This document shows positions 1 through 64,000 of a DNA stretch of 64,000 nt, in pieces. Each line of letters starts with the position of its first letter. Position 1 is the stretch's first letter. The notes under the pieces were generated by a model. That model did not search any database. It had not been told where the DNA came from and worked only from the letters and a program-made list of their open reading frames with translations. The stretch is from IMG/VR virus record IMGVR_UViG_3300033149_002633, positions 1 through 64,000 of that record. The stretch is one strand, 5' to 3'. The position numbers were made by a program, and so were the translations under genes. This stretch comes from a virus.

Positions 1-803
1 TCTTCAATATCTATAAGATGTTCAGTAGTTATATATTCCACTTTACTAAATGTTATTCTATGTATTCTGCATTGGTGCTTATAAAATAATTCTCTATCTT
101 TGATGTTATGTACCCAGAGTTTCATTCTGATTGGTCTTCCAAGCCTAATCGTTATAGTAACTAATTTTATACTGTAATTATCATCAAATTTTATTATCTT
201 GTGAGCTCTTTTTACAAGATGTTCTAAAGCGGATTTCAGATATTTGTCTTTCTCTACATCTTCAAAGGTTATCCCATCATTGAATACTATTTCTTCGTAG
301 TTCTTAAAATCTTCAAAGTCAAAATCATTTGAAAACCAATAGAACTTCCTCTCATATCGTGGTTCATCAAAAAAGTTAAAGATTTCCCATTTTGCAACTG
401 ATTTATGACTTCCTACTATCAAATAACAGCTTTCTGCTCTTCCACTGTCCGTAAATCTCAACATTGTTTCAGCTAATCTCAAATTTCTGATAGGTTCTTG
501 TTGTGTTTCAGCATTTAGCATATAGTCAGCAAATTTGAACAAATCAACAATTAGAATATCGTCACTCATATAGAACCAATCAACAAATACCTTATCGTGT
601 TTTCTTCTAGCTATGAAATCTACAGCTTCAGTCTTTGAACAAGTCCAGAGTTCGAAATTTATTTCTTCAAGTTTATAGTTATATTCTTCTGCATATCTTT
701 CAGCGTCTCTTCTCATATCAGCAACAGTACTATCAATACTATAATGCATATAATGTCCTTGAGCGTTATTATATGCGTCTGAACTCATTCGTAATTGTAT
801 CAT
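1..803 (-). CDS. Hypothetical protein, cut by left window edge
   Basis: Open minus-strand frame from ATG 803-801 that runs off the left end with no stop (about 267 codons visible), so the C-terminus is missing. The start overlaps the TAA of the gene at 803-1087 by one base (TAATG), which suggests coupled translation within an operon driven from about 1391-1407. The protein begins MIQLRMSSDAYNN and is rich in aromatic and charged residues. No P-loop, Cys cluster or membrane segment is visible and I do not recognise a family. Confidence 0.75.
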   Translation of the reverse strand, partial: MIQLRMSSDAYNNAQGHYMHYSIDSTVADMRRDAERYAEEYNYKLEEINFELWTCSKTEAVDFIARRKHDKVFVDWFYMSDDILIVDLFKFADYMLNAETQQEPIRNLRLAETMLRFTDSGRAESCYLIVGSHKSVAKWEIFNFFDEPRYERKFYWFSNDFDFEDFKNYEEIVFNDGITFEDVEKDKYLKSALEHLVKRAHKIIKFDDNYSIKLVTITIRLGRPIRMKLWVHNIKDRELFYKHQCRIHRITFSKVEYITTEHLIDIE

Positions 804-1087
804 TATTCCACCACCTCATCTGCTAATGTTTTCGCTCTCATCAGTTCATCTACTTCCCAAATTAGCTGTTGTACCTCTCTCGCTATCTCTCCAGCGTGAG
901 TATATCTATAATCGTCTGCTTCCATCGAAGAGACGAGTATATCTCCAGCCCCGATAGGTTCAGCTACTATATGGTCGTAATCTTTGTCGTAATAGATATT
1001 GTACCAATATCCGCGCATTCTGGTCTTTGCTGTTTTACCAGATAGAATTTTTTCTAAAATCTTATTGATTGTCCTCTTCTGTACCAT
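803..1087 (-). CDS. Hypothetical 94-aa protein
   Basis: Small acidic protein with a basic N-terminus (VQKRTINKILEK) and an aromatic stretch (GYWYNIYYDKDYDH). The reading frame is packed between neighbours: its start lies 26 bases inside the 3' end of the gene at 1062-1346, and its stop shares a base with the next start. No family recognised. The tight overlaps and conserved strand support a real gene. Confidence 0.7.
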   Translation of the reverse strand: MVQKRTINKILEKILSGKTAKTRMRGYWYNIYYDKDYDHIVAEPIGAGDILVSSMEADDYRYTHAGEIAREVQQLIWEVDELMRAKTLADEVVE

Positions 1088-1346
1088 TTTTAATCACATC
1101 CATTACTTCATTATATATTTTCTCAAGAGCACTTATCTCAAGTGCTTCAGCATTTACATAATTTCTTTTGTCGTTTGCTTTCACATATAGTTCAACTTTG
1201 ACAAATTCATCACTATCATCATATCTTGTGTATATAGTTCTCACGACAAAAGTTCTCGTTTTCACTTCTGCATCTTTCTCGCCATATTCTTTTTCTAATG
1301 CGAGAATTATTTTCCATTTTGCATTTAGTCTTTCTATTATATTCAT
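1062..1346 (-). CDS. Hypothetical protein, first gene of operon
   Basis: The start is placed at ATG 1346, preceded by GGTGATACCA, a good archaeal ribosome site; a longer frame from a GTG at 1355 would bury that site. The 94-residue product has an amphipathic N-terminal helix (NIIERLNAKWKIILALEKEYG), then a predicted beta region with FVKVELYVKAN. It is the first gene after the promoter at 1391-1407. Family not recognised. Confidence 0.72.
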   Translation of the reverse strand: MNIIERLNAKWKIILALEKEYGEKDAEVKTRTFVVRTIYTRYDDSDEFVKVELYVKANDKRNYVNAEALEISALEKIYNEVMDVIKNGTEEDNQ

Positions 1347-1390
1347 TGGTATCACCGTTTTGTTATCTACATTACATACACTACATACAC

Positions 1391-1407
1391 TATTTAAAGG
1401 TTTTGTT
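1391..1407 (-). promoter_or_regulatory. Archaeal promoter for genes 1346 to 1
   Basis: Read on the minus strand this is an AAAACC element followed by TTTAAATAG, matching the BRE-TATA arrangement repeated throughout the window. It lies 45 bases upstream of ATG 1346, leaving a short leader with a GGTGAT site. Confidence 0.6.
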
Positions 1408-1413
1408 TTATTT

Positions 1414-1434
1414 CGGATTTTCGGAGAAAATCCG
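1414..1434. terminator. Perfect 9-bp inverted repeat between operons
   Basis: CGGATTTTC and GAAAATCCG are separated by three bases (GGA). It lies downstream of the gene at 1520-2179 and just upstream of the next promoter, so it may end the upstream transcript or bind a regulator. No T-run follows it on the minus strand, so terminator function is only a guess. Confidence 0.4.
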
Positions 1435-1519
1435 TCATGACATTACTTAACCGAAAAACCGAATTTTGAAAAATTTCGAAATGTTAAAAAAGAAGAAAAA
1501 GAAATAGAGTATAATGAAT

Positions 1520-2179
1520 TCATTCATAGACTACTACAAAACGAGTATCTTTATGTTCTCTCACGAATTTGAGCAGTTTGTATATCAATTGTATATCTCT
1601 TTCTCCTTCAAACTCGTTATAGCTCTTTACAAATTCAGTATAATTTTTGTAGAATTCCTTAAGATTATCCTCATTTATCTCGCATAACATAAGATGATAA
1701 ATGTCTGATGGGAAATCTTGTCCTTGAAAAAGATAGTAAAAGTTAAACTTGTCACAATCTTCAATGTATTCTTTCCAGCTCTCTACAATGTCATAACATC
1801 TTACGTATTTTTCTGGAACCACAAAATCTGTCATATCCTCATAGAACCCTTGTTCTAATGCTACTTGATACACTTCTTCATCTATCTTTTCTTTCAAATA
1901 GTCAGTTGGTAATAGCAGTTTTTCTATATCCAACTCAAATAAGAGGAACTTGTAAATCAAATCTTCTATCTCGTGACCGAATGCTATGTAGTGCTCATCT
2001 GGTTCTTCATCTAAATCAGTAAAATCGCTGAAATACAAGTAATCGAACTTCTCCACTACCCAATATTTCCAGAAATTATACCAGCTATCATATCTCGCAT
2101 AAGAAGGGAAAAGAGGGACATTTGTTTTGAACTTTATTTCCCCTTTCAAATCGTCTAAACTGTATAGTGTTAGTCTCAT
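1520..2179 (-). CDS. Hypothetical 219-aa acidic protein
   Basis: Aromatic- and acid-rich protein (many Y, F, W, D, E), predicted mainly helical after an N-terminal beta segment (MRLTLYSLDDLKGEIKFK). The start ATG overlaps the TGA of the small zinc protein at 2176-2328 (ATGA), so the two are probably translated together. No recognisable domain. Confidence 0.75.
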   Translation of the reverse strand: MRLTLYSLDDLKGEIKFKTNVPLFPSYARYDSWYNFWKYWVVEKFDYLYFSDFTDLDEEPDEHYIAFGHEIEDLIYKFLLFELDIEKLLLPTDYLKEKIDEEVYQVALEQGFYEDMTDFVVPEKYVRCYDIVESWKEYIEDCDKFNFYYLFQGQDFPSDIYHLMLCEINEDNLKEFYKNYTEFVKSYNEFEGERDIQLIYKLLKFVREHKDTRFVVVYE

Positions 2180-2328
2180 TCTTCTTCCTCCTCTTCCTCT
2201 TCTTCAAACTCGCATTCGCAGTAGGCTGGTGCATCTGCCCACTCTGGTAGATAATATGTCCTTCCACATTCTGTACATTTCCATATTACATCCTCCCCAT
2301 CTGGATTTTTTACTATTTTGAATGGCAT
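2176..2328 (-). CDS. Small zinc-ribbon protein (50 aa)
   Basis: Short gene starting at ATG 2328 with AGGTGATACC six bases upstream. The product has a CTEC pair (18-21) and a CEC pair (37-39), enough for one zinc ribbon, and ends in nine consecutive Glu. It is the first gene after the promoter at 2361-2376 and overlaps the next gene by ATGA. Zinc binding is inferred; the acidic tail could contact a basic partner or mimic DNA. Confidence 0.75.
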   Translation of the reverse strand: MPFKIVKNPDGEDVIWKCTECGRTYYLPEWADAPAYCECEFEEEEEEEEE

Positions 2329-2360
2329 TTGGTATCACCTACTTACACTACTCGCAGATG

Positions 2361-2376
2361 TTTTTAAACCTTTCGA
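2361..2376 (-). promoter_or_regulatory. Archaeal promoter for 2328-1520 operon
   Basis: Minus strand reads ATCGAAAGG then TTTAAAAAC, close to the window consensus TTTCGAAAGGTTTAAA. It lies 33 bases upstream of ATG 2328. Confidence 0.7.
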
Positions 2377-2462
2377 TATTTTTCGGTTATTCGGTAATAA
2401 TACTGCAAATAGTGTAAATAAGGCTCGAAACTTTAAAATAAGTGGAAAATAAATGGTAAAAC

Positions 2463-2915
2463 GGTGCTTTTTTCTTCATTTTTTGCACCTTAACTCTTCC
2501 TCCTTGCCCGAGGGGTTCAGAAAATGGAGGGGAGAGGGATTATCTCTCCGCTTAAGATGTAAGATGGTGGATGAGTAGTCCTAACCTCCGTTTTTGCCAG
2601 AATGAAGAGAAATGGCAGTTTTTGGGGTTTAGAAAGGCTCTAACTTCCGTTTCTGCGTTCTCGCCAATATTTTTTGCCGTTTAGGGTCGCCTACTCTTAG
2701 TTCATGACTGGGGATTGTGTGATGCCGATACAAATTGTGGGGGATTGGTTCTTATTTTCTTCTCTCTGCCTCTCTGGTCGCATTTTTTAAATTTTGCTTT
2801 CAAATTCTGCTTTCTCCCAGCCTCTTTTTATCAAATTTGCCACCTTTAAAATTCTGCAGTTAGAGGCTCTCAGACTGCAGTTTATGCTATACACGTAAAT
2901 GTAATACTTTGCTCC
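2463..2915 (-). ncRNA. Candidate structured non-coding RNA
   Basis: A consensus promoter at 2937-2953 points left into about 450 bases with no credible gene. The stretch is visibly richer in G+C than the rest (2521-2580 has 27 G/C of 60), as expected for structured RNA in an A+T-rich genome. It contains short hairpins (GGAGAG/CTCTCC at 2531-2549) and a twice-occurring CTAACYTCCGTTTYTGC motif (2581 and 2640). It ends near a GGTGC/GCACC stem (2463-2489). The longest plausible frame is under 30 codons. Exact ends are inferred. Confidence 0.45.
2581..2656. repeat. Two copies of CTAACYTCCGTTTYTGC, 59 bp apart
   Basis: The 17-base motif occurs at 2581-2597 and 2640-2656 with two substitutions between copies. 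Both lie in the gene-free region, within the candidate non-coding RNA. Could be a paired RNA loop, a protein site or an origin iteron. Confidence 0.5.
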
Positions 2916-2936
2916 TCCCAGCAAAATTCAAGAACC

Positions 2937-2953
2937 AATTTAAACCTTTCGAA
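2937..2953 (-). promoter_or_regulatory. Orphan archaeal promoter facing left
   Basis: Minus strand reads TTCGAAAGGTTTAAATT, an almost perfect match to the window promoter consensus. No open frame follows for about 590 bases, and the next gene (2328) has its own promoter, so this one probably drives a non-coding transcript starting near 2915. Confidence 0.65.
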
Positions 2954-3000
2954 CATCTCTTCTTTGCTTAACGACCCCCGTAACGAATTTGTCGGTATCT

Positions 3001-3095
3001 GTAATACGATAGGTAAAACGAAATTTGTAATACGTTCTTCTCCCTTTTCTATAATATAAAAGGGACTGAAACGTATTACAACGACCTTGTATTAC
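3001..3095. promoter_or_regulatory. Nested dyad with four GTAATAC half-sites
   Basis: GTAATACG lies at 3001 and 3027, CGTATTAC at 3072 and GTATTAC at 3089. Perfect 10-bp arms TTGTAATACG (3025-3034) and CGTATTACAA (3072-3081) share their centre (3053) with an inner CCCTTTT/AAAAGGG pair (3042-3064) whose loop is a TATA-like CTATAATAT. The half-sites match the operators at 9978, 11254 and 15775. May be a control region or part of an origin. Confidence 0.55.
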
Positions 3096-3185
3096 AAAAT
3101 CCAAAACTCAAAGAAAAGGAAGGGAGAAAGGCAGAGGGTGGAAAAGAGGAAAAAAGACTTCCAGTGGAAATGGGGGTGAAAAAGC

Positions 3186-3210
3186 TATAGGGGGTCTATA
3201 TAGGGGGGTT
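3186..3210. repeat. G-run direct repeat TATAGGGGG
   Basis: TATAGGGGG is followed after a few bases by TATAGGGGGG on the plus strand, just beyond the 3' end of the 3258-3932 gene. On the transcribed strand these are C-runs, which could mark a transcript end or a protein site. Low information, reported because G-runs are rare in this A+T-rich DNA. Confidence 0.35.
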
Positions 3211-3257
3211 GAAAACTTAAAAAATTAAAGTGAATATAAAAAGGAAAGTTAAAAAAA

Positions 3258-3932
3258 TTAAGTGAAAGGCTTAAGAATAGATTGAAGAATAGAAGAAGCA
3301 CGAGAGACAAGAGGAAGAGGAACAAGAATAGAAACGTTAGAAGCAAAAACGTTACTGGTAGGAAGACGGACAAAAGCAAAAGTAAGACCCTCCTCAGCCA
3401 TACGCTCACGAAAACGGTCAAGAACAATCTTGTTCTCCTCCTCAGTAAGAACACCACGAAGACGAGCTTCGTGACGAGAAATACCGTAGAGAAATTGAAG
3501 ACATTCAATCTCCTTAGATTTCTCAAGACCCCTAAAATTGTAGTAGCCACGCCAACCACAACTGATGTACTTAGTGTGAGAAATGATGTCTAAAAGAAAA
3601 GAAGCATCATCATCAGAGAGAGAATTAATATTATCCACACAAAACTCGTCAAAAGTGCTGTCAAAGTAGATGAAAGGATTGTCGTAAAGAATGAAAGAAG
3701 TAAGTTTGCCGTTCTTATAAAAAGCAAGGTTACAAGCATCAGAAAGGTTGTAGTAACAAGTAAGACAAATCTGAGCGTAAGAACCATCAACGGTATTGAC
3801 CTCGAACATCTCTTCAGTGTCACCCTTATAATCAACCCATTCTTCTAAATCATTGTTCCAAATATATTCATCACCACATTGAGGACAAGTATAGGTAATC
3901 TTATCATTGTTTTCGCTATTGTCATTACTCAT
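3258..3932 (-). CDS. Zinc-ribbon protein, 224 aa
   Basis: The start is set at ATG 3932, which has a GAGGAGGTT ribosome site; the frame stays open to 4070 but that part overlaps the upstream gene. An N-terminal CPQC (about residue 15) pairs with CLTC (about 56) to form a probable zinc ribbon. The rest is mixed alpha/beta with YFDSTFDEFCVDN and no family I recognise. Overlaps the upstream gene by eight bases, last of the operon from 5088. Confidence 0.75.
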   Translation of the reverse strand: MSNDNSENNDKITYTCPQCGDEYIWNNDLEEWVDYKGDTEEMFEVNTVDGSYAQICLTCYYNLSDACNLAFYKNGKLTSFILYDNPFIYFDSTFDEFCVDNINSLSDDDASFLLDIISHTKYISCGWRGYYNFRGLEKSKEIECLQFLYGISRHEARLRGVLTEEENKIVLDRFRERMAEEGLTFAFVRLPTSNVFASNVSILVPLPLVSRASSILQSILKPFT

Positions 3933-4344
3933 TGATGATAACCTCCTCAGTGACAGAAGAGATAGAACGAGACTTCTTCTTTCTCTTTCTCCTCCTAAGC
4001 TGGTGGAAACGATTGAGCCTAATCCACATAAAGCCGTATTTAACTCGAAAAGTAGCACGTGTAGGGTCATAATCCTCTAACCACTCACGATAACCATCGA
4101 CATAGGCTTCAATAACGTGAGCTGGAATAACTTTAACTCCCAGACCTCGAAGGTACTGAAAAGCGTTAAGTTCGCTAATGCGATTGAAACGTCTTTCAAA
4201 CTCTTCAATTTGCTCTCTCTTGAGCTTTCTGTCAATCAGAAAGGTGCCATAAATGACACTGGTGGTCTGGTGCATCTCTCTAAGCCTTAGAACATAGACT
4301 TTCTCAAACTCTTGTTCTTCAATTTCTTCAATTTGTACATTCAT
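3925..4344 (-). CDS. Hypothetical basic-tailed protein, 139 aa
   Basis: The start is ATG 4344, preceded by GAGGAGG; codons upstream to 4461 belong to an overlap with the previous gene. The product begins with an acidic segment (MNVQIEEIEEQEFEK), has a charged helical middle (RKLKREQIEEFERRFN) and ends near a run of Arg/Lys (RRRKRKKKSRS) that may bind nucleic acid. Family not recognised. Confidence 0.7.
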   Translation of the reverse strand: MNVQIEEIEEQEFEKVYVLRLREMHQTTSVIYGTFLIDRKLKREQIEEFERRFNRISELNAFQYLRGLGVKVIPAHVIEAYVDGYREWLEDYDPTRATFRVKYGFMWIRLNRFHQLRRRKRKKKSRSISSVTEEVIINE

Positions 4345-4546
4345 TGTTTTTTTCCTCCTCTGGAATTGAAACTGAGACCTTTTTCTTTGAAAAAGACCCC
4401 AGATATGTATCTGCATAAATGATTTCGTTAGGATTGAAAGAAATATATCTCTTTTCTTCACAACTGGTACAAGCGAGTGTAACAGAAAGAAGGGTAAGAG
4501 AATGAAAACTATCTACTATAACCCAATTGTGTGTCCTCTCACTCAT
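4328..4546 (-). CDS. Small protein with CxxC pair (72 aa)
   Basis: The start is ATG 4546 with AAGGTGAG upstream. One CTSC pair near residue 27 could be half of a zinc site, as in neighbouring proteins. Overlaps both neighbours by 8 to 17 bases. No family recognised. Confidence 0.6.
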   Translation of the reverse strand: MSERTHNWVIVDSFHSLTLLSVTLACTSCEEKRYISFNPNEIIYADTYLGSFSKKKVSVSIPEEEKNNECTN

Positions 4547-4817
4547 TCTTCTCACCTTCTTCTTGCTTTCCTTCAGCCATTTCGACAAGCTTCTTTAGAC
4601 CAATGTAGAAGGGAGGAACTTCGAATTCCTCTTCTCCTAAAATCTCTTTTCTGCCAATATATTCATAGAAATCGATAATACAGAAACTTAGATAAGCTGT
4701 ATCGACCAGAGTGAATTTATCATAGTTCTCGACTATGAGCTCCAACTCTTTCTTTATTCGCTCTCTTACTGGCAATCTTTTTATCTCTTCAACTCTACCA
4801 GTTATTTTCTTCATCAT
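4539..4817 (-). CDS. Hypothetical helical protein, 92 aa
   Basis: Begins MMKKITGRVEEIKRLPVRERIKKE and is predicted mostly helical with an acidic C-terminus. The start lies inside the 3' end of the upstream gene; either of two consecutive ATG codons could be used, with GAGGAGG in the upstream coding sequence as ribosome site. No domain recognised. Confidence 0.7.
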   Translation of the reverse strand: MMKKITGRVEEIKRLPVRERIKKELELIVENYDKFTLVDTAYLSFCIIDFYEYIGRKEILGEEEFEVPPFYIGLKKLVEMAEGKQEEGEKNE

Positions 4818-5088
4818 CTAAATCATCCTCCTCATCTTCTATTTCTCTTATCTGAGTAGCAATAGATTTAACGAACATTTGCATACATTCTGGTTTGTTG
4901 CAAATGAACTCTTCTTCAAGATATCCTTCTGGATAACCATCTGGAATGAAGTGAAAGACAGCTGGTTGTCCGCAGTAGTTACACATAGGTCTATCTTCTT
5001 CAGACCACTCGCTACCTACTTCGATTTCCTCACGAAAGCTTCCATAATCGATACCTCTCGTGACTTTTGAGGTGTATTTTTTACCCAT
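4795..5088 (-). CDS. Treble-clef-like zinc protein, 97 aa
   Basis: Start ATG 5088 has an ideal GGTGATACC site. CNYC (36-39) and CNKPEC near residues 63-68 form a four-Cys zinc module, like a small treble clef, followed by an acidic tail (EIEDEEDDLDDEE). First gene after the promoter at 5121-5138. Function unknown; in archaeal viruses such proteins are often regulators or adaptors. Confidence 0.78.
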   Translation of the reverse strand: MGKKYTSKVTRGIDYGSFREEIEVGSEWSEEDRPMCNYCGQPAVFHFIPDGYPEGYLEEEFICNKPECMQMFVKSIATQIREIEDEEDDLDDEENNW

Positions 5089-5120
5089 TTTGGTATCACC
5101 AAACTATTTTTATCGACAAC

Positions 5121-5138
5121 ATATTTAAAGGTTTCGAA
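5121..5138 (-). promoter_or_regulatory. Archaeal promoter for 5088-3258 operon
   Basis: Minus strand reads TTTCGAAACCTTTAAATA, an exact copy of the strongest promoter form here (compare 15750-15768). It lies 33 bases upstream of ATG 5088. Confidence 0.75.
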
Positions 5139-5156
5139 AAAAAGAGGAAAAAAGGA

Positions 5157-7055
5157 TTAAAAAAGACGATAAAATTCAGTAGCCCAGAGAATATTGTTTT
5201 CATCAATGAAATATTGATATTTGATAGTCGAAGAAACAGTAGTAAGAACAACTTCGTTCCATTGTTGTTCAGTGAGATACTCACGAGAACAACGTAAGAT
5301 GTGACTGTTATTAAGTTCAAAGACGAAGATGGTATTATCATCAACTACATAAGAGCCAATGTTCTTAACTTCTGCGATTGTGTAATCATCACCCACATTA
5401 GTATTGTTGCTAAACATAGACTTGAACTCCAATCTTGTTTCTCTGACTACCTCACTCGCACTCATACCTTCTGCTTCAGTCATAGCGACCATATTAGTGT
5501 CCTTAGCATCGATGATACAGAAATATGACAATCTGTATAGTTCTCCATTTGTCCAATAGACTGGGATGTAATATGCCAATCTGTAACCTACAGCAGTCTC
5601 GATAGTGTAAAGAATAGGCATACCAGCATTGTAAGAGCCTCCACTGGGAGAGACAATCATCCCTTCTGCTATTCGTTCAACAGTGTCAGTAGAGATTAAG
5701 CCAAAATCTCGTAAATCATAGTAAGTCATATGACCAGTTCTATCAACCTTGAAAAGTCCAAAAAGAGACTTAGAAGAGGAAAGGAGACCAGTTCTCGGAA
5801 TGGTTGGTAAGACTGCTATAACTTCACTTCTATTATCTGGATTTACTATGTAGCGTAAGTCTTCGACCCATTCAAATCTATCTTGAGAAGCTCTTCTAAA
5901 CAAACCCCAACCAGCCCAAAAACTGATATTGGTGTCGTAACGTGTGTCACGTTTTTTTCCCCATCTATCTACCATTCTCTCAATTAGTTTTTCAGAATAG
6001 ACTTGTATCACATAGTCTGGCAAATGGTCATATTCATCGAGGGAATAAGATTTGAGTAGAGACCCATCTGAGACATCAATGATATCTATACCATCTGCAT
6101 ACCATCTACCCCAAACATCTTTAGTAGTCTTAGTACATACATAGACCCATTTCTTCAACTCATTGTCCCAAGCTGGATAATTGCGAGTATAAGTATATTC
6201 TCCTTCTCCAGACCATACATGAGTGTTGTCACGTCTAAAGTTGAGAACGTTAAGTCTGTGATTATACCAGAGATTGTCTGCATAATTAAAATCTTTAACT
6301 TTAATCACGATAGGCTCAGCGTTAGGATTGTTTGTATTGACGAGGATAATACCCACGATTTTATTATTTCTTTCTGGTATTCTGGTCTCGTAACGATATA
6401 AAAGTAACCAATACAAAGTCCCATTTATCTTTACAACGTTCATGTCTGCAATCTGGAGATGGCTCCCAAATACAGACGAATGTTGTTTTGCTATACTAAT
6501 AGCAAAATCCTTAGTAACTAAGCGAATGTCCGTATCCAATGCTTCGTTATTGAAAGGTAACTCCCCAGTTACGTAATCTATGTTCTCATCTACCCAATAA
6601 GCCATATCCATATGCATATTAGCCAAAATAATAGGAACACCAATTATTAAGAATAGGAGAGACAGCACAGTTAATATACCTAATATCCAGTCAGAAAATA
6701 AAATTATAGATTTATGGAGTTTGTCTTCTTGATTGACTAACACAGAAAATGAAATAATGATATTAATAGGGAATAATATCGTAGTCCATTGCCAAGCCAT
6801 ATTTAACATCATTCTTGTCCAGAACACAAATCCCCAGCATAGAAAGATTATTGGTATCGATAGAATAATACAGAGGATTAGAGGAGTAAAATCATAAGAG
6901 AATTCATAGTAATATTTTTTCTTTTTCTTTTTCTTTTTCTCCTTGTCAGTATAACTATGGTTATACTCTTTTTCAACATTCAATCCCAGCACGAAAGCTA
7001 GGAATATATAAGGCAAAAATGCCAATAAAAAAACAAATACACTACTTGCATACAC
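5157..7055 (-). CDS. Large membrane protein with external domain, 632 aa
   Basis: Start ATG 7055 has a GGTGAT site. Residues 1-27 form one hydrophobic segment, followed by a run of eight or nine Lys (about 39-47), then three more segments at about 57-80, 84-106 and 122-145. By the positive-inside rule the Lys loop is cytoplasmic and the remaining ~485 residues lie outside. That domain is Trp/Tyr-rich and predicted beta (NGTLYWLLLYRYET, YYIPVYWTNGELYRL), perhaps a repeated-blade fold. Family not recognised. It sits among early-type genes rather than virion genes, so it may alter the host envelope, act in superinfection exclusion or prepare lysis; all inference. Confidence 0.8.
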   Translation of the reverse strand: MYASSVFVFLLAFLPYIFLAFVLGLNVEKEYNHSYTDKEKKKKKKKKYYYEFSYDFTPLILCIILSIPIIFLCWGFVFWTRMMLNMAWQWTTILFPINIIISFSVLVNQEDKLHKSIILFSDWILGILTVLSLLFLIIGVPIILANMHMDMAYWVDENIDYVTGELPFNNEALDTDIRLVTKDFAISIAKQHSSVFGSHLQIADMNVVKINGTLYWLLLYRYETRIPERNNKIVGIILVNTNNPNAEPIVIKVKDFNYADNLWYNHRLNVLNFRRDNTHVWSGEGEYTYTRNYPAWDNELKKWVYVCTKTTKDVWGRWYADGIDIIDVSDGSLLKSYSLDEYDHLPDYVIQVYSEKLIERMVDRWGKKRDTRYDTNISFWAGWGLFRRASQDRFEWVEDLRYIVNPDNRSEVIAVLPTIPRTGLLSSSKSLFGLFKVDRTGHMTYYDLRDFGLISTDTVERIAEGMIVSPSGGSYNAGMPILYTIETAVGYRLAYYIPVYWTNGELYRLSYFCIIDAKDTNMVAMTEAEGMSASEVVRETRLEFKSMFSNNTNVGDDYTIAEVKNIGSYVVDDNTIFVFELNNSHILRCSREYLTEQQWNEVVLTTVSSTIKYQYFIDENNILWATEFYRLF

Positions 7056-7066
7056 TTTTTATCACC

Positions 7067-7252
7067 TTATAAAAATTCTGTTATATCTTCTACATTTTCG
7101 ATTATTTCTGAGATTTCTTGTAGAGCATCAGAAAAGTCCTTAATAGTATAGTCGCAAAATGGGTTAAATCGATTGAGAACACTACGGATTTGATTTATCT
7201 TAATCTTATAATCCGTTATTTCTCCTTGAAGCATTTTAATAATATTATTCAT
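7067..7252 (-). CDS. Hypothetical small helical protein (61 aa)
   Basis: Probably begins at ATG 7252 (MNNIIKMLQGE); the open frame reaches 7276 inside the upstream gene. Heptad-like hydrophobic spacing suggests a helical hairpin. It resembles the neighbour at 7245-7562 in composition, and both may be four-helix partners. Family unknown. Confidence 0.6.
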   Translation of the reverse strand: MNNIIKMLQGEITDYKIKINQIRSVLNRFNPFCDYTIKDFSDALQEISEIIENVEDITEFL

Positions 7253-7562
7253 CTTTATCGTCCCAGTTATAAACAATAGATAATTCCATTTCTAATCTTA
7301 TAGAGCGTAATACAGTATGTAGTTTAGAAGATAATTTATCACCGATTTTACTTATTCTTTTTTCAATCTCTGATATCTCATCGAAATTTACAGAAGTTCC
7401 GAAGTCTATAAGTATAGAAAATTCGTATATATCTTTATCATCAAACTCATCATTTATATTTTTGAGAGTAACATTTAGTCTAGTTATCCAGACATTTACT
7501 TCATCTACTATTTTGAGTATTTCATCAGTTATAGTTCTTATATTTATATTTATTTCTTCCAT
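7245..7562 (-). CDS. Hypothetical helical protein (105 aa)
   Basis: The start is ATG 7562, directly after GGTGATACA. The product (MEEININIRTITDEILKIVDEVNVW) is predicted helical and amphipathic, likely a coiled coil or helical bundle. Overlaps the downstream gene by eight bases. Confidence 0.68.
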   Translation of the reverse strand: MEEININIRTITDEILKIVDEVNVWITRLNVTLKNINDEFDDKDIYEFSILIDFGTSVNFDEISEIEKRISKIGDKLSSKLHTVLRSIRLEMELSIVYNWDDKDE

Positions 7563-7629
7563 TGTATCACCTTCAATTTTTTTCTTTTCGCTGGTAGAAC
7601 ACATCCAGCCAGCTTAAAAAAGAAAAAAG

Positions 7630-7824
7630 TTACCCTACCATTCTAACTTCTATATATGAGGTATTGGTTTTCTTATCTTTTAAAGTTCTGACTGATATTT
7701 TTACCTCTGGATACATCTCCTTCATTTCTTGTTTGACTTTTTTAGCTATCTCCAGAGCAATTTTATGATTAACAAAACCATAAAATCTTACAGTCTCATT
7801 GTCTATCTCTTGCATTTCTACCAT
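7630..7824 (-). CDS. Small alpha/beta protein (64 aa)
   Basis: Start ATG 7824 has AGGTGATAAA upstream. A predicted helix (KIALEIAKKVKQEMKEMYP) sits between beta strands (VRFYGFV, KISVRTLKD, SYIEVRMVG), a ferredoxin-like or dodecin-like small fold. A large imperfect hairpin precedes it (7847-7929). Confidence 0.68.
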   Translation of the reverse strand: MVEMQEIDNETVRFYGFVNHKIALEIAKKVKQEMKEMYPEVKISVRTLKDKKTNTSYIEVRMVG

Positions 7825-7846
7825 TTTATCACCTCGAAATTAGGCT

Positions 7847-7929
7847 CAAAAACGAACGTAGAAGCACGATAATTTTTCGAATATAATATATATCCGAATG
7901 GAAAAATCGTCTCACTACATTCGTTTTTG
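7847..7929. repeat. Long imperfect inverted repeat around a TATA-like core
   Basis: CAAAAACGAACGTAG (7847-7861) pairs with CTACATTCGTTTTTG (7915-7929). The single mismatch becomes a G-U wobble in leftward RNA, giving a 15-bp stem, with an inner ACGAT/ATCGT and A-tract/T-tract pairing. The centre is TATA-like (about 7880-7892). It lies in the 135-base gap upstream of the 7824 gene and could be an RNA hairpin, a terminator for 7960-8241 or a pair of operators flanking a promoter. Confidence 0.55.
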
Positions 7930-7959
7930 ATACCTTATCTTTGATTTTTGACAATAGTC

Positions 7960-8241
7960 TCACCCCGAAAAACAAATCTCGATAAAATCTTTTTCTTTGA
8001 ATTTTAAGACTTCAACAACAGTCATAGGGAAAGAAAGTCTAAGAGAGTTAAGGAAGCTAGAATGATACATCTTATCACTCTTCTTTTTCTTTTTATCAGT
8101 ATAGATTAGAATAAGGTAATCGTTTTTGTTAGAAAAAATGGTATAGTAGATAATATTGGGATAAGATGAATATAGGTTAGCTATAATACCATCAAGATAA
8201 GCCTTAGTTTTGTTATAGTTCAAAATACGAATAAGATACAT
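7960..8241 (-). CDS. Hypothetical alpha/beta protein (93 aa)
   Basis: Start ATG 8241 overlaps the TAA of the upstream gene by one base. It is predicted as beta-alpha-beta (MYLIRILNY, AYLDGIIANLYSS, YTIFSNKNDYLILIYT), with a short Lys run in the middle. Family not recognised. Confidence 0.68.
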   Translation of the reverse strand: MYLIRILNYNKTKAYLDGIIANLYSSYPNIIYYTIFSNKNDYLILIYTDKKKKKSDKMYHSSFLNSLRLSFPMTVVEVLKFKEKDFIEICFSG

Positions 8242-8456
8242 TAATATCGACCTTCCTCTCCTTCTTCATTACGCTTGTAGAAACAGTCTTCGTGATAATA
8301 GTAAGTTGTCCCAAAATAAACAGCATCGTAAGTATCTGGTATTTCCATCTTTCTTTCTCCTTCACCGATATAATCATATTTTACTATCCATTCGTAACAG
8401 ATTAAAGCTTCTTCTCCTTCCTCTAATTCCTCTCCGCATCTACGACATTCTACCAT
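8241..8456 (-). CDS. Small zinc protein with CxxC and HxxC (71 aa)
   Basis: Begins MVECRRCGEELEEGEEALIC; CRRC at 4-7 plus HEDC near residues 55-58 make a LIM- or treble-clef-like four-ligand site. Starts close behind the 8459-8671 gene, which is also zinc-rich, so the pair may work together. Function unknown. Confidence 0.72.
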   Translation of the reverse strand: MVECRRCGEELEEGEEALICYEWIVKYDYIGEGERKMEIPDTYDAVYFGTTYYYHEDCFYKRNEEGEEGRY

Positions 8457-8458
8457 TT

Positions 8459-8671
8459 TTATTCCTCCTTTTTCTCGTCTTCTTCTTTTTTTGGATTAAA
8501 GAGTGTTTTCAGTTCTCCTCTTAAACATCTATTACATCTGTATTGGAGCTTCTCTGCACACTTAGGACAGAAATTAACATATCTACAGACGGGACAGTTA
8601 TAAATTTCATTAGGCTTGATGTATGTAAAACATTCATCACATTGTGTCATATTTATACCCATTGATGTCAT
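8459..8671 (-). CDS. RING/B-box-like protein with four CxxC pairs
   Basis: The ATG at 8671 follows GGTGATGAAAAGTG. The 70-residue product has four CxxC pairs (CDEC, CPVC, CPKC, CNRC) within about 40 residues, enough for two interleaved zinc sites, then a Lys/Glu tail. Cross-brace spacing like RING or double zinc ribbon is possible; a nucleic-acid or ubiquitin-like role cannot be claimed. Confidence 0.75.
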   Translation of the reverse strand: MTSMGINMTQCDECFTYIKPNEIYNCPVCRYVNFCPKCAEKLQYRCNRCLRGELKTLFNPKKEEDEKKEE

Positions 8672-8680
8672 CACTTTTCA

Positions 8681-9091
8681 TCACCTATAAATCTCAAATT
8701 TTACAAGCTTTTCATAATCATCCCCAAGAATTTCTCTGAAAGCTTTCTCTGTATTACATTCAATGATGTTATCACTATCTGGGTCGAATTCAGCTTCAAA
8801 TACCACCTCATAGACATTCATATACATTCCATAATATTCTATAGTTGTCCATCTTCCATCAAATACTACATCATCAGTTTCAAAGTAACAAGTCCCATCG
8901 ATATAAAATTCGGTTTTCTTCTGAATTCCTTTCATTAATTTGTACAGTTGTGTATTAGACCTACACAATTCATTATATGAATAATACAAGTTTTTATCAT
9001 CTTCGTTTTTGAAGAATACTGCAATGTCTAATAACTTCTCTTGGATATCGAGAAGTGTTTTTCTAACAATTTCTGCTTCTTCATAGTCCAT
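8681..9091 (-). CDS. Hypothetical protein, 136 aa
   Basis: Start ATG 9091 has GGTGATATAA. The N-terminal half is helical (DYEEAEIVRKTLLDIQEKLLDI), the second half beta-rich (TEFYIDGTCYFETDD, YGMYMNVYEVVFEAEF). No recognised domain. Confidence 0.72.
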   Translation of the reverse strand: MDYEEAEIVRKTLLDIQEKLLDIAVFFKNEDDKNLYYSYNELCRSNTQLYKLMKGIQKKTEFYIDGTCYFETDDVVFDGRWTTIEYYGMYMNVYEVVFEAEFDPDSDNIIECNTEKAFREILGDDYEKLVKFEIYR

Positions 9092-9100
9092 TTATATCAC

Positions 9101-9484
9101 CTAAATCTTTTTGAAAGCTCCTATTCTGGGAGAAAAGATTTCTCCTTCTCTGAATAGGTCGTCTAAACAAGCTTCTATTTTTCTTATATCTCCACCAGTT
9201 TTTTCTTTGATTTGTTCAATCGTTAATTCTTCATCGTCTGAAAGGTTAAAAAATAAATCATAAATCTTTGTCATGAGAGGTATTTCCCTCTCTTCATCTT
9301 CAGTATCTCCATCTTCTTCTTCAATGTAAATTCTGTTAGATATCTGTTGGATTGTAATATATAAGTCGTTGAGTTCGTATCTATAATTACTATCTTCATC
9401 ATCTAAGAGTTCTCCGAGTTCTCCCCATAGACATTCCATCTCACTGAGGATTTCATTTACTCTATCGATTTTTTCTACTTTCAT
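9101..9484 (-). CDS. MCM C-terminal-like winged-helix protein
   Basis: The first ~65 residues are acidic and helical. Residues about 70-127 read as a winged helix (MTKIYDLFFNLSDDE, LTIEQIKEKTG, DIRKIEACLDDLFREGEIF) ending SPRIGAFKKI. This closely resembles the C-terminal wing of archaeal MCM, typically REGEIYEPRPG followed by hydrophobics. No MCM gene is visible here, so the protein may contact the host replicative helicase or its partners. The alternative is a generic winged-helix regulator. Confidence 0.7.
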   Translation of the reverse strand: MKVEKIDRVNEILSEMECLWGELGELLDDEDSNYRYELNDLYITIQQISNRIYIEEEDGDTEDEEREIPLMTKIYDLFFNLSDDEELTIEQIKEKTGGDIRKIEACLDDLFREGEIFSPRIGAFKKI

Positions 9485-9488
9485 TTAA

Positions 9489-9935
9489 TCACTCCATGTT
9501 TTCTACAAATTTGGTTATTCTCTCATTGATATAGTCTTCACTTCCCCAGATTACTTCTATTTTGATAGAAGGGTCTCCATTCCATAGATAGTGTAATCCA
9601 TGTCTCTTAAGTACTTTACATAGTTCTTTTCCGACTTCTTTAGTAGTTAAAGGTGGTTTTACTCCTTGTTGTTCCATTTCGTATGTGTCAGAGGGAATAT
9701 AAGAGATATATACTCCACCATTTTCTTCTTTGAATGCTTTATCTTCTTGTTGGTGCCAGTATATTACTCCTTTGGGTATTTTCCCAGTTTCTTTCCATTT
9801 CTTTTCTATCTTTGAGAAAAGAGAGTATTGAGCACAAGTATTACAGCACATGTAATTAATTCTTGCTATAAATCCATCTTTTCTCAAATCCCTAAAAACA
9901 TCTTTTAGTCTTTCTCTTGTTTGATATCCGTTCAT
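9489..9935 (-). CDS. DUF6891-like protein (148 aa)
   Basis: The motif GFIARINYMCCNTC near residues 21-34 and the alpha/beta layout with an alternating-hydrophobic C-terminus (SIKIEVIWGSEDY) resemble what I recall of DUF6891 proteins, known mainly from bacteria. Start ATG 9935 has a GGTGATAAA site, and the promoter at 9999-10016 carries the shared palindrome. Function unknown. Confidence 0.65.
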   Translation of the reverse strand: MNGYQTRERLKDVFRDLRKDGFIARINYMCCNTCAQYSLFSKIEKKWKETGKIPKGVIYWHQQEDKAFKEENGGVYISYIPSDTYEMEQQGVKPPLTTKEVGKELCKVLKRHGLHYLWNGDPSIKIEVIWGSEDYINERITKFVENME

Positions 9936-9948
9936 TTTATCACCTCAA

Positions 9949-9963
9949 CAAACTTGAAGTTTG
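9949..9963. repeat. 15-bp palindrome next to ribosome site
   Basis: CAAACTT-G-AAGTTTG lies in the leader of the 9935 gene, directly upstream of its GGTGAT. A single-base centre cannot form a good RNA loop, so a dimeric protein site is more likely. Related small inverted repeats occur in the leaders at 11237-11252 and 27267-27281. Confidence 0.45.
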
Positions 9964-9977
9964 TAAGTTTGTGGTTG

Positions 9978-9992
9978 GTAATACTGTATTAC
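9978..9992. promoter_or_regulatory. Operator palindrome, GTAATACTGTATTAC
   Basis: Perfect 15-bp palindrome whose centre (9985) is 19.5 bases downstream of the TTTAAA centre of the 9935 promoter, over the expected transcription start. The same element with the same spacing is at 11254-11280 and 15775-15789. Confidence 0.75.
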
Positions 9993-9998
9993 AAATGC

Positions 9999-10016
9999 AT
10001 ATTTAAACATTTCGAA
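9999..10016 (-). promoter_or_regulatory. Archaeal promoter for 9935 operon
   Basis: Minus strand reads TTTCGAAATGTTTAAATAT. It drives the 9935 gene and probably the following genes down to about 7960. The operator at 9978 covers its start site. Confidence 0.72.
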
Positions 10017-10040
10017 ATTCTCGAAAAAAAAAGAAGGAAA

Positions 10041-10313
10041 TTATGAGGATTTAAGAGATTGGAGATAAGGAATTCTGTCTTCGATTAGATATCTAACACG
10101 TCTTAGATTGGTAAGGAAATGATATGTTTCTCTTGCAGTCATTCTCCATTCATTTAGAGTTTCATAGATATTGTAGTTTTCATCTATTATCTCAAATCTA
10201 TATCCTCCATAAGTAGTATTATGGTTTATTTTCCAGCGTAATCCATCTGGAAGAGAAGGAAGAGCTTCTTTCGCTAACTTTACAATCATCTTTTCTGTTA
10301 CTCTGAAAGTCAT
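10041..10313 (-). CDS. Hypothetical protein, 90 aa
   Basis: Begins MTFRVTEKMIVKLAKEALPSL and contains a beta hairpin (YGGYRFEIIDENYNIY) then a basic helix. Start and the stop of the upstream gene share base 10313. Last gene of the three-gene operator-controlled operon from 11226. Family not recognised. Confidence 0.7.
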   Translation of the reverse strand: MTFRVTEKMIVKLAKEALPSLPDGLRWKINHNTTYGGYRFEIIDENYNIYETLNEWRMTARETYHFLTNLRRVRYLIEDRIPYLQSLKSS

Positions 10314-10810
10314 TATAAGTCCTCCAATTCTGGTATATCATAAAATCTCTCTATAATAATCTCTGGTGGAGAATATTCAAAGCTATATCTTATCACTGTA
10401 TTGTCTAAGTTTATGTCATCAAAAGGACTTTCATCAATGATACATTTTATCATTTCGTAGAATAAGTCACAGCCCCATTCTTCTTCGAGTATTGCTCTTT
10501 CCACTGCGTCAAATCTTATACTGAACATCTCACGTTCCCAATACCAGTAGTTTATCCTTATAGTAGCAATAAATTTGGAGTGTTCTTCATCGTCATCTAT
10601 TGATATCATTATGTTGTCTTTGTAAATGTAAGGGGAAAAATACATTTTTTCTAGCCCCAATTCCTCCTCAACTTTGTCTAATGCTTTCAAGAATGGTTTT
10701 AAGAATTCTTTTGTTTCATCTACCATAGCATTGAATTTCTTTTCTAATTCAGAAATCTTTTTATTGAATTCTATTTCTGCTAATAAGTCTGGGTTTGTTA
10801 TCTTGTTCAT
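10313..10810 (-). CDS. Hypothetical protein, 165 aa
   Basis: A helical N-terminus (NKKISELEKKFNAMVDETKEFLKPF) is followed by beta strands (IMISIDDDEEHSKFIATIRINYWYW) and an acidic end. Overlaps the preceding gene by four bases (ATGA type). No recognised domain. Confidence 0.72.
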   Translation of the reverse strand: MNKITNPDLLAEIEFNKKISELEKKFNAMVDETKEFLKPFLKALDKVEEELGLEKMYFSPYIYKDNIMISIDDDEEHSKFIATIRINYWYWEREMFSIRFDAVERAILEEEWGCDLFYEMIKCIIDESPFDDINLDNTVIRYSFEYSPPEIIIERFYDIPELEDL

Positions 10811-11226
10811 TTATATCTCTCCTCTATTTCTTCAAGGATTTGATAAACATAATAACATAATCTGTATCTGAATTCACGGAATGTATCTTTCATTTCCCTT
10901 TTCTTATTCTCATGTAAATCATCGAAAGGAATTGGTCTGTTATCATCGTCTAATTCTAATATTTGTTCTAGCTGATATAGTATATCATAGATGAGTATTC
11001 CATATCTTTTCTGCTGGATTTCTATTAAGTCTAAGATAGTCTGAAATGTGTTGCTCTTGATAAAGTAACTGGTACATTTTTCGAATTCATCGTTACAACT
11101 ATCATGATATTCATCAGCAAAGACGAATATTGTATCAAGCCATTTCTTATCTCCATCTTTTCCAGTTGGATAACCCAATAAATGGGTTAAAACTGAATTG
11201 TCAATTTCTGTCCATCTGTAGTTCAT
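10807..11226 (-). CDS. Hypothetical helical protein, 139 aa
   Basis: Start ATG 11226 follows GGTGATGAAA. Mostly helical and acidic, with C-terminal REFRYRLCYYVYQILEEIEER. First gene behind the promoter with the 27-bp palindrome, so it is probably expressed under viral repressor control. No family recognised. Confidence 0.72.
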   Translation of the reverse strand: MNYRWTEIDNSVLTHLLGYPTGKDGDKKWLDTIFVFADEYHDSCNDEFEKCTSYFIKSNTFQTILDLIEIQQKRYGILIYDILYQLEQILELDDDNRPIPFDDLHENKKREMKDTFREFRYRLCYYVYQILEEIEERYK

Positions 11227-11253
11227 TTTTCATCACCAAAAAACAAAGTTTTT

Positions 11254-11280
11254 GTGGTCGTAATACTGTATTACGACCAC
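11254..11280. promoter_or_regulatory. Perfect 27-bp operator palindrome
   Basis: Arms GTGGTCGTAATAC and GTATTACGACCAC flank a single T at 11267; all 13 positions pair. The centre is 19.5 bases downstream of the TTTAAA centre of the adjoining promoter, so a bound dimer would cover the start site. It is the longest of the three shared operators; its outer GACCA half also occurs twice at 14650-14683. Confidence 0.82.
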
Positions 11281-11281
11281 T

Positions 11282-11298
11282 TATTTAAACCTTTCGAA
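11282..11298 (-). promoter_or_regulatory. Archaeal promoter for 11226-10041 operon
   Basis: Minus strand reads TTCGAAAGGTTTAAATAA, a consensus match. The operator at 11254-11280 lies directly downstream. Confidence 0.75.
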
Positions 11299-11303
11299 TA
11301 TTT

Positions 11304-11540
11304 TTATTTTTTATTCTTATTACAATAGACAGTTATATAGCGTATATCAGTTATATCTATAAAGTATATCTTTAAGTCTTTGTCTACTTTAATACCGTCT
11401 TCTTCTGTAACTGCTAATGATGTATTAGTAGCAAATAAGAATATATAGTCCCCAATCATCTCACAATCTACATGAGCAATGTAGATTTTACTGAAAGGGG
11501 GGATAAAAAAATAAATAGGGTCTGTATTATTAGTAGTCAA
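11304..11540 (-). CDS. Hypothetical beta-rich protein (78 aa)
   Basis: The only start giving the full frame is a TTG at 11540, ten bases inside the end of the upstream gene and preceded by GGAGAGATGATG. The next ATG would remove the first 27 residues. Beta-strand pattern (KIYIAHVDCEMIGDYIFLF, IKVDKDLKIYFIDITDIRY) suggests a small barrel. Function unknown; start uncertain. Confidence 0.6.
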   Translation of the reverse strand: MTTNNTDPIYFFIPPFSKIYIAHVDCEMIGDYIFLFATNTSLAVTEEDGIKVDKDLKIYFIDITDIRYITVYCNKNKK

Positions 11541-12510
11541 GGTTCATCATCTCTCCTAACATTTTACTTTCTTCATCCTTTTTTATTTCTTCATTTGTTA
11601 AGTCTATTACTACTTCTCTTTTTGGCTTGAATACTTTTGTCTTAAATGGGTGTTTTAATACCATAATTGGATAGAAGTCAAGTCTTTGTCCTTTTTGTTG
11701 AGCTTCTTCTTTTGTTAAGTTTGTATATATTCTCGTACTTGCATATATATCGTCATTTGCATATGTTTCTAATGTTCCTATCAATGTGTAGAAGTATTTT
11801 TCATCGTCTTTTCGAAGGGTTTCAAAAATCGATTTGAAAGCATCATAAACACACGAGGTGTTACGATTTACATCATTCTTGATATAATAGTCATAGAGAT
11901 AATCGAAAATGTCTGTAACTTGTTTATATTTCTTCAATACATCAACAATTAATACTTGCTCAGAAAAAACATACTCAGAAAAAACATAAAGAGTTGCTTC
12001 AGTGTTTTTGTAATACCTTATCATTGTATCAATTTGTGATTTTAGTCTATTGATAGTTTCATGTAAGTCTTCAAAGCTTATACAATGTTCTTCTTCTTTT
12101 TCTGGACATTCTTCAAATAGCCATTCTCCAAATATGTTTCTTTCATTTATTGTCTCTTCTAAATCATCTAATATTTCTTCTAAGGTTAATTCTCCTTCAT
12201 CTTCTGCGTCGCAGTTAAGGCATATTATTTTGAACTCAAGTTTATCATCAAAGGATTGTGCATAAGGATAGTCATCGAGAGAGATTTCATGATTGGTATA
12301 GACCATTACATCATTTTCTTCATCTTCATACTCACATTCACCACTTAAGAGACTTGAAAATCTCCTACCTATATCAATACAGAATGTCCCATTGTATTTC
12401 TGCCCGCAATTAATACATTCTATGATATAACCTATATGGTCTTCGTCAGCCCATTTGTTATAATTCTCTGGTTTTATTATTAGTCTATGTCCGTTGTATT
12501 CATATGGCAT
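11530..12510 (-). CDS. Hypothetical protein with two zinc knuckles (326 aa)
   Basis: Start ATG 12510 has GGTGATAAA. CINC (about 33-36) and CLNC (about 97-100) may form one zinc site in the N-terminal ~115 residues. An acidic linker and a helical C-terminal half follow. A small internal duplication gives YVFSEYVFSEQ (about residues 178-188), from a repeated 15-base unit near 11961-11990. No recognised family. Confidence 0.75.
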   Translation of the reverse strand: MPYEYNGHRLIIKPENYNKWADEDHIGYIIECINCGQKYNGTFCIDIGRRFSSLLSGECEYEDEENDVMVYTNHEISLDDYPYAQSFDDKLEFKIICLNCDAEDEGELTLEEILDDLEETINERNIFGEWLFEECPEKEEEHCISFEDLHETINRLKSQIDTMIRYYKNTEATLYVFSEYVFSEQVLIVDVLKKYKQVTDIFDYLYDYYIKNDVNRNTSCVYDAFKSIFETLRKDDEKYFYTLIGTLETYANDDIYASTRIYTNLTKEEAQQKGQRLDFYPIMVLKHPFKTKVFKPKREVVIDLTNEEIKKDEESKMLGEMMNLDY

Positions 12511-12518
12511 TTTATCAC

Positions 12519-12836
12519 CTACTCCACGTACTCTAACAACATGTTAAAAAAATGGGTGTAACACCTTGATAGTTTGTCATCTAAAGGAAGGGGATTGAAT
12601 ATATCCCCATTAGCTCTGAATAAGTCATTTAGGAAATCTACGAAGTAAGATTTGAATTCTTCATATGAGATATCTTCTAAATCTCCTATTTTGTCTAACA
12701 TATTCATCTCGTTTAATACGCTTCCTATAAAATCGACTATCTTTTCGTCTGAAATCAACATACGGAAGTCTTCCCAATGTACTACTTCCATATCAGTGTT
12801 TTCATATAGTATGCCATTGTAATACTGTAATGTCAT
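12519..12836 (-). CDS. Hypothetical protein, 105 aa
   Basis: The start is ATG 12836 (MTLQYYNGILYEN), with GGAGGAAG upstream in the previous gene's end. Acidic, mainly helical (DISYEEFKSYFVDFLNDLFRAN). No domain recognised. Confidence 0.68.
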   Translation of the reverse strand: MTLQYYNGILYENTDMEVVHWEDFRMLISDEKIVDFIGSVLNEMNMLDKIGDLEDISYEEFKSYFVDFLNDLFRANGDIFNPLPLDDKLSRCYTHFFNMLLEYVE

Positions 12837-12837
12837 T

Positions 12838-13272
12838 TTAGTCTTCCTCCCCCAAGTCATTGTCTATGAGTGAGCTTACTACTTTGTCTATAGCTTCCAT
12901 AAAATCTTTTTCTGATATTTCTTCAAGGAGTATTTTGATATCTTTGTCAATGTAATCTTTGAATTCTTTTTTTATTAGTTTTTTCACTTGTTGATGTTTT
13001 AAGAAATCTATGTAATCATTTAATGATTTGAGGAAGTAATTGTGAATTAGAAAACTGAATAGTCTTTCTCTATCAATCTTGCCTTGTAGTTTCTTGATTA
13101 GATTTTGTGTAAATTCAAAGTCTGAAGTCTGTAACAACTTATCTTTATCCTCACTTGTTAATAATTCATCAATGTATGATTCTGTGTTTGACATCAATAT
13201 CTCATATTCCTCATCTGATAGTATCTGTTTTTCAGTGATAGTCTTGAATATTAATATTTTCTCGTTTTCCAT
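12838..13272 (-). CDS. Hypothetical helical protein, 144 aa
   Basis: Predicted almost entirely helical with many Lys/Glu/Asp (EISEKDFMEAIDKVVSSLIDN). It abuts the upstream gene with no gap. Family unknown. Confidence 0.7.
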   Translation of the reverse strand: MENEKILIFKTITEKQILSDEEYEILMSNTESYIDELLTSEDKDKLLQTSDFEFTQNLIKKLQGKIDRERLFSFLIHNYFLKSLNDYIDFLKHQQVKKLIKKEFKDYIDKDIKILLEEISEKDFMEAIDKVVSSLIDNDLGEED

Positions 13273-13632
13273 TTAAATAGCCTCCAGAAACTCATAAATG
13301 AAAGTTATAGTCCAATGGTAATTTCCGCCAGTTTCTGCCTTTTCTCCATTATTACTATCAGTGATAATACCAAGTATTAATACTGGCTCTTCTACATGCA
13401 CTTTTAACAACTTTAATGCGTTGTGATGTGCTATTCTTCTAGCTGTATCAACAAAAGGTAGAACATCAATACTATCATTTTCCTTGTGTTCTAAGTGGTA
13501 AAAACTTACTACTTTGAAATAACAAGATTTTTCTGATAGTCTTTCTATTCTCTCCTCATGTACTAAGAGTTCAACCTTTCTGAACTCTTTTACTATTTCT
13601 TGTTTCAGTGTTTGTGTTAATACTCTATTCAT
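13273..13632 (-). CDS. Hypothetical beta-rich protein, 119 aa
   Basis: The start is ATG 13632 (MNRVLTQTLKQE), with GAGGTATTC just upstream. The central part alternates hydrophobics as in a beta sheet (SCYFKVVSFYHLEHK, VEEPVLILGIITDS). It contains AETGGNYHWTITFIYEFL at the end. No recognised family. Confidence 0.68.
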   Translation of the reverse strand: MNRVLTQTLKQEIVKEFRKVELLVHEERIERLSEKSCYFKVVSFYHLEHKENDSIDVLPFVDTARRIAHHNALKLLKVHVEEPVLILGIITDSNNGEKAETGGNYHWTITFIYEFLEAI

Positions 13633-14086
13633 TTTCGAATACCTCATTTATTGATTTTTTAACTGTGTTTAAAGCACTATATAATTTCTTTTGTTCGATT
13701 TCGAAGAAATTACGAATGTTGTAAATGATTACATCAATGTGTGATGTAAGTTCTAATAAATCATCTCTACTAAGAACCTTTGTAAGTTGTAATGTAGTTT
13801 CTGAATTCATCCACACGTCATATGGAATATCTATTCTAGCTCCATTCCAGAACCATTGAAATTCATAATCAAGTATGTTTAGTACTCTTTCTAATTTACT
13901 ATTCCCATCATTTGGGTCTTTCATTGGTATTTCGAGTTTTATTGTATTGTTGCCTAACACTTCATCTAACCATTTGAATATGTTCTGTGTAGTATCATAT
14001 AGTTGTTTAGTTAGTCTTGTTCTTCCTTCGCTAGCTTTTCGTAATCTTTCCAATTCATATTTTGTCAATTTGATTTTCTCACTCAT
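13625..14086 (-). CDS. Hypothetical protein, 153 aa
   Basis: Helical N-terminus with basic residues (IKLTKYELERLRKASEGRTRLTKQ), then a region around FQWFWNGARIDIPYD, and a helical C-terminus. Overlaps neighbours by four and eight bases. Function unknown. Confidence 0.7.
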   Translation of the reverse strand: MSEKIKLTKYELERLRKASEGRTRLTKQLYDTTQNIFKWLDEVLGNNTIKLEIPMKDPNDGNSKLERVLNILDYEFQWFWNGARIDIPYDVWMNSETTLQLTKVLSRDDLLELTSHIDVIIYNIRNFFEIEQKKLYSALNTVKKSINEVFENE

Positions 14087-14592
14087 TTTTGTTCCTCCTC
14101 TATTTTATACCAGTTTAAGTCTTCATCATAGAATGTTTGTGTTTCATCATCATTCATATCATAATCATCTTCTATTATCGGTGGATAATATGGTTCCATA
14201 CTTCTGGAAGTAATGAAATAATCATCTTCTACTCCATATTCTCTTTTATCACCATGATTCTCAATCAAATGAGAGATATGACAATTTTTGGAACAAAACG
14301 TATGGTTATCATTATTTATTACGAATTCATTTCCACAGTAATAACATTGTTTTACTGTGCCAATAGGTGAGAATTCTACTATATCTTTTAATTCTGCTTT
14401 GGATTTCAAGTGTAAGTATCGTTCTTCTTTATTTATCTCTTCTTTGTGTTTTTTTAGCCATTCTTCTATATCTTTTTCTCTTGTTGTATTCTTATCTGAT
14501 TTGATAGCACTTATTGGGACATTTATATCACATTCTGTGATTACATCCCATTTTTCTCTCATTCTTACTCTAACTTTTATGTATCTTGTCAT
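14083..14592 (-). CDS. Zinc-finger protein, 169 aa
   Basis: CYYC (about 82-85) with CSKNCH (about 98-103) forms a CCCC/CCCH zinc finger of the treble-clef type (FCSKNCHISHLIENHG). The N-terminal beta region (YIKVRVRMREKWDVITEC) precedes it and the C-terminus is acidic. Start ATG 14592 has GGTGATACA. First gene of the long leftward operon, so it may be made first and in largest amount. Confidence 0.75.
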   Translation of the reverse strand: MTRYIKVRVRMREKWDVITECDINVPISAIKSDKNTTREKDIEEWLKKHKEEINKEERYLHLKSKAELKDIVEFSPIGTVKQCYYCGNEFVINNDNHTFCSKNCHISHLIENHGDKREYGVEDDYFITSRSMEPYYPPIIEDDYDMNDDETQTFYDEDLNWYKIEEEQK

Positions 14593-14632
14593 TGTATCAC
14601 CATTTTGTTGTGTGATAACTTTATTCTTTTAT

Positions 14633-14649
14633 CTTTTTAAACCTTTCGA
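14633..14649 (-). promoter_or_regulatory. Archaeal promoter for 14592-11304 operon
   Basis: Minus strand reads ATCGAAAGGTTTAAAAAG. It probably drives the continuous run of genes from 14592 to 11304. Confidence 0.7.
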
Positions 14650-14683
14650 TTATTACGACCATTTGGTAATTATTATGACCATT
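14650..14683. repeat. Direct repeat TTATTAYGACCATT upstream of promoter
   Basis: TTATTACGACCATT (14650) and TTATTATGACCATT (14670) are 20 bases apart, about two helical turns, directly upstream of the BRE of the 14592 promoter. The core TATTACGACCA equals the right arm of the 27-bp operator, so this may be an activating site for the same regulator. Confidence 0.6.
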
Positions 14684-14740
14684 CCAGTCGAAATAAGGGT
14701 TTTATAGTCTAACTATTTTTTCGTAAGTTGTTATTAGAGA

Positions 14741-14762
14741 GGCTGAAACCATAAAATTTAAA
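14741..14762 (+). promoter_or_regulatory. Archaeal promoter for 14796 cluster
   Basis: CTGAAACC followed by AAATTTAAATG, facing right, about 36 bases upstream of ATG 14796. Divergent to the promoter at 14633-14649. Confidence 0.6.
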
Positions 14763-14795
14763 TGTTTTGAACATTTCGATATAATTGTGGTTCAG

Positions 14796-14954
14796 ATGAA
14801 AAACTATTTGGAAGGATTGATAAAAAGACTGATAATGATATGTCTTCCAGTAACATGTTTTGTGTTTATTATTTCTGGTATATTATGGATATTCATAGGC
14901 GAGAAAGCGATGGAATTATATGATGATTATATGGATTGGGTAATGGATTATTAA
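14796..14954 (+). CDS. Small membrane protein (52 aa)
   Basis: Short gene: ATG 14796 to TAA 14954. The product begins MKNYLEGLIKRLIMICLPV and has one hydrophobic segment (about residues 12-33, ending LWIFIG) with a basic N-side and an acidic C-terminus. First gene of the rightward cluster, 18 bases before the next. A toxin-like or holin-like role is possible but not shown. Confidence 0.6.
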   Translation: MKNYLEGLIKRLIMICLPVTCFVFIISGILWIFIGEKAMELYDDYMDWVMDY

Positions 14955-14972
14955 GAAGAAGGGTAGGAAATA

Positions 14973-15224
14973 ATGGATAAACAATTAGATGTTAAAAAGT
15001 TGAGAGAATATATAGAGAATATATCTCAGAAAGTTTATGACTTTAGGGATGATATAATGCTCTATAAGAGACTGTTATATAAGCTTGAGATAAAAGAAAT
15101 GGTAGATAAAGATTTTGTAAGTCAGACAGAGATAATAAGAGAAGAGATGTGGGAATTAGTAGAAGGCATAATGAGAATATTAAATTTAGAGAATGATTTA
15201 ACATACATTTATCTCTACGACTGA
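14973..15224 (+). CDS. Hypothetical helical protein (83 aa)
   Basis: Amphipathic helices throughout (KKLREYIENISQKVYDFRDD), likely a helical hairpin. Ribosome site GGGTAGGAAA lies before ATG 14973. Family not recognised. Confidence 0.7.
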   Translation: MDKQLDVKKLREYIENISQKVYDFRDDIMLYKRLLYKLEIKEMVDKDFVSQTEIIREEMWELVEGIMRILNLENDLTYIYLYD

Positions 15225-15247
15225 CACTAAGGGGGTTAAGATGTAAG

Positions 15248-15730
15248 ATGTCTAAATGGAAAAAAGTCGTCTCTTCTGTAATAGATAAGAAGAATACTAT
15301 TGAAATAAAGAATTATATTCATTGGAGAGTAAAAGGGAATAAAATAACAACAGAAAAGATTTTGAATGGTTTAACACATTTAATTAAATTGAAAGATAAA
15401 GATTATCCAATAAAAAGATTAGATTCTTTTAGCATCCCAGATAATATATATGTTACTGTAGCCAACTCTGGACTTTTAGTAGTATATGTCTATAATTCTA
15501 TTCCTAAAAGAGTTTTCTGGGATGATATTCTAAATGATATGAAAATATTTTTCAATAAAAGACCAATGTTTAGAGATATGAGACTTACAGAAGAAGGTTT
15601 TTTAGTCTCATTTTTAATAAAGACCAGAGAAGATGTCTCTATTGATGACTTATATTATATAGAAAGAAGCGAATACCTCGATTTTCTATCCTCTCGTAAA
15701 GATAAGGCTGGGAAACCCCAGCCTTATTAA
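15248..15730 (+). CDS. Hypothetical alpha/beta protein (160 aa)
   Basis: A GGGGG ribosome site lies about 15 bases before ATG 15248. Predicted mixed alpha/beta with strands NIYVTVANSGLLVVYVYN. Its last codons (KAGKPQPY) form one arm of a strong hairpin (15702-15727), so coding and transcript end overlap. Function unknown. Confidence 0.72.
   Translation: MSKWKKVVSSVIDKKNTIEIKNYIHWRVKGNKITTEKILNGLTHLIKLKDKDYPIKRLDSFSIPDNIYVTVANSGLLVVYVYNSIPKRVFWDDILNDMKIFFNKRPMFRDMRLTEEGFLVSFLIKTREDVSIDDLYYIERSEYLDFLSSRKDKAGKPQPY
15702..15727 (+). terminator. 11-bp hairpin at end of 15248 gene
   Basis: ATAAGGCTGGG and CCCAGCCTTAT flank a 4-base loop. It is one of the most stable stems in the window and sits between the 15248 gene and the next promoter. 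It overlaps the last codons and stop. No long T-run follows, so it may be an RNA-stabilising 3' end rather than a true terminator. Confidence 0.6.
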
Positions 15731-15749
15731 GATGTTAAACGTTAGAAGG

Positions 15750-15768
15750 TTTCGAAACCTTTAAATAT
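15750..15768 (+). promoter_or_regulatory. Strong promoter of regulatory operon
   Basis: TTTCGAAACCTTTAAATAT is the same BRE-TATA form as at 5121-5138. The ATG at 15791 lies about 28 bases from the TATA centre, so the mRNA is probably leaderless. The operator at 15775-15789 sits between TATA and ATG. Confidence 0.8.
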
Positions 15769-15774
15769 TGTTTT

Positions 15775-15789
15775 GTAATATTGTATTAC
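15775..15789. promoter_or_regulatory. Operator GTAATATTGTATTAC ahead of HTH gene
   Basis: One mismatch from the GTAATACTGTATTAC palindrome at 9978. The centre (15782) is 19.5 bases from the TTTAAA centre, the same spacing as at the two other promoters. It ends one base before the start codon of an HTH protein, the classic layout for autoregulation. Confidence 0.75.
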
Positions 15790-15790
15790 G

Positions 15791-16468
15791 ATGACACCAT
15801 ACAACATATTTAAAGAATTTACGCTTCCAACTCGTAGTCAGTTGGTGTTGTTAAAAGAAAAGTCATTTTTGACTGTAGAAGACGTATCGAAAATATTTGG
15901 ATATAGTAAAGAGACTATACGGAAGAGAATAAGAGAAGGAGATATACCAGCTAAGCGGGAAGTTACAAAATATTTGATACCATCTAAAGCTGTATATGAT
16001 AAAACTTCAACGTTGCTTACTGCTCTGAAAAATATGGAGATAGAAACAACAATAGTTCCAGAGATATACAATAGAGTATTCTATAAAGCAACAATACAAC
16101 ATCCAATAGATTTTACAATAAAGAATGAAGAAATTGTAATAATATTTGACGTAAATATAAAGAAAGAGACTACTCACTTTACGACTTTTGCATTAACTAT
16201 TCTTTATGTAAATGGAGAAAAACCAAGTATATCTGGTGATAATATCATAGCAACTATACATGTATTCTTTGACATTGATAATTCTGTTACTGGATTAGAG
16301 ATAGAGAAAATGTGGGACAAAGAGAATAGATTTGATTATTCTCATACTCCAAAAGTCATAAGTAGAAAGTGGAGAACAGTCATATATTGGATAATCAATA
16401 CATTTGTCTTGAAATTCTATAATACGGAGGATGAAAAATTTGTTAGAGAAAGAGAGATTAATAGTTAG
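15791..16468 (+). CDS. HTH DNA-binding protein, likely autoregulated
   Basis: Residues about 24-60 (FLTVEDVSKIFGYSKETIRKRIREGDIP) form a MerR/excisionase-type helix-turn-helix with the typical IPAKREVTKYLIPSKAV continuation. The remaining ~165 residues are beta-rich and unassigned (VVIIFDVNIKKETTHF), possibly a dimer or ligand domain. Starts at ATG 15791 on a probably leaderless transcript, with the shared palindrome between TATA and ATG. It is the best candidate for the protein that reads that palindrome; the RHH protein next door is the alternative. Confidence 0.75.
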   Translation: MTPYNIFKEFTLPTRSQLVLLKEKSFLTVEDVSKIFGYSKETIRKRIREGDIPAKREVTKYLIPSKAVYDKTSTLLTALKNMEIETTIVPEIYNRVFYKATIQHPIDFTIKNEEIVIIFDVNIKKETTHFTTFALTILYVNGEKPSISGDNIIATIHVFFDIDNSVTGLEIEKMWDKENRFDYSHTPKVISRKWRTVIYWIINTFVLKFYNTEDEKFVREREINS

Positions 16469-16823
16469 GACAATACGTTTCCCAGACGAGATACGTGATT
16501 ACTTTGATTTGCGTGGTATTAGAATGAGTACTGTAATAAGGGATAGTCTTGATATGGAAATAACACTAGAAGAAGTCAAAAAATATGATGAGATTTATAG
16601 AGAATTTGGTGTTCCTAAAAGCATTAGATTGACAGATAAAGACGTTGCTAAGCTGAAACAAGAAGCTTTTATCTTGGATACTCAAATTAGAGGAAAAACT
16701 ATAGGATATACTTCATTATTGAGGTATAAAATAATCAAGTATTTTCATGAAGAAAATATGGAATATGATATCGATTATGGCAAGATAGAACAATTAAGAG
16801 AACAATTGGGGGAATTAAAATGA
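16440..16823 (+). CDS. Ribbon-helix-helix regulator
   Basis: The N-terminal part (IVRTIRFPDEIRDYF, IRMSTVIRDSLDMEI) fits a ribbon-helix-helix DNA-binding domain: strand VRTIRF, then two helices. A basic C-terminal half follows. A frame from ATG 16431 exists, but GGAGG at 16426-16430 touches that ATG; the TTG at 16440 is better spaced, so the start is uncertain by three codons. Overlaps the HTH gene by 29 bases. Likely a repressor. Confidence 0.68.
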   Translation: MLEKERLIVRTIRFPDEIRDYFDLRGIRMSTVIRDSLDMEITLEEVKKYDEIYREFGVPKSIRLTDKDVAKLKQEAFILDTQIRGKTIGYTSLLRYKIIKYFHEENMEYDIDYGKIEQLREQLGELK

Positions 16824-17158
16824 ATGAAGAATATGAAATTGAAGAAGGTTATATAGAAATAAAAAATGATAATGATGTTCCTATCAGTAAGGAGTTGTTA
16901 AATACGATATTAGATATTATCTCAAAGTGGGTCGAGAAAGAAGATTGGACTTCTTTTAAGATTCAATATAAGAAGATAAAAGATAATGAAGGACAAAAAA
17001 TGTCTGGTAGATACGTGTTTGGAACTTGTGCTGATAGTGGAATATTTTTGACTGCAGATAATATATTAGAGGATTTACAACAAATAGATTGGAAGAAAAA
17101 TACTAATAAATATATAAAAAGGGATGAAAAAAATGGCGACAAAGAAAGAACTAGCTGA
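16820..17158 (+). CDS. Hypothetical acidic protein (112 aa)
   Basis: GGGGG lies before ATG 16820, which overlaps the previous TGA. Acidic N-terminus (NEEYEIEEGYIEIKND), then helix and a GTCADSGIFLTADN segment. Last 26 bases overlap the next gene. Family unknown. Confidence 0.7.
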   Translation: MNEEYEIEEGYIEIKNDNDVPISKELLNTILDIISKWVEKEDWTSFKIQYKKIKDNEGQKMSGRYVFGTCADSGIFLTADNILEDLQQIDWKKNTNKYIKRDEKNGDKERTS

Positions 17159-17543
17159 AATAAAAGAAAAAGGTGTGCTTGAGTTCCTCGCAGAACAGAA
17201 ATCGAAGTTAGAAAGGGAAGATATAAATGGCGACATCATAGATGCTCTCTATGAAGACGAAGAAGTAAAAAGACTTATCTTACGTGCTAATGAGCTAAAG
17301 AAGGAGTTAAAAAGTATAGAAACTACACTTAAGGAAGTCGATAAAATAGCTCTTGATGCTCTTAAGAGACGTAAAATAAAGAAAGCTGAAACATCAACGT
17401 TTAAACTCACTTTAGTTCAACAGACAAGATATGAGCTGGATAAACAATCATTACAAGAGTTCTTATCTATCAATGGTAAGACTTTAGAAGAGTTTCAGAC
17501 AGAGAAGGAAGTGACATATATTAGGAGGACTATCAAGAAATGA
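17133..17543 (+). CDS. Coiled-coil protein, Gp157-like in layout
   Basis: The start is ATG 17133 (MATKKELAEIKEK). Long helices (EEVKRLILRANELKKELKSIETTLKE) are followed by a short strand region (AETSTFKLTLVQQTRYELD) and a helix. This coil plus beta-tail layout recalls Siphovirus Gp157-type proteins, but similarity is not certain. Downstream of the two regulators in the same operon. Confidence 0.65.
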   Translation: MATKKELAEIKEKGVLEFLAEQKSKLEREDINGDIIDALYEDEEVKRLILRANELKKELKSIETTLKEVDKIALDALKRRKIKKAETSTFKLTLVQQTRYELDKQSLQEFLSINGKTLEEFQTEKEVTYIRRTIKK

Positions 17544-17749
17544 GTTTGTCAGATACTTTATATCTTTTCTTTCTTTTTTTCAGTGGAATTATGGCTATAC
17601 AAGGGTTTTATGCTGTTCTATATAACTTATTAGAAAAAGATAAAATCTTGAAAGTATCTACAGAAAAAGAGTATAGAATTAGTTTTTTATGGCAATTTTT
17701 ATGGTTTATTTTTTGGTCTATTAGTTTTTTCTTTATTTATGCATCTTAG
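17540..17749 (+). CDS. Small membrane protein with two TM segments
   Basis: 69 residues with hydrophobic segments at about 5-28 and 47-67, separated by a charged loop (EKDKILKVSTEKEYR). Start overlaps the previous stop by four bases (ATGA). Its 3' end overlaps the convergent C2H2 gene by 17 bases. Holin-like size and topology, but the position in a regulatory operon argues for another role. Confidence 0.65.
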   Translation: MSLSDTLYLFFLFFSGIMAIQGFYAVLYNLLEKDKILKVSTEKEYRISFLWQFLWFIFWSISFFFIYAS

Positions 17750-17960
17750 TTTTATGCATTGATAAACCTCGTTTAGAGCTAAACTCTCTTCCACAAATAT
17801 CACATATGATTTTGTTACATTTACATTCTATTATAGAATTATTCTCTAATACTACAGTTGTATCTACAGAAGTGTCTGTAATTTTTGAAACGGTAAATGG
17901 TATTTTGACTATTTTCTCTTCTTTTTCTTTCTTTTTTAGATTTTTAAACCATTTTAACAT
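17733..17960 (-). CDS. Classical C2H2 zinc-finger protein (75 aa)
   Basis: The C-terminus is a textbook C2H2 finger: C53-x2-C56-x12-H69-x4-H74 (CDICGREF, then RGLSMHKTKMH). The N-terminus is strongly basic (KWFKNLKKKEKEEK) and C46/C48 add a possible second site. Such single-finger proteins occur in archaeal viruses and are usually taken as transcription regulators. Its start lies 17 bases inside the winged-helix gene upstream, so the two are co-expressed. Confidence 0.82.
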   Translation of the reverse strand: MLKWFKNLKKKEKEEKIVKIPFTVSKITDTSVDTTVVLENNSIIECKCNKIICDICGREFSSKRGLSMHKTKMHK

Positions 17961-18318
17961 TATTTCTCACCTTTTGTTCTCTTGCTTTCTTTATTGGTCT
18001 TAATTTTGTTCTTTTTGATGTCTTGATTTTACCAGACAAAATGGCTTCTTTTGTTTCAAAGTATTTCTTTTCTTTTTTCGGATTTATTCTATAGACTGGA
18101 ACTTGGGGATTATTTTTATCATATTTCTCTTCTAACACTCCAGCTACATGAAGTGGATTAAGATGATGATGTATAGTCGAAGCTACTTTTTGAGCTCGTT
18201 GAGACAATTCTTTGACGCTCCAATATTGATATTGACCATTTTCGTCTTTTTCTTCAAGACAATTAAATACAATCATCTTAGTTTGTTCTTTTTGGACTTC
18301 TCCGTTGTTTAATGGCAT
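17944..18318 (-). CDS. Winged-helix transcription regulator (124 aa)
   Basis: Start ATG 18318 has GGTGATTTAA. Residues 12-75 give an ArsR/MarR-like winged helix (MIVFNCLEEKDENGQY, WSVKELSQRAQKVASTIHHHL, then wing VPVYRINPKK). The C-terminus is highly basic (KTSKRTKLRPIKKAREQK). Co-transcribed with the C2H2 gene. Confidence 0.72.
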   Translation of the reverse strand: MPLNNGEVQKEQTKMIVFNCLEEKDENGQYQYWSVKELSQRAQKVASTIHHHLNPLHVAGVLEEKYDKNNPQVPVYRINPKKEKKYFETKEAILSGKIKTSKRTKLRPIKKAREQKVRNNVKMV

Positions 18319-18390
18319 TTAAATCACCCTATTTAAAGATATTGAACATTTCTATATAAATGTATCGTCTTAAACATTTCGAAAAAGGGT

Positions 18391-18747
18391 TTAAAATAAA
18401 AGTCCTATCTCTATTATTATTTGTAGTGTAAGAGAACCTATAGATTTAACAGAAATATCTATATTGTCTAAAGTCATACCTTTTAATGACATTTTGTCTT
18501 TAATCAAATCTTTAATATTAGATATATCTTCGATGTCTATAATTACTTGTCGAGTATGTTCATTAGTTAAATCTATTTGGATATCTAATTCTTCTTTATG
18601 TGTTGCTGGTGTACATTCATTCCCATCATCGTATAGGTAATTATCGTAGGACAATGACAAATTTTTTATTATTAGGTTATTGTCATTACAAAAGTTTAAG
18701 AGTATATCAAAAACTTCTCCTATTGTTTTGTTTTGTGTATAAATCAT
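18391..18747 (-). CDS. Hypothetical protein, 118 aa
   Basis: ATG 18747 is preferred because GGTGTG sits five bases upstream; a GTG two codons earlier overlaps that site. Predicted alpha/beta with strands HTRQVIIDIEDI and SLTLQIIIEIGLLF. Ends close to the MazG gene and probably belongs to its operon. Family unknown. Confidence 0.66.
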   Translation of the reverse strand: MIYTQNKTIGEVFDILLNFCNDNNLIIKNLSLSYDNYLYDDGNECTPATHKEELDIQIDLTNEHTRQVIIDIEDISNIKDLIKDKMSLKGMTLDNIDISVKSIGSLTLQIIIEIGLLF

Positions 18748-18749
18748 TT

Positions 18750-19061
18750 TCACACCTTTTTATTTCCATGTTTATATCCACGAGATTTATTTATCTCAAG
18801 TTTATGTAATATCTCTTTTTCAATATCAATCTTAAGACCAGAGCAAAGGTCTAATATCCTTATCATGATGTCAGCTAATTCTACTTTGAATTTGTCAAAG
18901 TCATTGTTTCTAAATTCTTCTAAAGCTTCAGATGATTCACTTACTATTAGCATCAGTTTTGTTGGTATAAATGTTTCTTGTTCCCATGCATCTTCTGGTA
19001 TTATCCACCCATTCATATCGTTTATTTCCCTTATTTTATTCATTATTTTGTTCAAATGCAT
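18750..19061 (-). CDS. MazG-like nucleotide pyrophosphohydrolase
   Basis: 103 residues with the helical MazG pattern. The metal-binding acids lie in ESSE (42-45) and ELAD (61-64), the ExxE and ExxD pair of the family, and NKSRGYKHG near the end is the usual C-terminal motif. These enzymes hydrolyse NTPs or dNTPs to the monophosphate plus pyrophosphate. Viral copies are thought to alter nucleotide pools or alarmone levels. GGTGATAAT precedes ATG 19061. Confidence 0.8.
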   Translation of the reverse strand: MHLNKIMNKIREINDMNGWIIPEDAWEQETFIPTKLMLIVSESSEALEEFRNNDFDKFKVELADIMIRILDLCSGLKIDIEKEILHKLEINKSRGYKHGNKKV

Positions 19062-19109
19062 ATTATCACCTTTTAAACCTATTGAACCTTTCTATATAAA
19101 TTTATTGTT

Positions 19110-19237
19110 TAAAAATAGATAAGGAAAGAGCATGAGGGAGGTGAAAAATAATGGAATTTTTCGAAATCTAAGTGTAAGCCTCATGCTCGTATATGGAGGT
19201 ATTACGTGGTGTAGAGGTGTATGATAAATAATTTTCC
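19110..19237 (-). ncRNA. Candidate small RNA or structured leader
   Basis: Leftward promoter at 19261-19280 has no gene for 200 bases. The transcript would contain GGAGG/CCTCC and then a perfect 10-bp stem, GAGCATGAGG pairing with CCTCATGCTC (19128-19137 with 19179-19188), followed by a pyrimidine-rich end (CTCTTTCCTTATCTATTTTT on the minus strand). Either a stand-alone small RNA or a regulatory leader for the MazG operon. Confidence 0.5.
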
Positions 19238-19260
19238 TCCAGAAATAATATGGTTTTAAT

Positions 19261-19280
19261 ATTTTTAAAGTTTTCGAAAG
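19261..19280 (-). promoter_or_regulatory. Orphan archaeal promoter facing left
   Basis: Minus strand reads CTTTCGAAAACTTTAAAAAT, a consensus match. Expected start near 19237, inside the gap between the 19327 and 19061 genes. Confidence 0.65.
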
Positions 19281-19326
19281 CTCGGACATGGAAATTTTTT
19301 GTGGAAAATTTTTAAAAGAAAAGAAA

Positions 19327-19581
19327 TTAACGTCTATAAGGTTTCATGTAGTAAATTCCTTCTTGACGTAATTTCTTTTCTTTTATAAGTAAAACGAGAG
19401 CTGTTTCAAGGTCAGAATATTTGGTATAAGGATAAAATCTACGACCATTAATTAATCTGTGTATTTCTTTGATAGTAAGGGAATAACTATGTCCTTCGAA
19501 AACTCGTAAGATATTCTTTTTTATTTTTAGTATATGTCTTTCTTCTTTAGAGATGACTTGGTCATTTCTTAATGGCATCAT
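19327..19581 (-). CDS. Small winged-helix protein (84 aa)
   Basis: Residues 15-80 read as a winged helix (HILKIKKNILRVFEG, SLTIKEIHRLINGRRFYPY, LETALVLLIKEKKLRQEG, then strand IYYMKPYRR). Start overlaps the PolB stop by ATGA, so it is translated with PolB and may regulate or accompany it. Confidence 0.7.
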   Translation of the reverse strand: MMPLRNDQVISKEERHILKIKKNILRVFEGHSYSLTIKEIHRLINGRRFYPYTKYSDLETALVLLIKEKKLRQEGIYYMKPYRR

Positions 19582-22286
19582 AATCCCTCAAAATTTAGTT
19601 TTGTTTGAACTCTTTTTTTCTTCTTTACGCTATCTTTGATAGGATTTACTAATTGGTTATAGACACTACGAAGTATGTTAATATATTCATCTGGATTGAT
19701 ATCTTTCTTACTTGCAAGTTCAACTGGAAGAACTTCTTTCCTTGTTTGTTTTTTAGATTGTTTAAAAGTATATATGAATTCGATAACAGTACCCTTTTTT
19801 ATGAGAAGATTCTCATCTATAGGTTGGCTACTGTTATTACGTATAGCTTCTACTAATTTTTCTGCAGCTTGGACTTGAGGAGGATTTGATTTATAATTCT
19901 TAAGTGTATTTGACATAGTAATTTTGATAGAATAATCACTTATATCTCCAAATCTGTTTTTTATTGCTTTTTCATAGTCATTTAACGAAGTCTCGAGTTT
20001 GTTGATAAGACATGGAATATCAGACGGTTTTCTCAGAGTTTCTTCTATTATTTTAGTCCATTTCTCAAATGCATCTCGTATGATTTTTGGTATATGTTTT
20101 TTCTTTCCTACTAATCCAGCAATAATTATATTTGTTTTACCGTTAGGTTTCTTTTCAACTATCAAATAGTTCTTCTTTTCTGACAAAACTATTGCATATC
20201 CCCTTTCTTCTATGGCTAAATCTACTCCATATCTCTGTTTAATATCCTTTACAAATTCATCCCATCTTTCTTCTGTAACATTTATGAGGAAAACACTATC
20301 AGTATCACCATAGATTACTTCTGCTTCATCTTCTGTTTCAAAATAGTCTTTAATAGCCATGATAGTTTGTCTTGCTGTAGCAGTTACACTTTCAGCTGCT
20401 GGACCGCAGAAAAGTGGAAAGACATCGAACCCATAAACACCATAGGAAGCATTGATGATAACTTTTAGATATTGTTCTACTGCTTTATATCCTATAACTT
20501 TATTCTTATTTTTCTTAAAATAATAAACTCTCACATCTTTGATAAAGCCTATGATTGTTGAAGTTAATCCATCAAATTTTTTACAGATATGATGTGTCAT
20601 AGACTTCTCTGTTTCAGTCATATTTTCTTCTTTTAACTTATTGACTGGAAGACTACTTATACTATACACTTTATTATCTTTACATTCTGGATGATTACAA
20701 TTCATTGTGCTGTAACAGATGTTGTTATTGACTATCATAGAAGGATAAAGACTTGCTACGTCAGCTACAAGTAGATTAAAATGACAACCTCTTTTAGGTT
20801 CAAAAACTACTGCTCCAGCAAATTTTTTACCAGTGGCTGATTTTGAATAAATGGGTCCTATTTTCTCTAATTCTTTCTTGTTAATGTTAATCATGTTATA
20901 ATATACCAGTATTCTGCGTGAAAGATTAAGTATAACTGCAGATACATATCTTCTACAAGCACTTTCTAATGTTAATGTTCCTACTCTCATTGTGATAACT
21001 ATTAATTGCATTACAATTTCATTGTCATGAGTAGCTAATTTTAGAACTAATGCATTATCTTGAGCATTATAGTATGCTAATTCTGACATAGATAAATCCG
21101 TAATAGTATTCTCATAGACATATTTTTTCTCATTGAGTAGAGATTCTGTAATATCGTCAAGAGAATTTTTCTCGTATGCAGCTTTGAAAGCATAGTTTTT
21201 GATTGATGGGTTCTTGAAGAACTCATATAAGTCTATGAGGAATTTGTTTTTTATCCCTCTACTCTTTTTTATTACCTCTTTTCCACTATCAATGAATTCA
21301 TTCTTATAACCCCAGATTTTATTTGATTTAACACCTAAATATCTCATCCTTGTATCAAGATAAGGAATATCAAAATCATCTACGTTGAAACCTACGATAA
21401 ATTTCTGTGGAAGACCACATAGATAAGATACAACATCTTTTAACATTTCTCTTTCGTTATCATATTCTCTAATGATGTGGTTTTCATGTTTCTTATTGAA
21501 ACCTTTATCTATTCTTTTTCTCATTTCGTCTGATAAAATAAATGTTAAGTGATGTATATTGTCTTCCTTATACCAGCTTAATGTGACTGAAGATATAGGT
21601 GCTACTGCAGTATAAGCATCTATAGCATCTCTATAGTTGAAATCACACTCGATATCTATTGCTAATATATGTTCTTTAAAGACTGGAAATGGTGTAGTGA
21701 ATAATGATATTGCCCAATCAAAAGCTTTCTTTGGCATTTTTCCTTTATATTTCTCTATTTCTGGGATAGTATAGATTGGATGGCTTCTTATTTTTTCCCA
21801 ATCTAATTCTGGTTCAAGTGTTTCGATGTTATATGGCATTCCTAAAGTATAATCATTATCAAAATTGAATACATCAGCATAAGGTATATGGTTATTATAC
21901 ACAAATTCTGGTGCTATGAGCTGACTTAGACCAGTATATTTCTTGTTTGTGATAAAGTTTGGATTAGTTGTGCATACTTTAGTTAGCATGATTGGTTCTC
22001 TTGACCTTGGGTGTATCTTTTTAACTCTCTCGACTTTTACTACTTTTGATGCATTCCAGACGAATTTCTTAGACAATGGAGATTTTATTACATATCTATA
22101 TTTTTGTACTTTATCTATATTCATTATTTGTGATGGTGTAAGTACTGTATAGAAATATGGGTAATGTCCTTCTGTTTTCTTAATTTCTGTTATTTTTCCA
22201 GTTTTATCATCCCAAAATAATAATATTTGTCCATTACTTTCCTTTTCACCTTTTGGATATTTCGTTGATATTAACCAATTCGTCAT
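19578..22286 (-). CDS. polB: DNA polymerase, family B
   Basis: 902 residues, all key motifs present. Proofreading exonuclease: DIE at 211-213, NVDDFD at 301-306, YNAQD at 406-410. Polymerase: motif A DVASLYPS at 509-516, motif B KVIINASYG at 608-616, motif C YGDTDS at 659-664, KKNY at 704-707. A His/Cys stretch at about 525-570 (CYSTMNCNHPEC, HHICKK) between motifs A and B is an insertion that may bind metal. Replicates the viral genome, presumably with the primase-helicase at 23617. The C-terminal 40 residues are basic, with QTKLNFEGL at the end resembling a PCNA-binding peptide (Q-x-x-L-x-x-F). Confidence 0.95.
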   Translation of the reverse strand: MTNWLISTKYPKGEKESNGQILLFWDDKTGKITEIKKTEGHYPYFYTVLTPSQIMNIDKVQKYRYVIKSPLSKKFVWNASKVVKVERVKKIHPRSREPIMLTKVCTTNPNFITNKKYTGLSQLIAPEFVYNNHIPYADVFNFDNDYTLGMPYNIETLEPELDWEKIRSHPIYTIPEIEKYKGKMPKKAFDWAISLFTTPFPVFKEHILAIDIECDFNYRDAIDAYTAVAPISSVTLSWYKEDNIHHLTFILSDEMRKRIDKGFNKKHENHIIREYDNEREMLKDVVSYLCGLPQKFIVGFNVDDFDIPYLDTRMRYLGVKSNKIWGYKNEFIDSGKEVIKKSRGIKNKFLIDLYEFFKNPSIKNYAFKAAYEKNSLDDITESLLNEKKYVYENTITDLSMSELAYYNAQDNALVLKLATHDNEIVMQLIVITMRVGTLTLESACRRYVSAVILNLSRRILVYYNMININKKELEKIGPIYSKSATGKKFAGAVVFEPKRGCHFNLLVADVASLYPSMIVNNNICYSTMNCNHPECKDNKVYSISSLPVNKLKEENMTETEKSMTHHICKKFDGLTSTIIGFIKDVRVYYFKKNKNKVIGYKAVEQYLKVIINASYGVYGFDVFPLFCGPAAESVTATARQTIMAIKDYFETEDEAEVIYGDTDSVFLINVTEERWDEFVKDIKQRYGVDLAIEERGYAIVLSEKKNYLIVEKKPNGKTNIIIAGLVGKKKHIPKIIRDAFEKWTKIIEETLRKPSDIPCLINKLETSLNDYEKAIKNRFGDISDYSIKITMSNTLKNYKSNPPQVQAAEKLVEAIRNNSSQPIDENLLIKKGTVIEFIYTFKQSKKQTRKEVLPVELASKKDINPDEYINILRSVYNQLVNPIKDSVKKKKRVQTKLNFEGL

Positions 22287-22315
22287 ATTCTCTCCTCTTC
22301 AAAGTAAAAATAGAA

Positions 22316-22546
22316 TTAGGTAAAGTATATTATAATTTGTTTTATTGTAAATACTGTCATAAGTGCTACCACAAAGAATATTAAAATGTATAATATGAAT
22401 ATTGCTAATATTAGTAGTAATAATCTACTTATACCTAATTCTTCAATATCTATATCTGGTTTCAGTTTTATTTCTAAACCAAATACGAACAACCATAGTG
22501 TTGTTGTTATGGAAATATACAATGATAACAATGTTATGTGTATCAT
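22316..22546 (-). CDS. Small membrane protein with two TM segments (76 aa)
   Basis: Hydrophobic segments at about 3-22 and 42-68 with a charged loop (EIKLKPDIDIEE). ATG 22546 lies about 25 bases from the TATA centre, so the mRNA is probably leaderless. Function unknown; ends 30 bases before PolB starts. Confidence 0.62.
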   Translation of the reverse strand: MIHITLLSLYISITTTLWLFVFGLEIKLKPDIDIEELGISRLLLLILAIFILYILIFFVVALMTVFTIKQIIIYFT

Positions 22547-22568
22547 AATTTAAAATATTCAATAGTGT

Positions 22569-22585
22569 ATTTAAACCTTTCGAAA
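22569..22585 (-). promoter_or_regulatory. Archaeal promoter for 22546 and PolB
   Basis: Minus strand reads TTTCGAAAGGTTTAAATA, the window consensus. It sits against the stop codon of the methyltransferase gene. Confidence 0.75.
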
Positions 22586-23449
22586 CTATTGATAAGAAAT
22601 ATAATGTTCAATATATTTCTTTTTTAATCTTCTATTTGTTGTCGATATCATTGCTTCTGAAATATCACAAACATAATAGTTACATCCTAAGTTTTTTGCG
22701 ACAAAAGCTGTAGTTCCTCCTCCCACAAAACTATCATAAACAGTTAATCCATTACCAAATTTAGGGTGTGACTTTAATGCGCATTCGACTAACATTGGTG
22801 GAAACTCGGCTGGATTATATTTTTTAATATATTGATTGTATTTCAGTATAGGTATTACCCACACATCTCCAATATCCTTGAAGGCTCTACCAAATTTTTC
22901 TTTATACTTATCTATTACTTTCTTATATCTCTTGTCATTCAGATATTCTTCTGACAAATTTTCTCCTATAAGGTCTTTCCTTATTTTTACGTTTCCCTTT
23001 CCGAATAATAATATCATCTCTTTATATGATGAGAATTTACTGATTACCTTGAAAGGGTCTAAATGTTGTTTATTCGGCATTACCCAACATATATCTTGTA
23101 TGAATTTCCAGTTTGACATTTCTTCTATTTGCTCACCGATAAAAACAATTTCGGATAATGATTGGAGTGGCTTGGAGCTGTTTATCTTCATGTTCAAATA
23201 CATTAATGCTCCATCAGAACAAATTTTATCGGTAGGATAAAGAGAGTGTATAATCATATCCATCCATTCACTATCTGGCTTGTTATCAATATAACCAGTA
23301 TATGGAATTCCAATATTATATGGAGGAGATGTAATAATTATATCCACTTTAGGGTAATTATAGTATTCTATCAGAGAATAAATATAATTATGAAAAGAAA
23401 TAGCATCATATTGTTTTATGACTTTATATTGTTTTACTACTTCGTTCAT
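22586..23449 (-). CDS. DNA methyltransferase (beta-class N4/N6)
   Basis: 287 residues. Catalytic motif IV is TSPPY (40-44) near the N-terminus; the SAM-binding motif DSFVGGGTTAFVAKNLG lies near the C-terminus (about 245-262), followed by YYVCDIS. This order (catalytic before SAM site) is the beta class, N6-adenine or N4-cytosine. No restriction enzyme is adjacent, so it is probably a solitary methylase protecting viral DNA or marking replication. ATG 23449 lies about 27 bases from a TATA box, a leaderless mRNA. Confidence 0.88.
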   Translation of the reverse strand: MNEVVKQYKVIKQYDAISFHNYIYSLIEYYNYPKVDIIITSPPYNIGIPYTGYIDNKPDSEWMDMIIHSLYPTDKICSDGALMYLNMKINSSKPLQSLSEIVFIGEQIEEMSNWKFIQDICWVMPNKQHLDPFKVISKFSSYKEMILLFGKGNVKIRKDLIGENLSEEYLNDKRYKKVIDKYKEKFGRAFKDIGDVWVIPILKYNQYIKKYNPAEFPPMLVECALKSHPKFGNGLTVYDSFVGGGTTAFVAKNLGCNYYVCDISEAMISTTNRRLKKKYIEHYISYQ

Positions 23450-23472
23450 CGTATATGTTTTAAGAGAAGATA

Positions 23473-23491
23473 TTTTTAAAGCTTTTGAATG
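23473..23491 (-). promoter_or_regulatory. Promoter for methyltransferase
   Basis: Minus strand reads CATTCAAAAGCTTTAAAAAT, a weaker version of the consensus (TTCAAAAG for TTCGAAAG). Correct distance for a leaderless start at 23449. Confidence 0.55.
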
Positions 23492-23510
23492 TTTCTATGC
23501 TGGAGAGGAG

Positions 23511-23575
23511 GAGAGGTAGATATAAAAATAGACCTCTCCCGCAGAAGAAGGAAGTGGTGATACCAAACACTACTT
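23511..23575 (-). terminator. Two tandem hairpins after primase-helicase gene
   Basis: GAGAGGT/ACCTCTC (23511-23517 with 23532-23538) and GAAGTGGTG/CACTACTTC (23551-23559 with 23567-23575, one G-U type mismatch) lie between the end of the primase-helicase gene and the methyltransferase promoter. They probably end or stabilise the leftward transcript. Confidence 0.5.
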
Positions 23576-23616
23576 CTCTCTTAACTAAAGAAAGATGAAA
23601 AAGGTGTATTTAAATG

Positions 23617-26600
23617 TTACTGTGTTGGTTGTAAAAGGAAATATATCTTTTGAGTAACTTTATCAGTTACAACTTCTATACCAAAATATTGTAAGACATC
23701 TTGAGAATGAATTAGTTCTTTGATATAGTCTAATGAACATTTTGCCTTTTTTGTTAAAGTTGTAATAGGAGCACTACCAACTCTTTCAAGATATTGGTAA
23801 ATTTTTATAAATCTTGTATCTAATATAACACCAAACTTTGTCCAAGCTTTTCCAATCATAGTCATATAATCATTAGAATTTTTCAGACCATGAGTATTTA
23901 CGATATGAGGAATAGGAACATCATCATCCATTTGAATAATTTCTTTTATTTTTTTATAGCTGATACCCCAACAATATACTACACTGAATTTTTCAGCTTC
24001 TGGGTCTTTCACTCTACCTATAGTTTGGTAAAATGATTGGTGTTCATTCATTTGTTCAAGCTTCTTAGATAAAGCAATATGAGAAACACTACTTTCATCA
24101 TCAGAATCTATAAAAAGTCCTTGTTCATGATAAAAATTAGCTAACCATAAAGAGGAGTTTCTTGGTGGGGTAGGAGGACAAATACAAATCATCACTCTTT
24201 CTTTTTTTTCTACTCCTATCGTTTGTGATGAACGATACCACGTATAATGAACTCGTGGTATTAGTCCTTTTTCTCTCATATCTATTAACATTGCAGTAGT
24301 AGAACGAGAGTTAGGAACAACAACTAAAACATTCTCAGTTCCATGAGCTGTACAAACTTTATTTATTAAACTGATTAAGTTCTTTTGATTTTCATTCATT
24401 GTTTCACCTTTTTTAGGTCTTTCAAGTAAATCACGAACTGACTTAGTTATTGTATCTGTTATCACTAATTGTTTATTGCATGTATTTCTTGGGTCTCCTA
24501 CTACAAACCTTTCAAAATCTATTCTAAATATATCACTCATCTTTACAAGTGGCATAGTAGCATCAGTTACTATAATCTGTTTTCCAAGCCAATTCATTCT
24601 TTCAACAAAATCAGTTATTTTTTGTATTTTAGGAGATGTTACAAAATTTGCAGAAATCTTTTTCTCTGTTACGTTATCTACTGGTGTGCTTTGTAACCAC
24701 CATGTATCACTCTGTAAAAGAATAATCATTTTTATGAGAGCATTCAACCTCTCATTAGTCCTCTTAGTATAGTTAGACAAAAGAGAATAAAAGGCAAAAA
24801 ACATTTCTCTGAACTCTTCTAATCTTTCTCTTCCATCTTTCAATAAAAAGTTCTCTATTTTCCAACAACTAACCCTATCAAATTCCCCACTAAATCTTTT
24901 CTCTCTTATAAATCTATCAAATGCACTGATAAAGTCTGTAGTTATTTGACGTAACATATCCATAGTATGAGTTGAATAAGGTTCGAAACTATTTTCTTCA
25001 AACATGTTAGGTGGTTTGTCTAATTTGCTGAGCTCTGCATAGAGCTGAGAACAAAAATCTTCATAATGTATCTCTACTTGTGATGTTCCATTTATATCCT
25101 TTACTATCTGTTCATACATTGTTATTGTTAATGGAGAACTTTGTACTAGTGTAGATACTTCATCTAAAAAGATTATATCGAATATATTTTCAATCAACTC
25201 TATAAATTCTCTTGCTTCTGCTTCTGTATTTAATAACATAGCTGCTAATTTATCGTATGTGATAAATATCACATCATAATTAGCTATCTTTTGCATAACT
25301 GTTTGATAAGCACAATAACCTTGTTTTACTTGTTGAATTTGATATTGTGTTGCATCTGCTTCTATTATAGCATATGGAGTTCCATCTTTCCTTCTATGTG
25401 GGAAGTCGAATAAGTCATGATAATATTCACATTCTCTCCTTCTCCCCTCATTCATTACTACACATGATGGTTTGCTATGGAATGGTAATTTTTCCCATTC
25501 AATATCACTACTTTGTCCCCAATCTGGATTTTTTTCTTTCTTTTTCCTCAAATCTTCTAACGTAAATTTGAGCTTTAGACATGATTTTATATTAGATGAG
25601 AGGACTGCTCCATCTATTTTCTCTCCATATTTCTTATATACTAATCTTAATGCTTTTCCAAATACTGACCGAGCTATTTCAGTAGTAGGAACAACAGCAA
25701 GTATCTTTTTGTTATGAAAAACAGCTGCACGTATTAAAGTAGTAGTTACTCCAGCTCTTGTAGTTTTTATTACTTCCAGATTTTTGTTTAACATTACCAT
25801 TTGAGATGCGAGATTGGTTATTTCTTCAAATCCTACCTCATTTTTCTCCTCCTCATCTTGTTTGTCTTGTTTGTATCTTATTATATTTGGCTGTGGTTGT
25901 TTAAATAAACAGTAATTTCTTTGACATCTACTTGCATCTGCTATTGGGTCACAACAATAATATTGATGTTCTTTATCTTGATAAATTATACATCCAGAAG
26001 GTTTATCTGGTTCATGTGGGTCTCTCAAAAAGGTTATTATATTACTGAAAAGTCTGTTCTTGTTTTTAGGTAAATTATCTTCTTCATCATTTACCATAAA
26101 TCTGAAAAATAATGCTAAATCATTCCATGAATATTCTTTACGTGGATATGAGTCTTTATATCTTAATGATGCGAGATAACGCAAGAGAATAACTTTCATC
26201 CAGTGTTCATCTCTTCTCATCCATGCATTGTATATACATGGAGGAGTGAATTTTGGATTTGGGTTTGATACTAATTTTCTCATCTCATCGAGTTTTTCTA
26301 TTTGTTTCTTTGTTAGTTTTTCATCTGGTTCTGGTATATTAAATCTATAAGAGACTTTTCTTTTATTCAATGTGCCTATTCTTTGATATCTACTAATTGT
26401 GTTTGTTGAGACTTCTTTTATTATTCTACTATTGAATTGGAATGATGGGATTATAATATTTTCAACTACAAGATTTCTTAGCTCTGTTCTTTTGATTGTT
26501 TCTTCTTTGTCAAAATTTCCTTCTTTATCTTTTACTACTGGAACACAATAGAAAGTTTGATATCCATGTTTTAGATATGCACTATATGGTATTCTAAATA

Positions 26601-27177
26601 CATGTCTTCCTTTCTTGTACAGAGCTAAATCAATTATTATTTTATATTCTACATTATCAATAGTTATCTTATTTTCTATTCCACTTCCATTTTTTGATAT
26701 CTTAAATCCTTCTGATTTTTTTAATATTCCATTATTTTTCTTATTTGTCCCCCAAAGTATTTCCAGAAAGTGTGTTTTGGGTATTGGTTTATCACATCTT
26801 TGAATTCTATACATTCCTTTTCCGCTTACATAATCAAAGAATTTGTATTCTGGATGTTTTTTACTCCACTCTTCCCAAAAGGTCATTACTGCGTTAAGCT
26901 TCATTTTCCTTATTTCATCAACTGTTTTTAGTTCTTCTACATATTTGGTCATTATCTTTACATCTGTATCTATTGCAAAGATAGTATGGTCAGTTCCTTC
27001 TAAAGTTCTAAAAATAGGTATTAACGGGTTTAATGACATTGGGTCGAAATTTTCTTGCCATTTCTGTATTTTTTCTCCTCCACCTTCCGACCTCAATCCA
27101 GACGTTATACTGTTTGCGTTTCTTATGAAATCACTCATTATTTTTTTTAGTTGTTTTATTTTTTCCTCTCCAGTCAT
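23617..27177 (-). CDS. PriS-PriL-helicase fusion (replicative primase-helicase)
   Basis: The start is ATG 27177, a few bases after the expected transcription start. Residues ~1-250 look like the catalytic subunit of archaeo-eukaryotic primase: DTD at 70-72 (metal site), SGKG at 118-121, IIDLALYKKGRHVFRIPYS around D183. Residues ~305-430 match the Fe-S domain of PriL: PPC313, then C396, C408/C409, C418 and C423. Residues ~450-1186 form an SF2 helicase with XPD/DinG flavour: four Cys (C533, C572, C583, C622) between motifs I and II, LDEVS at 671-675, and QTIGRVKD as motif VI. The Walker A position reads TTRAGVTTT with no Lys. The Fe-S and PriL calls come from spacing only. Confidence 0.75.
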   Translation of the reverse strand: MTGEEKIKQLKKIMSDFIRNANSITSGLRSEGGGEKIQKWQENFDPMSLNPLIPIFRTLEGTDHTIFAIDTDVKIMTKYVEELKTVDEIRKMKLNAVMTFWEEWSKKHPEYKFFDYVSGKGMYRIQRCDKPIPKTHFLEILWGTNKKNNGILKKSEGFKISKNGSGIENKITIDNVEYKIIIDLALYKKGRHVFRIPYSAYLKHGYQTFYCVPVVKDKEGNFDKEETIKRTELRNLVVENIIIPSFQFNSRIIKEVSTNTISRYQRIGTLNKRKVSYRFNIPEPDEKLTKKQIEKLDEMRKLVSNPNPKFTPPCIYNAWMRRDEHWMKVILLRYLASLRYKDSYPRKEYSWNDLALFFRFMVNDEEDNLPKNKNRLFSNIITFLRDPHEPDKPSGCIIYQDKEHQYYCCDPIADASRCQRNYCLFKQPQPNIIRYKQDKQDEEEKNEVGFEEITNLASQMVMLNKNLEVIKTTRAGVTTTLIRAAVFHNKKILAVVPTTEIARSVFGKALRLVYKKYGEKIDGAVLSSNIKSCLKLKFTLEDLRKKKEKNPDWGQSSDIEWEKLPFHSKPSCVVMNEGRRRECEYYHDLFDFPHRRKDGTPYAIIEADATQYQIQQVKQGYCAYQTVMQKIANYDVIFITYDKLAAMLLNTEAEAREFIELIENIFDIIFLDEVSTLVQSSPLTITMYEQIVKDINGTSQVEIHYEDFCSQLYAELSKLDKPPNMFEENSFEPYSTHTMDMLRQITTDFISAFDRFIREKRFSGEFDRVSCWKIENFLLKDGRERLEEFREMFFAFYSLLSNYTKRTNERLNALIKMIILLQSDTWWLQSTPVDNVTEKKISANFVTSPKIQKITDFVERMNWLGKQIIVTDATMPLVKMSDIFRIDFERFVVGDPRNTCNKQLVITDTITKSVRDLLERPKKGETMNENQKNLISLINKVCTAHGTENVLVVVPNSRSTTAMLIDMREKGLIPRVHYTWYRSSQTIGVEKKERVMICICPPTPPRNSSLWLANFYHEQGLFIDSDDESSVSHIALSKKLEQMNEHQSFYQTIGRVKDPEAEKFSVVYCWGISYKKIKEIIQMDDDVPIPHIVNTHGLKNSNDYMTMIGKAWTKFGVILDTRFIKIYQYLERVGSAPITTLTKKAKCSLDYIKELIHSQDVLQYFGIEVVTDKVTQKIYFLLQPTQ

Positions 27178-27200
27178 TGTTAAATACAATCCATCATAAT

Positions 27201-27216
27201 CAATTTAAAGGTTGTT
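27201..27216 (-). promoter_or_regulatory. Promoter for primase-helicase
   Basis: Minus strand reads CAACCTTTAAATTG, 24 or more bases before ATG 27177. Back to back with the rightward promoter at 27228-27246. Confidence 0.6.
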
Positions 27217-27227
27217 ATCAAGTTATA

Positions 27228-27246
27228 TTCGAAAGGTTTAAAAAGG
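27228..27246 (+). promoter_or_regulatory. Promoter for 27316 operon
   Basis: TTCGAAAGGTTTAAAAAGG facing right, a consensus match, giving a leader of about 45 bases before ATG 27316. Confidence 0.72.
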
Positions 27247-27266
27247 TTATCATCTACTATAATTTG

Positions 27267-27281
27267 TCGAAACAAAGTTTC
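27267..27281 (+). repeat. CGAAAC/GTTTCG inverted repeat in leader
   Basis: CGAAAC-AAA-GTTTCG lies at the predicted start of the 27316 mRNA. It could be a small 5' hairpin or a protein site; compare the leader repeats at 9949 and 11237. Confidence 0.45.
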
Positions 27282-27315
27282 GAAAAAAGTGAAAAAGAAA
27301 TAAAGTGTGAGAAAA

Positions 27316-28776
27316 ATGGCAGTTGATGAACTGTTTTTGATGAAAAAACTCAAGGAAGTTGAGTTGAAGGACTTTTGTACTGCAGCTATGCAGTATGTAA
27401 AAGAGCAAGGTGATTATGAAAAAATCTTTACATATTATTGTGAAGATGAAGAAGGTAGAACAGATGAAGGTATCTTAGCATATGAAGTAAATAGTACATG
27501 TGAAGGAATATTCGAAGATAAACTATACAGATTTGGAACTGTAAGAGGAGCTATGAATGCAGTAGTAACAAAGTTAAGACAAGAAGTCTATAAGAATCTC
27601 GGAGAACAACAAGTAAAGGATAAAATCAACAGTGGAGATTATATCCAACAAAGTGGTATTCTTATCGGAAGCTATGATTGGGAAATACAAAAGAATGATG
27701 GAGGCTCATTTATTAAACAATTCATTGCTATGCAGACAGATGATGGAGTAATAGAGGTATCATTAATCGGCGATAAGATAGGTAGTAGAAGATATGGTGT
27801 CCCAGTTCCATGGATGAAAGAAGTTACATTAGCAATTGAACCAAGGAAATTCTTTAGAGCCAACCAGAAAGAAGATATAGATAATGCAATTATCAGAGTA
27901 TTAGATGTAGTTGATGATGAATATATATTTGATGACCTTATCGCAATGGCTGAAGATAAAGACTTAATCTATGATATAGACAGAATCATAGAAGAGTTTC
28001 CACCAAATGGTAATCTTAAGATTGGTGATTGGTTCTGGTTCAAAGGAGTTGCTAAAGTGAATAGAGCTATGACTGCTTTTCCAGTATTCGAATTCAGACA
28101 ACAAACTGGTGATTTCCATCATTTGACTGTCGTTGATAAGAATGGTTCATTAAGATATACTTTCAATCTTGGTGTTAAAGGTAAGTTCCTAAAAGATGAA
28201 GGAAGAGGATATTATCCTACTGTTCGTATGCAACCAGTCCAAATAGCTAAAACAGATGTTGATTGGTCTGATGATTTAATCGAATTAGTAGATTACCTTA
28301 ATCAATCATCTGAGACATTAACTCCAGAACAACAATTTGATACTCTTTCTAACAATATAGTTGATAGAGTATTTTATGCTCTGGTAAAGCTAGTTAAGAT
28401 TGAAAGAAGAGAAGGACCAAGTAATGACCCAGATGACCAAGATACAACTGTAGAACGTTTCTTCATTAATCTTAATACTGTGTATGTAAAATTTACAGAC
28501 AAATTTGATATACAAGTATCTTCTCAAGAAGAAACTGAGAAAGAAGATAAGAAGGAAACTAAAAGTGGGTCAAATGAACAAAAACCAAAAGTAAATATAC
28601 CTCATAAATCGTGGAAACCTAAGCTAAAGAAAAAGATTGTTGAATGGTTAAGTGTGATGTCTGAAGCAACCTTTGAATCTCTAAAAGAAAATGGTGTATT
28701 TGACGACTTTAAAGATGTCCCAGATAGTGCTCTCAAAGAAGTTTTTGATGAAATAAAGAAAGAGATGAGTGAGTAG
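27316..28776 (+). CDS. Probable ssDNA-binding protein (486 aa)
   Basis: The start is ATG 27316 (MAVDELFLMKKLK); a GTG three codons earlier is less likely. A large beta-rich body (LKIGDWFWFKGVAKVNRAMTAF, RYTFNLGVKGKF) is followed by a charged, disordered linker (about 415-440, EETEKEDKKETKSGS) and a C-terminal helical domain (KLKKKIVEWLSVMSEA). This body-linker-tail layout and its place directly before the RecA-like ATPase and opposite the primase suggest an RPA/SSB role, but no OB-fold motif proves it. Confidence 0.5.
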   Translation: MAVDELFLMKKLKEVELKDFCTAAMQYVKEQGDYEKIFTYYCEDEEGRTDEGILAYEVNSTCEGIFEDKLYRFGTVRGAMNAVVTKLRQEVYKNLGEQQVKDKINSGDYIQQSGILIGSYDWEIQKNDGGSFIKQFIAMQTDDGVIEVSLIGDKIGSRRYGVPVPWMKEVTLAIEPRKFFRANQKEDIDNAIIRVLDVVDDEYIFDDLIAMAEDKDLIYDIDRIIEEFPPNGNLKIGDWFWFKGVAKVNRAMTAFPVFEFRQQTGDFHHLTVVDKNGSLRYTFNLGVKGKFLKDEGRGYYPTVRMQPVQIAKTDVDWSDDLIELVDYLNQSSETLTPEQQFDTLSNNIVDRVFYALVKLVKIERREGPSNDPDDQDTTVERFFINLNTVYVKFTDKFDIQVSSQEETEKEDKKETKSGSNEQKPKVNIPHKSWKPKLKKKIVEWLSVMSEATFESLKENGVFDDFKDVPDSALKEVFDEIKKEMSE

Positions 28777-28777
28777 A

Positions 28778-29623
28778 ATGAGTAAAACTAATCCGAATAT
28801 AACTCTTAAAGCAACATCAATGAGTAGTACTTACATACCATACGTTAAGTGTCTCATATTCGGAGGAACAAATATGGGTAAGACATATCTATGTCTTAAC
28901 TCATATTTTGAATATGAGAAGGAGAAAAAAGTCATATTCATTAATACTGACCAGCCAGAAAACTTTGCAAAGAATTTTAATATGTTATCAGAAGATGAGC
29001 AGAAAAGGGTTATTCAACCTCATGATGGAAATGTTATGGGAGCAAGACTTGGAGATAAAGATGCTATTAAATCTATAGTCAATGAAATATTAAAACCTCC
29101 TATTTCTACGCTAATTAGAAATGGTGAAGTCTCATTAATTGCAGTGGATAGCTTAGATGTAATCCAAGAGGCTTATGAAGATTGGGAAGTTGCTCATGAT
29201 TTTGGCGGTACTCCAGATATGTTCCTCAAAGGAAGAGCTCGTAAAGCGATGGAAAAAGAATTCCTTGTTCCTTTAATTAATTTACCTTGTAACTTCATAG
29301 CTACTTCTTTCTATGAGAATGTCTATCCAGAGACTGGAGGACCGTTCAAACAAGTGTTGGAGGCAAAGATTGATAATGTCAAAGCTACTGTAAGAAGACC
29401 AGTATCCAATGGTAGATATTTCAAACATTTTACGAGTATAATGGAACTACGCAACTTATTCCCTCATGATGCTGTTAAGTCTCAGATTAATGGATACTTT
29501 ATCAAATCTAAATGGTTCCAAGGTTTGTATGGATATCATAAGATTTCTGGTGACAAGAAGACTAAGAGAGGACCATCTTATGCTCAACTGCTTCAATATG
29601 ATAGAGAGGGTAAAACCTCTTAA
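28778..29623 (+). CDS. RecA-like P-loop ATPase (phage AAA_24 type)
   Basis: 281 residues. Walker A is GGTNMGKTYL (about 29-38); Walker B is VSLIAVDSLDV. FINTDQPENFAKNF and the overall order fit RecA-fold nucleotide-binding proteins common next to SSB genes in phages. Likely a recombination mediator or helicase loader. A single base separates it from the preceding stop. Confidence 0.78.
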   Translation: MSKTNPNITLKATSMSSTYIPYVKCLIFGGTNMGKTYLCLNSYFEYEKEKKVIFINTDQPENFAKNFNMLSEDEQKRVIQPHDGNVMGARLGDKDAIKSIVNEILKPPISTLIRNGEVSLIAVDSLDVIQEAYEDWEVAHDFGGTPDMFLKGRARKAMEKEFLVPLINLPCNFIATSFYENVYPETGGPFKQVLEAKIDNVKATVRRPVSNGRYFKHFTSIMELRNLFPHDAVKSQINGYFIKSKWFQGLYGYHKISGDKKTKRGPSYAQLLQYDREGKTS

Positions 29624-29645
29624 TTTTTTTATTTTAGGTGATTAA

Positions 29646-30008
29646 ATGAAAGAAGAAGAAAAATCTGATATACAATCAAATGATTTGATTATTTCTCTCA
29701 ATTGGTTAAAAGGTACAGCGATAGATATTGATAAAATATCACGTCATGAAGAAGATATAACTTTTAAGGTGATATATAAGATATTACCAGATATATATAA
29801 CAGATTTGTAATCTTTAGAGTAGAAGTAGAAACAAAAATTAAAAAAGAAATCGATGAAAGGGAAGTAAAGTATTTACGTGATTTGATAAAAAAATCAGTA
29901 GGAGAATTGTTTGAAACAGCACCATATAATATAATGACGACAGATAAAGGTACAGTTATAGTTTTTCCTTTTTATAGGATTATTGATTCTTCAGAAACTT
30001 TTAGATGA
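29646..30008 (+). CDS. Hypothetical protein, 120 aa
   Basis: AGGTGATTAA precedes ATG 29646. Alternating alpha/beta (ITFKVIYKILPDIYNRFVIFRVEVET, then KYLRDLIKKSVGELF, TVIVFPFY). No recognised family. Part of the replication operon. Confidence 0.7.
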   Translation: MKEEEKSDIQSNDLIISLNWLKGTAIDIDKISRHEEDITFKVIYKILPDIYNRFVIFRVEVETKIKKEIDEREVKYLRDLIKKSVGELFETAPYNIMTTDKGTVIVFPFYRIIDSSETFR

Positions 30009-30017
30009 GGTGATACT

Positions 30018-30347
30018 ATGTCAATAAGTCTTTCTGATTTAACTGAGATAGACCAGTTTGATGTATGTAAAATGTTGTTAGATGGTAAAGAACCTATGTT
30101 CCATGGTAAGAGAGTTGAGATACCTAATATGCTTTCAGCTAGATATACTTGTATTTCATGTGGTGATGTTATGACCCCTATGTTTTACAAATCTGACCTT
30201 AGTAACATTTCTAAGAGAGTTATGTGTTCTAAATGTATGAATTGGTCTGTTTTACACTTTATTGGTACTCCAGTTCAACATGAAGTTAAAAAACTGAAAA
30301 AAGTTGTACAAAAACGTTTAATGGAATTTAATTTAGAAGGTGTATAA
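30018..30347 (+). CDS. Zinc-ribbon protein (109 aa)
   Basis: CISC (about 45-48) and CSKC (about 72-75) form a four-Cys zinc ribbon; the C-terminus is a basic helix (EVKKLKKVVQKRL). AGGTGATACT lies before ATG 30018. May bind DNA in the replication operon. Confidence 0.75.
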   Translation: MSISLSDLTEIDQFDVCKMLLDGKEPMFHGKRVEIPNMLSARYTCISCGDVMTPMFYKSDLSNISKRVMCSKCMNWSVLHFIGTPVQHEVKKLKKVVQKRLMEFNLEGV

Positions 30348-30348
30348 G

Positions 30349-30816
30349 ATGGAAGAAAAAGAAATATTTGAAAAGATAAAAGAGAGTAATATACAACATA
30401 TTAAATTTTCTATTGAGGATGAGATTAAATGGTTATTTGAAAAATGTAATGAGGAAGAATTAAAGAGTCTGCGTTCTTTAATTCATGACTTTAAAAGGAC
30501 TAAAGAGTTTCATATAAAGATGGAAGAAATAAAAGAGGATAAAATTTCTGATTATTTCTTATTAGATGATTGTCCTTTTTTGTTTTTTGGTGCTACTGTC
30601 TATGTTCCTAAGTATTATCCATATAGAAATGCAGATTGGATTAAATTTAAAGTTACGATGTTAGATAAAATACACATAGATACATTTGATATTTGGAGAG
30701 AATTGGCTGAAAAATTGGGAGTTGAATACTATGACTTAATAATTAGAGCTTCTACTAATGGTATGTTTCAATATATTAATGAGATAATGAGGGAGAAAAT
30801 ACATGGGGAAAAATAG
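30349..30816 (+). CDS. Hypothetical protein, 155 aa
   Basis: Start ATG 30349 has GGTGTATAAG upstream, just after the previous stop. Helical N-terminus with DEIKWLFEKCNEEELKSLRSL, then FLLDDCPFLFFGATVYVPKYYP and a helical end. Family unknown. Confidence 0.7.
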   Translation: MEEKEIFEKIKESNIQHIKFSIEDEIKWLFEKCNEEELKSLRSLIHDFKRTKEFHIKMEEIKEDKISDYFLLDDCPFLFFGATVYVPKYYPYRNADWIKFKVTMLDKIHIDTFDIWRELAEKLGVEYYDLIIRASTNGMFQYINEIMREKIHGEK

Positions 30817-30824
30817 AACCGAAA

Positions 30825-30833
30825 ACTATAAAT
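30825..30833 (+). promoter_or_regulatory. Weak promoter for 30864
   Basis: CCGAAAACTATAAATC gives a BRE-like CGAAA and a TATAAAT box about 35 bases before ATG 30864. Confidence 0.45.
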
Positions 30834-30863
30834 CTCATCCTTTTCTTTTTTATATTGATAACA

Positions 30864-31247
30864 ATGGAAATAAATTATGAACAAGCAATGTTTTGGCTTT
30901 GGGTAGCAACTGTAGGTGGAACATTTCTTGGTACTACACTTTTCGTTCTAATCAGAAAATTACAAGGGAAACCAGTTGCAGCTCCAGAATTGATTAAGCT
31001 TTTTCAAAATCATAATAGATTAATTATGTTGTGGTTTTGGAGAGCATTAGAAGATGGAGTTATAACTAATGAAGAAGCAATGGAGTTTAAAACTATTGTA
31101 ACACAAGGATTTCAAGATATTCTTTCATTTATTCTTACGACTTATGGGAAACCAGAGTTGAAAGAAACCAACGATAAAGTAGTCATTCCAGAGCCTCCTT
31201 CTGCTGAAGAAATAAGAAATGAACTACCTCCTCCAGAGCCAAAGTAA
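30864..31247 (+). CDS. Membrane protein with one TM and Pro-rich tail
   Basis: 127 residues: a hydrophobic segment at about 7-31 (MFWLWVATVGGTFLGTTLFVLI), a basic stop (RKLQGK), an amphipathic middle (LIMLWFWRALEDGV) and a Pro/Glu-rich tail (VVIPEPPSAEEIRNELPPPEPK). Converges on the response regulator gene with a three-base gap. Possibly a partner of that membrane protein or a holin-like protein; neither is shown. Confidence 0.62.
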   Translation: MEINYEQAMFWLWVATVGGTFLGTTLFVLIRKLQGKPVAAPELIKLFQNHNRLIMLWFWRALEDGVITNEEAMEFKTIVTQGFQDILSFILTTYGKPELKETNDKVVIPEPPSAEEIRNELPPPEPK

Positions 31248-31250
31248 AAA

Positions 31251-32105
31251 TTAGATTATTCTTTTTTTAGTTTTCTTTTTTCTTTGTTTCTTTCTATTAT
31301 GAGTTATGAGAGCATTTTGTACTTCCCAAAGGTAATTAGGTAATTCAAATACTTCTTCTTCTTTATCTACGCCTAACATTTTCCCAAATATTTGAGGTGA
31401 GAAAACTACTATCATTGTAAATAATGATGCCATGATTATTACTAAAACAGAATTATTTACAATCCATTCTACAAGAGCTGAATTGCTATTTAGTTGTTGA
31501 TTTAAATAGCTTACAATAGCTACTAAGATAGAACCTCCCATACCTCCTAACAGACCAGAATTTCTGGCTTTTCCTAATTCATTCTTAAAGGTATTGACCA
31601 GATTTTCGCTATTTTTAGCTATGTATGACATTTGAATTTTGGTTTCTTGTATGTCACATCTTGTATCTACTATCTCTTGCGATAGTTGTGCTAAACCTCT
31701 TTCTAAGTTATAGATTCTTTGGCGTAGTATATTTACTGTTACTTTATCGATATGCATTTCAATTTCTGCTAATAAGTTTGGAATGTTTATTGGTTTCTTG
31801 AAGACATTTTTAACACCGGCATTTAAAAACTCTTCATCATCATCATCGTTAAAACCAGTGATACCTACTATAACTGCGTCTGGGTCGATTTTTAGTATTT
31901 CTTCTGTTGCTCTACTTCCACTCATAGTTGGCATGACTTTATCCATTAAGACTATATCTGGCATAATCTTCCTATATGATTTTACGGCTTCGTCTCCGTT
32001 GTTTAATACTACTACTTCGAAACCACGTTCTTCAAATTTAGTGGCGAGTGCTTTTGCAAACTCATCATTATCATCTACAATCATGACGCAGTTTCTGTAA
32101 CTCAT
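31251..32105 (-). CDS. CheY-like receiver fused to coiled coil and two TM segments
   Basis: Residues 1-118 form a response-regulator receiver with every key residue: D11-D12 (VDDND), phospho-acceptor D55 (DIVLMD), T83 (GITGF) and K104 (FKKP). Then a coiled coil (~120-178, LRQRIYNLERGLAQLSQEIVDTR), two hydrophobic segments (~183-201 and ~216-236) and a cytoplasmic tail ending in a Lys/Arg run. No DNA-binding or enzymatic output domain and no kinase gene in the window, so the signal would come from the host. Start: ATG 32105; TATA-like sequence lies both directly before it and about 25 bases upstream, so an ATG at 32084 is possible but would cut the first strand. Confidence 0.82.
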   Translation of the reverse strand: MSYRNCVMIVDDNDEFAKALATKFEERGFEVVVLNNGDEAVKSYRKIMPDIVLMDKVMPTMSGSRATEEILKIDPDAVIVGITGFNDDDDEEFLNAGVKNVFKKPINIPNLLAEIEMHIDKVTVNILRQRIYNLERGLAQLSQEIVDTRCDIQETKIQMSYIAKNSENLVNTFKNELGKARNSGLLGGMGGSILVAIVSYLNQQLNSNSALVEWIVNNSVLVIIMASLFTMIVVFSPQIFGKMLGVDKEEEVFELPNYLWEVQNALITHNRKKQRKKKTKKRII

Positions 32106-32140
32106 CAATTTAAAGGTAGAAAAAAAATATAAAAATTTAT

Positions 32141-33118
32141 TTATGCTATTAATTCTGTCATATATTTCTCGATAGTTTCAAAGCTTTGTTTATCATCACT
32201 ATAAGTGGATATCATCTCTATTTCTGGATAAGAAGGTGAATAGAAACCAAATTCTTCACATTCATATACATAACTACATACCATACAAAATTTCTGCATA
32301 CCTACATTTCTTGTCAAATGGTTTATCGTGAGTGGTTGCGGGTCACGAAATTTTTTCTGAGCACGTTTGAAATCCTCCACTTTTATTGCATACCATTTAA
32401 CTTGATATTTTGCACCTCCTAATAATACACACATTGTGTATGGTTTTCCGCTATGGAAGTAATAAGGTATATTTTTTAACATCGCTGATAATTTTTTAAA
32501 GTATTCTGAACTTGTTAATAGATGAAAATATCCACATAATTGAATATAATGATTGGGTAGTGATGATACACTACTCTTCCAATCAATTATTAGGATTTTC
32601 CATCCTACTGGTGTCTTAAATAATGTTAATAAGTCTATGGTTCCAGAGAAAGAATTTAATTCGTCTATAGTACCATCATCTTTTCTTACTATATGTCTTA
32701 ATTTCTTTTCTATTGCTATTATCTTTATCTTGCCTTTATAGTCTCTCCAGAAAGATACAAAGTTATTATATACTCTTTCTATTTCGTTTATGAATATGCT
32801 AAAGCGTTGTTTATTATTCATTAGTCTTGATAACAGTTTTCTATCTTCTGGTGATAATACTACTTGTTCTGTTTGTAATCCTATTTGTTGTCTTAGAAAG
32901 TTCTCTATTTTACCATGAATTATTGTTCCAGCAATAGCCTTTAGGTTATTTCTTATTTTTTTATCTTTATGTATCTTTTTCCAGTTTTCTATACCTACTC
33001 TATCTCTTTCATGGATAGGATGGAGATATCCACTCATCTCGCATACTATTGTCTGTGCTATCTCTGTAGTTCTTGGTATTAAGTATTCTCTATTGTTTTC
33101 TCTGTAAATATAAGGCAT
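32141..33118 (-). CDS. Cas4-like PD-(D/E)XK exonuclease
   Basis: 325 residues from ATG 33118 (AAGGAGAG before it). RecB-family nuclease motifs: H69 (GTIIHGKI), E137 (IAIEKKL), D162 (GTIDLL), D179-x-K181 (IIDWKSS) and Q193-x3-Y197. Cys26 together with C278, C281 and C287 (CMVCSYVYEC) fits the Cas4/AddB Fe-S cluster. Likely a 5'-3' exonuclease in viral recombination. It is the last gene of an operon with an SF2 helicase, much like helicase-nuclease pairs. Confidence 0.85.
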   Translation of the reverse strand: MPYIYRENNREYLIPRTTEIAQTIVCEMSGYLHPIHERDRVGIENWKKIHKDKKIRNNLKAIAGTIIHGKIENFLRQQIGLQTEQVVLSPEDRKLLSRLMNNKQRFSIFINEIERVYNNFVSFWRDYKGKIKIIAIEKKLRHIVRKDDGTIDELNSFSGTIDLLTLFKTPVGWKILIIDWKSSVSSLPNHYIQLCGYFHLLTSSEYFKKLSAMLKNIPYYFHSGKPYTMCVLLGGAKYQVKWYAIKVEDFKRAQKKFRDPQPLTINHLTRNVGMQKFCMVCSYVYECEEFGFYSPSYPEIEMISTYSDDKQSFETIEKYMTELIA

Positions 33119-33119
33119 A

Positions 33120-33707
33120 TTACTCTCCTTTTTGTTTATTTTGTACAAGGTTACTTAGTTTATTGATTTTCTTTTGAGCTTTTACAGCTATTTCTGAATA
33201 ACCTTTCTTTTCTGCTTCTTTCATTATTGATTGTAGTCTTTTTATATCATTTGTTTTATCTATTTCTCCTTCCATCATTTTCATTTCTATTTCTGCTATT
33301 TTCTTTTCTGCTGGTTCTTCCACTTCCATCTCTTGTTTGAATTGTTCTTTAGTTCTCTTTGCTTCTAATCCTACAGCTTTTAAGACATCTCCAAGTTTAG
33401 CATAGCCTTTTTTAGGTGGTGGAGCTGGTGAATTTAATTCTTCCAGAGTTAATGATGGAGGTTCTATTTCTATTTTTGACATTTTTCTAAGTGCTTCTTC
33501 TGTCCTCTTTTTTTCCTCTTGTATTTTATCTAGCTCTTCTTGTGTTACATAAAAATCATATCTTGTCATGTAGATAGGGTTTCTAATGCATTGGTATTGA
33601 CCACACCATCCCCAAGGTCTTTCTCTTTTTGTTTTGGGGTCAAATGCTCTGATATATCGAGCACATCTTTCTTTTTTATTTTTTCCAACGAAAAATTCAC
33701 ATTCCAT
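33120..33707 (-). CDS. Cys-rich N-terminus plus coiled-coil protein
   Basis: Four Cys near the N-terminus (CEFF, RCARY, WCGQYQC) may bind zinc. The rest is charged and helical (EELDKIQEEKKRTEEALRKM) with a Pro-rich hinge (NSPAPPPKKG). The ATG at 33707 is preceded by its own promoter. Ends one base before the nuclease start. Function unknown. Confidence 0.7.
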   Translation of the reverse strand: MECEFFVGKNKKERCARYIRAFDPKTKRERPWGWCGQYQCIRNPIYMTRYDFYVTQEELDKIQEEKKRTEEALRKMSKIEIEPPSLTLEELNSPAPPPKKGYAKLGDVLKAVGLEAKRTKEQFKQEMEVEEPAEKKIAEIEMKMMEGEIDKTNDIKRLQSIMKEAEKKGYSEIAVKAQKKINKLSNLVQNKQKGE

Positions 33708-33739
33708 AATAATCACTAACTAATTGAACATATTGAACA

Positions 33740-33752
33740 AATTTAAACCTTT
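33740..33752 (-). promoter_or_regulatory. Internal promoter for 33707 and nuclease
   Basis: Minus strand reads AGAAAGGTTTAAATTTG, overlapping the 3' end of the 33743-34027 gene. It would allow the nuclease pair to be expressed apart from the upstream operon. Confidence 0.6.
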
Positions 33753-34027
33753 CTATCCTCCTTAATGATTATGTCTATTTCAGTCTCGAACCCATCATAA
33801 TCTACTTTTCTTCGATGTTCATTACATACTGCAACGAAAGATAGTTTATGTGTTATTATATCTTCTATTAATAGAAGGTGAGTAGGAGGATTATTACAAC
33901 CAATTCTGTTACATTTATTTTGATGTTTAATCCATTTGACTATCTTTTTTTGTTCATTGAGAGGTAAAGAAAAGAAAAGTAGATTGAGAGCTGATAGGTT
34001 TCCGATTTCTCTTGTTTCAGTCATCAT
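33743..34027 (-). CDS. Small zinc-binding protein (94 aa)
   Basis: ATG 34027 follows AAGGAGATGATT (a second ATG is at 34024). CNRIGC and, 30 residues later, CNEH form a CCCH zinc site of the type found in HNH-like or treble-clef folds, without visible catalytic residues. Overlaps the helicase end by 11 bases. Confidence 0.7.
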   Translation of the reverse strand: MMTETREIGNLSALNLLFFSLPLNEQKKIVKWIKHQNKCNRIGCNNPPTHLLLIEDIITHKLSFVAVCNEHRRKVDYDGFETEIDIIIKEDRKV

Positions 34028-35597
34028 AATCATCTCCTTCTTCATCTACATTTATATTTATCATATTCTCAAGAAAAGTATTTTTGACATCTATTGTAAA
34101 TCCAGCTTCATACCATGCGAGTGCTCTATCTCTGCTATGTTCCCATAGATATTTTGTATTGTTAGCAAAATCAATGAATATGGCATCAGATTTTTCATGA
34201 GCCTTACGTATTAAACGACCTAATGATTGGATGGCTCTGGTTTTTGATTTCCAGCTTCCAGCTAATATCATAGCATTCATATCTGGAAAGTCAAATCCTT
34301 CTCCTACTAACTGGTATGTACATATCATTACTGACACGTTACCATATAAGAATTCGTTAAATTTCTCATTTCTTTTATTATCCTTTGAATGAGTATATAC
34401 TACATCATCTTCATCCAAGTCATCTTCAGCAGATATAAAATTAGAGAATTGAAGTTTAAGTCTTTGACAATGAGCTATTCTATCGGTTAAAATCAATACT
34501 TTCCTTTTTTTCCTCATTAGTTTTATTGCTTCTGTTATTATCAGATTATTTCTAATTTCATTTTGAATGATATAGTTCTCATATATATCATCATAGTTAA
34601 AGCTTCTGGGATAGTTTCTGGGTGGAACTGGTATGAATTTAATTGATGGTTTTACAGCTTGTTCTAATTCTATTAGGTCTTTTTGTGTCAGATTACCAAC
34701 GTTGGGTCCTAAGTATGCATGATAAACTAAATCACTACCATCAGAACGCATATCGGCTGTACCAGTCAAGCCTATTCTATGATAACAATTTAAGCTCTCG
34801 AGTATTTCTTTTGATTGCTTACTTGAAGCATGATGACATTCATCATAGATTACCAATCCACAATCATCTATAATCGCACGAAAACGCTCATATTCTTTCG
34901 ATTTTGTTTTTGATTTACCATAGTATATGTTATGGACAAAACTCCTCGTAGCGACCACGAAAAGTGGGTTATTTTCTAAATCTGTAACAAGTCTAACCTT
35001 CTTTACTACATTAAGCTCATTATCCAAACTGGTTATGAAATATCTTTGAATTCGTTCTAACCACTGTCGTTCTACTGTAGTGTTAGGAACAATGATTAAA
35101 GTAGTAGTCTGTAATATTGAAGCAAGATAAAGACCCATTTGTGTTTTACCAGCTCCAGTAGCTACATGTAATACACATCTTGCTCCAAGTTCAAGAGCTT
35201 CATTGACTATGTCTTTCTGATAACTCCTAAGTATGATTGGCTCCTTCATTGGAAATATGACTTTTTTACTCGGAGGTATGAGGTTACTTTCAATTTTTAC
35301 ATCATCAAAAAGTCCAAGAACAACATACATTAACCCACTTGGAAAGATTCTTCTGTATTTATCATAAAGATGAATTTTTCCATCCCAATCTCTCCACCAA
35401 TTCATCTTAGATTTCCACTTGAGTATTTCACTGTCTGTTTTAGCTTTCCATAGATTTACTTCACATTGAGCTATCTTAGCATCTCTTACTCGTTCCTTTT
35501 CTTTTACATCATATGCAAGTATATCATATAGCTTCTGTCTCTCTTCTTGTGTTGCCTCTATAACTTCTGTATATAGATTACCTACTCTTACTTTCAT
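34017..35597 (-). CDS. SF2 helicase, XPB/RecG-like
   Basis: 526 residues with all motifs: Q-x-x-I region RSYQKDIVNEAL, Walker A ATGAGKTQ (about 145-152), DECHH (about 250-254), GLTGTAD, and C-terminal ICTYQLVGEGFDFPD and QSLGRLIRK (motif VI). The first ~110 residues are a separate extension. AAGGAGGATG lies before ATG 35597. Probable role in recombination or replication fork remodelling with the Cas4-like nuclease. Confidence 0.9.
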   Translation of the reverse strand: MKVRVGNLYTEVIEATQEERQKLYDILAYDVKEKERVRDAKIAQCEVNLWKAKTDSEILKWKSKMNWWRDWDGKIHLYDKYRRIFPSGLMYVVLGLFDDVKIESNLIPPSKKVIFPMKEPIILRSYQKDIVNEALELGARCVLHVATGAGKTQMGLYLASILQTTTLIIVPNTTVERQWLERIQRYFITSLDNELNVVKKVRLVTDLENNPLFVVATRSFVHNIYYGKSKTKSKEYERFRAIIDDCGLVIYDECHHASSKQSKEILESLNCYHRIGLTGTADMRSDGSDLVYHAYLGPNVGNLTQKDLIELEQAVKPSIKFIPVPPRNYPRSFNYDDIYENYIIQNEIRNNLIITEAIKLMRKKRKVLILTDRIAHCQRLKLQFSNFISAEDDLDEDDVVYTHSKDNKRNEKFNEFLYGNVSVMICTYQLVGEGFDFPDMNAMILAGSWKSKTRAIQSLGRLIRKAHEKSDAIFIDFANNTKYLWEHSRDRALAWYEAGFTIDVKNTFLENMININVDEEGDDYDD

Positions 35598-35794
35598 ACT
35601 TCATCCTCCTTTATAAGTGAATATTTGTAAGGATAAACCTCTTTAAATTCGTCAAACTCTCTCATTTTGTATATTATAAGGACATATAACTTATCTCCTT
35701 CTCTAATGTCAAAATCATTTCTTGCCCATTCTGGAAATGTACATCTTCCATTTTTTCCTATTTTTAATCTTATTAAACAATCTTTCATACTCAT
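35594..35794 (-). CDS. AbrB/SpoVT-like DNA-binding protein (66 aa)
   Basis: RLKIGKNGRCTFPEWARNDFDIREGDKLYV matches the swapped-hairpin AbrB pattern (normally K-x-G-R-I-x-I-P, LGI-x-x-GD). Overlaps genes on both sides by four bases (ATGA type), so it is translationally coupled to the ATPase and the helicase. May repress this operon or serve as a DNA-binding subunit. Confidence 0.78.
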   Translation of the reverse strand: MSMKDCLIRLKIGKNGRCTFPEWARNDFDIREGDKLYVLIIYKMREFDEFKEVYPYKYSLIKEDEV

Positions 35795-36762
35795 AGGTCT
35801 ATCACCATTGTTTCTGGATTGTTATCTATATAACTTAAATCACAAACAAATTCTGTTTGAAATTTGTCAAGTTCTAAAAAGTGCTGTAAGTGAAACATAA
35901 TTTTATCATCTATTGAGAATAATGTATCTCTTTTTTTCCATTTAGAAACGAACAAATGTGTAGGACAAAAAGTCGTATCCATGAATACTGTTTTACCAAA
36001 GTCATAGAAGCCATGATAGAGATTTTCTATGTATTTAATTAGTCTTGTACTGTTCTCTCTTTCTCCGTATATTAGTTCTGGTGATGTAAAAACTATTAAT
36101 CTAACATTATCATGTTGTATGAGATTATCTATTATCTTATCTCCATTAGGATAAATCTCATCTATAATTACAGTAGCGTTTCTTTCTCCTACGTTATCTC
36201 TGAACTCGATATATTTCTTCATGTAGTCTTGTTGAGATGTAAAATGTATTATCCCAGAACCGTTTTTGATATATTCATAGGGTAGTGTATCTATCCACCA
36301 TCTATAATGATAAAAGAATGTTTTCTTTCTATGTTTCTCATTACTAGCTATAAATAAGACTGGTTCTTTTGATAAAATAGAAGCTAATGTTGCTGTCGTT
36401 GTTTTTCCAGTCATTCTCCCCCAAAGATGTATATATAATTCATATTGATTGATGTTCTCTATAACTTCTTTCTGTAAATCTGTAAGTTTAAAGCTTGTTG
36501 ATTTTTTCTCTGTTACGGCTTCGAATAATGCAAGAGGTCTCCCTTTCGTGCTAACTCTTAATGTCTTTCTTTGTACTAGTTTTTTTCTCATCAATATTGC
36601 TATGTGGTCATAAAGTGTAGTAGATGGTAAATCTATGTATTTTCTCAATTCATCTCTAAATGATGGTCCTTTAGCTTGTAAAATATTATAGATTGTTTTA
36701 CAATAAATACAATCTAATGGATTTTTAAGAGCTTCATGATAATATCTAATTCTTCCTTTCAT
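35791..36762 (-). CDS. Winged helix fused to terminase-like ATPase
   Basis: Residues ~15-85 form a winged helix (FRDELRKYIDLPSTTLYDHIAILMRKKL, wing KTLRVSTKGRPLALFE). Residues ~95-260 look like a terminase ATPase: Q97 adenine motif, Walker A GRMTGKTTT (115-123), Walker B ATVIIDE (196-202), coupling motif VFTSP (224-228). The nuclease domain of a terminase is absent. The real TerL is at 37926. Could be a DNA-recognition ATPase for packaging, a helicase loader or part of the operon with helicase and nuclease. Leaderless: ATG 36762 is about 25 bases from TATA. Confidence 0.72.
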   Translation of the reverse strand: MKGRIRYYHEALKNPLDCIYCKTIYNILQAKGPSFRDELRKYIDLPSTTLYDHIAILMRKKLVQRKTLRVSTKGRPLALFEAVTEKKSTSFKLTDLQKEVIENINQYELYIHLWGRMTGKTTTATLASILSKEPVLFIASNEKHRKKTFFYHYRWWIDTLPYEYIKNGSGIIHFTSQQDYMKKYIEFRDNVGERNATVIIDEIYPNGDKIIDNLIQHDNVRLIVFTSPELIYGERENSTRLIKYIENLYHGFYDFGKTVFMDTTFCPTHLFVSKWKKRDTLFSIDDKIMFHLQHFLELDKFQTEFVCDLSYIDNNPETMVIDL

Positions 36763-36783
36763 ATCGAAAGGTTCGCATACATC

Positions 36784-36799
36784 TATTTAAAGGTTTCGA
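36784..36799 (-). promoter_or_regulatory. Promoter for 36762-32141 operon
   Basis: Minus strand reads ATCGAAACCTTTAAATAG, a consensus match at leaderless distance from ATG 36762. Confidence 0.72.
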
Positions 36800-36825
36800 T
36801 AAAAATGATTAGAGGAATTTTATCG

Positions 36826-37440
36826 TTATTCCTCTTCTACTTTATTATCTCGCATATTAGCAAGGAAAACAGAAAAGCTTTCTATATCATTTCCACCTTT
36901 AACAGAACCAGATTGTTTAATCCGTTCTTTTCTTGTGGCGGCAAGTTCTTTGAGAACACTAAGAAGTTGTTTAGTATGGTCATTGACACTCTTATGAAGG
37001 AATTTGGATATCTCAAGTTTTATCTTACTTCCAGTTTCATATGCATCCATTTCATAGTCTTCATGATATACGGCGATTTTAGCTGCACTCCTCCATAATT
37101 CTTTGAGCTGGATAAAACTTGCTAATACGAGAGCTTTATCACGTAATCCAGCTCCTTCTCTTTGAAGGTCTCTTAGATGTTCTCGTAATAGATTACGTTC
37201 TATTTGACAAGTATCATGAGATTGATAAAAGTCACAACCAAATCTCCTAATAAAACAACTATCACATCTTGTATATAGAAAAGATGTATATTCATTAAGT
37301 GTCATTGCCACTACAAGGTCATCAGTAGTAACTGCTACAGATGGAGTTTCCGTAAATTTTTCATCCTCTAAATCAGTTAGCATGTTTGGTACTTCAACTT
37401 TTTCTCCCTCATTTTGTTGTGTATCATTTTCTTCCGTCAT
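36826..37440 (-). CDS. Cys-cluster helical protein; possible small terminase
   Basis: 204 residues. An acidic N-terminus is followed by a cluster CDSCFIRRFGCDFY and C-x8-downstream (four Cys within about 20 residues, about 59-78), then long helices (ERNLLREHLRDLQREG; KSVNDHTKQLLSVLKELAATRKERI). Close to TerL, although on the opposite strand, and of usual TerS length, but no HTH is evident. Probably leaderless from the TATA at about 37461. Confidence 0.45.
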   Translation of the reverse strand: MTEENDTQQNEGEKVEVPNMLTDLEDEKFTETPSVAVTTDDLVVAMTLNEYTSFLYTRCDSCFIRRFGCDFYQSHDTCQIERNLLREHLRDLQREGAGLRDKALVLASFIQLKELWRSAAKIAVYHEDYEMDAYETGSKIKLEISKFLHKSVNDHTKQLLSVLKELAATRKERIKQSGSVKGGNDIESFSVFLANMRDNKVEEE

Positions 37441-37456
37441 TATGCCTATTTAAGCA

Positions 37457-37472
37457 GAAAATATATATAAGT
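37457..37472. promoter_or_regulatory. Shared TATA between divergent genes
   Basis: AAAATATATATAAG is TATA-like in both directions, about 25 bases from ATG 37440 (left) and 40 bases from ATG 37504 (right, which has GGTGAT). Confidence 0.45.
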
Positions 37473-37503
37473 ATTCTGTGTTTAACAATTAGGTGATAAT
37501 ATT

Positions 37504-37872
37504 ATGGGTGAAACATTAGTTGATAGAAATATACGTTTGCTTAAAGAGAGGGTTACAAAATTAGAAGAGATGATTGGAACTGACTTAGTAGAAAAGCTCA
37601 ATAATTTTAAACCAGAGAAAGTAGATTTGATGCCTTTAGAAGCAAAAATAAATTCTGTAAATACACATATTACTGAGATGGAAAAGAAGTATAACAGTTT
37701 GATTGAGCAGCTTAAATCAGTTATAAATGCTAAGACTAATGAACTCAGTACCAAAATTCTGGAAGTTAGTAAGAAGCTAGAAATTACTGAAGCAAAGCTA
37801 CAAAAACAATTAGATGAACTATTCGAACATCCTTCTATCAAAATTATAGAAGATGAACCCCCTTCTGAATGA
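37504..37872 (+). CDS. Coiled-coil protein (122 aa)
   Basis: Continuous heptad pattern from residue ~9 to ~105 (RNIRLLKERVTKLEEMI; LIEQLKSVINAKTNELSTKILEVSKKLEITEAKLQKQ), with an acidic end. Directly before TerL. Possibly a scaffold, small terminase or packaging accessory protein. Confidence 0.68.
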   Translation: MGETLVDRNIRLLKERVTKLEEMIGTDLVEKLNNFKPEKVDLMPLEAKINSVNTHITEMEKKYNSLIEQLKSVINAKTNELSTKILEVSKKLEITEAKLQKQLDELFEHPSIKIIEDEPPSE

Positions 37873-37893
37873 TTTTGTATTGTAACATAAAAA

Positions 37894-37906
37894 CCTTTTA
37901 ATATTT
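37894..37906 (+). promoter_or_regulatory. Promoter for TerL
   Basis: AAACCTTTTAATATTTA facing right, about 27 bases before ATG 37926, so the TerL mRNA is probably leaderless. Confidence 0.6.
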
Positions 37907-37925
37907 ATTTTATCTTTTTTAATAT

Positions 37926-39551
37926 ATGGATGACGAGATGCTACGTAAGTTAGCACAAGGGATGTTAAATGACCCAGTCCTTTTTGTTCAGAAAACCACT
38001 GGAAATATACCTTATTTTTATCAAGAAGAATTATTGAGATGTAATGATAGATTTATAGCAGCTTGTTGGGCAAGACAGTTAGGCAAAAGCTGGATAGTAA
38101 GAATGAAGGCAATATATCAAGCTTTCACTTATCCAGACCAACTTATCATAATCATTTCAGCTACTGAAAAACAAGCATTACATTTCTATCGTTTGTTAAT
38201 GAAGGAAATACAAGACTCTGATTTATTACGTAATGAGATAGCTAGATATACTAAAACTATGGCTGTTTTAAAGAATGGTAGCCAAATTATTTGTCTTGCA
38301 CCTTCAGAGAAATCAGTAAGAGGTTATTCTGCTGATTTAGTTATTATAGATGAAGCAGACTTTGTTGCCAGAGAAGTAATAGTAGCTGTAGAACAATGTA
38401 TTACAGCAAGATATGGTAAAATGATACTTATTTCTACTCCTTCTCCAGAAGGTATTGGTTCATTATTCTATCAATATTTTAATGATGGGTTAAGAGCTCA
38501 GAGAGAAGGATTGGTAGGAACTGATGAACATAAATTCAAGTATAGAGTTTTCCATTATACTTATGAAGTTGGATTACAAGTAACAAGAGTTGAACGAGGT
38601 CAAAGACGTACCCAATTAGACCCGCATATGATTGCTATCAAACGCAAGACCATGGCTGAATGGGAATGGAAAAGAGAATATATGGCAGAATGGGCTGATA
38701 GTGTAGGTACTTACTACAATAGACTACACATAGAATCTTGTACGGATAAAAATTATAGAATGATGGAAAATCAACTTGGGAAAGGAATGAAAGAATATAT
38801 AGGAGAGTTTGAATATTATTCAGATTGTATCTATTTTGCTGGTGCGGACTTTGCTAAACAGATAGACAAAACAGTTTTAGCTATTTGTAGAACTATGTCA
38901 GATGGAGGTTATAAGATAGTTTATTTCTTTGAAGCTCAAGGAGTAGATTATACAATACAAGGATATTATATTGTTAAAGCACTTGGCAGATATAAAGTTT
39001 CTATGGCTTGGGGAGATAAAAGCGGAGTAGGAGAGCCATTTATCGACTATATCAGTAGATTAGCTAGAGAAGACCCAGAATGTGATAACTTACAAAAAAT
39101 TGAACCAGTAGCTCTTACAAATCTAAAGAAGCAAGAAATCTTTGGTAATACCATTCCAATTGTAGCTCAACAACATATAGTGTTTCCTAACCATCCTCAA
39201 TTCTTACAAGAAATGATTTATCTTAAAAGAGAACTAACTCCAGAAGGAATGTTAAAAATCAACGGTCCCACTGAAATGGATGATATTAATGATGACTATC
39301 CTATGGCTTTTGCACTAATGATGATGTGCGAACTTAAGAGTAACTATTCCAGAGACTTTTTTGTTACTGCTACTCCACAATATGCAGAAATGATTAAAGA
39401 CGATAGGAGAAGAGATGCTTTTGGAGAAACAACTTCATTATATGACAAAGACGAAATGTCCTTTTTCTATACTCCAGATGGATTAGATAGTACTATGGCT
39501 TTTTCCTTTAATAGAGGAATAAAAAGAACGAGAAGTAGAAGATTATTCTAA
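37926..39551 (+). CDS. terL: Terminase large subunit
   Basis: 541 residues. ATPase: Walker A ARQLGKS (49-55), Walker B LVIIDEAD (138-145), coupling motif STP (170-172). Nuclease (RNase H fold): GADFAKQ around D308, a second acidic region (WGDKSGVGEP), and the late acid in DDINDDYPMAFAL. It cuts concatemers and pumps DNA into the capsid through the portal, which must lie outside this window. Overlaps the convergent fibre gene by four bases. Confidence 0.94.
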   Translation: MDDEMLRKLAQGMLNDPVLFVQKTTGNIPYFYQEELLRCNDRFIAACWARQLGKSWIVRMKAIYQAFTYPDQLIIIISATEKQALHFYRLLMKEIQDSDLLRNEIARYTKTMAVLKNGSQIICLAPSEKSVRGYSADLVIIDEADFVAREVIVAVEQCITARYGKMILISTPSPEGIGSLFYQYFNDGLRAQREGLVGTDEHKFKYRVFHYTYEVGLQVTRVERGQRRTQLDPHMIAIKRKTMAEWEWKREYMAEWADSVGTYYNRLHIESCTDKNYRMMENQLGKGMKEYIGEFEYYSDCIYFAGADFAKQIDKTVLAICRTMSDGGYKIVYFFEAQGVDYTIQGYYIVKALGRYKVSMAWGDKSGVGEPFIDYISRLAREDPECDNLQKIEPVALTNLKKQEIFGNTIPIVAQQHIVFPNHPQFLQEMIYLKRELTPEGMLKINGPTEMDDINDDYPMAFALMMMCELKSNYSRDFFVTATPQYAEMIKDDRRRDAFGETTSLYDKDEMSFFYTPDGLDSTMAFSFNRGIKRTRSRRLF

Positions 39552-41692
39552 ATCTTCTCATCGTAATAAATCACTATTCTTCCAATTTTACAATGTATAT
39601 CATTTTTAGTCAATGTGCCAAGTGCTTGATTGTTTATATTTACAAATAGTTCTAATAAGTAAATACATCCATCGTCTGCATCTGAATCAGCAACACTATT
39701 CCAATTTCCAGTAAGTTCGAATTCTCCCCATCCATTATTAGCAGATGTTATTGCAGCTATTTGCTCACCATTTATTATTGTATATTTGGTACCATAGTAA
39801 GGTTGCGTAGCATTAGCATACCATTGATAGAGATAAACTTTAATTTCTATAGAACTTGTATCCCAATTTGCTGGTTCAATACAATAAGCATTTACTCCTA
39901 TTTTTATTCCTTTAAACGTAGTTTTAGATGATTTAATATCGATTTTGAATGGGGTTCTAAAGTATGCTTGACCTATACCATTATCATCTTTATGGAAATC
40001 TGGTAAAATAATATCACCAGTTAAGTCTCCAAAAGCATCTTCTTCTGTCATTGAGAAATTACAATCATAAGTATCGGATATTTTAATCCAGAATGGATAC
40101 TGAAAAATTGAAGCATTTATTGATGAGAAGCTTTGAGAACTTGCATCGTTAGGTGCATCTATACTACTGCTTATATAGTGCCAAGCTCCAAAACCACCAA
40201 GAGTGATAGATTTCGATGTTGTAGTTATTATTTCTCCATCAACATAAAGGTTTGTTGGTATTCTAACACCATTTAAACCACTTAATTCAAGCTCTGTATT
40301 AGCATTTATCTTTAAATCTCCATCTTCTCCAAATTCTATAATTGCACCAGAGACACTAATTTGTGATGAGTTTAGAACTATAGAGGTAGGACTTATAATG
40401 TTTATACCACTACCAGATAATGTCAAAGAACCAACAGTATTTTTGATGGAAGTATTAAGCTGGTTCATCTCAATATTTCCAGAGAAGGTAGCTAAGCCAG
40501 ATATAGTAATATCTCCGTTAATTGTTGCTCCACTATCTGCTGTTAGCCAATTTGTAGATATACCAGTGTCTCCATCAATAGTTACTGTTACATTACCAAG
40601 CGTATTAAAGGCACTTAATTGTCCAGCAGAAGAAATGTAAATGCTTGGATTTAAACCATAAGGAACTGAAAGTGTCTGGAATAAACCATTTTCAAATTCT
40701 GCACTTGAACCACTTACTGTTGTACCAGCAGTAAATTCAACTATTCCTCCACTCACATCATCTATTTCATTGACATAAATCTTTTTACCAGCAGTGATGG
40801 TCACATTATCATTAAGCGTAATTGGTGCTCCAGAAATTGTTATTGAAGTATCAAAGTCTATATAGCTTCCATTTTGAGCTGTTATTTTATTAGGGTCAAA
40901 AATCATAGAGTTTAATGAGAGAGATGTAGCGTTGTCTAAAATAATTGTATCAACAGCTAATGAACCACTAACTATTAGGTTATTTTTTATGAGTGCATCA
41001 TTATCTGCTGTAAAATTATATACGTCTATATTATTAGAACCTAAATCTACATTATAATTAAATGTAATACCAGAAGTATTGAACTCAGCAATAACTTCTC
41101 CCTTATATGATTTTATACGAACACTATAACTGTTTTTTGCTATTATATCATTTACTCTTGTTTCTGGATATCCAGTAGTATGAACATTTATAATACTACT
41201 AATATCTAAAGTTGTTTCTGCTCTGGTATAGGTAGCTAATAATATTTCATCATCTTCTATAGTATCAGTTATAGCTTTTTCTACTAATACAAAACTTTCG
41301 TTTTCTACTTCTCTTAAATTTCCATCTATTTGCCAATCATCAGCGGACTCAAGTATTTTAGCTACAAGTAATCTATTACCACTTGTTACAGTTCCACTTA
41401 ATTGTGTAGTAGTAAAGTCTTCTGATGACGCTTGTCTTAACCATCTACCATTAATCATTAAGTTTCCAGCAGCTAAATGAATAGTAGAATCGGTATTAGT
41501 AATCTCACAACCATTTCTAATCCTTGATAATACACCAACATCCATCATATCTTCTATGATACGTTGGGTATTCTTGAAAACTGACTGGTCAGAGGTTAGA
41601 GCTGACCATTTGATATTCTCAATAACAATAGGTGATTGTTCTACTATATCACTTTCCGTTATATGTTCCTTAGATAATGTTTTATATGACAT
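39548..41692 (-). CDS. Tail fibre or baseplate-fibre protein (714 aa)
   Basis: The N-terminal ~150 residues (NLMINGRWLRQASSEDF) resemble the attachment part of phage baseplate fibres. The middle is a long repetitive beta region with many SG-I and T-I steps (NLYVDGEIITTTSKSITLGG), typical of trimeric beta-helix fibres. The C-terminus (from about 560) is a jelly-roll-like domain that may bind a receptor. GGAGTAAAT precedes ATG 41692. Last gene of the tail operon. Confidence 0.75.
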   Translation of the reverse strand: MSYKTLSKEHITESDIVEQSPIVIENIKWSALTSDQSVFKNTQRIIEDMMDVGVLSRIRNGCEITNTDSTIHLAAGNLMINGRWLRQASSEDFTTTQLSGTVTSGNRLLVAKILESADDWQIDGNLREVENESFVLVEKAITDTIEDDEILLATYTRAETTLDISSIINVHTTGYPETRVNDIIAKNSYSVRIKSYKGEVIAEFNTSGITFNYNVDLGSNNIDVYNFTADNDALIKNNLIVSGSLAVDTIILDNATSLSLNSMIFDPNKITAQNGSYIDFDTSITISGAPITLNDNVTITAGKKIYVNEIDDVSGGIVEFTAGTTVSGSSAEFENGLFQTLSVPYGLNPSIYISSAGQLSAFNTLGNVTVTIDGDTGISTNWLTADSGATINGDITISGLATFSGNIEMNQLNTSIKNTVGSLTLSGSGINIISPTSIVLNSSQISVSGAIIEFGEDGDLKINANTELELSGLNGVRIPTNLYVDGEIITTTSKSITLGGFGAWHYISSSIDAPNDASSQSFSSINASIFQYPFWIKISDTYDCNFSMTEEDAFGDLTGDIILPDFHKDDNGIGQAYFRTPFKIDIKSSKTTFKGIKIGVNAYCIEPANWDTSSIEIKVYLYQWYANATQPYYGTKYTIINGEQIAAITSANNGWGEFELTGNWNSVADSDADDGCIYLLELFVNINNQALGTLTKNDIHCKIGRIVIYYDEKI

Positions 41693-41704
41693 TTTTATTT
41701 ACTC

Positions 41705-42406
41705 CTATATTACTATTGGCTGTAATGTTATTTTATATCTTATGCCTAAAGGTCTCACTTCATCTACTACTTGTTTAAGTAGGACTTTCTTTTCTTCTTG
41801 ATTCCAATATTGATAATAATCCCTATTTTGAATAGAATTACTTGTTGTTCCACTAACCAATTTTATAATTATTTCAGCACCATAAATTTCTCCTTCTAAA
41901 GATGACCAATAACCTATTTCTAATCCATTATAGGTACTTCCCCAATATGAAGTAGAGCCACTACTTACATCATTCCAATAAGATATCAAACCACTCAATC
42001 TTGGTTCATTTATAATTATCCTATTAGTTTCTGACCACCCCTCATAACCAAAAGCTCCTTCTCCTATAAAATCATATATTACTCGTTTTATACTATTTTT
42101 ATTTCCCCCTCCTTCAAATGATTTCCAATAAGTAGAAGCTCTAATAGCTAAACTTTCACTATCTTCCATAGGAAATTCATAAACTCCAAAATATTTAGAT
42201 GCATCTGTTAAAACCCAATCACTGGCATTAACAACTAATTTTTCTTCATTTCTAATATCTTGTCTTATATTTTCAGTATCTACAGCACAAGATATAGCCA
42301 TCATAAATTTATAAATGACACTATCTTCATTACTGACAAAAGATTGTGGTAGATAATTCCACACACCACTACTAACTATCTCACTAAAATCTTTACTCCA
42401 TGCCAT
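41705..42406 (-). CDS. Baseplate/tail protein I-like (gpI)
   Basis: 233 residues. N-terminal YLPQSFVSNEDSVIYKFMMAISCAVDTENIRQDI and the following helices with NASDWVLTDASKYFGV match the P2 gpI/DUF2313 group of baseplate proteins, which connect the wedge to fibres. Follows gpJ as in P2-like phages. Starts within the overlap TAATG. Confidence 0.7.
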   Translation of the reverse strand: MAWSKDFSEIVSSGVWNYLPQSFVSNEDSVIYKFMMAISCAVDTENIRQDIRNEEKLVVNASDWVLTDASKYFGVYEFPMEDSESLAIRASTYWKSFEGGGNKNSIKRVIYDFIGEGAFGYEGWSETNRIIINEPRLSGLISYWNDVSSGSTSYWGSTYNGLEIGYWSSLEGEIYGAEIIIKLVSGTTSNSIQNRDYYQYWNQEEKKVLLKQVVDEVRPLGIRYKITLQPIVI

Positions 42407-44718
42407 TATCTCACCTTAGGTACTGCTGTACTGTCTATTCTAAATAATGATGCTACTTCTGTTTTCCAGATTTGGTAATCTACAGAGGCATTATTTGTTC
42501 CACTAATAGGCATCATTACCATGAAACGCATAGGTCGAGGAGTTATTTCCCATGAACCACTTGTAGCAATATAAAACAATTCTCCAGAAATAGGTCTATC
42601 ATACCATGCATTAGTTCCTAAAAATAGAGAACCACTTGCACTTACACCAGAGACTACTACCCAATGTTTTTCATCTCTTTGTGTTACGGTTAAAACATCA
42701 TCGAACTCTACAAAATAATCTTGTGCTATACTACTATCTAACGTTATCGTACCAGATGTTAAAAGGTCAGTGGGTCCAGAATTTGTTCCAGACCAAACAG
42801 AGACAGAAACTTGGTCTCCTATTGTCCCAGATAGATTTACTACTACTCCTACTATTTTATCATATTCATAGTTCTCGTAAATGAATAGTAAATCTTCTCC
42901 ATCTTGTAATGAAGCTTCATTACTACCAGATATACTATCAACTATAGTTATTGAAGTTGGAGTATGGCTGTCATAATAATTATTGACATATAATGGGTTG
43001 CGTATCCAGTTACCGTCATTATCTTGTAAAGCACGATAAACCAATGGAGTTGAAACTGTAACCCCAGTTATATTTGACCCACTCATTACATAGGTATTAG
43101 AGCCAGATACATATTGATAAACATCTGAATATGATTTAGTTCCCATGTAAAATTGTTGAGCAAAACGAGTTCCACTTGCTGTTCCAGCTCCACTACCTAA
43201 ATCTATCACATATTCTAATCCATATGGAGTAAATTCATAGGTTGAAATATAGAATTTATTTATTTGTGTAGAATAGACTCCTATAACATTCATCGATACA
43301 TCCATTAGCTTTGAATAAACTACATCTTCTCCTATTTTCAAATCAGCAATATAATCATTTATCTTGTTCTCTACATTCAGTAAGATATTATTTCTATCAT
43401 GCCAATATCCATCATCTGGCATAATAGACAAATCAAGATAAACATATTTAAACGTAGGATGATAAATTGTATGTCTTGTACCTACTGGTTTCTTTTCTTT
43501 TATTACTTCTTCAACTCTATTGATAGTATTGATATTAGTTATCTGTTTATTATCTCCGAGAATAAATACTTGGATATAGCTTTCAGCAATAAAAGGTTTG
43601 TTTTCTATATCATAGACTTTACATTCTGCTATACCTTCTATACTTTCTATTGCTCCTTCTATGGCACTATAAGTTGCTGAACCTTGTTTTAATGAAGCGT
43701 TCAAAATCCTTGAACGCAATTCTTCATCTGTTTCTCTATCCGAACCATTATTGAAATAATTCTGTTGTCCTAAATGGGTAGGAGGATTAAAAACTCTAAC
43801 ATTACTTTCTTCAGTTGTTAAAGAACTATCAGTCCATATTTTTGTTATGGTCATTGGTGCAACATTTTGGGAAGCACCAGTTGTAGTAGCTCTAACTGTT
43901 ATATATCCCGTTTTTCCAGCTTCTAATGTGATAAATGATGTTGGTTGAAAAATAGCGGACTTATCTACTGTAGAAAATCTATGAGAAGCTGATACTGTAA
44001 AACTTTCTGTCGAACTTTGATTTTCTATATACAAATATCCACTTGTATAGGTAGACTCTCTTCTTACTACTCCCCATGGATATGCTAATTCATCTAATGC
44101 ATCTCCATCAGCAGTTCTAACAAAACTATCTAAAAAGTTATCATAATTTTTAGCATCAACATTCGCTAAGACCATTGAGATAGCTTCTATTATAGTAGTT
44201 AGAACTGTTCCATCACTAAAATTATTAGCATCACAAATCTTACTACTATCAAAATACTTGTAATTAATTCTAAACAAAGTTCCGTCTTTCGGATGATAAC
44301 CAGAAGTGGTATTCCATCTTATAGCATTATACATTGGCTGTCCATGATAGACTGAACCAGAAGATGAAACATTCATCCTTGACCCACTCCAATATAACCA
44401 GTAATTAACACTCGGGTCATCATCTGTTGGAGGATTATAATATTCACTATCTTGTAATATTTGTCCTCTTCCTTGTTTCCATGCATCTACACCCTTAAAA
44501 GAACCTTCTAAAGGAACCCAATTTCCATCTTCATTTATCCCTTCTACTGAAAGGATTTCTACAATTGTTGGGTTAGTTGCAGAAGCTCCACTAAGAATAT
44601 ATATATCATTATCATCACTATAAACGTATTCCTCGCTCTCAATTAAAACTATACCATCTCTTAACTGTTCTATGATTTGTTGTTTAATCTCTGAAGATGT
44701 TCTTGGATTATAAGACAT
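42406..44718 (-). CDS. Baseplate J-like protein (gpJ)
   Basis: 770 residues, longer than P2 gpJ (about 300). The Baseplate_J core is clear: FVRTADGDALDELAYPWGVVR, then RETDEELRSRILN, SATYSAIEGAIESIEGI and EKKPVGTRHTIYHPTFKYV. The C-terminal ~280 residues are beta-rich additions, probably fibre-contact or carbohydrate-binding domains. It forms the wedge ring with the gp25-like protein upstream. Confidence 0.88.
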   Translation of the reverse strand: MSYNPRTSSEIKQQIIEQLRDGIVLIESEEYVYSDDNDIYILSGASATNPTIVEILSVEGINEDGNWVPLEGSFKGVDAWKQGRGQILQDSEYYNPPTDDDPSVNYWLYWSGSRMNVSSSGSVYHGQPMYNAIRWNTTSGYHPKDGTLFRINYKYFDSSKICDANNFSDGTVLTTIIEAISMVLANVDAKNYDNFLDSFVRTADGDALDELAYPWGVVRRESTYTSGYLYIENQSSTESFTVSASHRFSTVDKSAIFQPTSFITLEAGKTGYITVRATTTGASQNVAPMTITKIWTDSSLTTEESNVRVFNPPTHLGQQNYFNNGSDRETDEELRSRILNASLKQGSATYSAIEGAIESIEGIAECKVYDIENKPFIAESYIQVFILGDNKQITNINTINRVEEVIKEKKPVGTRHTIYHPTFKYVYLDLSIMPDDGYWHDRNNILLNVENKINDYIADLKIGEDVVYSKLMDVSMNVIGVYSTQINKFYISTYEFTPYGLEYVIDLGSGAGTASGTRFAQQFYMGTKSYSDVYQYVSGSNTYVMSGSNITGVTVSTPLVYRALQDNDGNWIRNPLYVNNYYDSHTPTSITIVDSISGSNEASLQDGEDLLFIYENYEYDKIVGVVVNLSGTIGDQVSVSVWSGTNSGPTDLLTSGTITLDSSIAQDYFVEFDDVLTVTQRDEKHWVVVSGVSASGSLFLGTNAWYDRPISGELFYIATSGSWEITPRPMRFMVMMPISGTNNASVDYQIWKTEVASLFRIDSTAVPKVR

Positions 44719-45164
44719 TATACTGTCACCCCTAATGTAGCTGTTCCTCCACTTATAATAGTTAATATAATTTCAAAATATAATTCTCCACTTGTAGTAG
44801 CATATGTATTTGAAAATTCTATTGAAGTAATGATATTACTGTAATATTTCATGATAGAGTTAATAACTTCCACTTGCATTATTTCTATAAACTCTTCATC
44901 TGGGATAGGGTTTAAAGTTAAATATTTAAAAGTAGAACCAAAATCTGGGTGAAAAGGTAATTCTCCTTCTCCAGTTACTGGATTATAAACCGTATTTAAT
45001 AAAAGTGTTACAACGTTAAGGGTTAGTTCTGCTAAACCATCAGTGAGTTTTAAGTCACCATCACCCTTAACGTCTAAATCTAAACTTCCATCTATTGCTC
45101 TTAGTTTTAAATCTCTTCCATATATTTCATTTTCTTCGGCATTGGTCATTAACTTAGGAGACAT
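44718..45164 (-). CDS. Baseplate wedge protein, gp25/gpW-like
   Basis: 148 residues with the family core LKLTDGLAELTLNVVTLLLN, GELPFHPDFGSTFKYL and the C-terminal beta region. Initiates sheath polymerisation at the baseplate in T4 and P2. Start ATG 45164 lies about 24 bases from a TATA-like ATATATAAG, so it may have its own promoter, leaderless. Confidence 0.85.
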   Translation of the reverse strand: MSPKLMTNAEENEIYGRDLKLRAIDGSLDLDVKGDGDLKLTDGLAELTLNVVTLLLNTVYNPVTGEGELPFHPDFGSTFKYLTLNPIPDEEFIEIMQVEVINSIMKYYSNIITSIEFSNTYATTSGELYFEIILTIISGGTATLGVTV

Positions 45165-45185
45165 CTAAATATATTTGTATTATTC

Positions 45186-46301
45186 TTATATATTTCTTTT
45201 GCGTTTTCTTAGGGTTATAGACAATATTCCTATTCCAATCAATCCAAAAGTTAATGAGACTGGTGTTTCTTTCGTTTCAAATTCGTAAGTAGAATTTTGT
45301 ATATCAAAGTCTATTAATTTCATTATCAGTTTTGGTAGTTTATATGTAGTAGATAATTTCACATCATTAAATGATGGAGTAGATAATGTTTTTTCTATCG
45401 ATAATGGTAATCCTATCTCATAAGTATATGTCCATATTTCCTTAAATGATATAAAATCTATTGGTAAATATCCTACGCTCCAATATTCTATTGGTACTCC
45501 GTAATCACCTTCACTAAAACTACCAAAAGTTATTTCTTCTATATACATATCAGTAGTTGTTATTGTTATATTTCTGCACCTAACATCATTTAGTATAAAT
45601 TCATTACTTGCTTCGTACCTTTCTTCAATAGATAATTTAAATGTAATAACCTTCATACTTCCATCATTTATTATCCCATTATCAATGTAATAATCATCAT
45701 AAGGATTTAGTACAAATGTCCTTTTGTTTGTCTGTACTGTTCCAGTAGCTATTGTTTCAACAATTGAAGGATTACTACATTCTTCTATTACATTTACATT
45801 GGTCAATGAAATTATAGTATCATTAATTCTGTTTCCATTATAAATTATATCAATAAATGATATGTTCAACGAAAAGTTAGTCATTCTTTTATATAATATG
45901 TTTCCTCGTGATGATTTGTAAATTTGGTCATCTATTGGATTGTAGAAATTTATTTTCATTTGTAATGTAGCATCTTTTCCACTTTGTTCTTTCATGTCTA
46001 TTATTTTACTATTAAATTCATATACCTTGTACTCATCTATTGTTTTATTGGATTCTATTTTATTTACCTTCATTTCTTCGTCTTCATTGTCTAATGCTGG
46101 TAAGTAATCAATATCTGTTACATTAAAGACAACTATTTCATTACTTTCAGTAGCCTTGTAATTACTGTTAGTATTATATTGTATATTATATAGCCAATTA
46201 TCTCCTTTTGATATTTCTATTAGCGGTTCAGCATTACTATTTATTCCAAGTAATGGTAATACAATCATTAAAATTATAATTATTGACTTCTTCTTGTTCA
46301 T
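45186..46301 (-). CDS. Surface protein with signal peptide and C-terminal anchor
   Basis: 371 residues. N-terminal signal peptide (KKKSIIIILMIVLPLLG, cleavage likely after about residue 24), a ~320-residue beta-rich outer domain with at least six N-glycosylation sequons (NKT, NFS, NIS, NDT, NVT, NIT) and a C-terminal hydrophobic segment (SLTFGLIGIGILSIT) followed by RKRKRNI. This is the layout of an archaeal cell-surface protein, not of a tail part. It has its own promoter (46331-46345). Possible roles: superinfection exclusion, receptor masking or host surface remodelling. Confidence 0.78.
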   Translation of the reverse strand: MNKKKSIIIILMIVLPLLGINSNAEPLIEISKGDNWLYNIQYNTNSNYKATESNEIVVFNVTDIDYLPALDNEDEEMKVNKIESNKTIDEYKVYEFNSKIIDMKEQSGKDATLQMKINFYNPIDDQIYKSSRGNILYKRMTNFSLNISFIDIIYNGNRINDTIISLTNVNVIEECSNPSIVETIATGTVQTNKRTFVLNPYDDYYIDNGIINDGSMKVITFKLSIEERYEASNEFILNDVRCRNITITTTDMYIEEITFGSFSEGDYGVPIEYWSVGYLPIDFISFKEIWTYTYEIGLPLSIEKTLSTPSFNDVKLSTTYKLPKLIMKLIDFDIQNSTYEFETKETPVSLTFGLIGIGILSITLRKRKRNI

Positions 46302-46330
46302 TTTTATCAGTCTAATTATTATTTATGAAA

Positions 46331-46345
46331 CTTATAAACCTTTTC
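46331..46345 (-). promoter_or_regulatory. Promoter for surface protein
   Basis: Minus strand reads ATGAAAAGGTTTATAAG, 30 bases before ATG 46301, with a different TATA (TTTATAA) from the early genes. Confidence 0.55.
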
Positions 46346-46350
46346 ATAAT

Positions 46351-47055
46351 CTATGCATAATAACACTGTAATAACGGAGGACTATATTCTAAGTATCCAG
46401 CAGTAGCAACTATTGATACTATCTTTATTGTAACCATATGATATATGGAAACATCAATAGCAGTAAATGTTTCTGTTTTTAAACCAATAGTATTGTATTC
46501 AGCACTTGTATATATCAATGGAATTCCAGTATCTGTCATACCATAAATATAAACTCTACAATAATTTGAAGTATCAGCATCAGAAACTGACAATTTTAAT
46601 CCACTTATGTATAATTTAAGAGCACCTTTTGCAGTAGGTAAAGGTAAAACCCAATAAGTCGAATAATCTGTTCCCCCTTCATTACCTACACGACCATTCG
46701 TAGCTTTGAAATATAAAGCTCCAGTACTTTCCATATAATATGGACAAGGTACCCAAGCTGCGTTAGCTGACCCAAACATGACAAAATCAGAAAGTTTCTT
46801 AGTTGAACCTCCATTATAAAACTCAAAATCATTATTAGCAGTAACAGTTTTATTAAAATAAAACTTAGGTATATCAGTATTAGTATTAAAATGACACCAA
46901 TTAGCATTTTGTGGTCCTATATCTACATAACCATTAGTTGTTTTTACTCTGGTTACACCAGTAGTTTGTATCCTTAAATAACCACTTGAACCACTATGAA
47001 TTAAGAACAATGCACCACTATTATCATCACTTTTAGTACTAATATTCCAATAACC
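46351..47055 (-). CDS. Tail fibre C-terminal part, in -1 frame
   Basis: The frame continues the fibre at 47001-50666 if one base is re-read at 47055: it then reads GYWNISTKSDDNSGALFLIHSG. It has no start of its own (first possible start is TTG 47010, inside a typical fibre motif). The 234 residues include a beta-helix end and a Cys-containing tip domain (NANWCHF, PYYMESTGALYFKATNGR, ending LQCYYA). Likely the receptor-binding tip. Confidence 0.7.
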   Translation of the reverse strand, partial: GYWNISTKSDDNSGALFLIHSGSSGYLRIQTTGVTRVKTTNGYVDIGPQNANWCHFNTNTDIPKFYFNKTVTANNDFEFYNGGSTKKLSDFVMFGSANAAWVPCPYYMESTGALYFKATNGRVGNEGGTDYSTYWVLPLPTAKGALKLYISGLKLSVSDADTSNYCRVYIYGMTDTGIPLIYTSAEYNTIGLKTETFTAIDVSIYHMVTIKIVSIVATAGYLEYSPPLLQCYYA

Positions 47056-50000
47056 AACTCATCTCTATAAATATTTACTTTATCATTTGAAGCTCTTAAA
47101 ATAACATCTTCTCCACTTGCACCAGCAGTACCATCATTAGCTCTTAACTCTACATAACCATTAGCAGTACGGTTACATAAAGCAACTACTTTGTTAGTAG
47201 AATCAAAGAATAAACCATATCTTGTATCAGTATCTCCAGTCGGTTTATAGGTTATACCATATTGAGCACTTTCCATAAAAAAGTCTATACCCGTTTTATC
47301 AATATCTATTAATTTTGTATTATCACTATCCCCGTCATATAAAGTTAAATAATGACGACTATTTTTAGCAGATATCTCTAAAGCTTTTTTAATATACGAT
47401 GTACCATAATTTTCTAAATAAACTTCTAATCCAAACCCGTTGCCTCCATCTTCTGCATCTTGAGCTCGTGTTCTTAACCAAGACAAAACGGTATAATTAG
47501 TTGAATTATACCAAGCATTTCCTTTCAAAGTTAATCTTGGACTATATGCATCAGCATCAGTAGTTGTATTTACAAGAACGAAACCATCTGTAGCAATAGT
47601 TTTTTTAATAACTATTGCATCAGATTCTTCCATCATTATACTATCAGTTAAAACACCAGTACTTTCCCATTTAGGGATATAACCAGTGGTTACATTAGTA
47701 CCTTGTGAAATATCTCCAGTTCCAGCATCTCCATTTATCCAATTTCCAGTTCCACTATCATATACAAGCACTTGACCATCAGAAAGGGATGATATATTTA
47801 CATCACTTAAATCGTCTAAAGCGTGGGTATGACTTATAGAAGCATATTTAGAACTTAAAGAAGCTCCTCCTTCATAGATAGTTCCAGAAACTGATAAATC
47901 TTCGATTATATCAACACTATTATCAAATAAAGCATCTCCACCTACTTCTAATCCATAACCAGTAGATACACTAGTACTACCTCGATTTATACTTGTTATT
48001 CCAGTTAGCCATTGTCTATCATCATAAATATAAGCACCAACACTCCCATCATTTCCTTTTATCATTAAACCATCAGTCAATGGAGCAATGATTCCACCAT
48101 TAGTTGGAGGAGAGCCTATTGTTATAGTATTAGTATTAATAATATCATTAGAATAAATTGTAGCCCATCTTTTATTACTTGAACCTAAACCAGCTATATT
48201 ATCAGAATATGGTGTTATATTTCCATTTACTGCTACATTATTTCCAAACCAAAAACCACTATTTGCATCTGTTGTTAAATGAGCATATGTTGTATTACCA
48301 GCTCCTATTCTAATAGTTTTACCAGATGTAGCATTATAAATACCTAAAGAAGCTCCATAACCACTATCATCTGGTTGTAAAGTAATATCTAATGCGTCAC
48401 TTAATAATATACTTTTACTAATTAATTTATTCCATCTGTTTGATGTTGTTCCTAAATCAGCTCCTCCATCAGTATAAGGTCTAAATAATTTATTAACATA
48501 CATAGCATAGGGAGTTATAACTAAAAAATTATCCCATGAAAAAGTATTACCAGCTGTTCCACTTACTGCTACTTTTAAGTAAATTTCTCCATTACAACCT
48601 TCAAAATTTTGCTCGATAGCAGTTGCACCATTATTAGTTGTCTCATAAATATAACCACTGTTATAATAACAACCTCCTCTAAAATTCCAATTTCCACCCC
48701 CATCATTACAAGTAATCTTTTTTATTCCCTTACCAGAATCTCCAGTATTATCCATAGAAAGATAGGCAGAACCATGTGTTAGTTTCAAATGTTGTGCAGA
48801 AATAGTTAATGTGTTAGAAAAGTTCCAACTACCACTTATTGTTTCATCTTGACCTAAATGAGCGTATTGTGGGTGGTCATCATCATTCAAACCTAATAAA
48901 TTACCATGGTCAATAGAAGATTCAGTAAAGTGAATGCTACTGTCAGATATATGATTGTCTATATCTGTATGAGAATTAACTCCTATATTTTTTAAATCAT
49001 TATGGTCTATACCAACAGTTGAGCCACTGAAAGATACTGAACCACTAAAAACTGTTGAACCACTAAATGTCCAATCTCCAGTAATAGTTTCATTCTCACT
49101 TAAAGCTGCAAAATAACTACTATCATATCCGTCTAAAGTATCGGCGTTTAATCCTACCTCATCTACTGCAATAGTTAAAGTGTTAGCTACATCATCATAA
49201 GTTAATGAGATGTTACTACCAGCTACTAACAGATTACTTACTCTATCATCAACCCGTTCATCAGTATAATATAGATTTGTTGTTCCTTCTACTATATTGT
49301 CTGTTGTCTTTCCAGAGAGCCATGTATCAGCTCTTCCGTCAGTATGGTATTGGGGATGGTCGTCATCTGTTAAACCAGCTAAATCTCCATGGTCAATTAT
49401 GTTAGGCTTAGTATATTCTATTGAGAATGTTGTTCTAACGTCTATCCATGCATCGCTTGGGAAAGGAGGAAGTTCAGTATCTCCTTCTTGTGTTATAAGA
49501 GCTATTGATTTAGGTAAAATACTTAATCCATCTGGTATATTAGGTAAAGCACCATTTACAGCATCAGCAAAGTTGTTGAAATATTCTTGTGGATAAATCC
49601 AATGAATTTCAGTTGGAGAAACAATAAACAAGCTTTTAACATATTTATTAACTGGTAAAGCAGCTAAACCAGTTCCAGTATCATAATTAACAGTGTCTAT
49701 TGTAGAACTTGTATCAGAAACCCAGTTACCAGAAGCGTCATGATACCATCTTCTTATCAGTGTTACTGTACTATCTATTGATGGTACAGTAACTTTAACA
49801 TTCATATTTTCATAATATTCTCCACCATCTGTTTTAACTGCTAAAGCTGTAACACCTTGTGGCTCTACTATTAAACCTTTCTTAACAAATTCTGGGAATA
49901 AATCTTTAAGAGCTTTAAACCCATCATTAAACGCAAATGATACACTATTCTCTTGATGTATCCTATAAATACTACCATTGACACATGATACTCTACCAAG

Positions 50001-50666
50001 TAGAATATGGTTAAAATTAGGAAAAGTAGTAGATACTTGAACACCTAATCCTTCATTGGCATAATCTATATACAGATAATTTACTGCATTATCTGTTAGA
50101 GTTGCTGAACCACTTTCAAAGCTTTTTACATCATTACTATATATGTTGTTATAATGACCTTCAGTCCATGATATAGTCAATCCTCCAAGCGAACTTAATT
50201 CTCCTCCTTGAAGGAGCCAATTAGGTGTAACATGTTCAAACATGTCATGGACTGTATGAACTGTTGAACCATCACTATCATAATGATGTGCTATTAATTT
50301 TGCACCAAATCCATCTCCAATAGAATATAAATCAGCTCTTAAAGTAGCATCCGAAGAACCAGAACCCCATTCCTCAAAAGGTCTAGCTACACCACTAACT
50401 ATAGCATAAACATTATTTTCATTAGCAAAAATACCGAATTTTGTTCCAGTTAAAATAGTATCCTTAACATTTCCTAAAGTTCCAGAACCAAATCCAATGA
50501 CTACTTTGTTAGCATCGAATTCTATAAAACCACTACTACTATCCCATGTTTTTCCACTTAATACTCCAGATGAAGTAAGCTCGTAACCATCTATATCTAT
50601 AAATAAAGCTGAATAAGCTTCATTTGCTCCACTTGTAATATAGTCTGATGATATATAAAATGTCAT
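47001..50666 (-). CDS. Long tail fibre, main part (frameshifted)
   Basis: 1,221 residues as read, of which about 1,204 are fibre and the last 17 (IGILVLKVMIIVVHCS) look like out-of-frame sequence. Contains phage-fibre repeats HGDLAGLTDDDHPQYHTDGRAD and HGNLLGLNDDDHPQY, beta-helix spans and SGSTVFSGSVSFSGSTV. Full length with the -1 part would be about 1,438 residues. Follows the spike gene by a four-base overlap. No canonical slippery heptamer is visible at the junction. Confidence 0.82.
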   Translation of the reverse strand: MTFYISSDYITSGANEAYSALFIDIDGYELTSSGVLSGKTWDSSSGFIEFDANKVVIGFGSGTLGNVKDTILTGTKFGIFANENNVYAIVSGVARPFEEWGSGSSDATLRADLYSIGDGFGAKLIAHHYDSDGSTVHTVHDMFEHVTPNWLLQGGELSSLGGLTISWTEGHYNNIYSNDVKSFESGSATLTDNAVNYLYIDYANEGLGVQVSTTFPNFNHILLGRVSCVNGSIYRIHQENSVSFAFNDGFKALKDLFPEFVKKGLIVEPQGVTALAVKTDGGEYYENMNVKVTVPSIDSTVTLIRRWYHDASGNWVSDTSSTIDTVNYDTGTGLAALPVNKYVKSLFIVSPTEIHWIYPQEYFNNFADAVNGALPNIPDGLSILPKSIALITQEGDTELPPFPSDAWIDVRTTFSIEYTKPNIIDHGDLAGLTDDDHPQYHTDGRADTWLSGKTTDNIVEGTTNLYYTDERVDDRVSNLLVAGSNISLTYDDVANTLTIAVDEVGLNADTLDGYDSSYFAALSENETITGDWTFSGSTVFSGSVSFSGSTVGIDHNDLKNIGVNSHTDIDNHISDSSIHFTESSIDHGNLLGLNDDDHPQYAHLGQDETISGSWNFSNTLTISAQHLKLTHGSAYLSMDNTGDSGKGIKKITCNDGGGNWNFRGGCYYNSGYIYETTNNGATAIEQNFEGCNGEIYLKVAVSGTAGNTFSWDNFLVITPYAMYVNKLFRPYTDGGADLGTTSNRWNKLISKSILLSDALDITLQPDDSGYGASLGIYNATSGKTIRIGAGNTTYAHLTTDANSGFWFGNNVAVNGNITPYSDNIAGLGSSNKRWATIYSNDIINTNTITIGSPPTNGGIIAPLTDGLMIKGNDGSVGAYIYDDRQWLTGITSINRGSTSVSTGYGLEVGGDALFDNSVDIIEDLSVSGTIYEGGASLSSKYASISHTHALDDLSDVNISSLSDGQVLVYDSGTGNWINGDAGTGDISQGTNVTTGYIPKWESTGVLTDSIMMEESDAIVIKKTIATDGFVLVNTTTDADAYSPRLTLKGNAWYNSTNYTVLSWLRTRAQDAEDGGNGFGLEVYLENYGTSYIKKALEISAKNSRHYLTLYDGDSDNTKLIDIDKTGIDFFMESAQYGITYKPTGDTDTRYGLFFDSTNKVVALCNRTANGYVELRANDGTAGASGEDVILRASNDKVNIYRDELVIGILVLKVMIIVVHCS

Positions 50667-51538
50667 GCTGGTTCAACCTTCTCCTTTCTATTCGGACTAT
50701 TTAATGTTCCATTACTTATATTTATTTGTCCATTTTGGTGTTGTATAGAAGTAAATGTTAAAGTTGATGGTGTTGAAACTGGGATAGGAGAACCTATTGG
50801 TGACATAGTTATTTGTCCAGCAGTAATAGTCATTACACCATTTGTTATTTGATAAGTTCCTCCATTAATATCTACCGTATCTCCATCAGCAGCTACACTT
50901 TTTCCATTCTCACTATCAGTATTAAAGTAAATACCATTATTAGTATCAAAATAGACTTCATTATTAATATTAAAACGAATATCCTTACTTGTTTCTATTA
51001 TTACAGACCCATTTGCCATAGTAATAGATACCATATCTTCTCCATCTTTTCTTATAACTATTACCCCTTCATCTGGTAAGCTTGGTATCTCTGTAGCGTC
51101 TCTTTGGTCGAATTCATCATCAATATACTGTTTATTTGTTTGTAAAGTCCAATCTTTATATTCTTCTCCACTAACAATACTTATCCTATCCCCAGATATA
51201 GTAACATTACCAGTAGTACTTCCACTGGTAGGAGACTCTGGTCTAGCTCCTAAATGTATCATAGCACCTTCTGGATTTACAGCTAGAAATTCTCCATCTA
51301 AAGGGTCTATAGAATTAGGTATTGAACCAATAATATAACTTAATGTATCACTAATAGCTATTATTACCCTATCATTAACTCTATAGCTAGGAACAAGACC
51401 AGTTCCATAATCTTTACTTGTCATATAAGACAATGGAGTACAAATATATTTATCATTCTCTTCTCCAACGAAGCCTAAATCAACTTCATATAAATTCCTA
51501 CCAACAATTTTAGTGATAACTCCCATTTCTGTCCTCAT
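50663..51538 (-). CDS. Baseplate spike, gpV/gp45-like
   Basis: 291 residues. The N-terminus (VITKIVGRNLYEVDLG, GLVPSYRVNDRVIIAISDTLSYIIGSIP) is the OB-like domain of gpV-type spikes. Residues ~180-270 are a repetitive beta-helix (VYFDTNNGIYFNTDSENGKS, YQITNGVMTITAGQITMSP) ending in a tip. This punctures the cell envelope. The first ATG (51538) overlaps the previous stop; ATG 51526 with GAGG upstream is an equal choice. Confidence 0.8.
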   Translation of the reverse strand: MRTEMGVITKIVGRNLYEVDLGFVGEENDKYICTPLSYMTSKDYGTGLVPSYRVNDRVIIAISDTLSYIIGSIPNSIDPLDGEFLAVNPEGAMIHLGARPESPTSGSTTGNVTISGDRISIVSGEEYKDWTLQTNKQYIDDEFDQRDATEIPSLPDEGVIVIRKDGEDMVSITMANGSVIIETSKDIRFNINNEVYFDTNNGIYFNTDSENGKSVAADGDTVDINGGTYQITNGVMTITAGQITMSPIGSPIPVSTPSTLTFTSIQHQNGQINISNGTLNSPNRKEKVEPA

Positions 51539-54500
51539 TATCCTAATAACCTCCTTGTAGAGATAGAAGCATGTTCCGATAAACCAGCACGTTGTAAGAA
51601 AGTAGATAATTCTCTTGTAACAACATTATCTTCATCAAAAGGTATATTACTGAGTAAAGGATTATCTGTAATATAAATTTTTGACATGAAACCACTTGTT
51701 ATACCAAAATTACCAGCATAAATGATATGTCTATAAACGAACCAACGAGGTATATCTTCCTTTGGTATCTTAAGACTTTTTAAATCTGATATATTTATTC
51801 CATCTTCAAAGAATATTTTTCCTTCCCCATTCTCTATAAAATCTCTATTAACTTTTATTACTCCTCCAGAAATCCAATCAGCTAATCTTCCTTTACTTGT
51901 AATGGTATTACCTATTAATTGTGAGATTTTAGTCTTGTACTCTATTCCACCATCTGGTCTGGCATATCTAAGCTTTCTGCTCAAATGTTCTATTGCTCTA
52001 CCTCTGCTTTCTTCAAATAATATTATTTCATCTCCTACTTGTATATCAATTGCAGAAGGCATATAAATAGAACCATTTCTTCCTTCCATTGCAATAAGGT
52101 CATTAATCATTATACCTATTGTCTCTATACCTAACCTTATTATATCTAATACTATCTGAATAGCATTTCGTTTAAGCACTGCAATACTGTTTATAAAACT
52201 ACCTCTCTTTAAATCGTCTCCATATTTAGTAATGATTTGAGTATATTTATTTTTATCTTCTTCTAATATTCTTGTTATTCTTGCATTTCTTTCTTCTATA
52301 GATACTGATAATGCTGTAATGGGATTTGTTTTTTTCGTAGCTTCTAAAAACAATCTAAAAATTTTCTTTCTGTGTGACAAAGAATTTCTTAGTGCATCTT
52401 CTCTAAAAGGATTGATGAACATGAAATAGTCTCTTGTAATTCCTCTTTCCTCGTAAAATTTAGCAGATGTAAGCTCAAAAAAGTTTTTACATATATTATC
52501 TAAACAATCAAAAAAGCTTTTTGCATATATTGAAAAATCATGTAAAGTCATAGGTATAGTAGGTATAGTAAATCTAATTGGTGAATTTGGTAATTTAAAA
52601 GATATCCAATTATCCTTATCATTGTTATTCCAACATATATGAAAACCCTCATTAAAGTTAAATAGAATTTGAATATCTTTAAACGAACCACCAGCTTCTC
52701 TAACCTTATATTTTAATTGTTCAAACATATTTACTTTGCCACTATCTTCTTCCTCTTTAGTGGTTATATTAGTAATTGCATTGTATAAATCATTTACTTG
52801 TAATTTTAAGTTCTCTACCTCATTTGAATATATAATATTCCCATTTTTGTAAGTAATCAAGTCTTTCTTTGAGCTAATACTGGTTACTTTTCCTCTTAAT
52901 TGACCATCAGAATGATGAGCTCTAACAGAAGGGTTTTTTAGAATACATGAAACATTTAAAGGATTAATATAATCATCATATAATTCACATGAACTTACAT
53001 TTCCTCTTCTATTTATTTCATAAATATCTAATTCTGCTATCTCATCAAGATAAATTTCATGGGTATATCCAGAATTCTTTATTTTTCCAGAGTACCAATC
53101 TTTTCCAGAATATGTAAATAATAAAGTTAAGACTATACCTTTATCTTTTATAAACACATTAGAACTTACCCAAACATTTTTCCTAATATTCCCCATAACT
53201 TTCTGAGTATTATTAAATAATCTACTTATCCATGAAATTATGAAATCTATTAAAGATGGAGTATTCCTACTTGCAAATAAACGAGGTTGAGTAAATAAGT
53301 CAATAGCATCTGGATTAAACCTTTCGCTTGTAAAAGATGTGAATTTACTAATAGGTTGAGTAAGAGCTTCAGCTAAAGCATAATTAGAAGGATAATCATC
53401 TTGATTTAAATCTAATTGTATTTGTAATGAACCGTTATTATCATCTGATGCTGGAATTTTCTTAAACTTAATTCTGGATTTTGAAATACTTACACTATCA
53501 ATATATTTTCTTATGTTATAATCAAAAGATATTAATAGATAATTATATGGTCTCCCATAATCTTTTTCTATATTTATACTATTCTCATAGACTGTTTGTG
53601 ATAATACTCTAAAGAAATCTTCTGGAATAACAAAATAATTATTAGTCTCTTCTTCAATAGCCAGTCCTAAATCTATACATTTATAGAATGCTTTTTTACA
53701 TGTTTCCCAGAAGAAATTCTTGTTATATTCATTTACATCATATTTAGTCCCTTCTTCATCGTCTTCAAACCCATAATCAATCTTTAAATGTTGAAACATT
53801 CTAGCTGGGTCCATCCCACTCATTCTTAGTTGTGCTGTCCTAGCTAAATGATAGTTTTTAACAGTTATAAAACCAGCAAAATGAGGTACTTCTTTATAAT
53901 TAGGATTAATAACTCTATCTCTTATATAATATTTACCAGCAAAACATAATTCATCAATTAAATTACCATATTTTAAGAGATTTGACCCAACAGATACTTT
54001 TATTTTATCATCATAATAATCAACCATATCAACTTGAAACCTTTTTTGACTATAAAATTTTGCTAAATTAAATAATGGAATAGGAACTGAAGTAGGTGCA
54101 ATAGCTTGTGATGTTAAAGATTTAGGAATTTTAACTACCCAAAGATACATAATATCATTTGTCTTAATAAGACGATATAACAATCTTTGGTAATCTGAAA
54201 AGCTTATTTCTATTTTTGTTCCAAATCGTGATGATTTATCGATTTGAAGACCAAGTAAAGTATTATCAGAACCATATCCACTGGAACCTAAAACAAAGTT
54301 ACCTACAGTCTTAGTTAATTTTCCAACTTTCTTTAAAGTTGTTCCTATATTACTCTTTATCGTACCCATTAGGTTCATATCTTCTAAAGCTTTCTGTTCT
54401 GATTTACTTAAAACACTATAATCTATTTCATATTTATAATAAGGTTTAATATCTATAAACTTCTTATACCTCCCCTCATGATATCGCCATATTTCACATG

Positions 54501-54567
54501 CTACAGCTACTATTTCATCATCTGTTGAAAATACAATATCTTTATAGAGACTTAAATCTTTACTCAT
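51538..54567 (-). CDS. Tail/baseplate hub protein, likely gpD/gp27 role
   Basis: 1,009 residues, long for a hub. GGTGATTAT precedes ATG 54567. The position between the tape measure side and the gpV spike is where hub proteins lie. Several beta regions (RFQVDMVDYYDDKIKVSVGS, GVPHFAGFITVK) fit hub domains; a hydrophobic, helical middle and a long C-terminal part are unusual. No enzyme motif seen. The hub assignment is by position. Confidence 0.5.
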   Translation of the reverse strand: MSKDLSLYKDIVFSTDDEIVAVACEIWRYHEGRYKKFIDIKPYYKYEIDYSVLSKSEQKALEDMNLMGTIKSNIGTTLKKVGKLTKTVGNFVLGSSGYGSDNTLLGLQIDKSSRFGTKIEISFSDYQRLLYRLIKTNDIMYLWVVKIPKSLTSQAIAPTSVPIPLFNLAKFYSQKRFQVDMVDYYDDKIKVSVGSNLLKYGNLIDELCFAGKYYIRDRVINPNYKEVPHFAGFITVKNYHLARTAQLRMSGMDPARMFQHLKIDYGFEDDEEGTKYDVNEYNKNFFWETCKKAFYKCIDLGLAIEEETNNYFVIPEDFFRVLSQTVYENSINIEKDYGRPYNYLLISFDYNIRKYIDSVSISKSRIKFKKIPASDDNNGSLQIQLDLNQDDYPSNYALAEALTQPISKFTSFTSERFNPDAIDLFTQPRLFASRNTPSLIDFIISWISRLFNNTQKVMGNIRKNVWVSSNVFIKDKGIVLTLLFTYSGKDWYSGKIKNSGYTHEIYLDEIAELDIYEINRRGNVSSCELYDDYINPLNVSCILKNPSVRAHHSDGQLRGKVTSISSKKDLITYKNGNIIYSNEVENLKLQVNDLYNAITNITTKEEEDSGKVNMFEQLKYKVREAGGSFKDIQILFNFNEGFHICWNNNDKDNWISFKLPNSPIRFTIPTIPMTLHDFSIYAKSFFDCLDNICKNFFELTSAKFYEERGITRDYFMFINPFREDALRNSLSHRKKIFRLFLEATKKTNPITALSVSIEERNARITRILEEDKNKYTQIITKYGDDLKRGSFINSIAVLKRNAIQIVLDIIRLGIETIGIMINDLIAMEGRNGSIYMPSAIDIQVGDEIILFEESRGRAIEHLSRKLRYARPDGGIEYKTKISQLIGNTITSKGRLADWISGGVIKVNRDFIENGEGKIFFEDGINISDLKSLKIPKEDIPRWFVYRHIIYAGNFGITSGFMSKIYITDNPLLSNIPFDEDNVVTRELSTFLQRAGLSEHASISTRRLLG

Positions 54568-54576
54568 ATAATCACC

Positions 54577-55113
54577 TTACCAAAGACCAACCTTTACTGG
54601 GAACTTAACCATTATTGGCAATCTTCTAATCTCATACAAATCTATAATATATGATACTCTCATCCTTTTATCTCCATGTAATTCCCATTCCATTCTATCT
54701 ATAGTAACAAATGATATGTCATAATCGGCTCTCATAAGAATAGGTAAATCATAAGTATAAAGATATTCCATGATGTATTTAACAGTCCGAGGGTCAAATA
54801 ATGAATCAGCTTTTAGGTTACCTAATCCCTTAAAATATTTATTCCACTTCCTAAAATAATTTTCGAAGTTTAAATCTCCCTTAATTTTGAAATGTGTAGA
54901 TTTAGTTCCAAACTTCTGTCTGATAGAACCTATCCTACCAATTGGATTTACCTCATTTACTCTTTTCTCATATATTCCACTCCAAAACTGTGCTTGTGGG
55001 TCAATTATGAAATATGGAGGTGCCCATAAAATCACTCTTCTTGTATTCTTAGTAGGGAATATTTCCCTATTCATACCTATGAAATCTTTCCTTATTGTAC
55101 TTTCTGATGACAT
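54577..55113 (-). CDS. Tail protein between tape measure and hub (178 aa)
   Basis: GGAGGTAG lies before ATG 55113. Beta-rich with basic patches (RRVILWAPPYFIID, FKIKGDLNFENYFRKWNKY). The position and size match gpU/XkdP-like connector proteins. Assignment from context only. Confidence 0.5.
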   Translation of the reverse strand: MSSESTIRKDFIGMNREIFPTKNTRRVILWAPPYFIIDPQAQFWSGIYEKRVNEVNPIGRIGSIRQKFGTKSTHFKIKGDLNFENYFRKWNKYFKGLGNLKADSLFDPRTVKYIMEYLYTYDLPILMRADYDISFVTIDRMEWELHGDKRMRVSYIIDLYEIRRLPIMVKFPVKVGLW

Positions 55114-56580
55114 TTAACTACCTCCTACTGGAAGCCTTAATGATTTTAAGATATCCAATATTCTCTCAACAACTTCTGGGTTTGACACTCTACTTAACTC
55201 TCCAATCAATTTCTCTGTTAATATTGCTTGGTTTTTCTGGAACTCTTGAATTGATGTAAGATTAGACATAATTTCAATTTTCTCTTCTTCTGTAAATCCC
55301 CAATTTGTTTGTGTTAATCTCTCTATAAGTCTATCAAACTTTTCTCTTTCTTCCTTCGATAAAATAGACATAGCTCCACGATATAATTTTTCACTTTCTA
55401 TTCCTTCTCTGGCAGAAATTGGAACATAACCAAGTTTAGCAACATGTTTTTCTCCAGCTTGAAGTACCATATAGCTTTTTTCTTCACCCCTCATCCATCT
55501 TATAGTTAGACTTTCCATAAACTTGTCAAATGCTCTTTTAAGTTCATCATCTTTAATTTGTCCTTTAACTACTTCTTCCAATTGATTTTTTATAGCAGAT
55601 AAAACTATATTCTTAGCTTCAGATGATTCATAAATACCTTCTTGTCCTCCAACAAAAGATTCTGCTAAAAGAGCTAGGACTTTGTCACTATAATATTTAG
55701 AGAAGATTTCAGTAAATTGTCTAATAGCATCTTTACCTTTTACCCCTCTCATTTCTTCAGTCATACGCTCATATTCTCCTCGGGGTAATAATCCTAAATA
55801 CTCGATTTTTTGTCCTTCATCTCTAATAAAACTTGATACTCGTTTAGTGAGTATAGAAGCTAAAGAAAATAAAATATGGTCTGTATATATATCTAAAAAT
55901 TTAATTCTACCTTTTCCTCCCATAGTAAATTCTTTTTGAGCATGTTTGAATATTTCTTCTATCAATTCATATACCATATTTTGTAACTTTGCTTCTCCTT
56001 TAGAAATAAATTTACTAAGAAATTCTTGGCTTAAGACTGATAACTCTAATTCTTTTCCTCTTTTCCTTGGACCAAATTCAGATAGAATGTTGGATAGTTT
56101 TCCAAAATGAGCTAATAAAATATCCATAGCCTTTTGAACTTTCTTGAATTCTGAAGTCTCTCCTTCTTCTATTGCTTTAATTAATCTAACTCTGGCAACT
56201 TCAATTATTTCATCTATCTTTTTTCTTCCTCCTTCTAACATTTCATCTAAAATTTCATCATCAAATTTCTCAAGGTTTTTCTCCACTTCTTCTATCTTAG
56301 AAAATATGGTTTGAATTCCAGCATGACCAGAAACTGGTTTAATATAAGGTAACATACTCCTTATTAACATTTTAGTAGTTAAAATCATTCTTTTTATATC
56401 TTCAAAGTATCCTACTGTATCTTTTCCAGCCTTAACTTCTATAGGTTCTCCAGCAAAAGCCTCTTGAATAGCTTTTCTTATATCATCTCCTAATCTATCA
56501 AAATCTTTAAACATATCTTTTATTTGTTTAAGATTAGTTATCTCTGTTTCTGCTTTCAATTTTATAGTTATATCAGCCAT
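55114..56580 (-). CDS. Tape measure protein
   Basis: 488 residues, almost wholly helical. The opening (ADITIKLKAETEITNLKQIKDMFKDFDRLGDDIRKAIQEAF) is typical of tape measure starts, and the gene lies right after the frameshifted chaperone as in nearly all long-tailed phages. No transmembrane segment is evident. The short length suggests a tail of modest length, if about 1.5 angstrom per residue applies. Confidence 0.72.
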   Translation of the reverse strand: MADITIKLKAETEITNLKQIKDMFKDFDRLGDDIRKAIQEAFAGEPIEVKAGKDTVGYFEDIKRMILTTKMLIRSMLPYIKPVSGHAGIQTIFSKIEEVEKNLEKFDDEILDEMLEGGRKKIDEIIEVARVRLIKAIEEGETSEFKKVQKAMDILLAHFGKLSNILSEFGPRKRGKELELSVLSQEFLSKFISKGEAKLQNMVYELIEEIFKHAQKEFTMGGKGRIKFLDIYTDHILFSLASILTKRVSSFIRDEGQKIEYLGLLPRGEYERMTEEMRGVKGKDAIRQFTEIFSKYYSDKVLALLAESFVGGQEGIYESSEAKNIVLSAIKNQLEEVVKGQIKDDELKRAFDKFMESLTIRWMRGEEKSYMVLQAGEKHVAKLGYVPISAREGIESEKLYRGAMSILSKEEREKFDRLIERLTQTNWGFTEEEKIEIMSNLTSIQEFQKNQAILTEKLIGELSRVSNPEVVERILDILKSLRLPVGGS

Positions 56581-56595
56581 CTTAAACCCTTAAAT

Positions 56596-57134
56596 TCATG
56601 CTTCATATAATGATATACATTCAATTATAAAAAGCATTTCTGTGATATTCATATCCAATATCTGTTTAGGAGATAAACCAGTCATTTTACACAGAGTATA
56701 AATTCTCTTACCTATTTCACTACGAGCTAATCGTCTAATTTCTCCCGCCCCACTTTGTGAAAAAAAGACAATTGCTCTATTGTTTTAGTTAAAACCTCCA
56801 TCATTCCTAAAGGCATCATATCAATTTCAGCATATGATATTGGTCTTCCATCTTCCGTAGTTACTAATCTACTTATTATATGTCTATCTCTTTCCATTTT
56901 TGTTTTGAATATTTCAGTCTCCATTTCAATTTTTACAGTCATAGGCTTAACTATAAAAGTTATCTCTTCATCTATATCATCATATCTTATAGTAACTTTC
57001 TCTTTCCTTTCTTCAGTTATAGATTTTAGTATTTCTCTAAATGCTTCTCCTTCTCTTTGACTTATAGCTAAAGTCTTTCTTAAATCTCCTAATGTAAGTT
57101 TAACATCTTTCTGATTTTCTGTTTCCTTACTCAT
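56596..57134 (-). CDS. Tail assembly chaperone, frameshift form (gpGT-like)
   Basis: At T_TTT_TTT (minus strand 56766-56760; codons TCT TTT TTT CAC) a -1 slip adds 54 residues, starting SQSGAGEIRRLARSE and ending with CKMTGLSPKQILDMN, MLFIIECISLYEA, then TGA at 56596. The product is about 179 residues. The extension has no start of its own, which rules out an independent gene. This is the conserved G/GT arrangement that sets the ratio of the two chaperones. Confidence 0.8.
56727..57134 (-). CDS. Tail assembly chaperone, short form (gpG-like)
   Basis: 135 residues from ATG 57134 (GGTGATGTT before it; an ATG at 57146 is possible). Helical and charged, ending FFHKVGREKLDD. Position before the tape measure and the slippery run TTTTTTT at codons 124-125 identify it as the gpG-type chaperone that coats the tape measure during assembly. 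Confidence 0.8.
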   Translation of the reverse strand: MSKETENQKDVKLTLGDLRKTLAISQREGEAFREILKSITEERKEKVTIRYDDIDEEITFIVKPMTVKIEMETEIFKTKMERDRHIISRLVTTEDGRPISYAEIDMMPLGMMEVLTKTIEQLSFFHKVGREKLDD

Positions 57135-57169
57135 AACATCACCCATTTAAACCATTTGAAGCTTTCAAT

Positions 57170-57661
57170 TTATAAACTTACCTTTTCTACTCTCGAAGCA
57201 ATGAATGATATTTTTTCACGAGCAAATTCCCCTTCATCTATTCCTCCATCAACATCAGTAATAATTATACGACTAAATTCATAACCTTCATTCAAACTAA
57301 TAGCATAAAAAACTAAATTAACAGATGAATAAGGAAAAGTAATAGAAGGAAATCTTGGATGTTTAATTTCACCTAATATTAACATAGCTCCTAAATCTAT
57401 TAAATCTTGTCTAACATCTCTATGTTTCTTAAGCACTAACTTTTCTAATTCTCCTTCAGCTACAAATTTATCTCTAAAAATTTCGGAGGGAAACATATCA
57501 TCTCCTATAGCATAATAAGGTTCAGCAGTCCATCTATATCTCCATCTAATACGTTGAGCATCTCCTATAGGGAAATATTCAAGTCCTTCTTTATCTTCAC
57601 ATCTCAAAGCTATATAAACTTCATCAGAGTGGAGATAATTATATGGTTTATGATAACTCAT
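57170..57661 (-). CDS. Tail protein, possible second tube-like protein
   Basis: 163 residues from ATG 57661, likely leaderless. Beta-rich (EYFPIGDAQRIRWRYRWTAEPYYAIGDD; ITFPYSSVNLVFYAISL) and ends with strands, similar in size to T4 gp19. Lies between the tube candidate and the chaperone. Could be a tube paralogue or tube cap. Confidence 0.5.
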   Translation of the reverse strand: MSYHKPYNYLHSDEVYIALRCEDKEGLEYFPIGDAQRIRWRYRWTAEPYYAIGDDMFPSEIFRDKFVAEGELEKLVLKKHRDVRQDLIDLGAMLILGEIKHPRFPSITFPYSSVNLVFYAISLNEGYEFSRIIITDVDGGIDEGEFAREKISFIASRVEKVSL

Positions 57662-57701
57662 CAATATAAAAAAGAGAATAAAAATTAAAAAGTTTTCTTA
57701 A

Positions 57702-58292
57702 CTATGTCCCAGTATATGTTTCATTATTAACTATGTCAGAACTCATAAGACTATAATCATATTCTCCTTCAAGCTCCATAATAGTGAATTCTCCTTCTCT
57801 GACTTCTTTAACTCGTCTGGTAAATTTCACGTTATAAAGTTCATCCATATAGCCAGTTCTAACATTACGGATTTGAATTTTGAAAGAATAAGGTACAAAA
57901 TATTTAGTATCAGAAAGAATAAAAGGTATAGTATCGTCACCACTAAATAAACCGTCTATTATAAGGGAGCTATTTTCTGGCGTAATCTCTTCTCCAGAAG
58001 AAACAAAAGCACCAAGAGCATATTGTATAATACCCATATTGATAGCAGTAGGTTTAAGAGTACATCTAAGTATTCCTCTAAATCTTGTAGTTCTACTATC
58101 TATACGAAATTTTGAACCTATACCTCTAGCTTCTTTTAATTCTTCACTATCTTCATATCTTATAGTTTCCATTCTTCCTATATTGAATTCTACTGTTGAA
58201 CCCGCAATCTTAGCATCTGGAACAATAAATTTGAGGATGATATCATCCCCAAATTCTGTGCTGAATTTTTTAACACTTGCATCATAACTCAT
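57702..58292 (-). CDS. Tail tube protein
   Basis: 196 residues, beta-rich (DIILKFIVPDAKIAGSTVEFNIG; FRGILRCTLKPTAINMG; FTIMELEGEYDYSLM). AGGTGAAGAA precedes ATG 58292. It directly follows the sheath gene, the standard place of the tube, and the size fits. No sequence signature beyond that. Confidence 0.65.
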   Translation of the reverse strand: MSYDASVKKFSTEFGDDIILKFIVPDAKIAGSTVEFNIGRMETIRYEDSEELKEARGIGSKFRIDSRTTRFRGILRCTLKPTAINMGIIQYALGAFVSSGEEITPENSSLIIDGLFSGDDTIPFILSDTKYFVPYSFKIQIRNVRTGYMDELYNVKFTRRVKEVREGEFTIMELEGEYDYSLMSSDIVNNETYTGT

Positions 58293-58303
58293 TTTTCTTC
58301 ACC

Positions 58304-59614
58304 TCATAATGATAATGTAGCAGTTAAATCTATTACAACTTTCAAAGTCTCGAACACTGGAACAAAGACTATTTTACATCTCATAATGTTATTAACCTCA
58401 TCTTCAGCAGAAGCATAGACTTTAGTACCAAAATTCTTTATCATTCCTTCGTTCTTACGTTGTGTTAATTTATCTCTAATAGCACTATTAGCTGAAGCTC
58501 TTGAAGAAACAGTATTAGCTTTAAATAAGTATCGTCTCATAATACTACGAGCATCTTTAGCAAGAGTATCCATGATTTGTCTTGTAGTTATCAAAGTTGG
58601 CATTTCATTTCCATTAGCATCTTCTGGTTTATCAGTAACAGTAAATAACCAACCTCTATCGAATGACCAGCTTTCAGCTCCACCAGAAACCCATCTACGT
58701 GGAAACAGAACATGGTCATTCCACATACTTTTTAACTTAACATTATTTAATGCAGCTTTATTCTTGTTACCTTGATAAGATGGAGTCCAATCAGAGATAT
58801 AGCTTAATGGCACATGAGCATCTTGACTTGATAATTTCCCAGCTATATAAGCTGCTAAGAAATTACCTCCAATCTCATGAGTACCAGATGACCATAATTC
58901 TCCAGACCATAAATGACTGTCAGTAATATCTCCAGTAGCATAAGTAAATTTCCAAGTAGTATTAGCTACAACACAAATAACTCTACCATTATCATCTTTT
59001 AAATTAGAAGCTATGCTGGGTAATGAATAAGACATATCTGAACCAGAGAAAGCTCTATTCCAAGATACACCAGTAACATAAACCCTTTCCTTTCCTTCTT
59101 CTCGACTTGATGCTGTTAATACTTCTGATTTAACTGTAGCGATAGGTTCATAACCAGCAAGAACAACGTAATAGACATCATCAAAAGCTCTTAAAGCTTG
59201 AAGTGCTTCAGTTAATCCATCTGGAGTAGTAGTAGGTCCAGCTCCGCTACCAGATAAAACACAACCATAAACCCTTTTAGCTCCACCAGCAAATGCTAAT
59301 TCTACTGCTCTCATAAAATTAGTTGAAGGGTCAAAAGGTGCTTCGCCTAAAGCTCCACTACCAAAAGTGCCTACACTCCAGTCATCTCCAGTAGCAAGTC
59401 CCATCTTATTTTTAAAGTCAAGGATATTTTCATAAACAAATACAGTACCTACTTGTCCATTAGCAAATTTGTCATTATCTTGAAGGTTATAATCAGCAGA
59501 CCCAGATAACATATGACCAATGATAGCGACATATCTTCCAGTATCTACTGCAGAAGGCGATATACCTTCCGAACTTTGTTCTACATATACACCAGCAAGA
59601 GTATAATTGCTCAT
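58304..59614 (-). CDS. Contractile tail sheath protein
   Basis: 436 residues. Start LAGVYVEQSSEGISPS and the C-terminal half with IADx-like pattern, VFPRRWVSGGAESWSFDRGW, then TTRQIMDTLAKDARSIMRRYLF and a final set of strands (KIVFVPVFETLKVVIDL) match phage sheath proteins; the C-terminal domain forms the hand-shake mesh. It shows that the virus is a myovirus. Probably leaderless from TATA 59635-59642. Confidence 0.88.
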   Translation of the reverse strand: MSNYTLAGVYVEQSSEGISPSAVDTGRYVAIIGHMLSGSADYNLQDNDKFANGQVGTVFVYENILDFKNKMGLATGDDWSVGTFGSGALGEAPFDPSTNFMRAVELAFAGGAKRVYGCVLSGSGAGPTTTPDGLTEALQALRAFDDVYYVVLAGYEPIATVKSEVLTASSREEGKERVYVTGVSWNRAFSGSDMSYSLPSIASNLKDDNGRVICVVANTTWKFTYATGDITDSHLWSGELWSSGTHEIGGNFLAAYIAGKLSSQDAHVPLSYISDWTPSYQGNKNKAALNNVKLKSMWNDHVLFPRRWVSGGAESWSFDRGWLFTVTDKPEDANGNEMPTLITTRQIMDTLAKDARSIMRRYLFKANTVSSRASANSAIRDKLTQRKNEGMIKNFGTKVYASAEDEVNNIMRCKIVFVPVFETLKVVIDLTATLSL

Positions 59615-59634
59615 AAGTTAAACTTCATTTGATG

Positions 59635-59642
59635 AATATAAA
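59635..59642 (-). promoter_or_regulatory. Promoter for sheath gene
   Basis: Minus strand reads AAGCTTTTATATTC, a TTTATAT box about 24 bases before ATG 59614. No TTCGAA upstream, so late genes may use a different BRE. Confidence 0.5.
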
Positions 59643-59652
59643 AGCTTTATCC

Positions 59653-64000: not shown

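What the first reader, a model, noticed from the sequence alone, without database searches (positions are those of the whole stretch)
31251..32105. Intact CheY receiver domain on a viral membrane-anchored protein
All catalytic positions of a response regulator are kept (D11/D12, D55, T83, K104), so it should be phosphorylated. Yet the output is a coiled coil plus two TM segments and a basic tail, with no DNA-binding or enzyme domain. No histidine kinase is in the window. A virus-coded phospho-switch sitting in the membrane would be a new way to take over or insulate host two-component or chemotaxis signalling, and may pair with the convergent TM protein at 30864.
Basis: partly seen in the sequence, partly recalled or inferred. 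Interest (0 to 1): 0.8.

Follow-up and report, generated by a model that had tools for sequence, protein, structure and literature searches.

The report
Archaeal-virus membrane response regulator with kinase
A tailed virus, probably of an archaeon, carries a membrane-anchored phosphorylation switch and, elsewhere in its genome, a histidine kinase that could drive it, so it seems to bring its own two-part signalling circuit whose output lies in the cell membrane.

Summary
ORF 31251-32105(-), 284 aa, is a receiver domain (Pfam PF00072, E=3e-20; AlphaFold2 pLDDT about 95) with D11/D12, D55, T83 and K104. Its last helix runs on as one 75-residue helix into a two-TM hairpin and a basic tail. The C-terminal half matches no Pfam family. 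An ortholog with the same layout, catalytic residues and convergent TM neighbour occurs at the same place in a second virus (TerL 65% identical).

The interpretation needs one correction. There is no kinase in the window, but the 79-kb record has one outside it (73158-74654): a soluble REC-PAS-HisKA-HATPase kinase. Its ortholog lies near the portal gene of the second virus too. Each record holds exactly one such kinase and one non-kinase receiver protein. The simplest reading is a dedicated viral two-component pair with a membrane output, rather than insulation of host signalling.

The output is unknown. Several bacterial phages carry a CheY-like protein beside a small TM protein in or next to the lysis genes, so egress timing is my leading guess, by analogy only.

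Phosphotransfer, pairing and membrane location are untested. The host is inferred (PolB1-like polymerase, TATA boxes), not shown. New variant of a known kind.

The parts
31251..32105 (-). Whole gene of the membrane response regulator, 284 aa, ATG at 32105
31788..32090 (-). Receiver domain, residues 6-106; D55 codon at 31941-31943
   Evidence: Pfam PF00072, AF2, active-site residues
31560..31784 (-). Continuous alpha5-coil helix, residues 108-182
   Evidence: AF2, heptad shuffles
31485..31559 (-). First TM helix region, residues 183-207
   Evidence: hydropathy, AF2 helix 189-207
31377..31451 (-). Second TM helix, residues 219-243
   Evidence: hydropathy, AF2 helix
31254..31337 (-). Basic C-terminal tail helix, residues 257-284
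   Evidence: net +10 in the last 18 residues, AF2 helix 257-283
32127..32133 (-). TATA-like box TTTATAT, 28 bases before the ATG
   Evidence: sequence read directly
30864..31247 (+). Convergent neighbour, 127 aa, one N-terminal TM segment plus helical domain; ortholog 38% identical in the related virus; a functional link is not shown

Best explanation
The gene is the response-regulator half of a virus-coded two-component system. The kinase half is the soluble REC-PAS-HisKA-HATPase protein at 73158-74654 of the same record. Proposed mechanism: the kinase senses a cytosolic cue through its PAS domain and/or its own receiver, autophosphorylates H291 and passes the phosphate to D55 of the membrane protein. 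The alpha4-beta5-alpha5 face then changes, and because alpha5 is one continuous helix with the coil, the change alters the pairing or register of the coil and so the state of the TM hairpin, perhaps together with the neighbouring TM protein. Shown by sequence: both proteins, intact active-site motifs in both, one of each per record, conservation of both in two viruses. Predicted: TM hairpin and continuous helix. Inferred: phosphotransfer, pairing, membrane insertion, direction of signalling. Guessed: that the output is timing of virus exit or another membrane event of infection.
For: Kinase on the same record with Response_reg 1.5e-21, PAS 2.5e-6, HisKA 0.001 and HATPase_c 4e-19. Ortholog in the relative without PAS, with Response_reg 5e-15 and HATPase_c 4e-20, near the portal gene as in the window's record. 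Both kinases keep H291, D292, N295, N393, N397, the DxGxG box and the GxG of G2, and in their receivers D12, D13, D61, T/S89, K111. Family scans of both records find exactly two receivers (the regulator and the kinase's own) and one HATPase each. Regulator ortholog 41% identical with all catalytic positions kept, T83 as S. Neither kinase has a TM segment (highest 19-residue hydropathy 0.89), so in this pair the membrane partner is the regulator.
Against: The two genes lie 41 kb apart, not in an operon. Only two related genomes support co-occurrence, so it is not statistical evidence of pairing. HisKA is weak by Pfam in one kinase (0.001) and not reported at E<=0.01 in the other. In the relative the proline after K104 is alanine and alpha4 is about three residues shorter, so switching could differ. 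TM prediction rests on hydropathy and a lower-confidence part of the model (block pLDDT 61-79).
Confidence: 0.6

Rival explanations
1. Host kinases (CheA or others) phosphorylate the regulator, which acts as a membrane-held phosphate sink or decoy for host two-component or chemotaxis signalling. The viral kinase serves something else, for instance its own receiver.
For: The receiver's closest solved relative is an archaeal CheY (6er7, E=3e-16) and the best NCBIfam match is CheY_Halo, below its cut-off. No known output domain. Kinase and regulator genes are not adjacent.
Against: A kinase is present in both viruses, and a sink does not need a long conserved coil and TM hairpin. No che gene was recognised in either record (no CheA, CheB or CheF search was run beyond the HATPase and receiver scans).
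Confidence: 0.2
2. Egress switch: the regulator and the TM protein at 30864 form a membrane device that times virus exit, set by phosphorylation. This is a more specific form of the best explanation and can be true together with it.
For: In several bacterial phage lineages a REC-only protein lies directly after a small N-TM protein in or beside the lysis genes: Alteromonas phages R8W and H4/4 (holin, TM protein, REC), R9Y1 (TM protein, REC, lysozyme), and IMG/VR records L013/L014 (TM protein, REC, amidase). The regulator here has its own coil and TM and a TM neighbour conserved in both viruses.
Against: Analogy only, no homology shown between the phage and archaeal-type membrane parts. No lysis gene was recognised in either virus. 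The TM neighbour is convergent, not co-transcribed, and the whole block is syntenic, so adjacency alone says little.
Confidence: 0.3
3. The receiver is only a protein-interaction module and the TM hairpin a plain anchor; the protein works without phosphorylation, for example to tether viral replication or assembly to the membrane.
For: Sequence data cannot show phosphorylation. The relative has A after K104 and a shorter alpha4.
Against: All catalytic positions are kept at 50% receiver identity, in both virus receivers and both kinase receivers; unphosphorylated receivers often lose some of them.
Confidence: 0.15

Closest known systems
Archaeal CheY and other REC-only response regulators (PF00072)
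   Same: Receiver fold and DD/D/T/K active site; archaeal CheY 6er7 is the closest solved sequence
   Different: CheY is a free soluble domain; here the receiver is fused to a coil and a two-TM hairpin
Archaeal REC-(PAS)n-HisKA-HATPase proteins (Galperin et al. 2018, PMC5847659)
   Same: The viral kinase has this domain order and no TM, as 62% of archaeal kinases in that census
   Different: Encoded by a virus; the only kinase of its record
Membrane-anchored MetOD3-REC-MetOD2 regulators of Methanoregula (PMC5847659)
   Same: The one membrane-anchored archaeal regulator type that I found in that census
   Different: The anchor lies before the receiver and a MetOD2 domain follows; sequence resemblance not tested here
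Histidine kinases of Ectocarpus/Feldmannia viruses and giant viruses; phage response regulators (BFVD)
   Same: Virus-coded two-component proteins
   Different: Other hosts; no match to the receiver-coil-TM2 layout was evident, though one 298-aa phage regulator (A0A8S5LY51) that aligned over 206 columns was not examined further
REC-only proteins in lysis regions of Alteromonas phages R8W, H4/4 and R9Y1
   Same: A viral receiver beside a small TM protein
   Different: Receiver and membrane part are separate proteins; bacterial hosts. HATPase was scanned only in the IMG/VR records of L013 and L014 (none found), not in the Alteromonas phages

Membership tests
Response regulator receiver domain (PF00072) | Match above the curated cut-off and (beta/alpha)5 fold | tested here: met
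   73 bits vs 30.2; AF2 model and Foldseek match to CheY
Response regulator receiver domain (PF00072) | Acidic pair, acceptor Asp, Thr/Ser, Lys | tested here: met
   D11/D12, D55, T83 (S in ortholog), K104
Response regulator receiver domain (PF00072) | Phosphorylation on Asp | not testable with these tools
   needs biochemistry
Classical DNA-binding or enzymatic response regulator | Known C-terminal output domain | tested here: not met
   Residues 116-284 match no Pfam family at E<=1 in the window protein and none above cut-off in the ortholog; PHROGs matches weak, E>=0.009
Two-component system | Histidine kinase in the same genome | tested here: met
   One kinase per record in both viruses; that it is the cognate one is not tested
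Two-component system | Kinase H, N, G1 and G2 motifs intact | tested here: met
Two-component system | Specific phosphotransfer from kinase to regulator | not testable with these tools
   needs biochemistry
CheY of the chemotaxis system | Stand-alone receiver | tested here: not met
   Coil and TM hairpin follow
CheY of the chemotaxis system | Contacts CheA and CheF/FliM | not tested
   Interface residues were not compared
Integral membrane protein | Two hydrophobic, uncharged, non-amphipathic helices | tested here: met
   Hydropathy and moment; prediction only, no experiment

The most novel reading that the evidence does not exclude
A virus of archaea carries a complete private two-component pathway whose output is not gene expression but a membrane device (regulator hairpin plus adjacent TM protein) that times virus exit. 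Bacterial phages hold a split version (REC protein plus TM protein) in or beside their lysis genes, so phospho-controlled egress would be a wider viral strategy.
Probability: 0.22. Interest if true: 0.88.

Novelty: new variant of a known kind. Interest (0 to 1): 0.63.

Why it matters
Viruses usually exploit host signalling; here one seems to bring both halves of a phospho-signalling pair, with the regulator rather than the sensor in the membrane. If the pair works, it would show a virus sensing the state of the cell during infection. How archaeal tailed viruses time and carry out exit is largely open, as far as I know, and this would give a testable entry. The layout (receiver, continuous alpha5-coil helix, TM hairpin) would also be a new output type for response regulators.

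Tried and rejected
AF2 with only the two viral sequences gave a poor model (pLDDT 53) and was replaced by a 35-sequence alignment. The viral-contig scan with the regulator alone found nothing; scans with TerL, HK, MCP, PolB and the regulator's C-terminal part returned the same single relative, and the scan with the regulator alignment returned that relative plus three generic receivers. These scans rest on a few short exact patterns, so distant relatives may be missed. The genome-contig scan gave generic receivers, the best 80 of 104; none of the 48 whose reading frames I read on shows a receiver-coil-TM2 layout by eye. C-terminal profile against 393 genomes of one archaeal phylum: 6 genomes with weak hits at E<=0.01, about what chance gives; two inspected were unrelated membrane proteins. 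Genomes of Thaumarchaeota and other TACK groups could not be reached, so the likeliest host group was not searched. A soil ammonia oxidiser as host was considered and not claimed. Papers on thaumarchaeal proviruses and on soil nitrifier viruses do not mention kinases or regulators in the main text; phrase searches for virus-encoded two-component systems found nothing. BFVD hit A0A8S5LY51 was not followed up.

Full report
Observation. The gene at 31251-32105 on the minus strand is real: 284 aa from ATG 32105, Pfam Response_reg at E=2.7e-20, with the acidic pair D11/D12, the acceptor D55, T83 and K104. An AlphaFold2 model on 35 sequences has mean pLDDT 83 (receiver about 95) and shows a receiver whose alpha5 continues without a break to residue 182, then two hydrophobic helices, then a tail helix. 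Foldseek places the receiver with CheY and Spo0F. Hydropathy shows two uncharged segments of low hydrophobic moment, and the last 18 residues carry net +10. The region after the receiver matches no Pfam family at E<=1 in the window protein, and only sub-threshold matches appear for the ortholog.

The virus. The window is 64 kb of a 79,254-base IMG/VR record. It is a tailed virus with contractile-tail genes: TerL, baseplate J, sheath, portal, HK97-type capsid protein and a family B polymerase. Among solved polymerases, this one is far closer to PolB1 1s5j (251 bits; from Sulfolobus, as I recall the entry) than to any other (69 bits or less), and TATA-like boxes cluster 25-34 bases before starts. 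I infer an archaeal host of the TACK group. Crenarchaeota with finished genomes have no two-component systems while Thaumarchaeota have many (PMC5847659), so a thaumarchaeal host is a fair guess, but genomes of that group could not be searched here.

Relatives. One related record was found, IMGVR_UViG_3300028883_000041 (85.6 kb), TerL 65% identical and largely syntenic. It has the ortholog of the regulator, 41% identical over the whole length, with the same layout and the same active site (T83 is S), and the convergent TM protein, 38% identical. Identity falls along the protein: receiver 50%, coil 41%, TM hairpin 32%, tail 28%. No relative of the C-terminal half was found elsewhere, within the limits of those searches.

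The kinase. The rest of the record does. At 73158-74654 on the plus strand lies a 498-aa protein with receiver, PAS, HisKA and HATPase_c. The relative has the ortholog in the corresponding place near the portal gene, without PAS. Both keep the phospho-accepting histidine and the N, G1 and G2 motifs and an intact receiver, and have no TM segment. Whole-record scans give exactly one HATPase and two receivers in each virus. So the regulator is the only receiver protein of the record that is not part of the kinase itself.

Reading. The simplest account is a viral two-component pair in which a common arrangement is reversed: the sensor kinase is cytosolic and the regulator is in the membrane. A continuous alpha5-coil helix gives a direct path from the switch face of the receiver to the hairpin. 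Pairing is inferred from one-to-one presence in two related genomes; it is not proved, and the genes are not adjacent. The kinase's own receiver leaves room for input from host kinases.

Output. In bacterial phages I found CheY-like proteins of about 150 aa directly after a small N-TM protein, in or beside the lysis genes: Alteromonas phages R8W, H4/4 and R9Y1, and the IMG/VR records of L013 and L014. The archaeal-type viruses have a TM protein beside a regulator that itself carries coil and TM. This makes membrane timing of exit the output that I favour, at about 0.3. There is no homology evidence for it, and no lysis protein was recognised in the archaeal-type viruses.

Novelty. Receivers, hybrid kinases and viral kinases are known, including in brown-algal and giant viruses. 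A receiver-coil-TM2 regulator is not listed in the parts that I read of the archaeal census (PMC5847659), and I found no paper on such a viral pair in an open-access library. I rate it a new variant of a known kind.

Noticed in passing
virus record G000 73158-74654 (+), L002:9659-11155: Soluble REC-PAS-HisKA-HATPase histidine kinase outside the window; ortholog without PAS at L009:13892-14926 in the related virus.
   Followed up: yes
L013:1291-2762, L014:9673-11150, L131, L132, L141: CheY-like REC-only proteins next to a small TM protein and lysis genes (holin, lysozyme or amidase) in several bacterial phage lineages.
   Followed up: partly
L131:2495-2956 (Alteromonas phage R8W gp48): Annotated and published (PMC8228385) as PhoB, a DNA-binding regulator for low phosphate, but at 153 aa it is about the length of a receiver alone, which leaves no room for a PhoB-type DNA-binding domain. 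It was not itself run against Pfam; its homolog in L013 gave only Response_reg above cut-off.
   Followed up: partly
window 19578-22286 (-): Family B DNA polymerase closest among solved structures to PolB1 1s5j (251 bits; all others 69 bits or less).
   Followed up: partly
window 22586-23449 (-) and L002:6490-7347 (+): Two N6/N4 DNA methyltransferases in one virus.
   Followed up: no
L002:12199-13191 (-), L010:542-1582 (+): Resolvase-like protein near the end of the record (weak Pfam match, 4e-6); its homolog in the relative lies in the opposite orientation.
   Followed up: no
L002 about 11150-11760: Long pyrimidine-rich low-complexity stretch just after the kinase gene.
   Followed up: no
window 61016-63497 (-), L002:8033-8932 (-), L009:1230-7604: Two glycosyltransferases and a sulfotransferase-like gene near the head genes, with a larger island of seemingly sugar-related genes in the relative; possible decoration of virion or cell surface.
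   Followed up: no
L003:11626-13248 (-): Tail-fibre-like protein with repeated units of the type 'GGSGTIAETLDVTGLTTVDD'.
   Followed up: no
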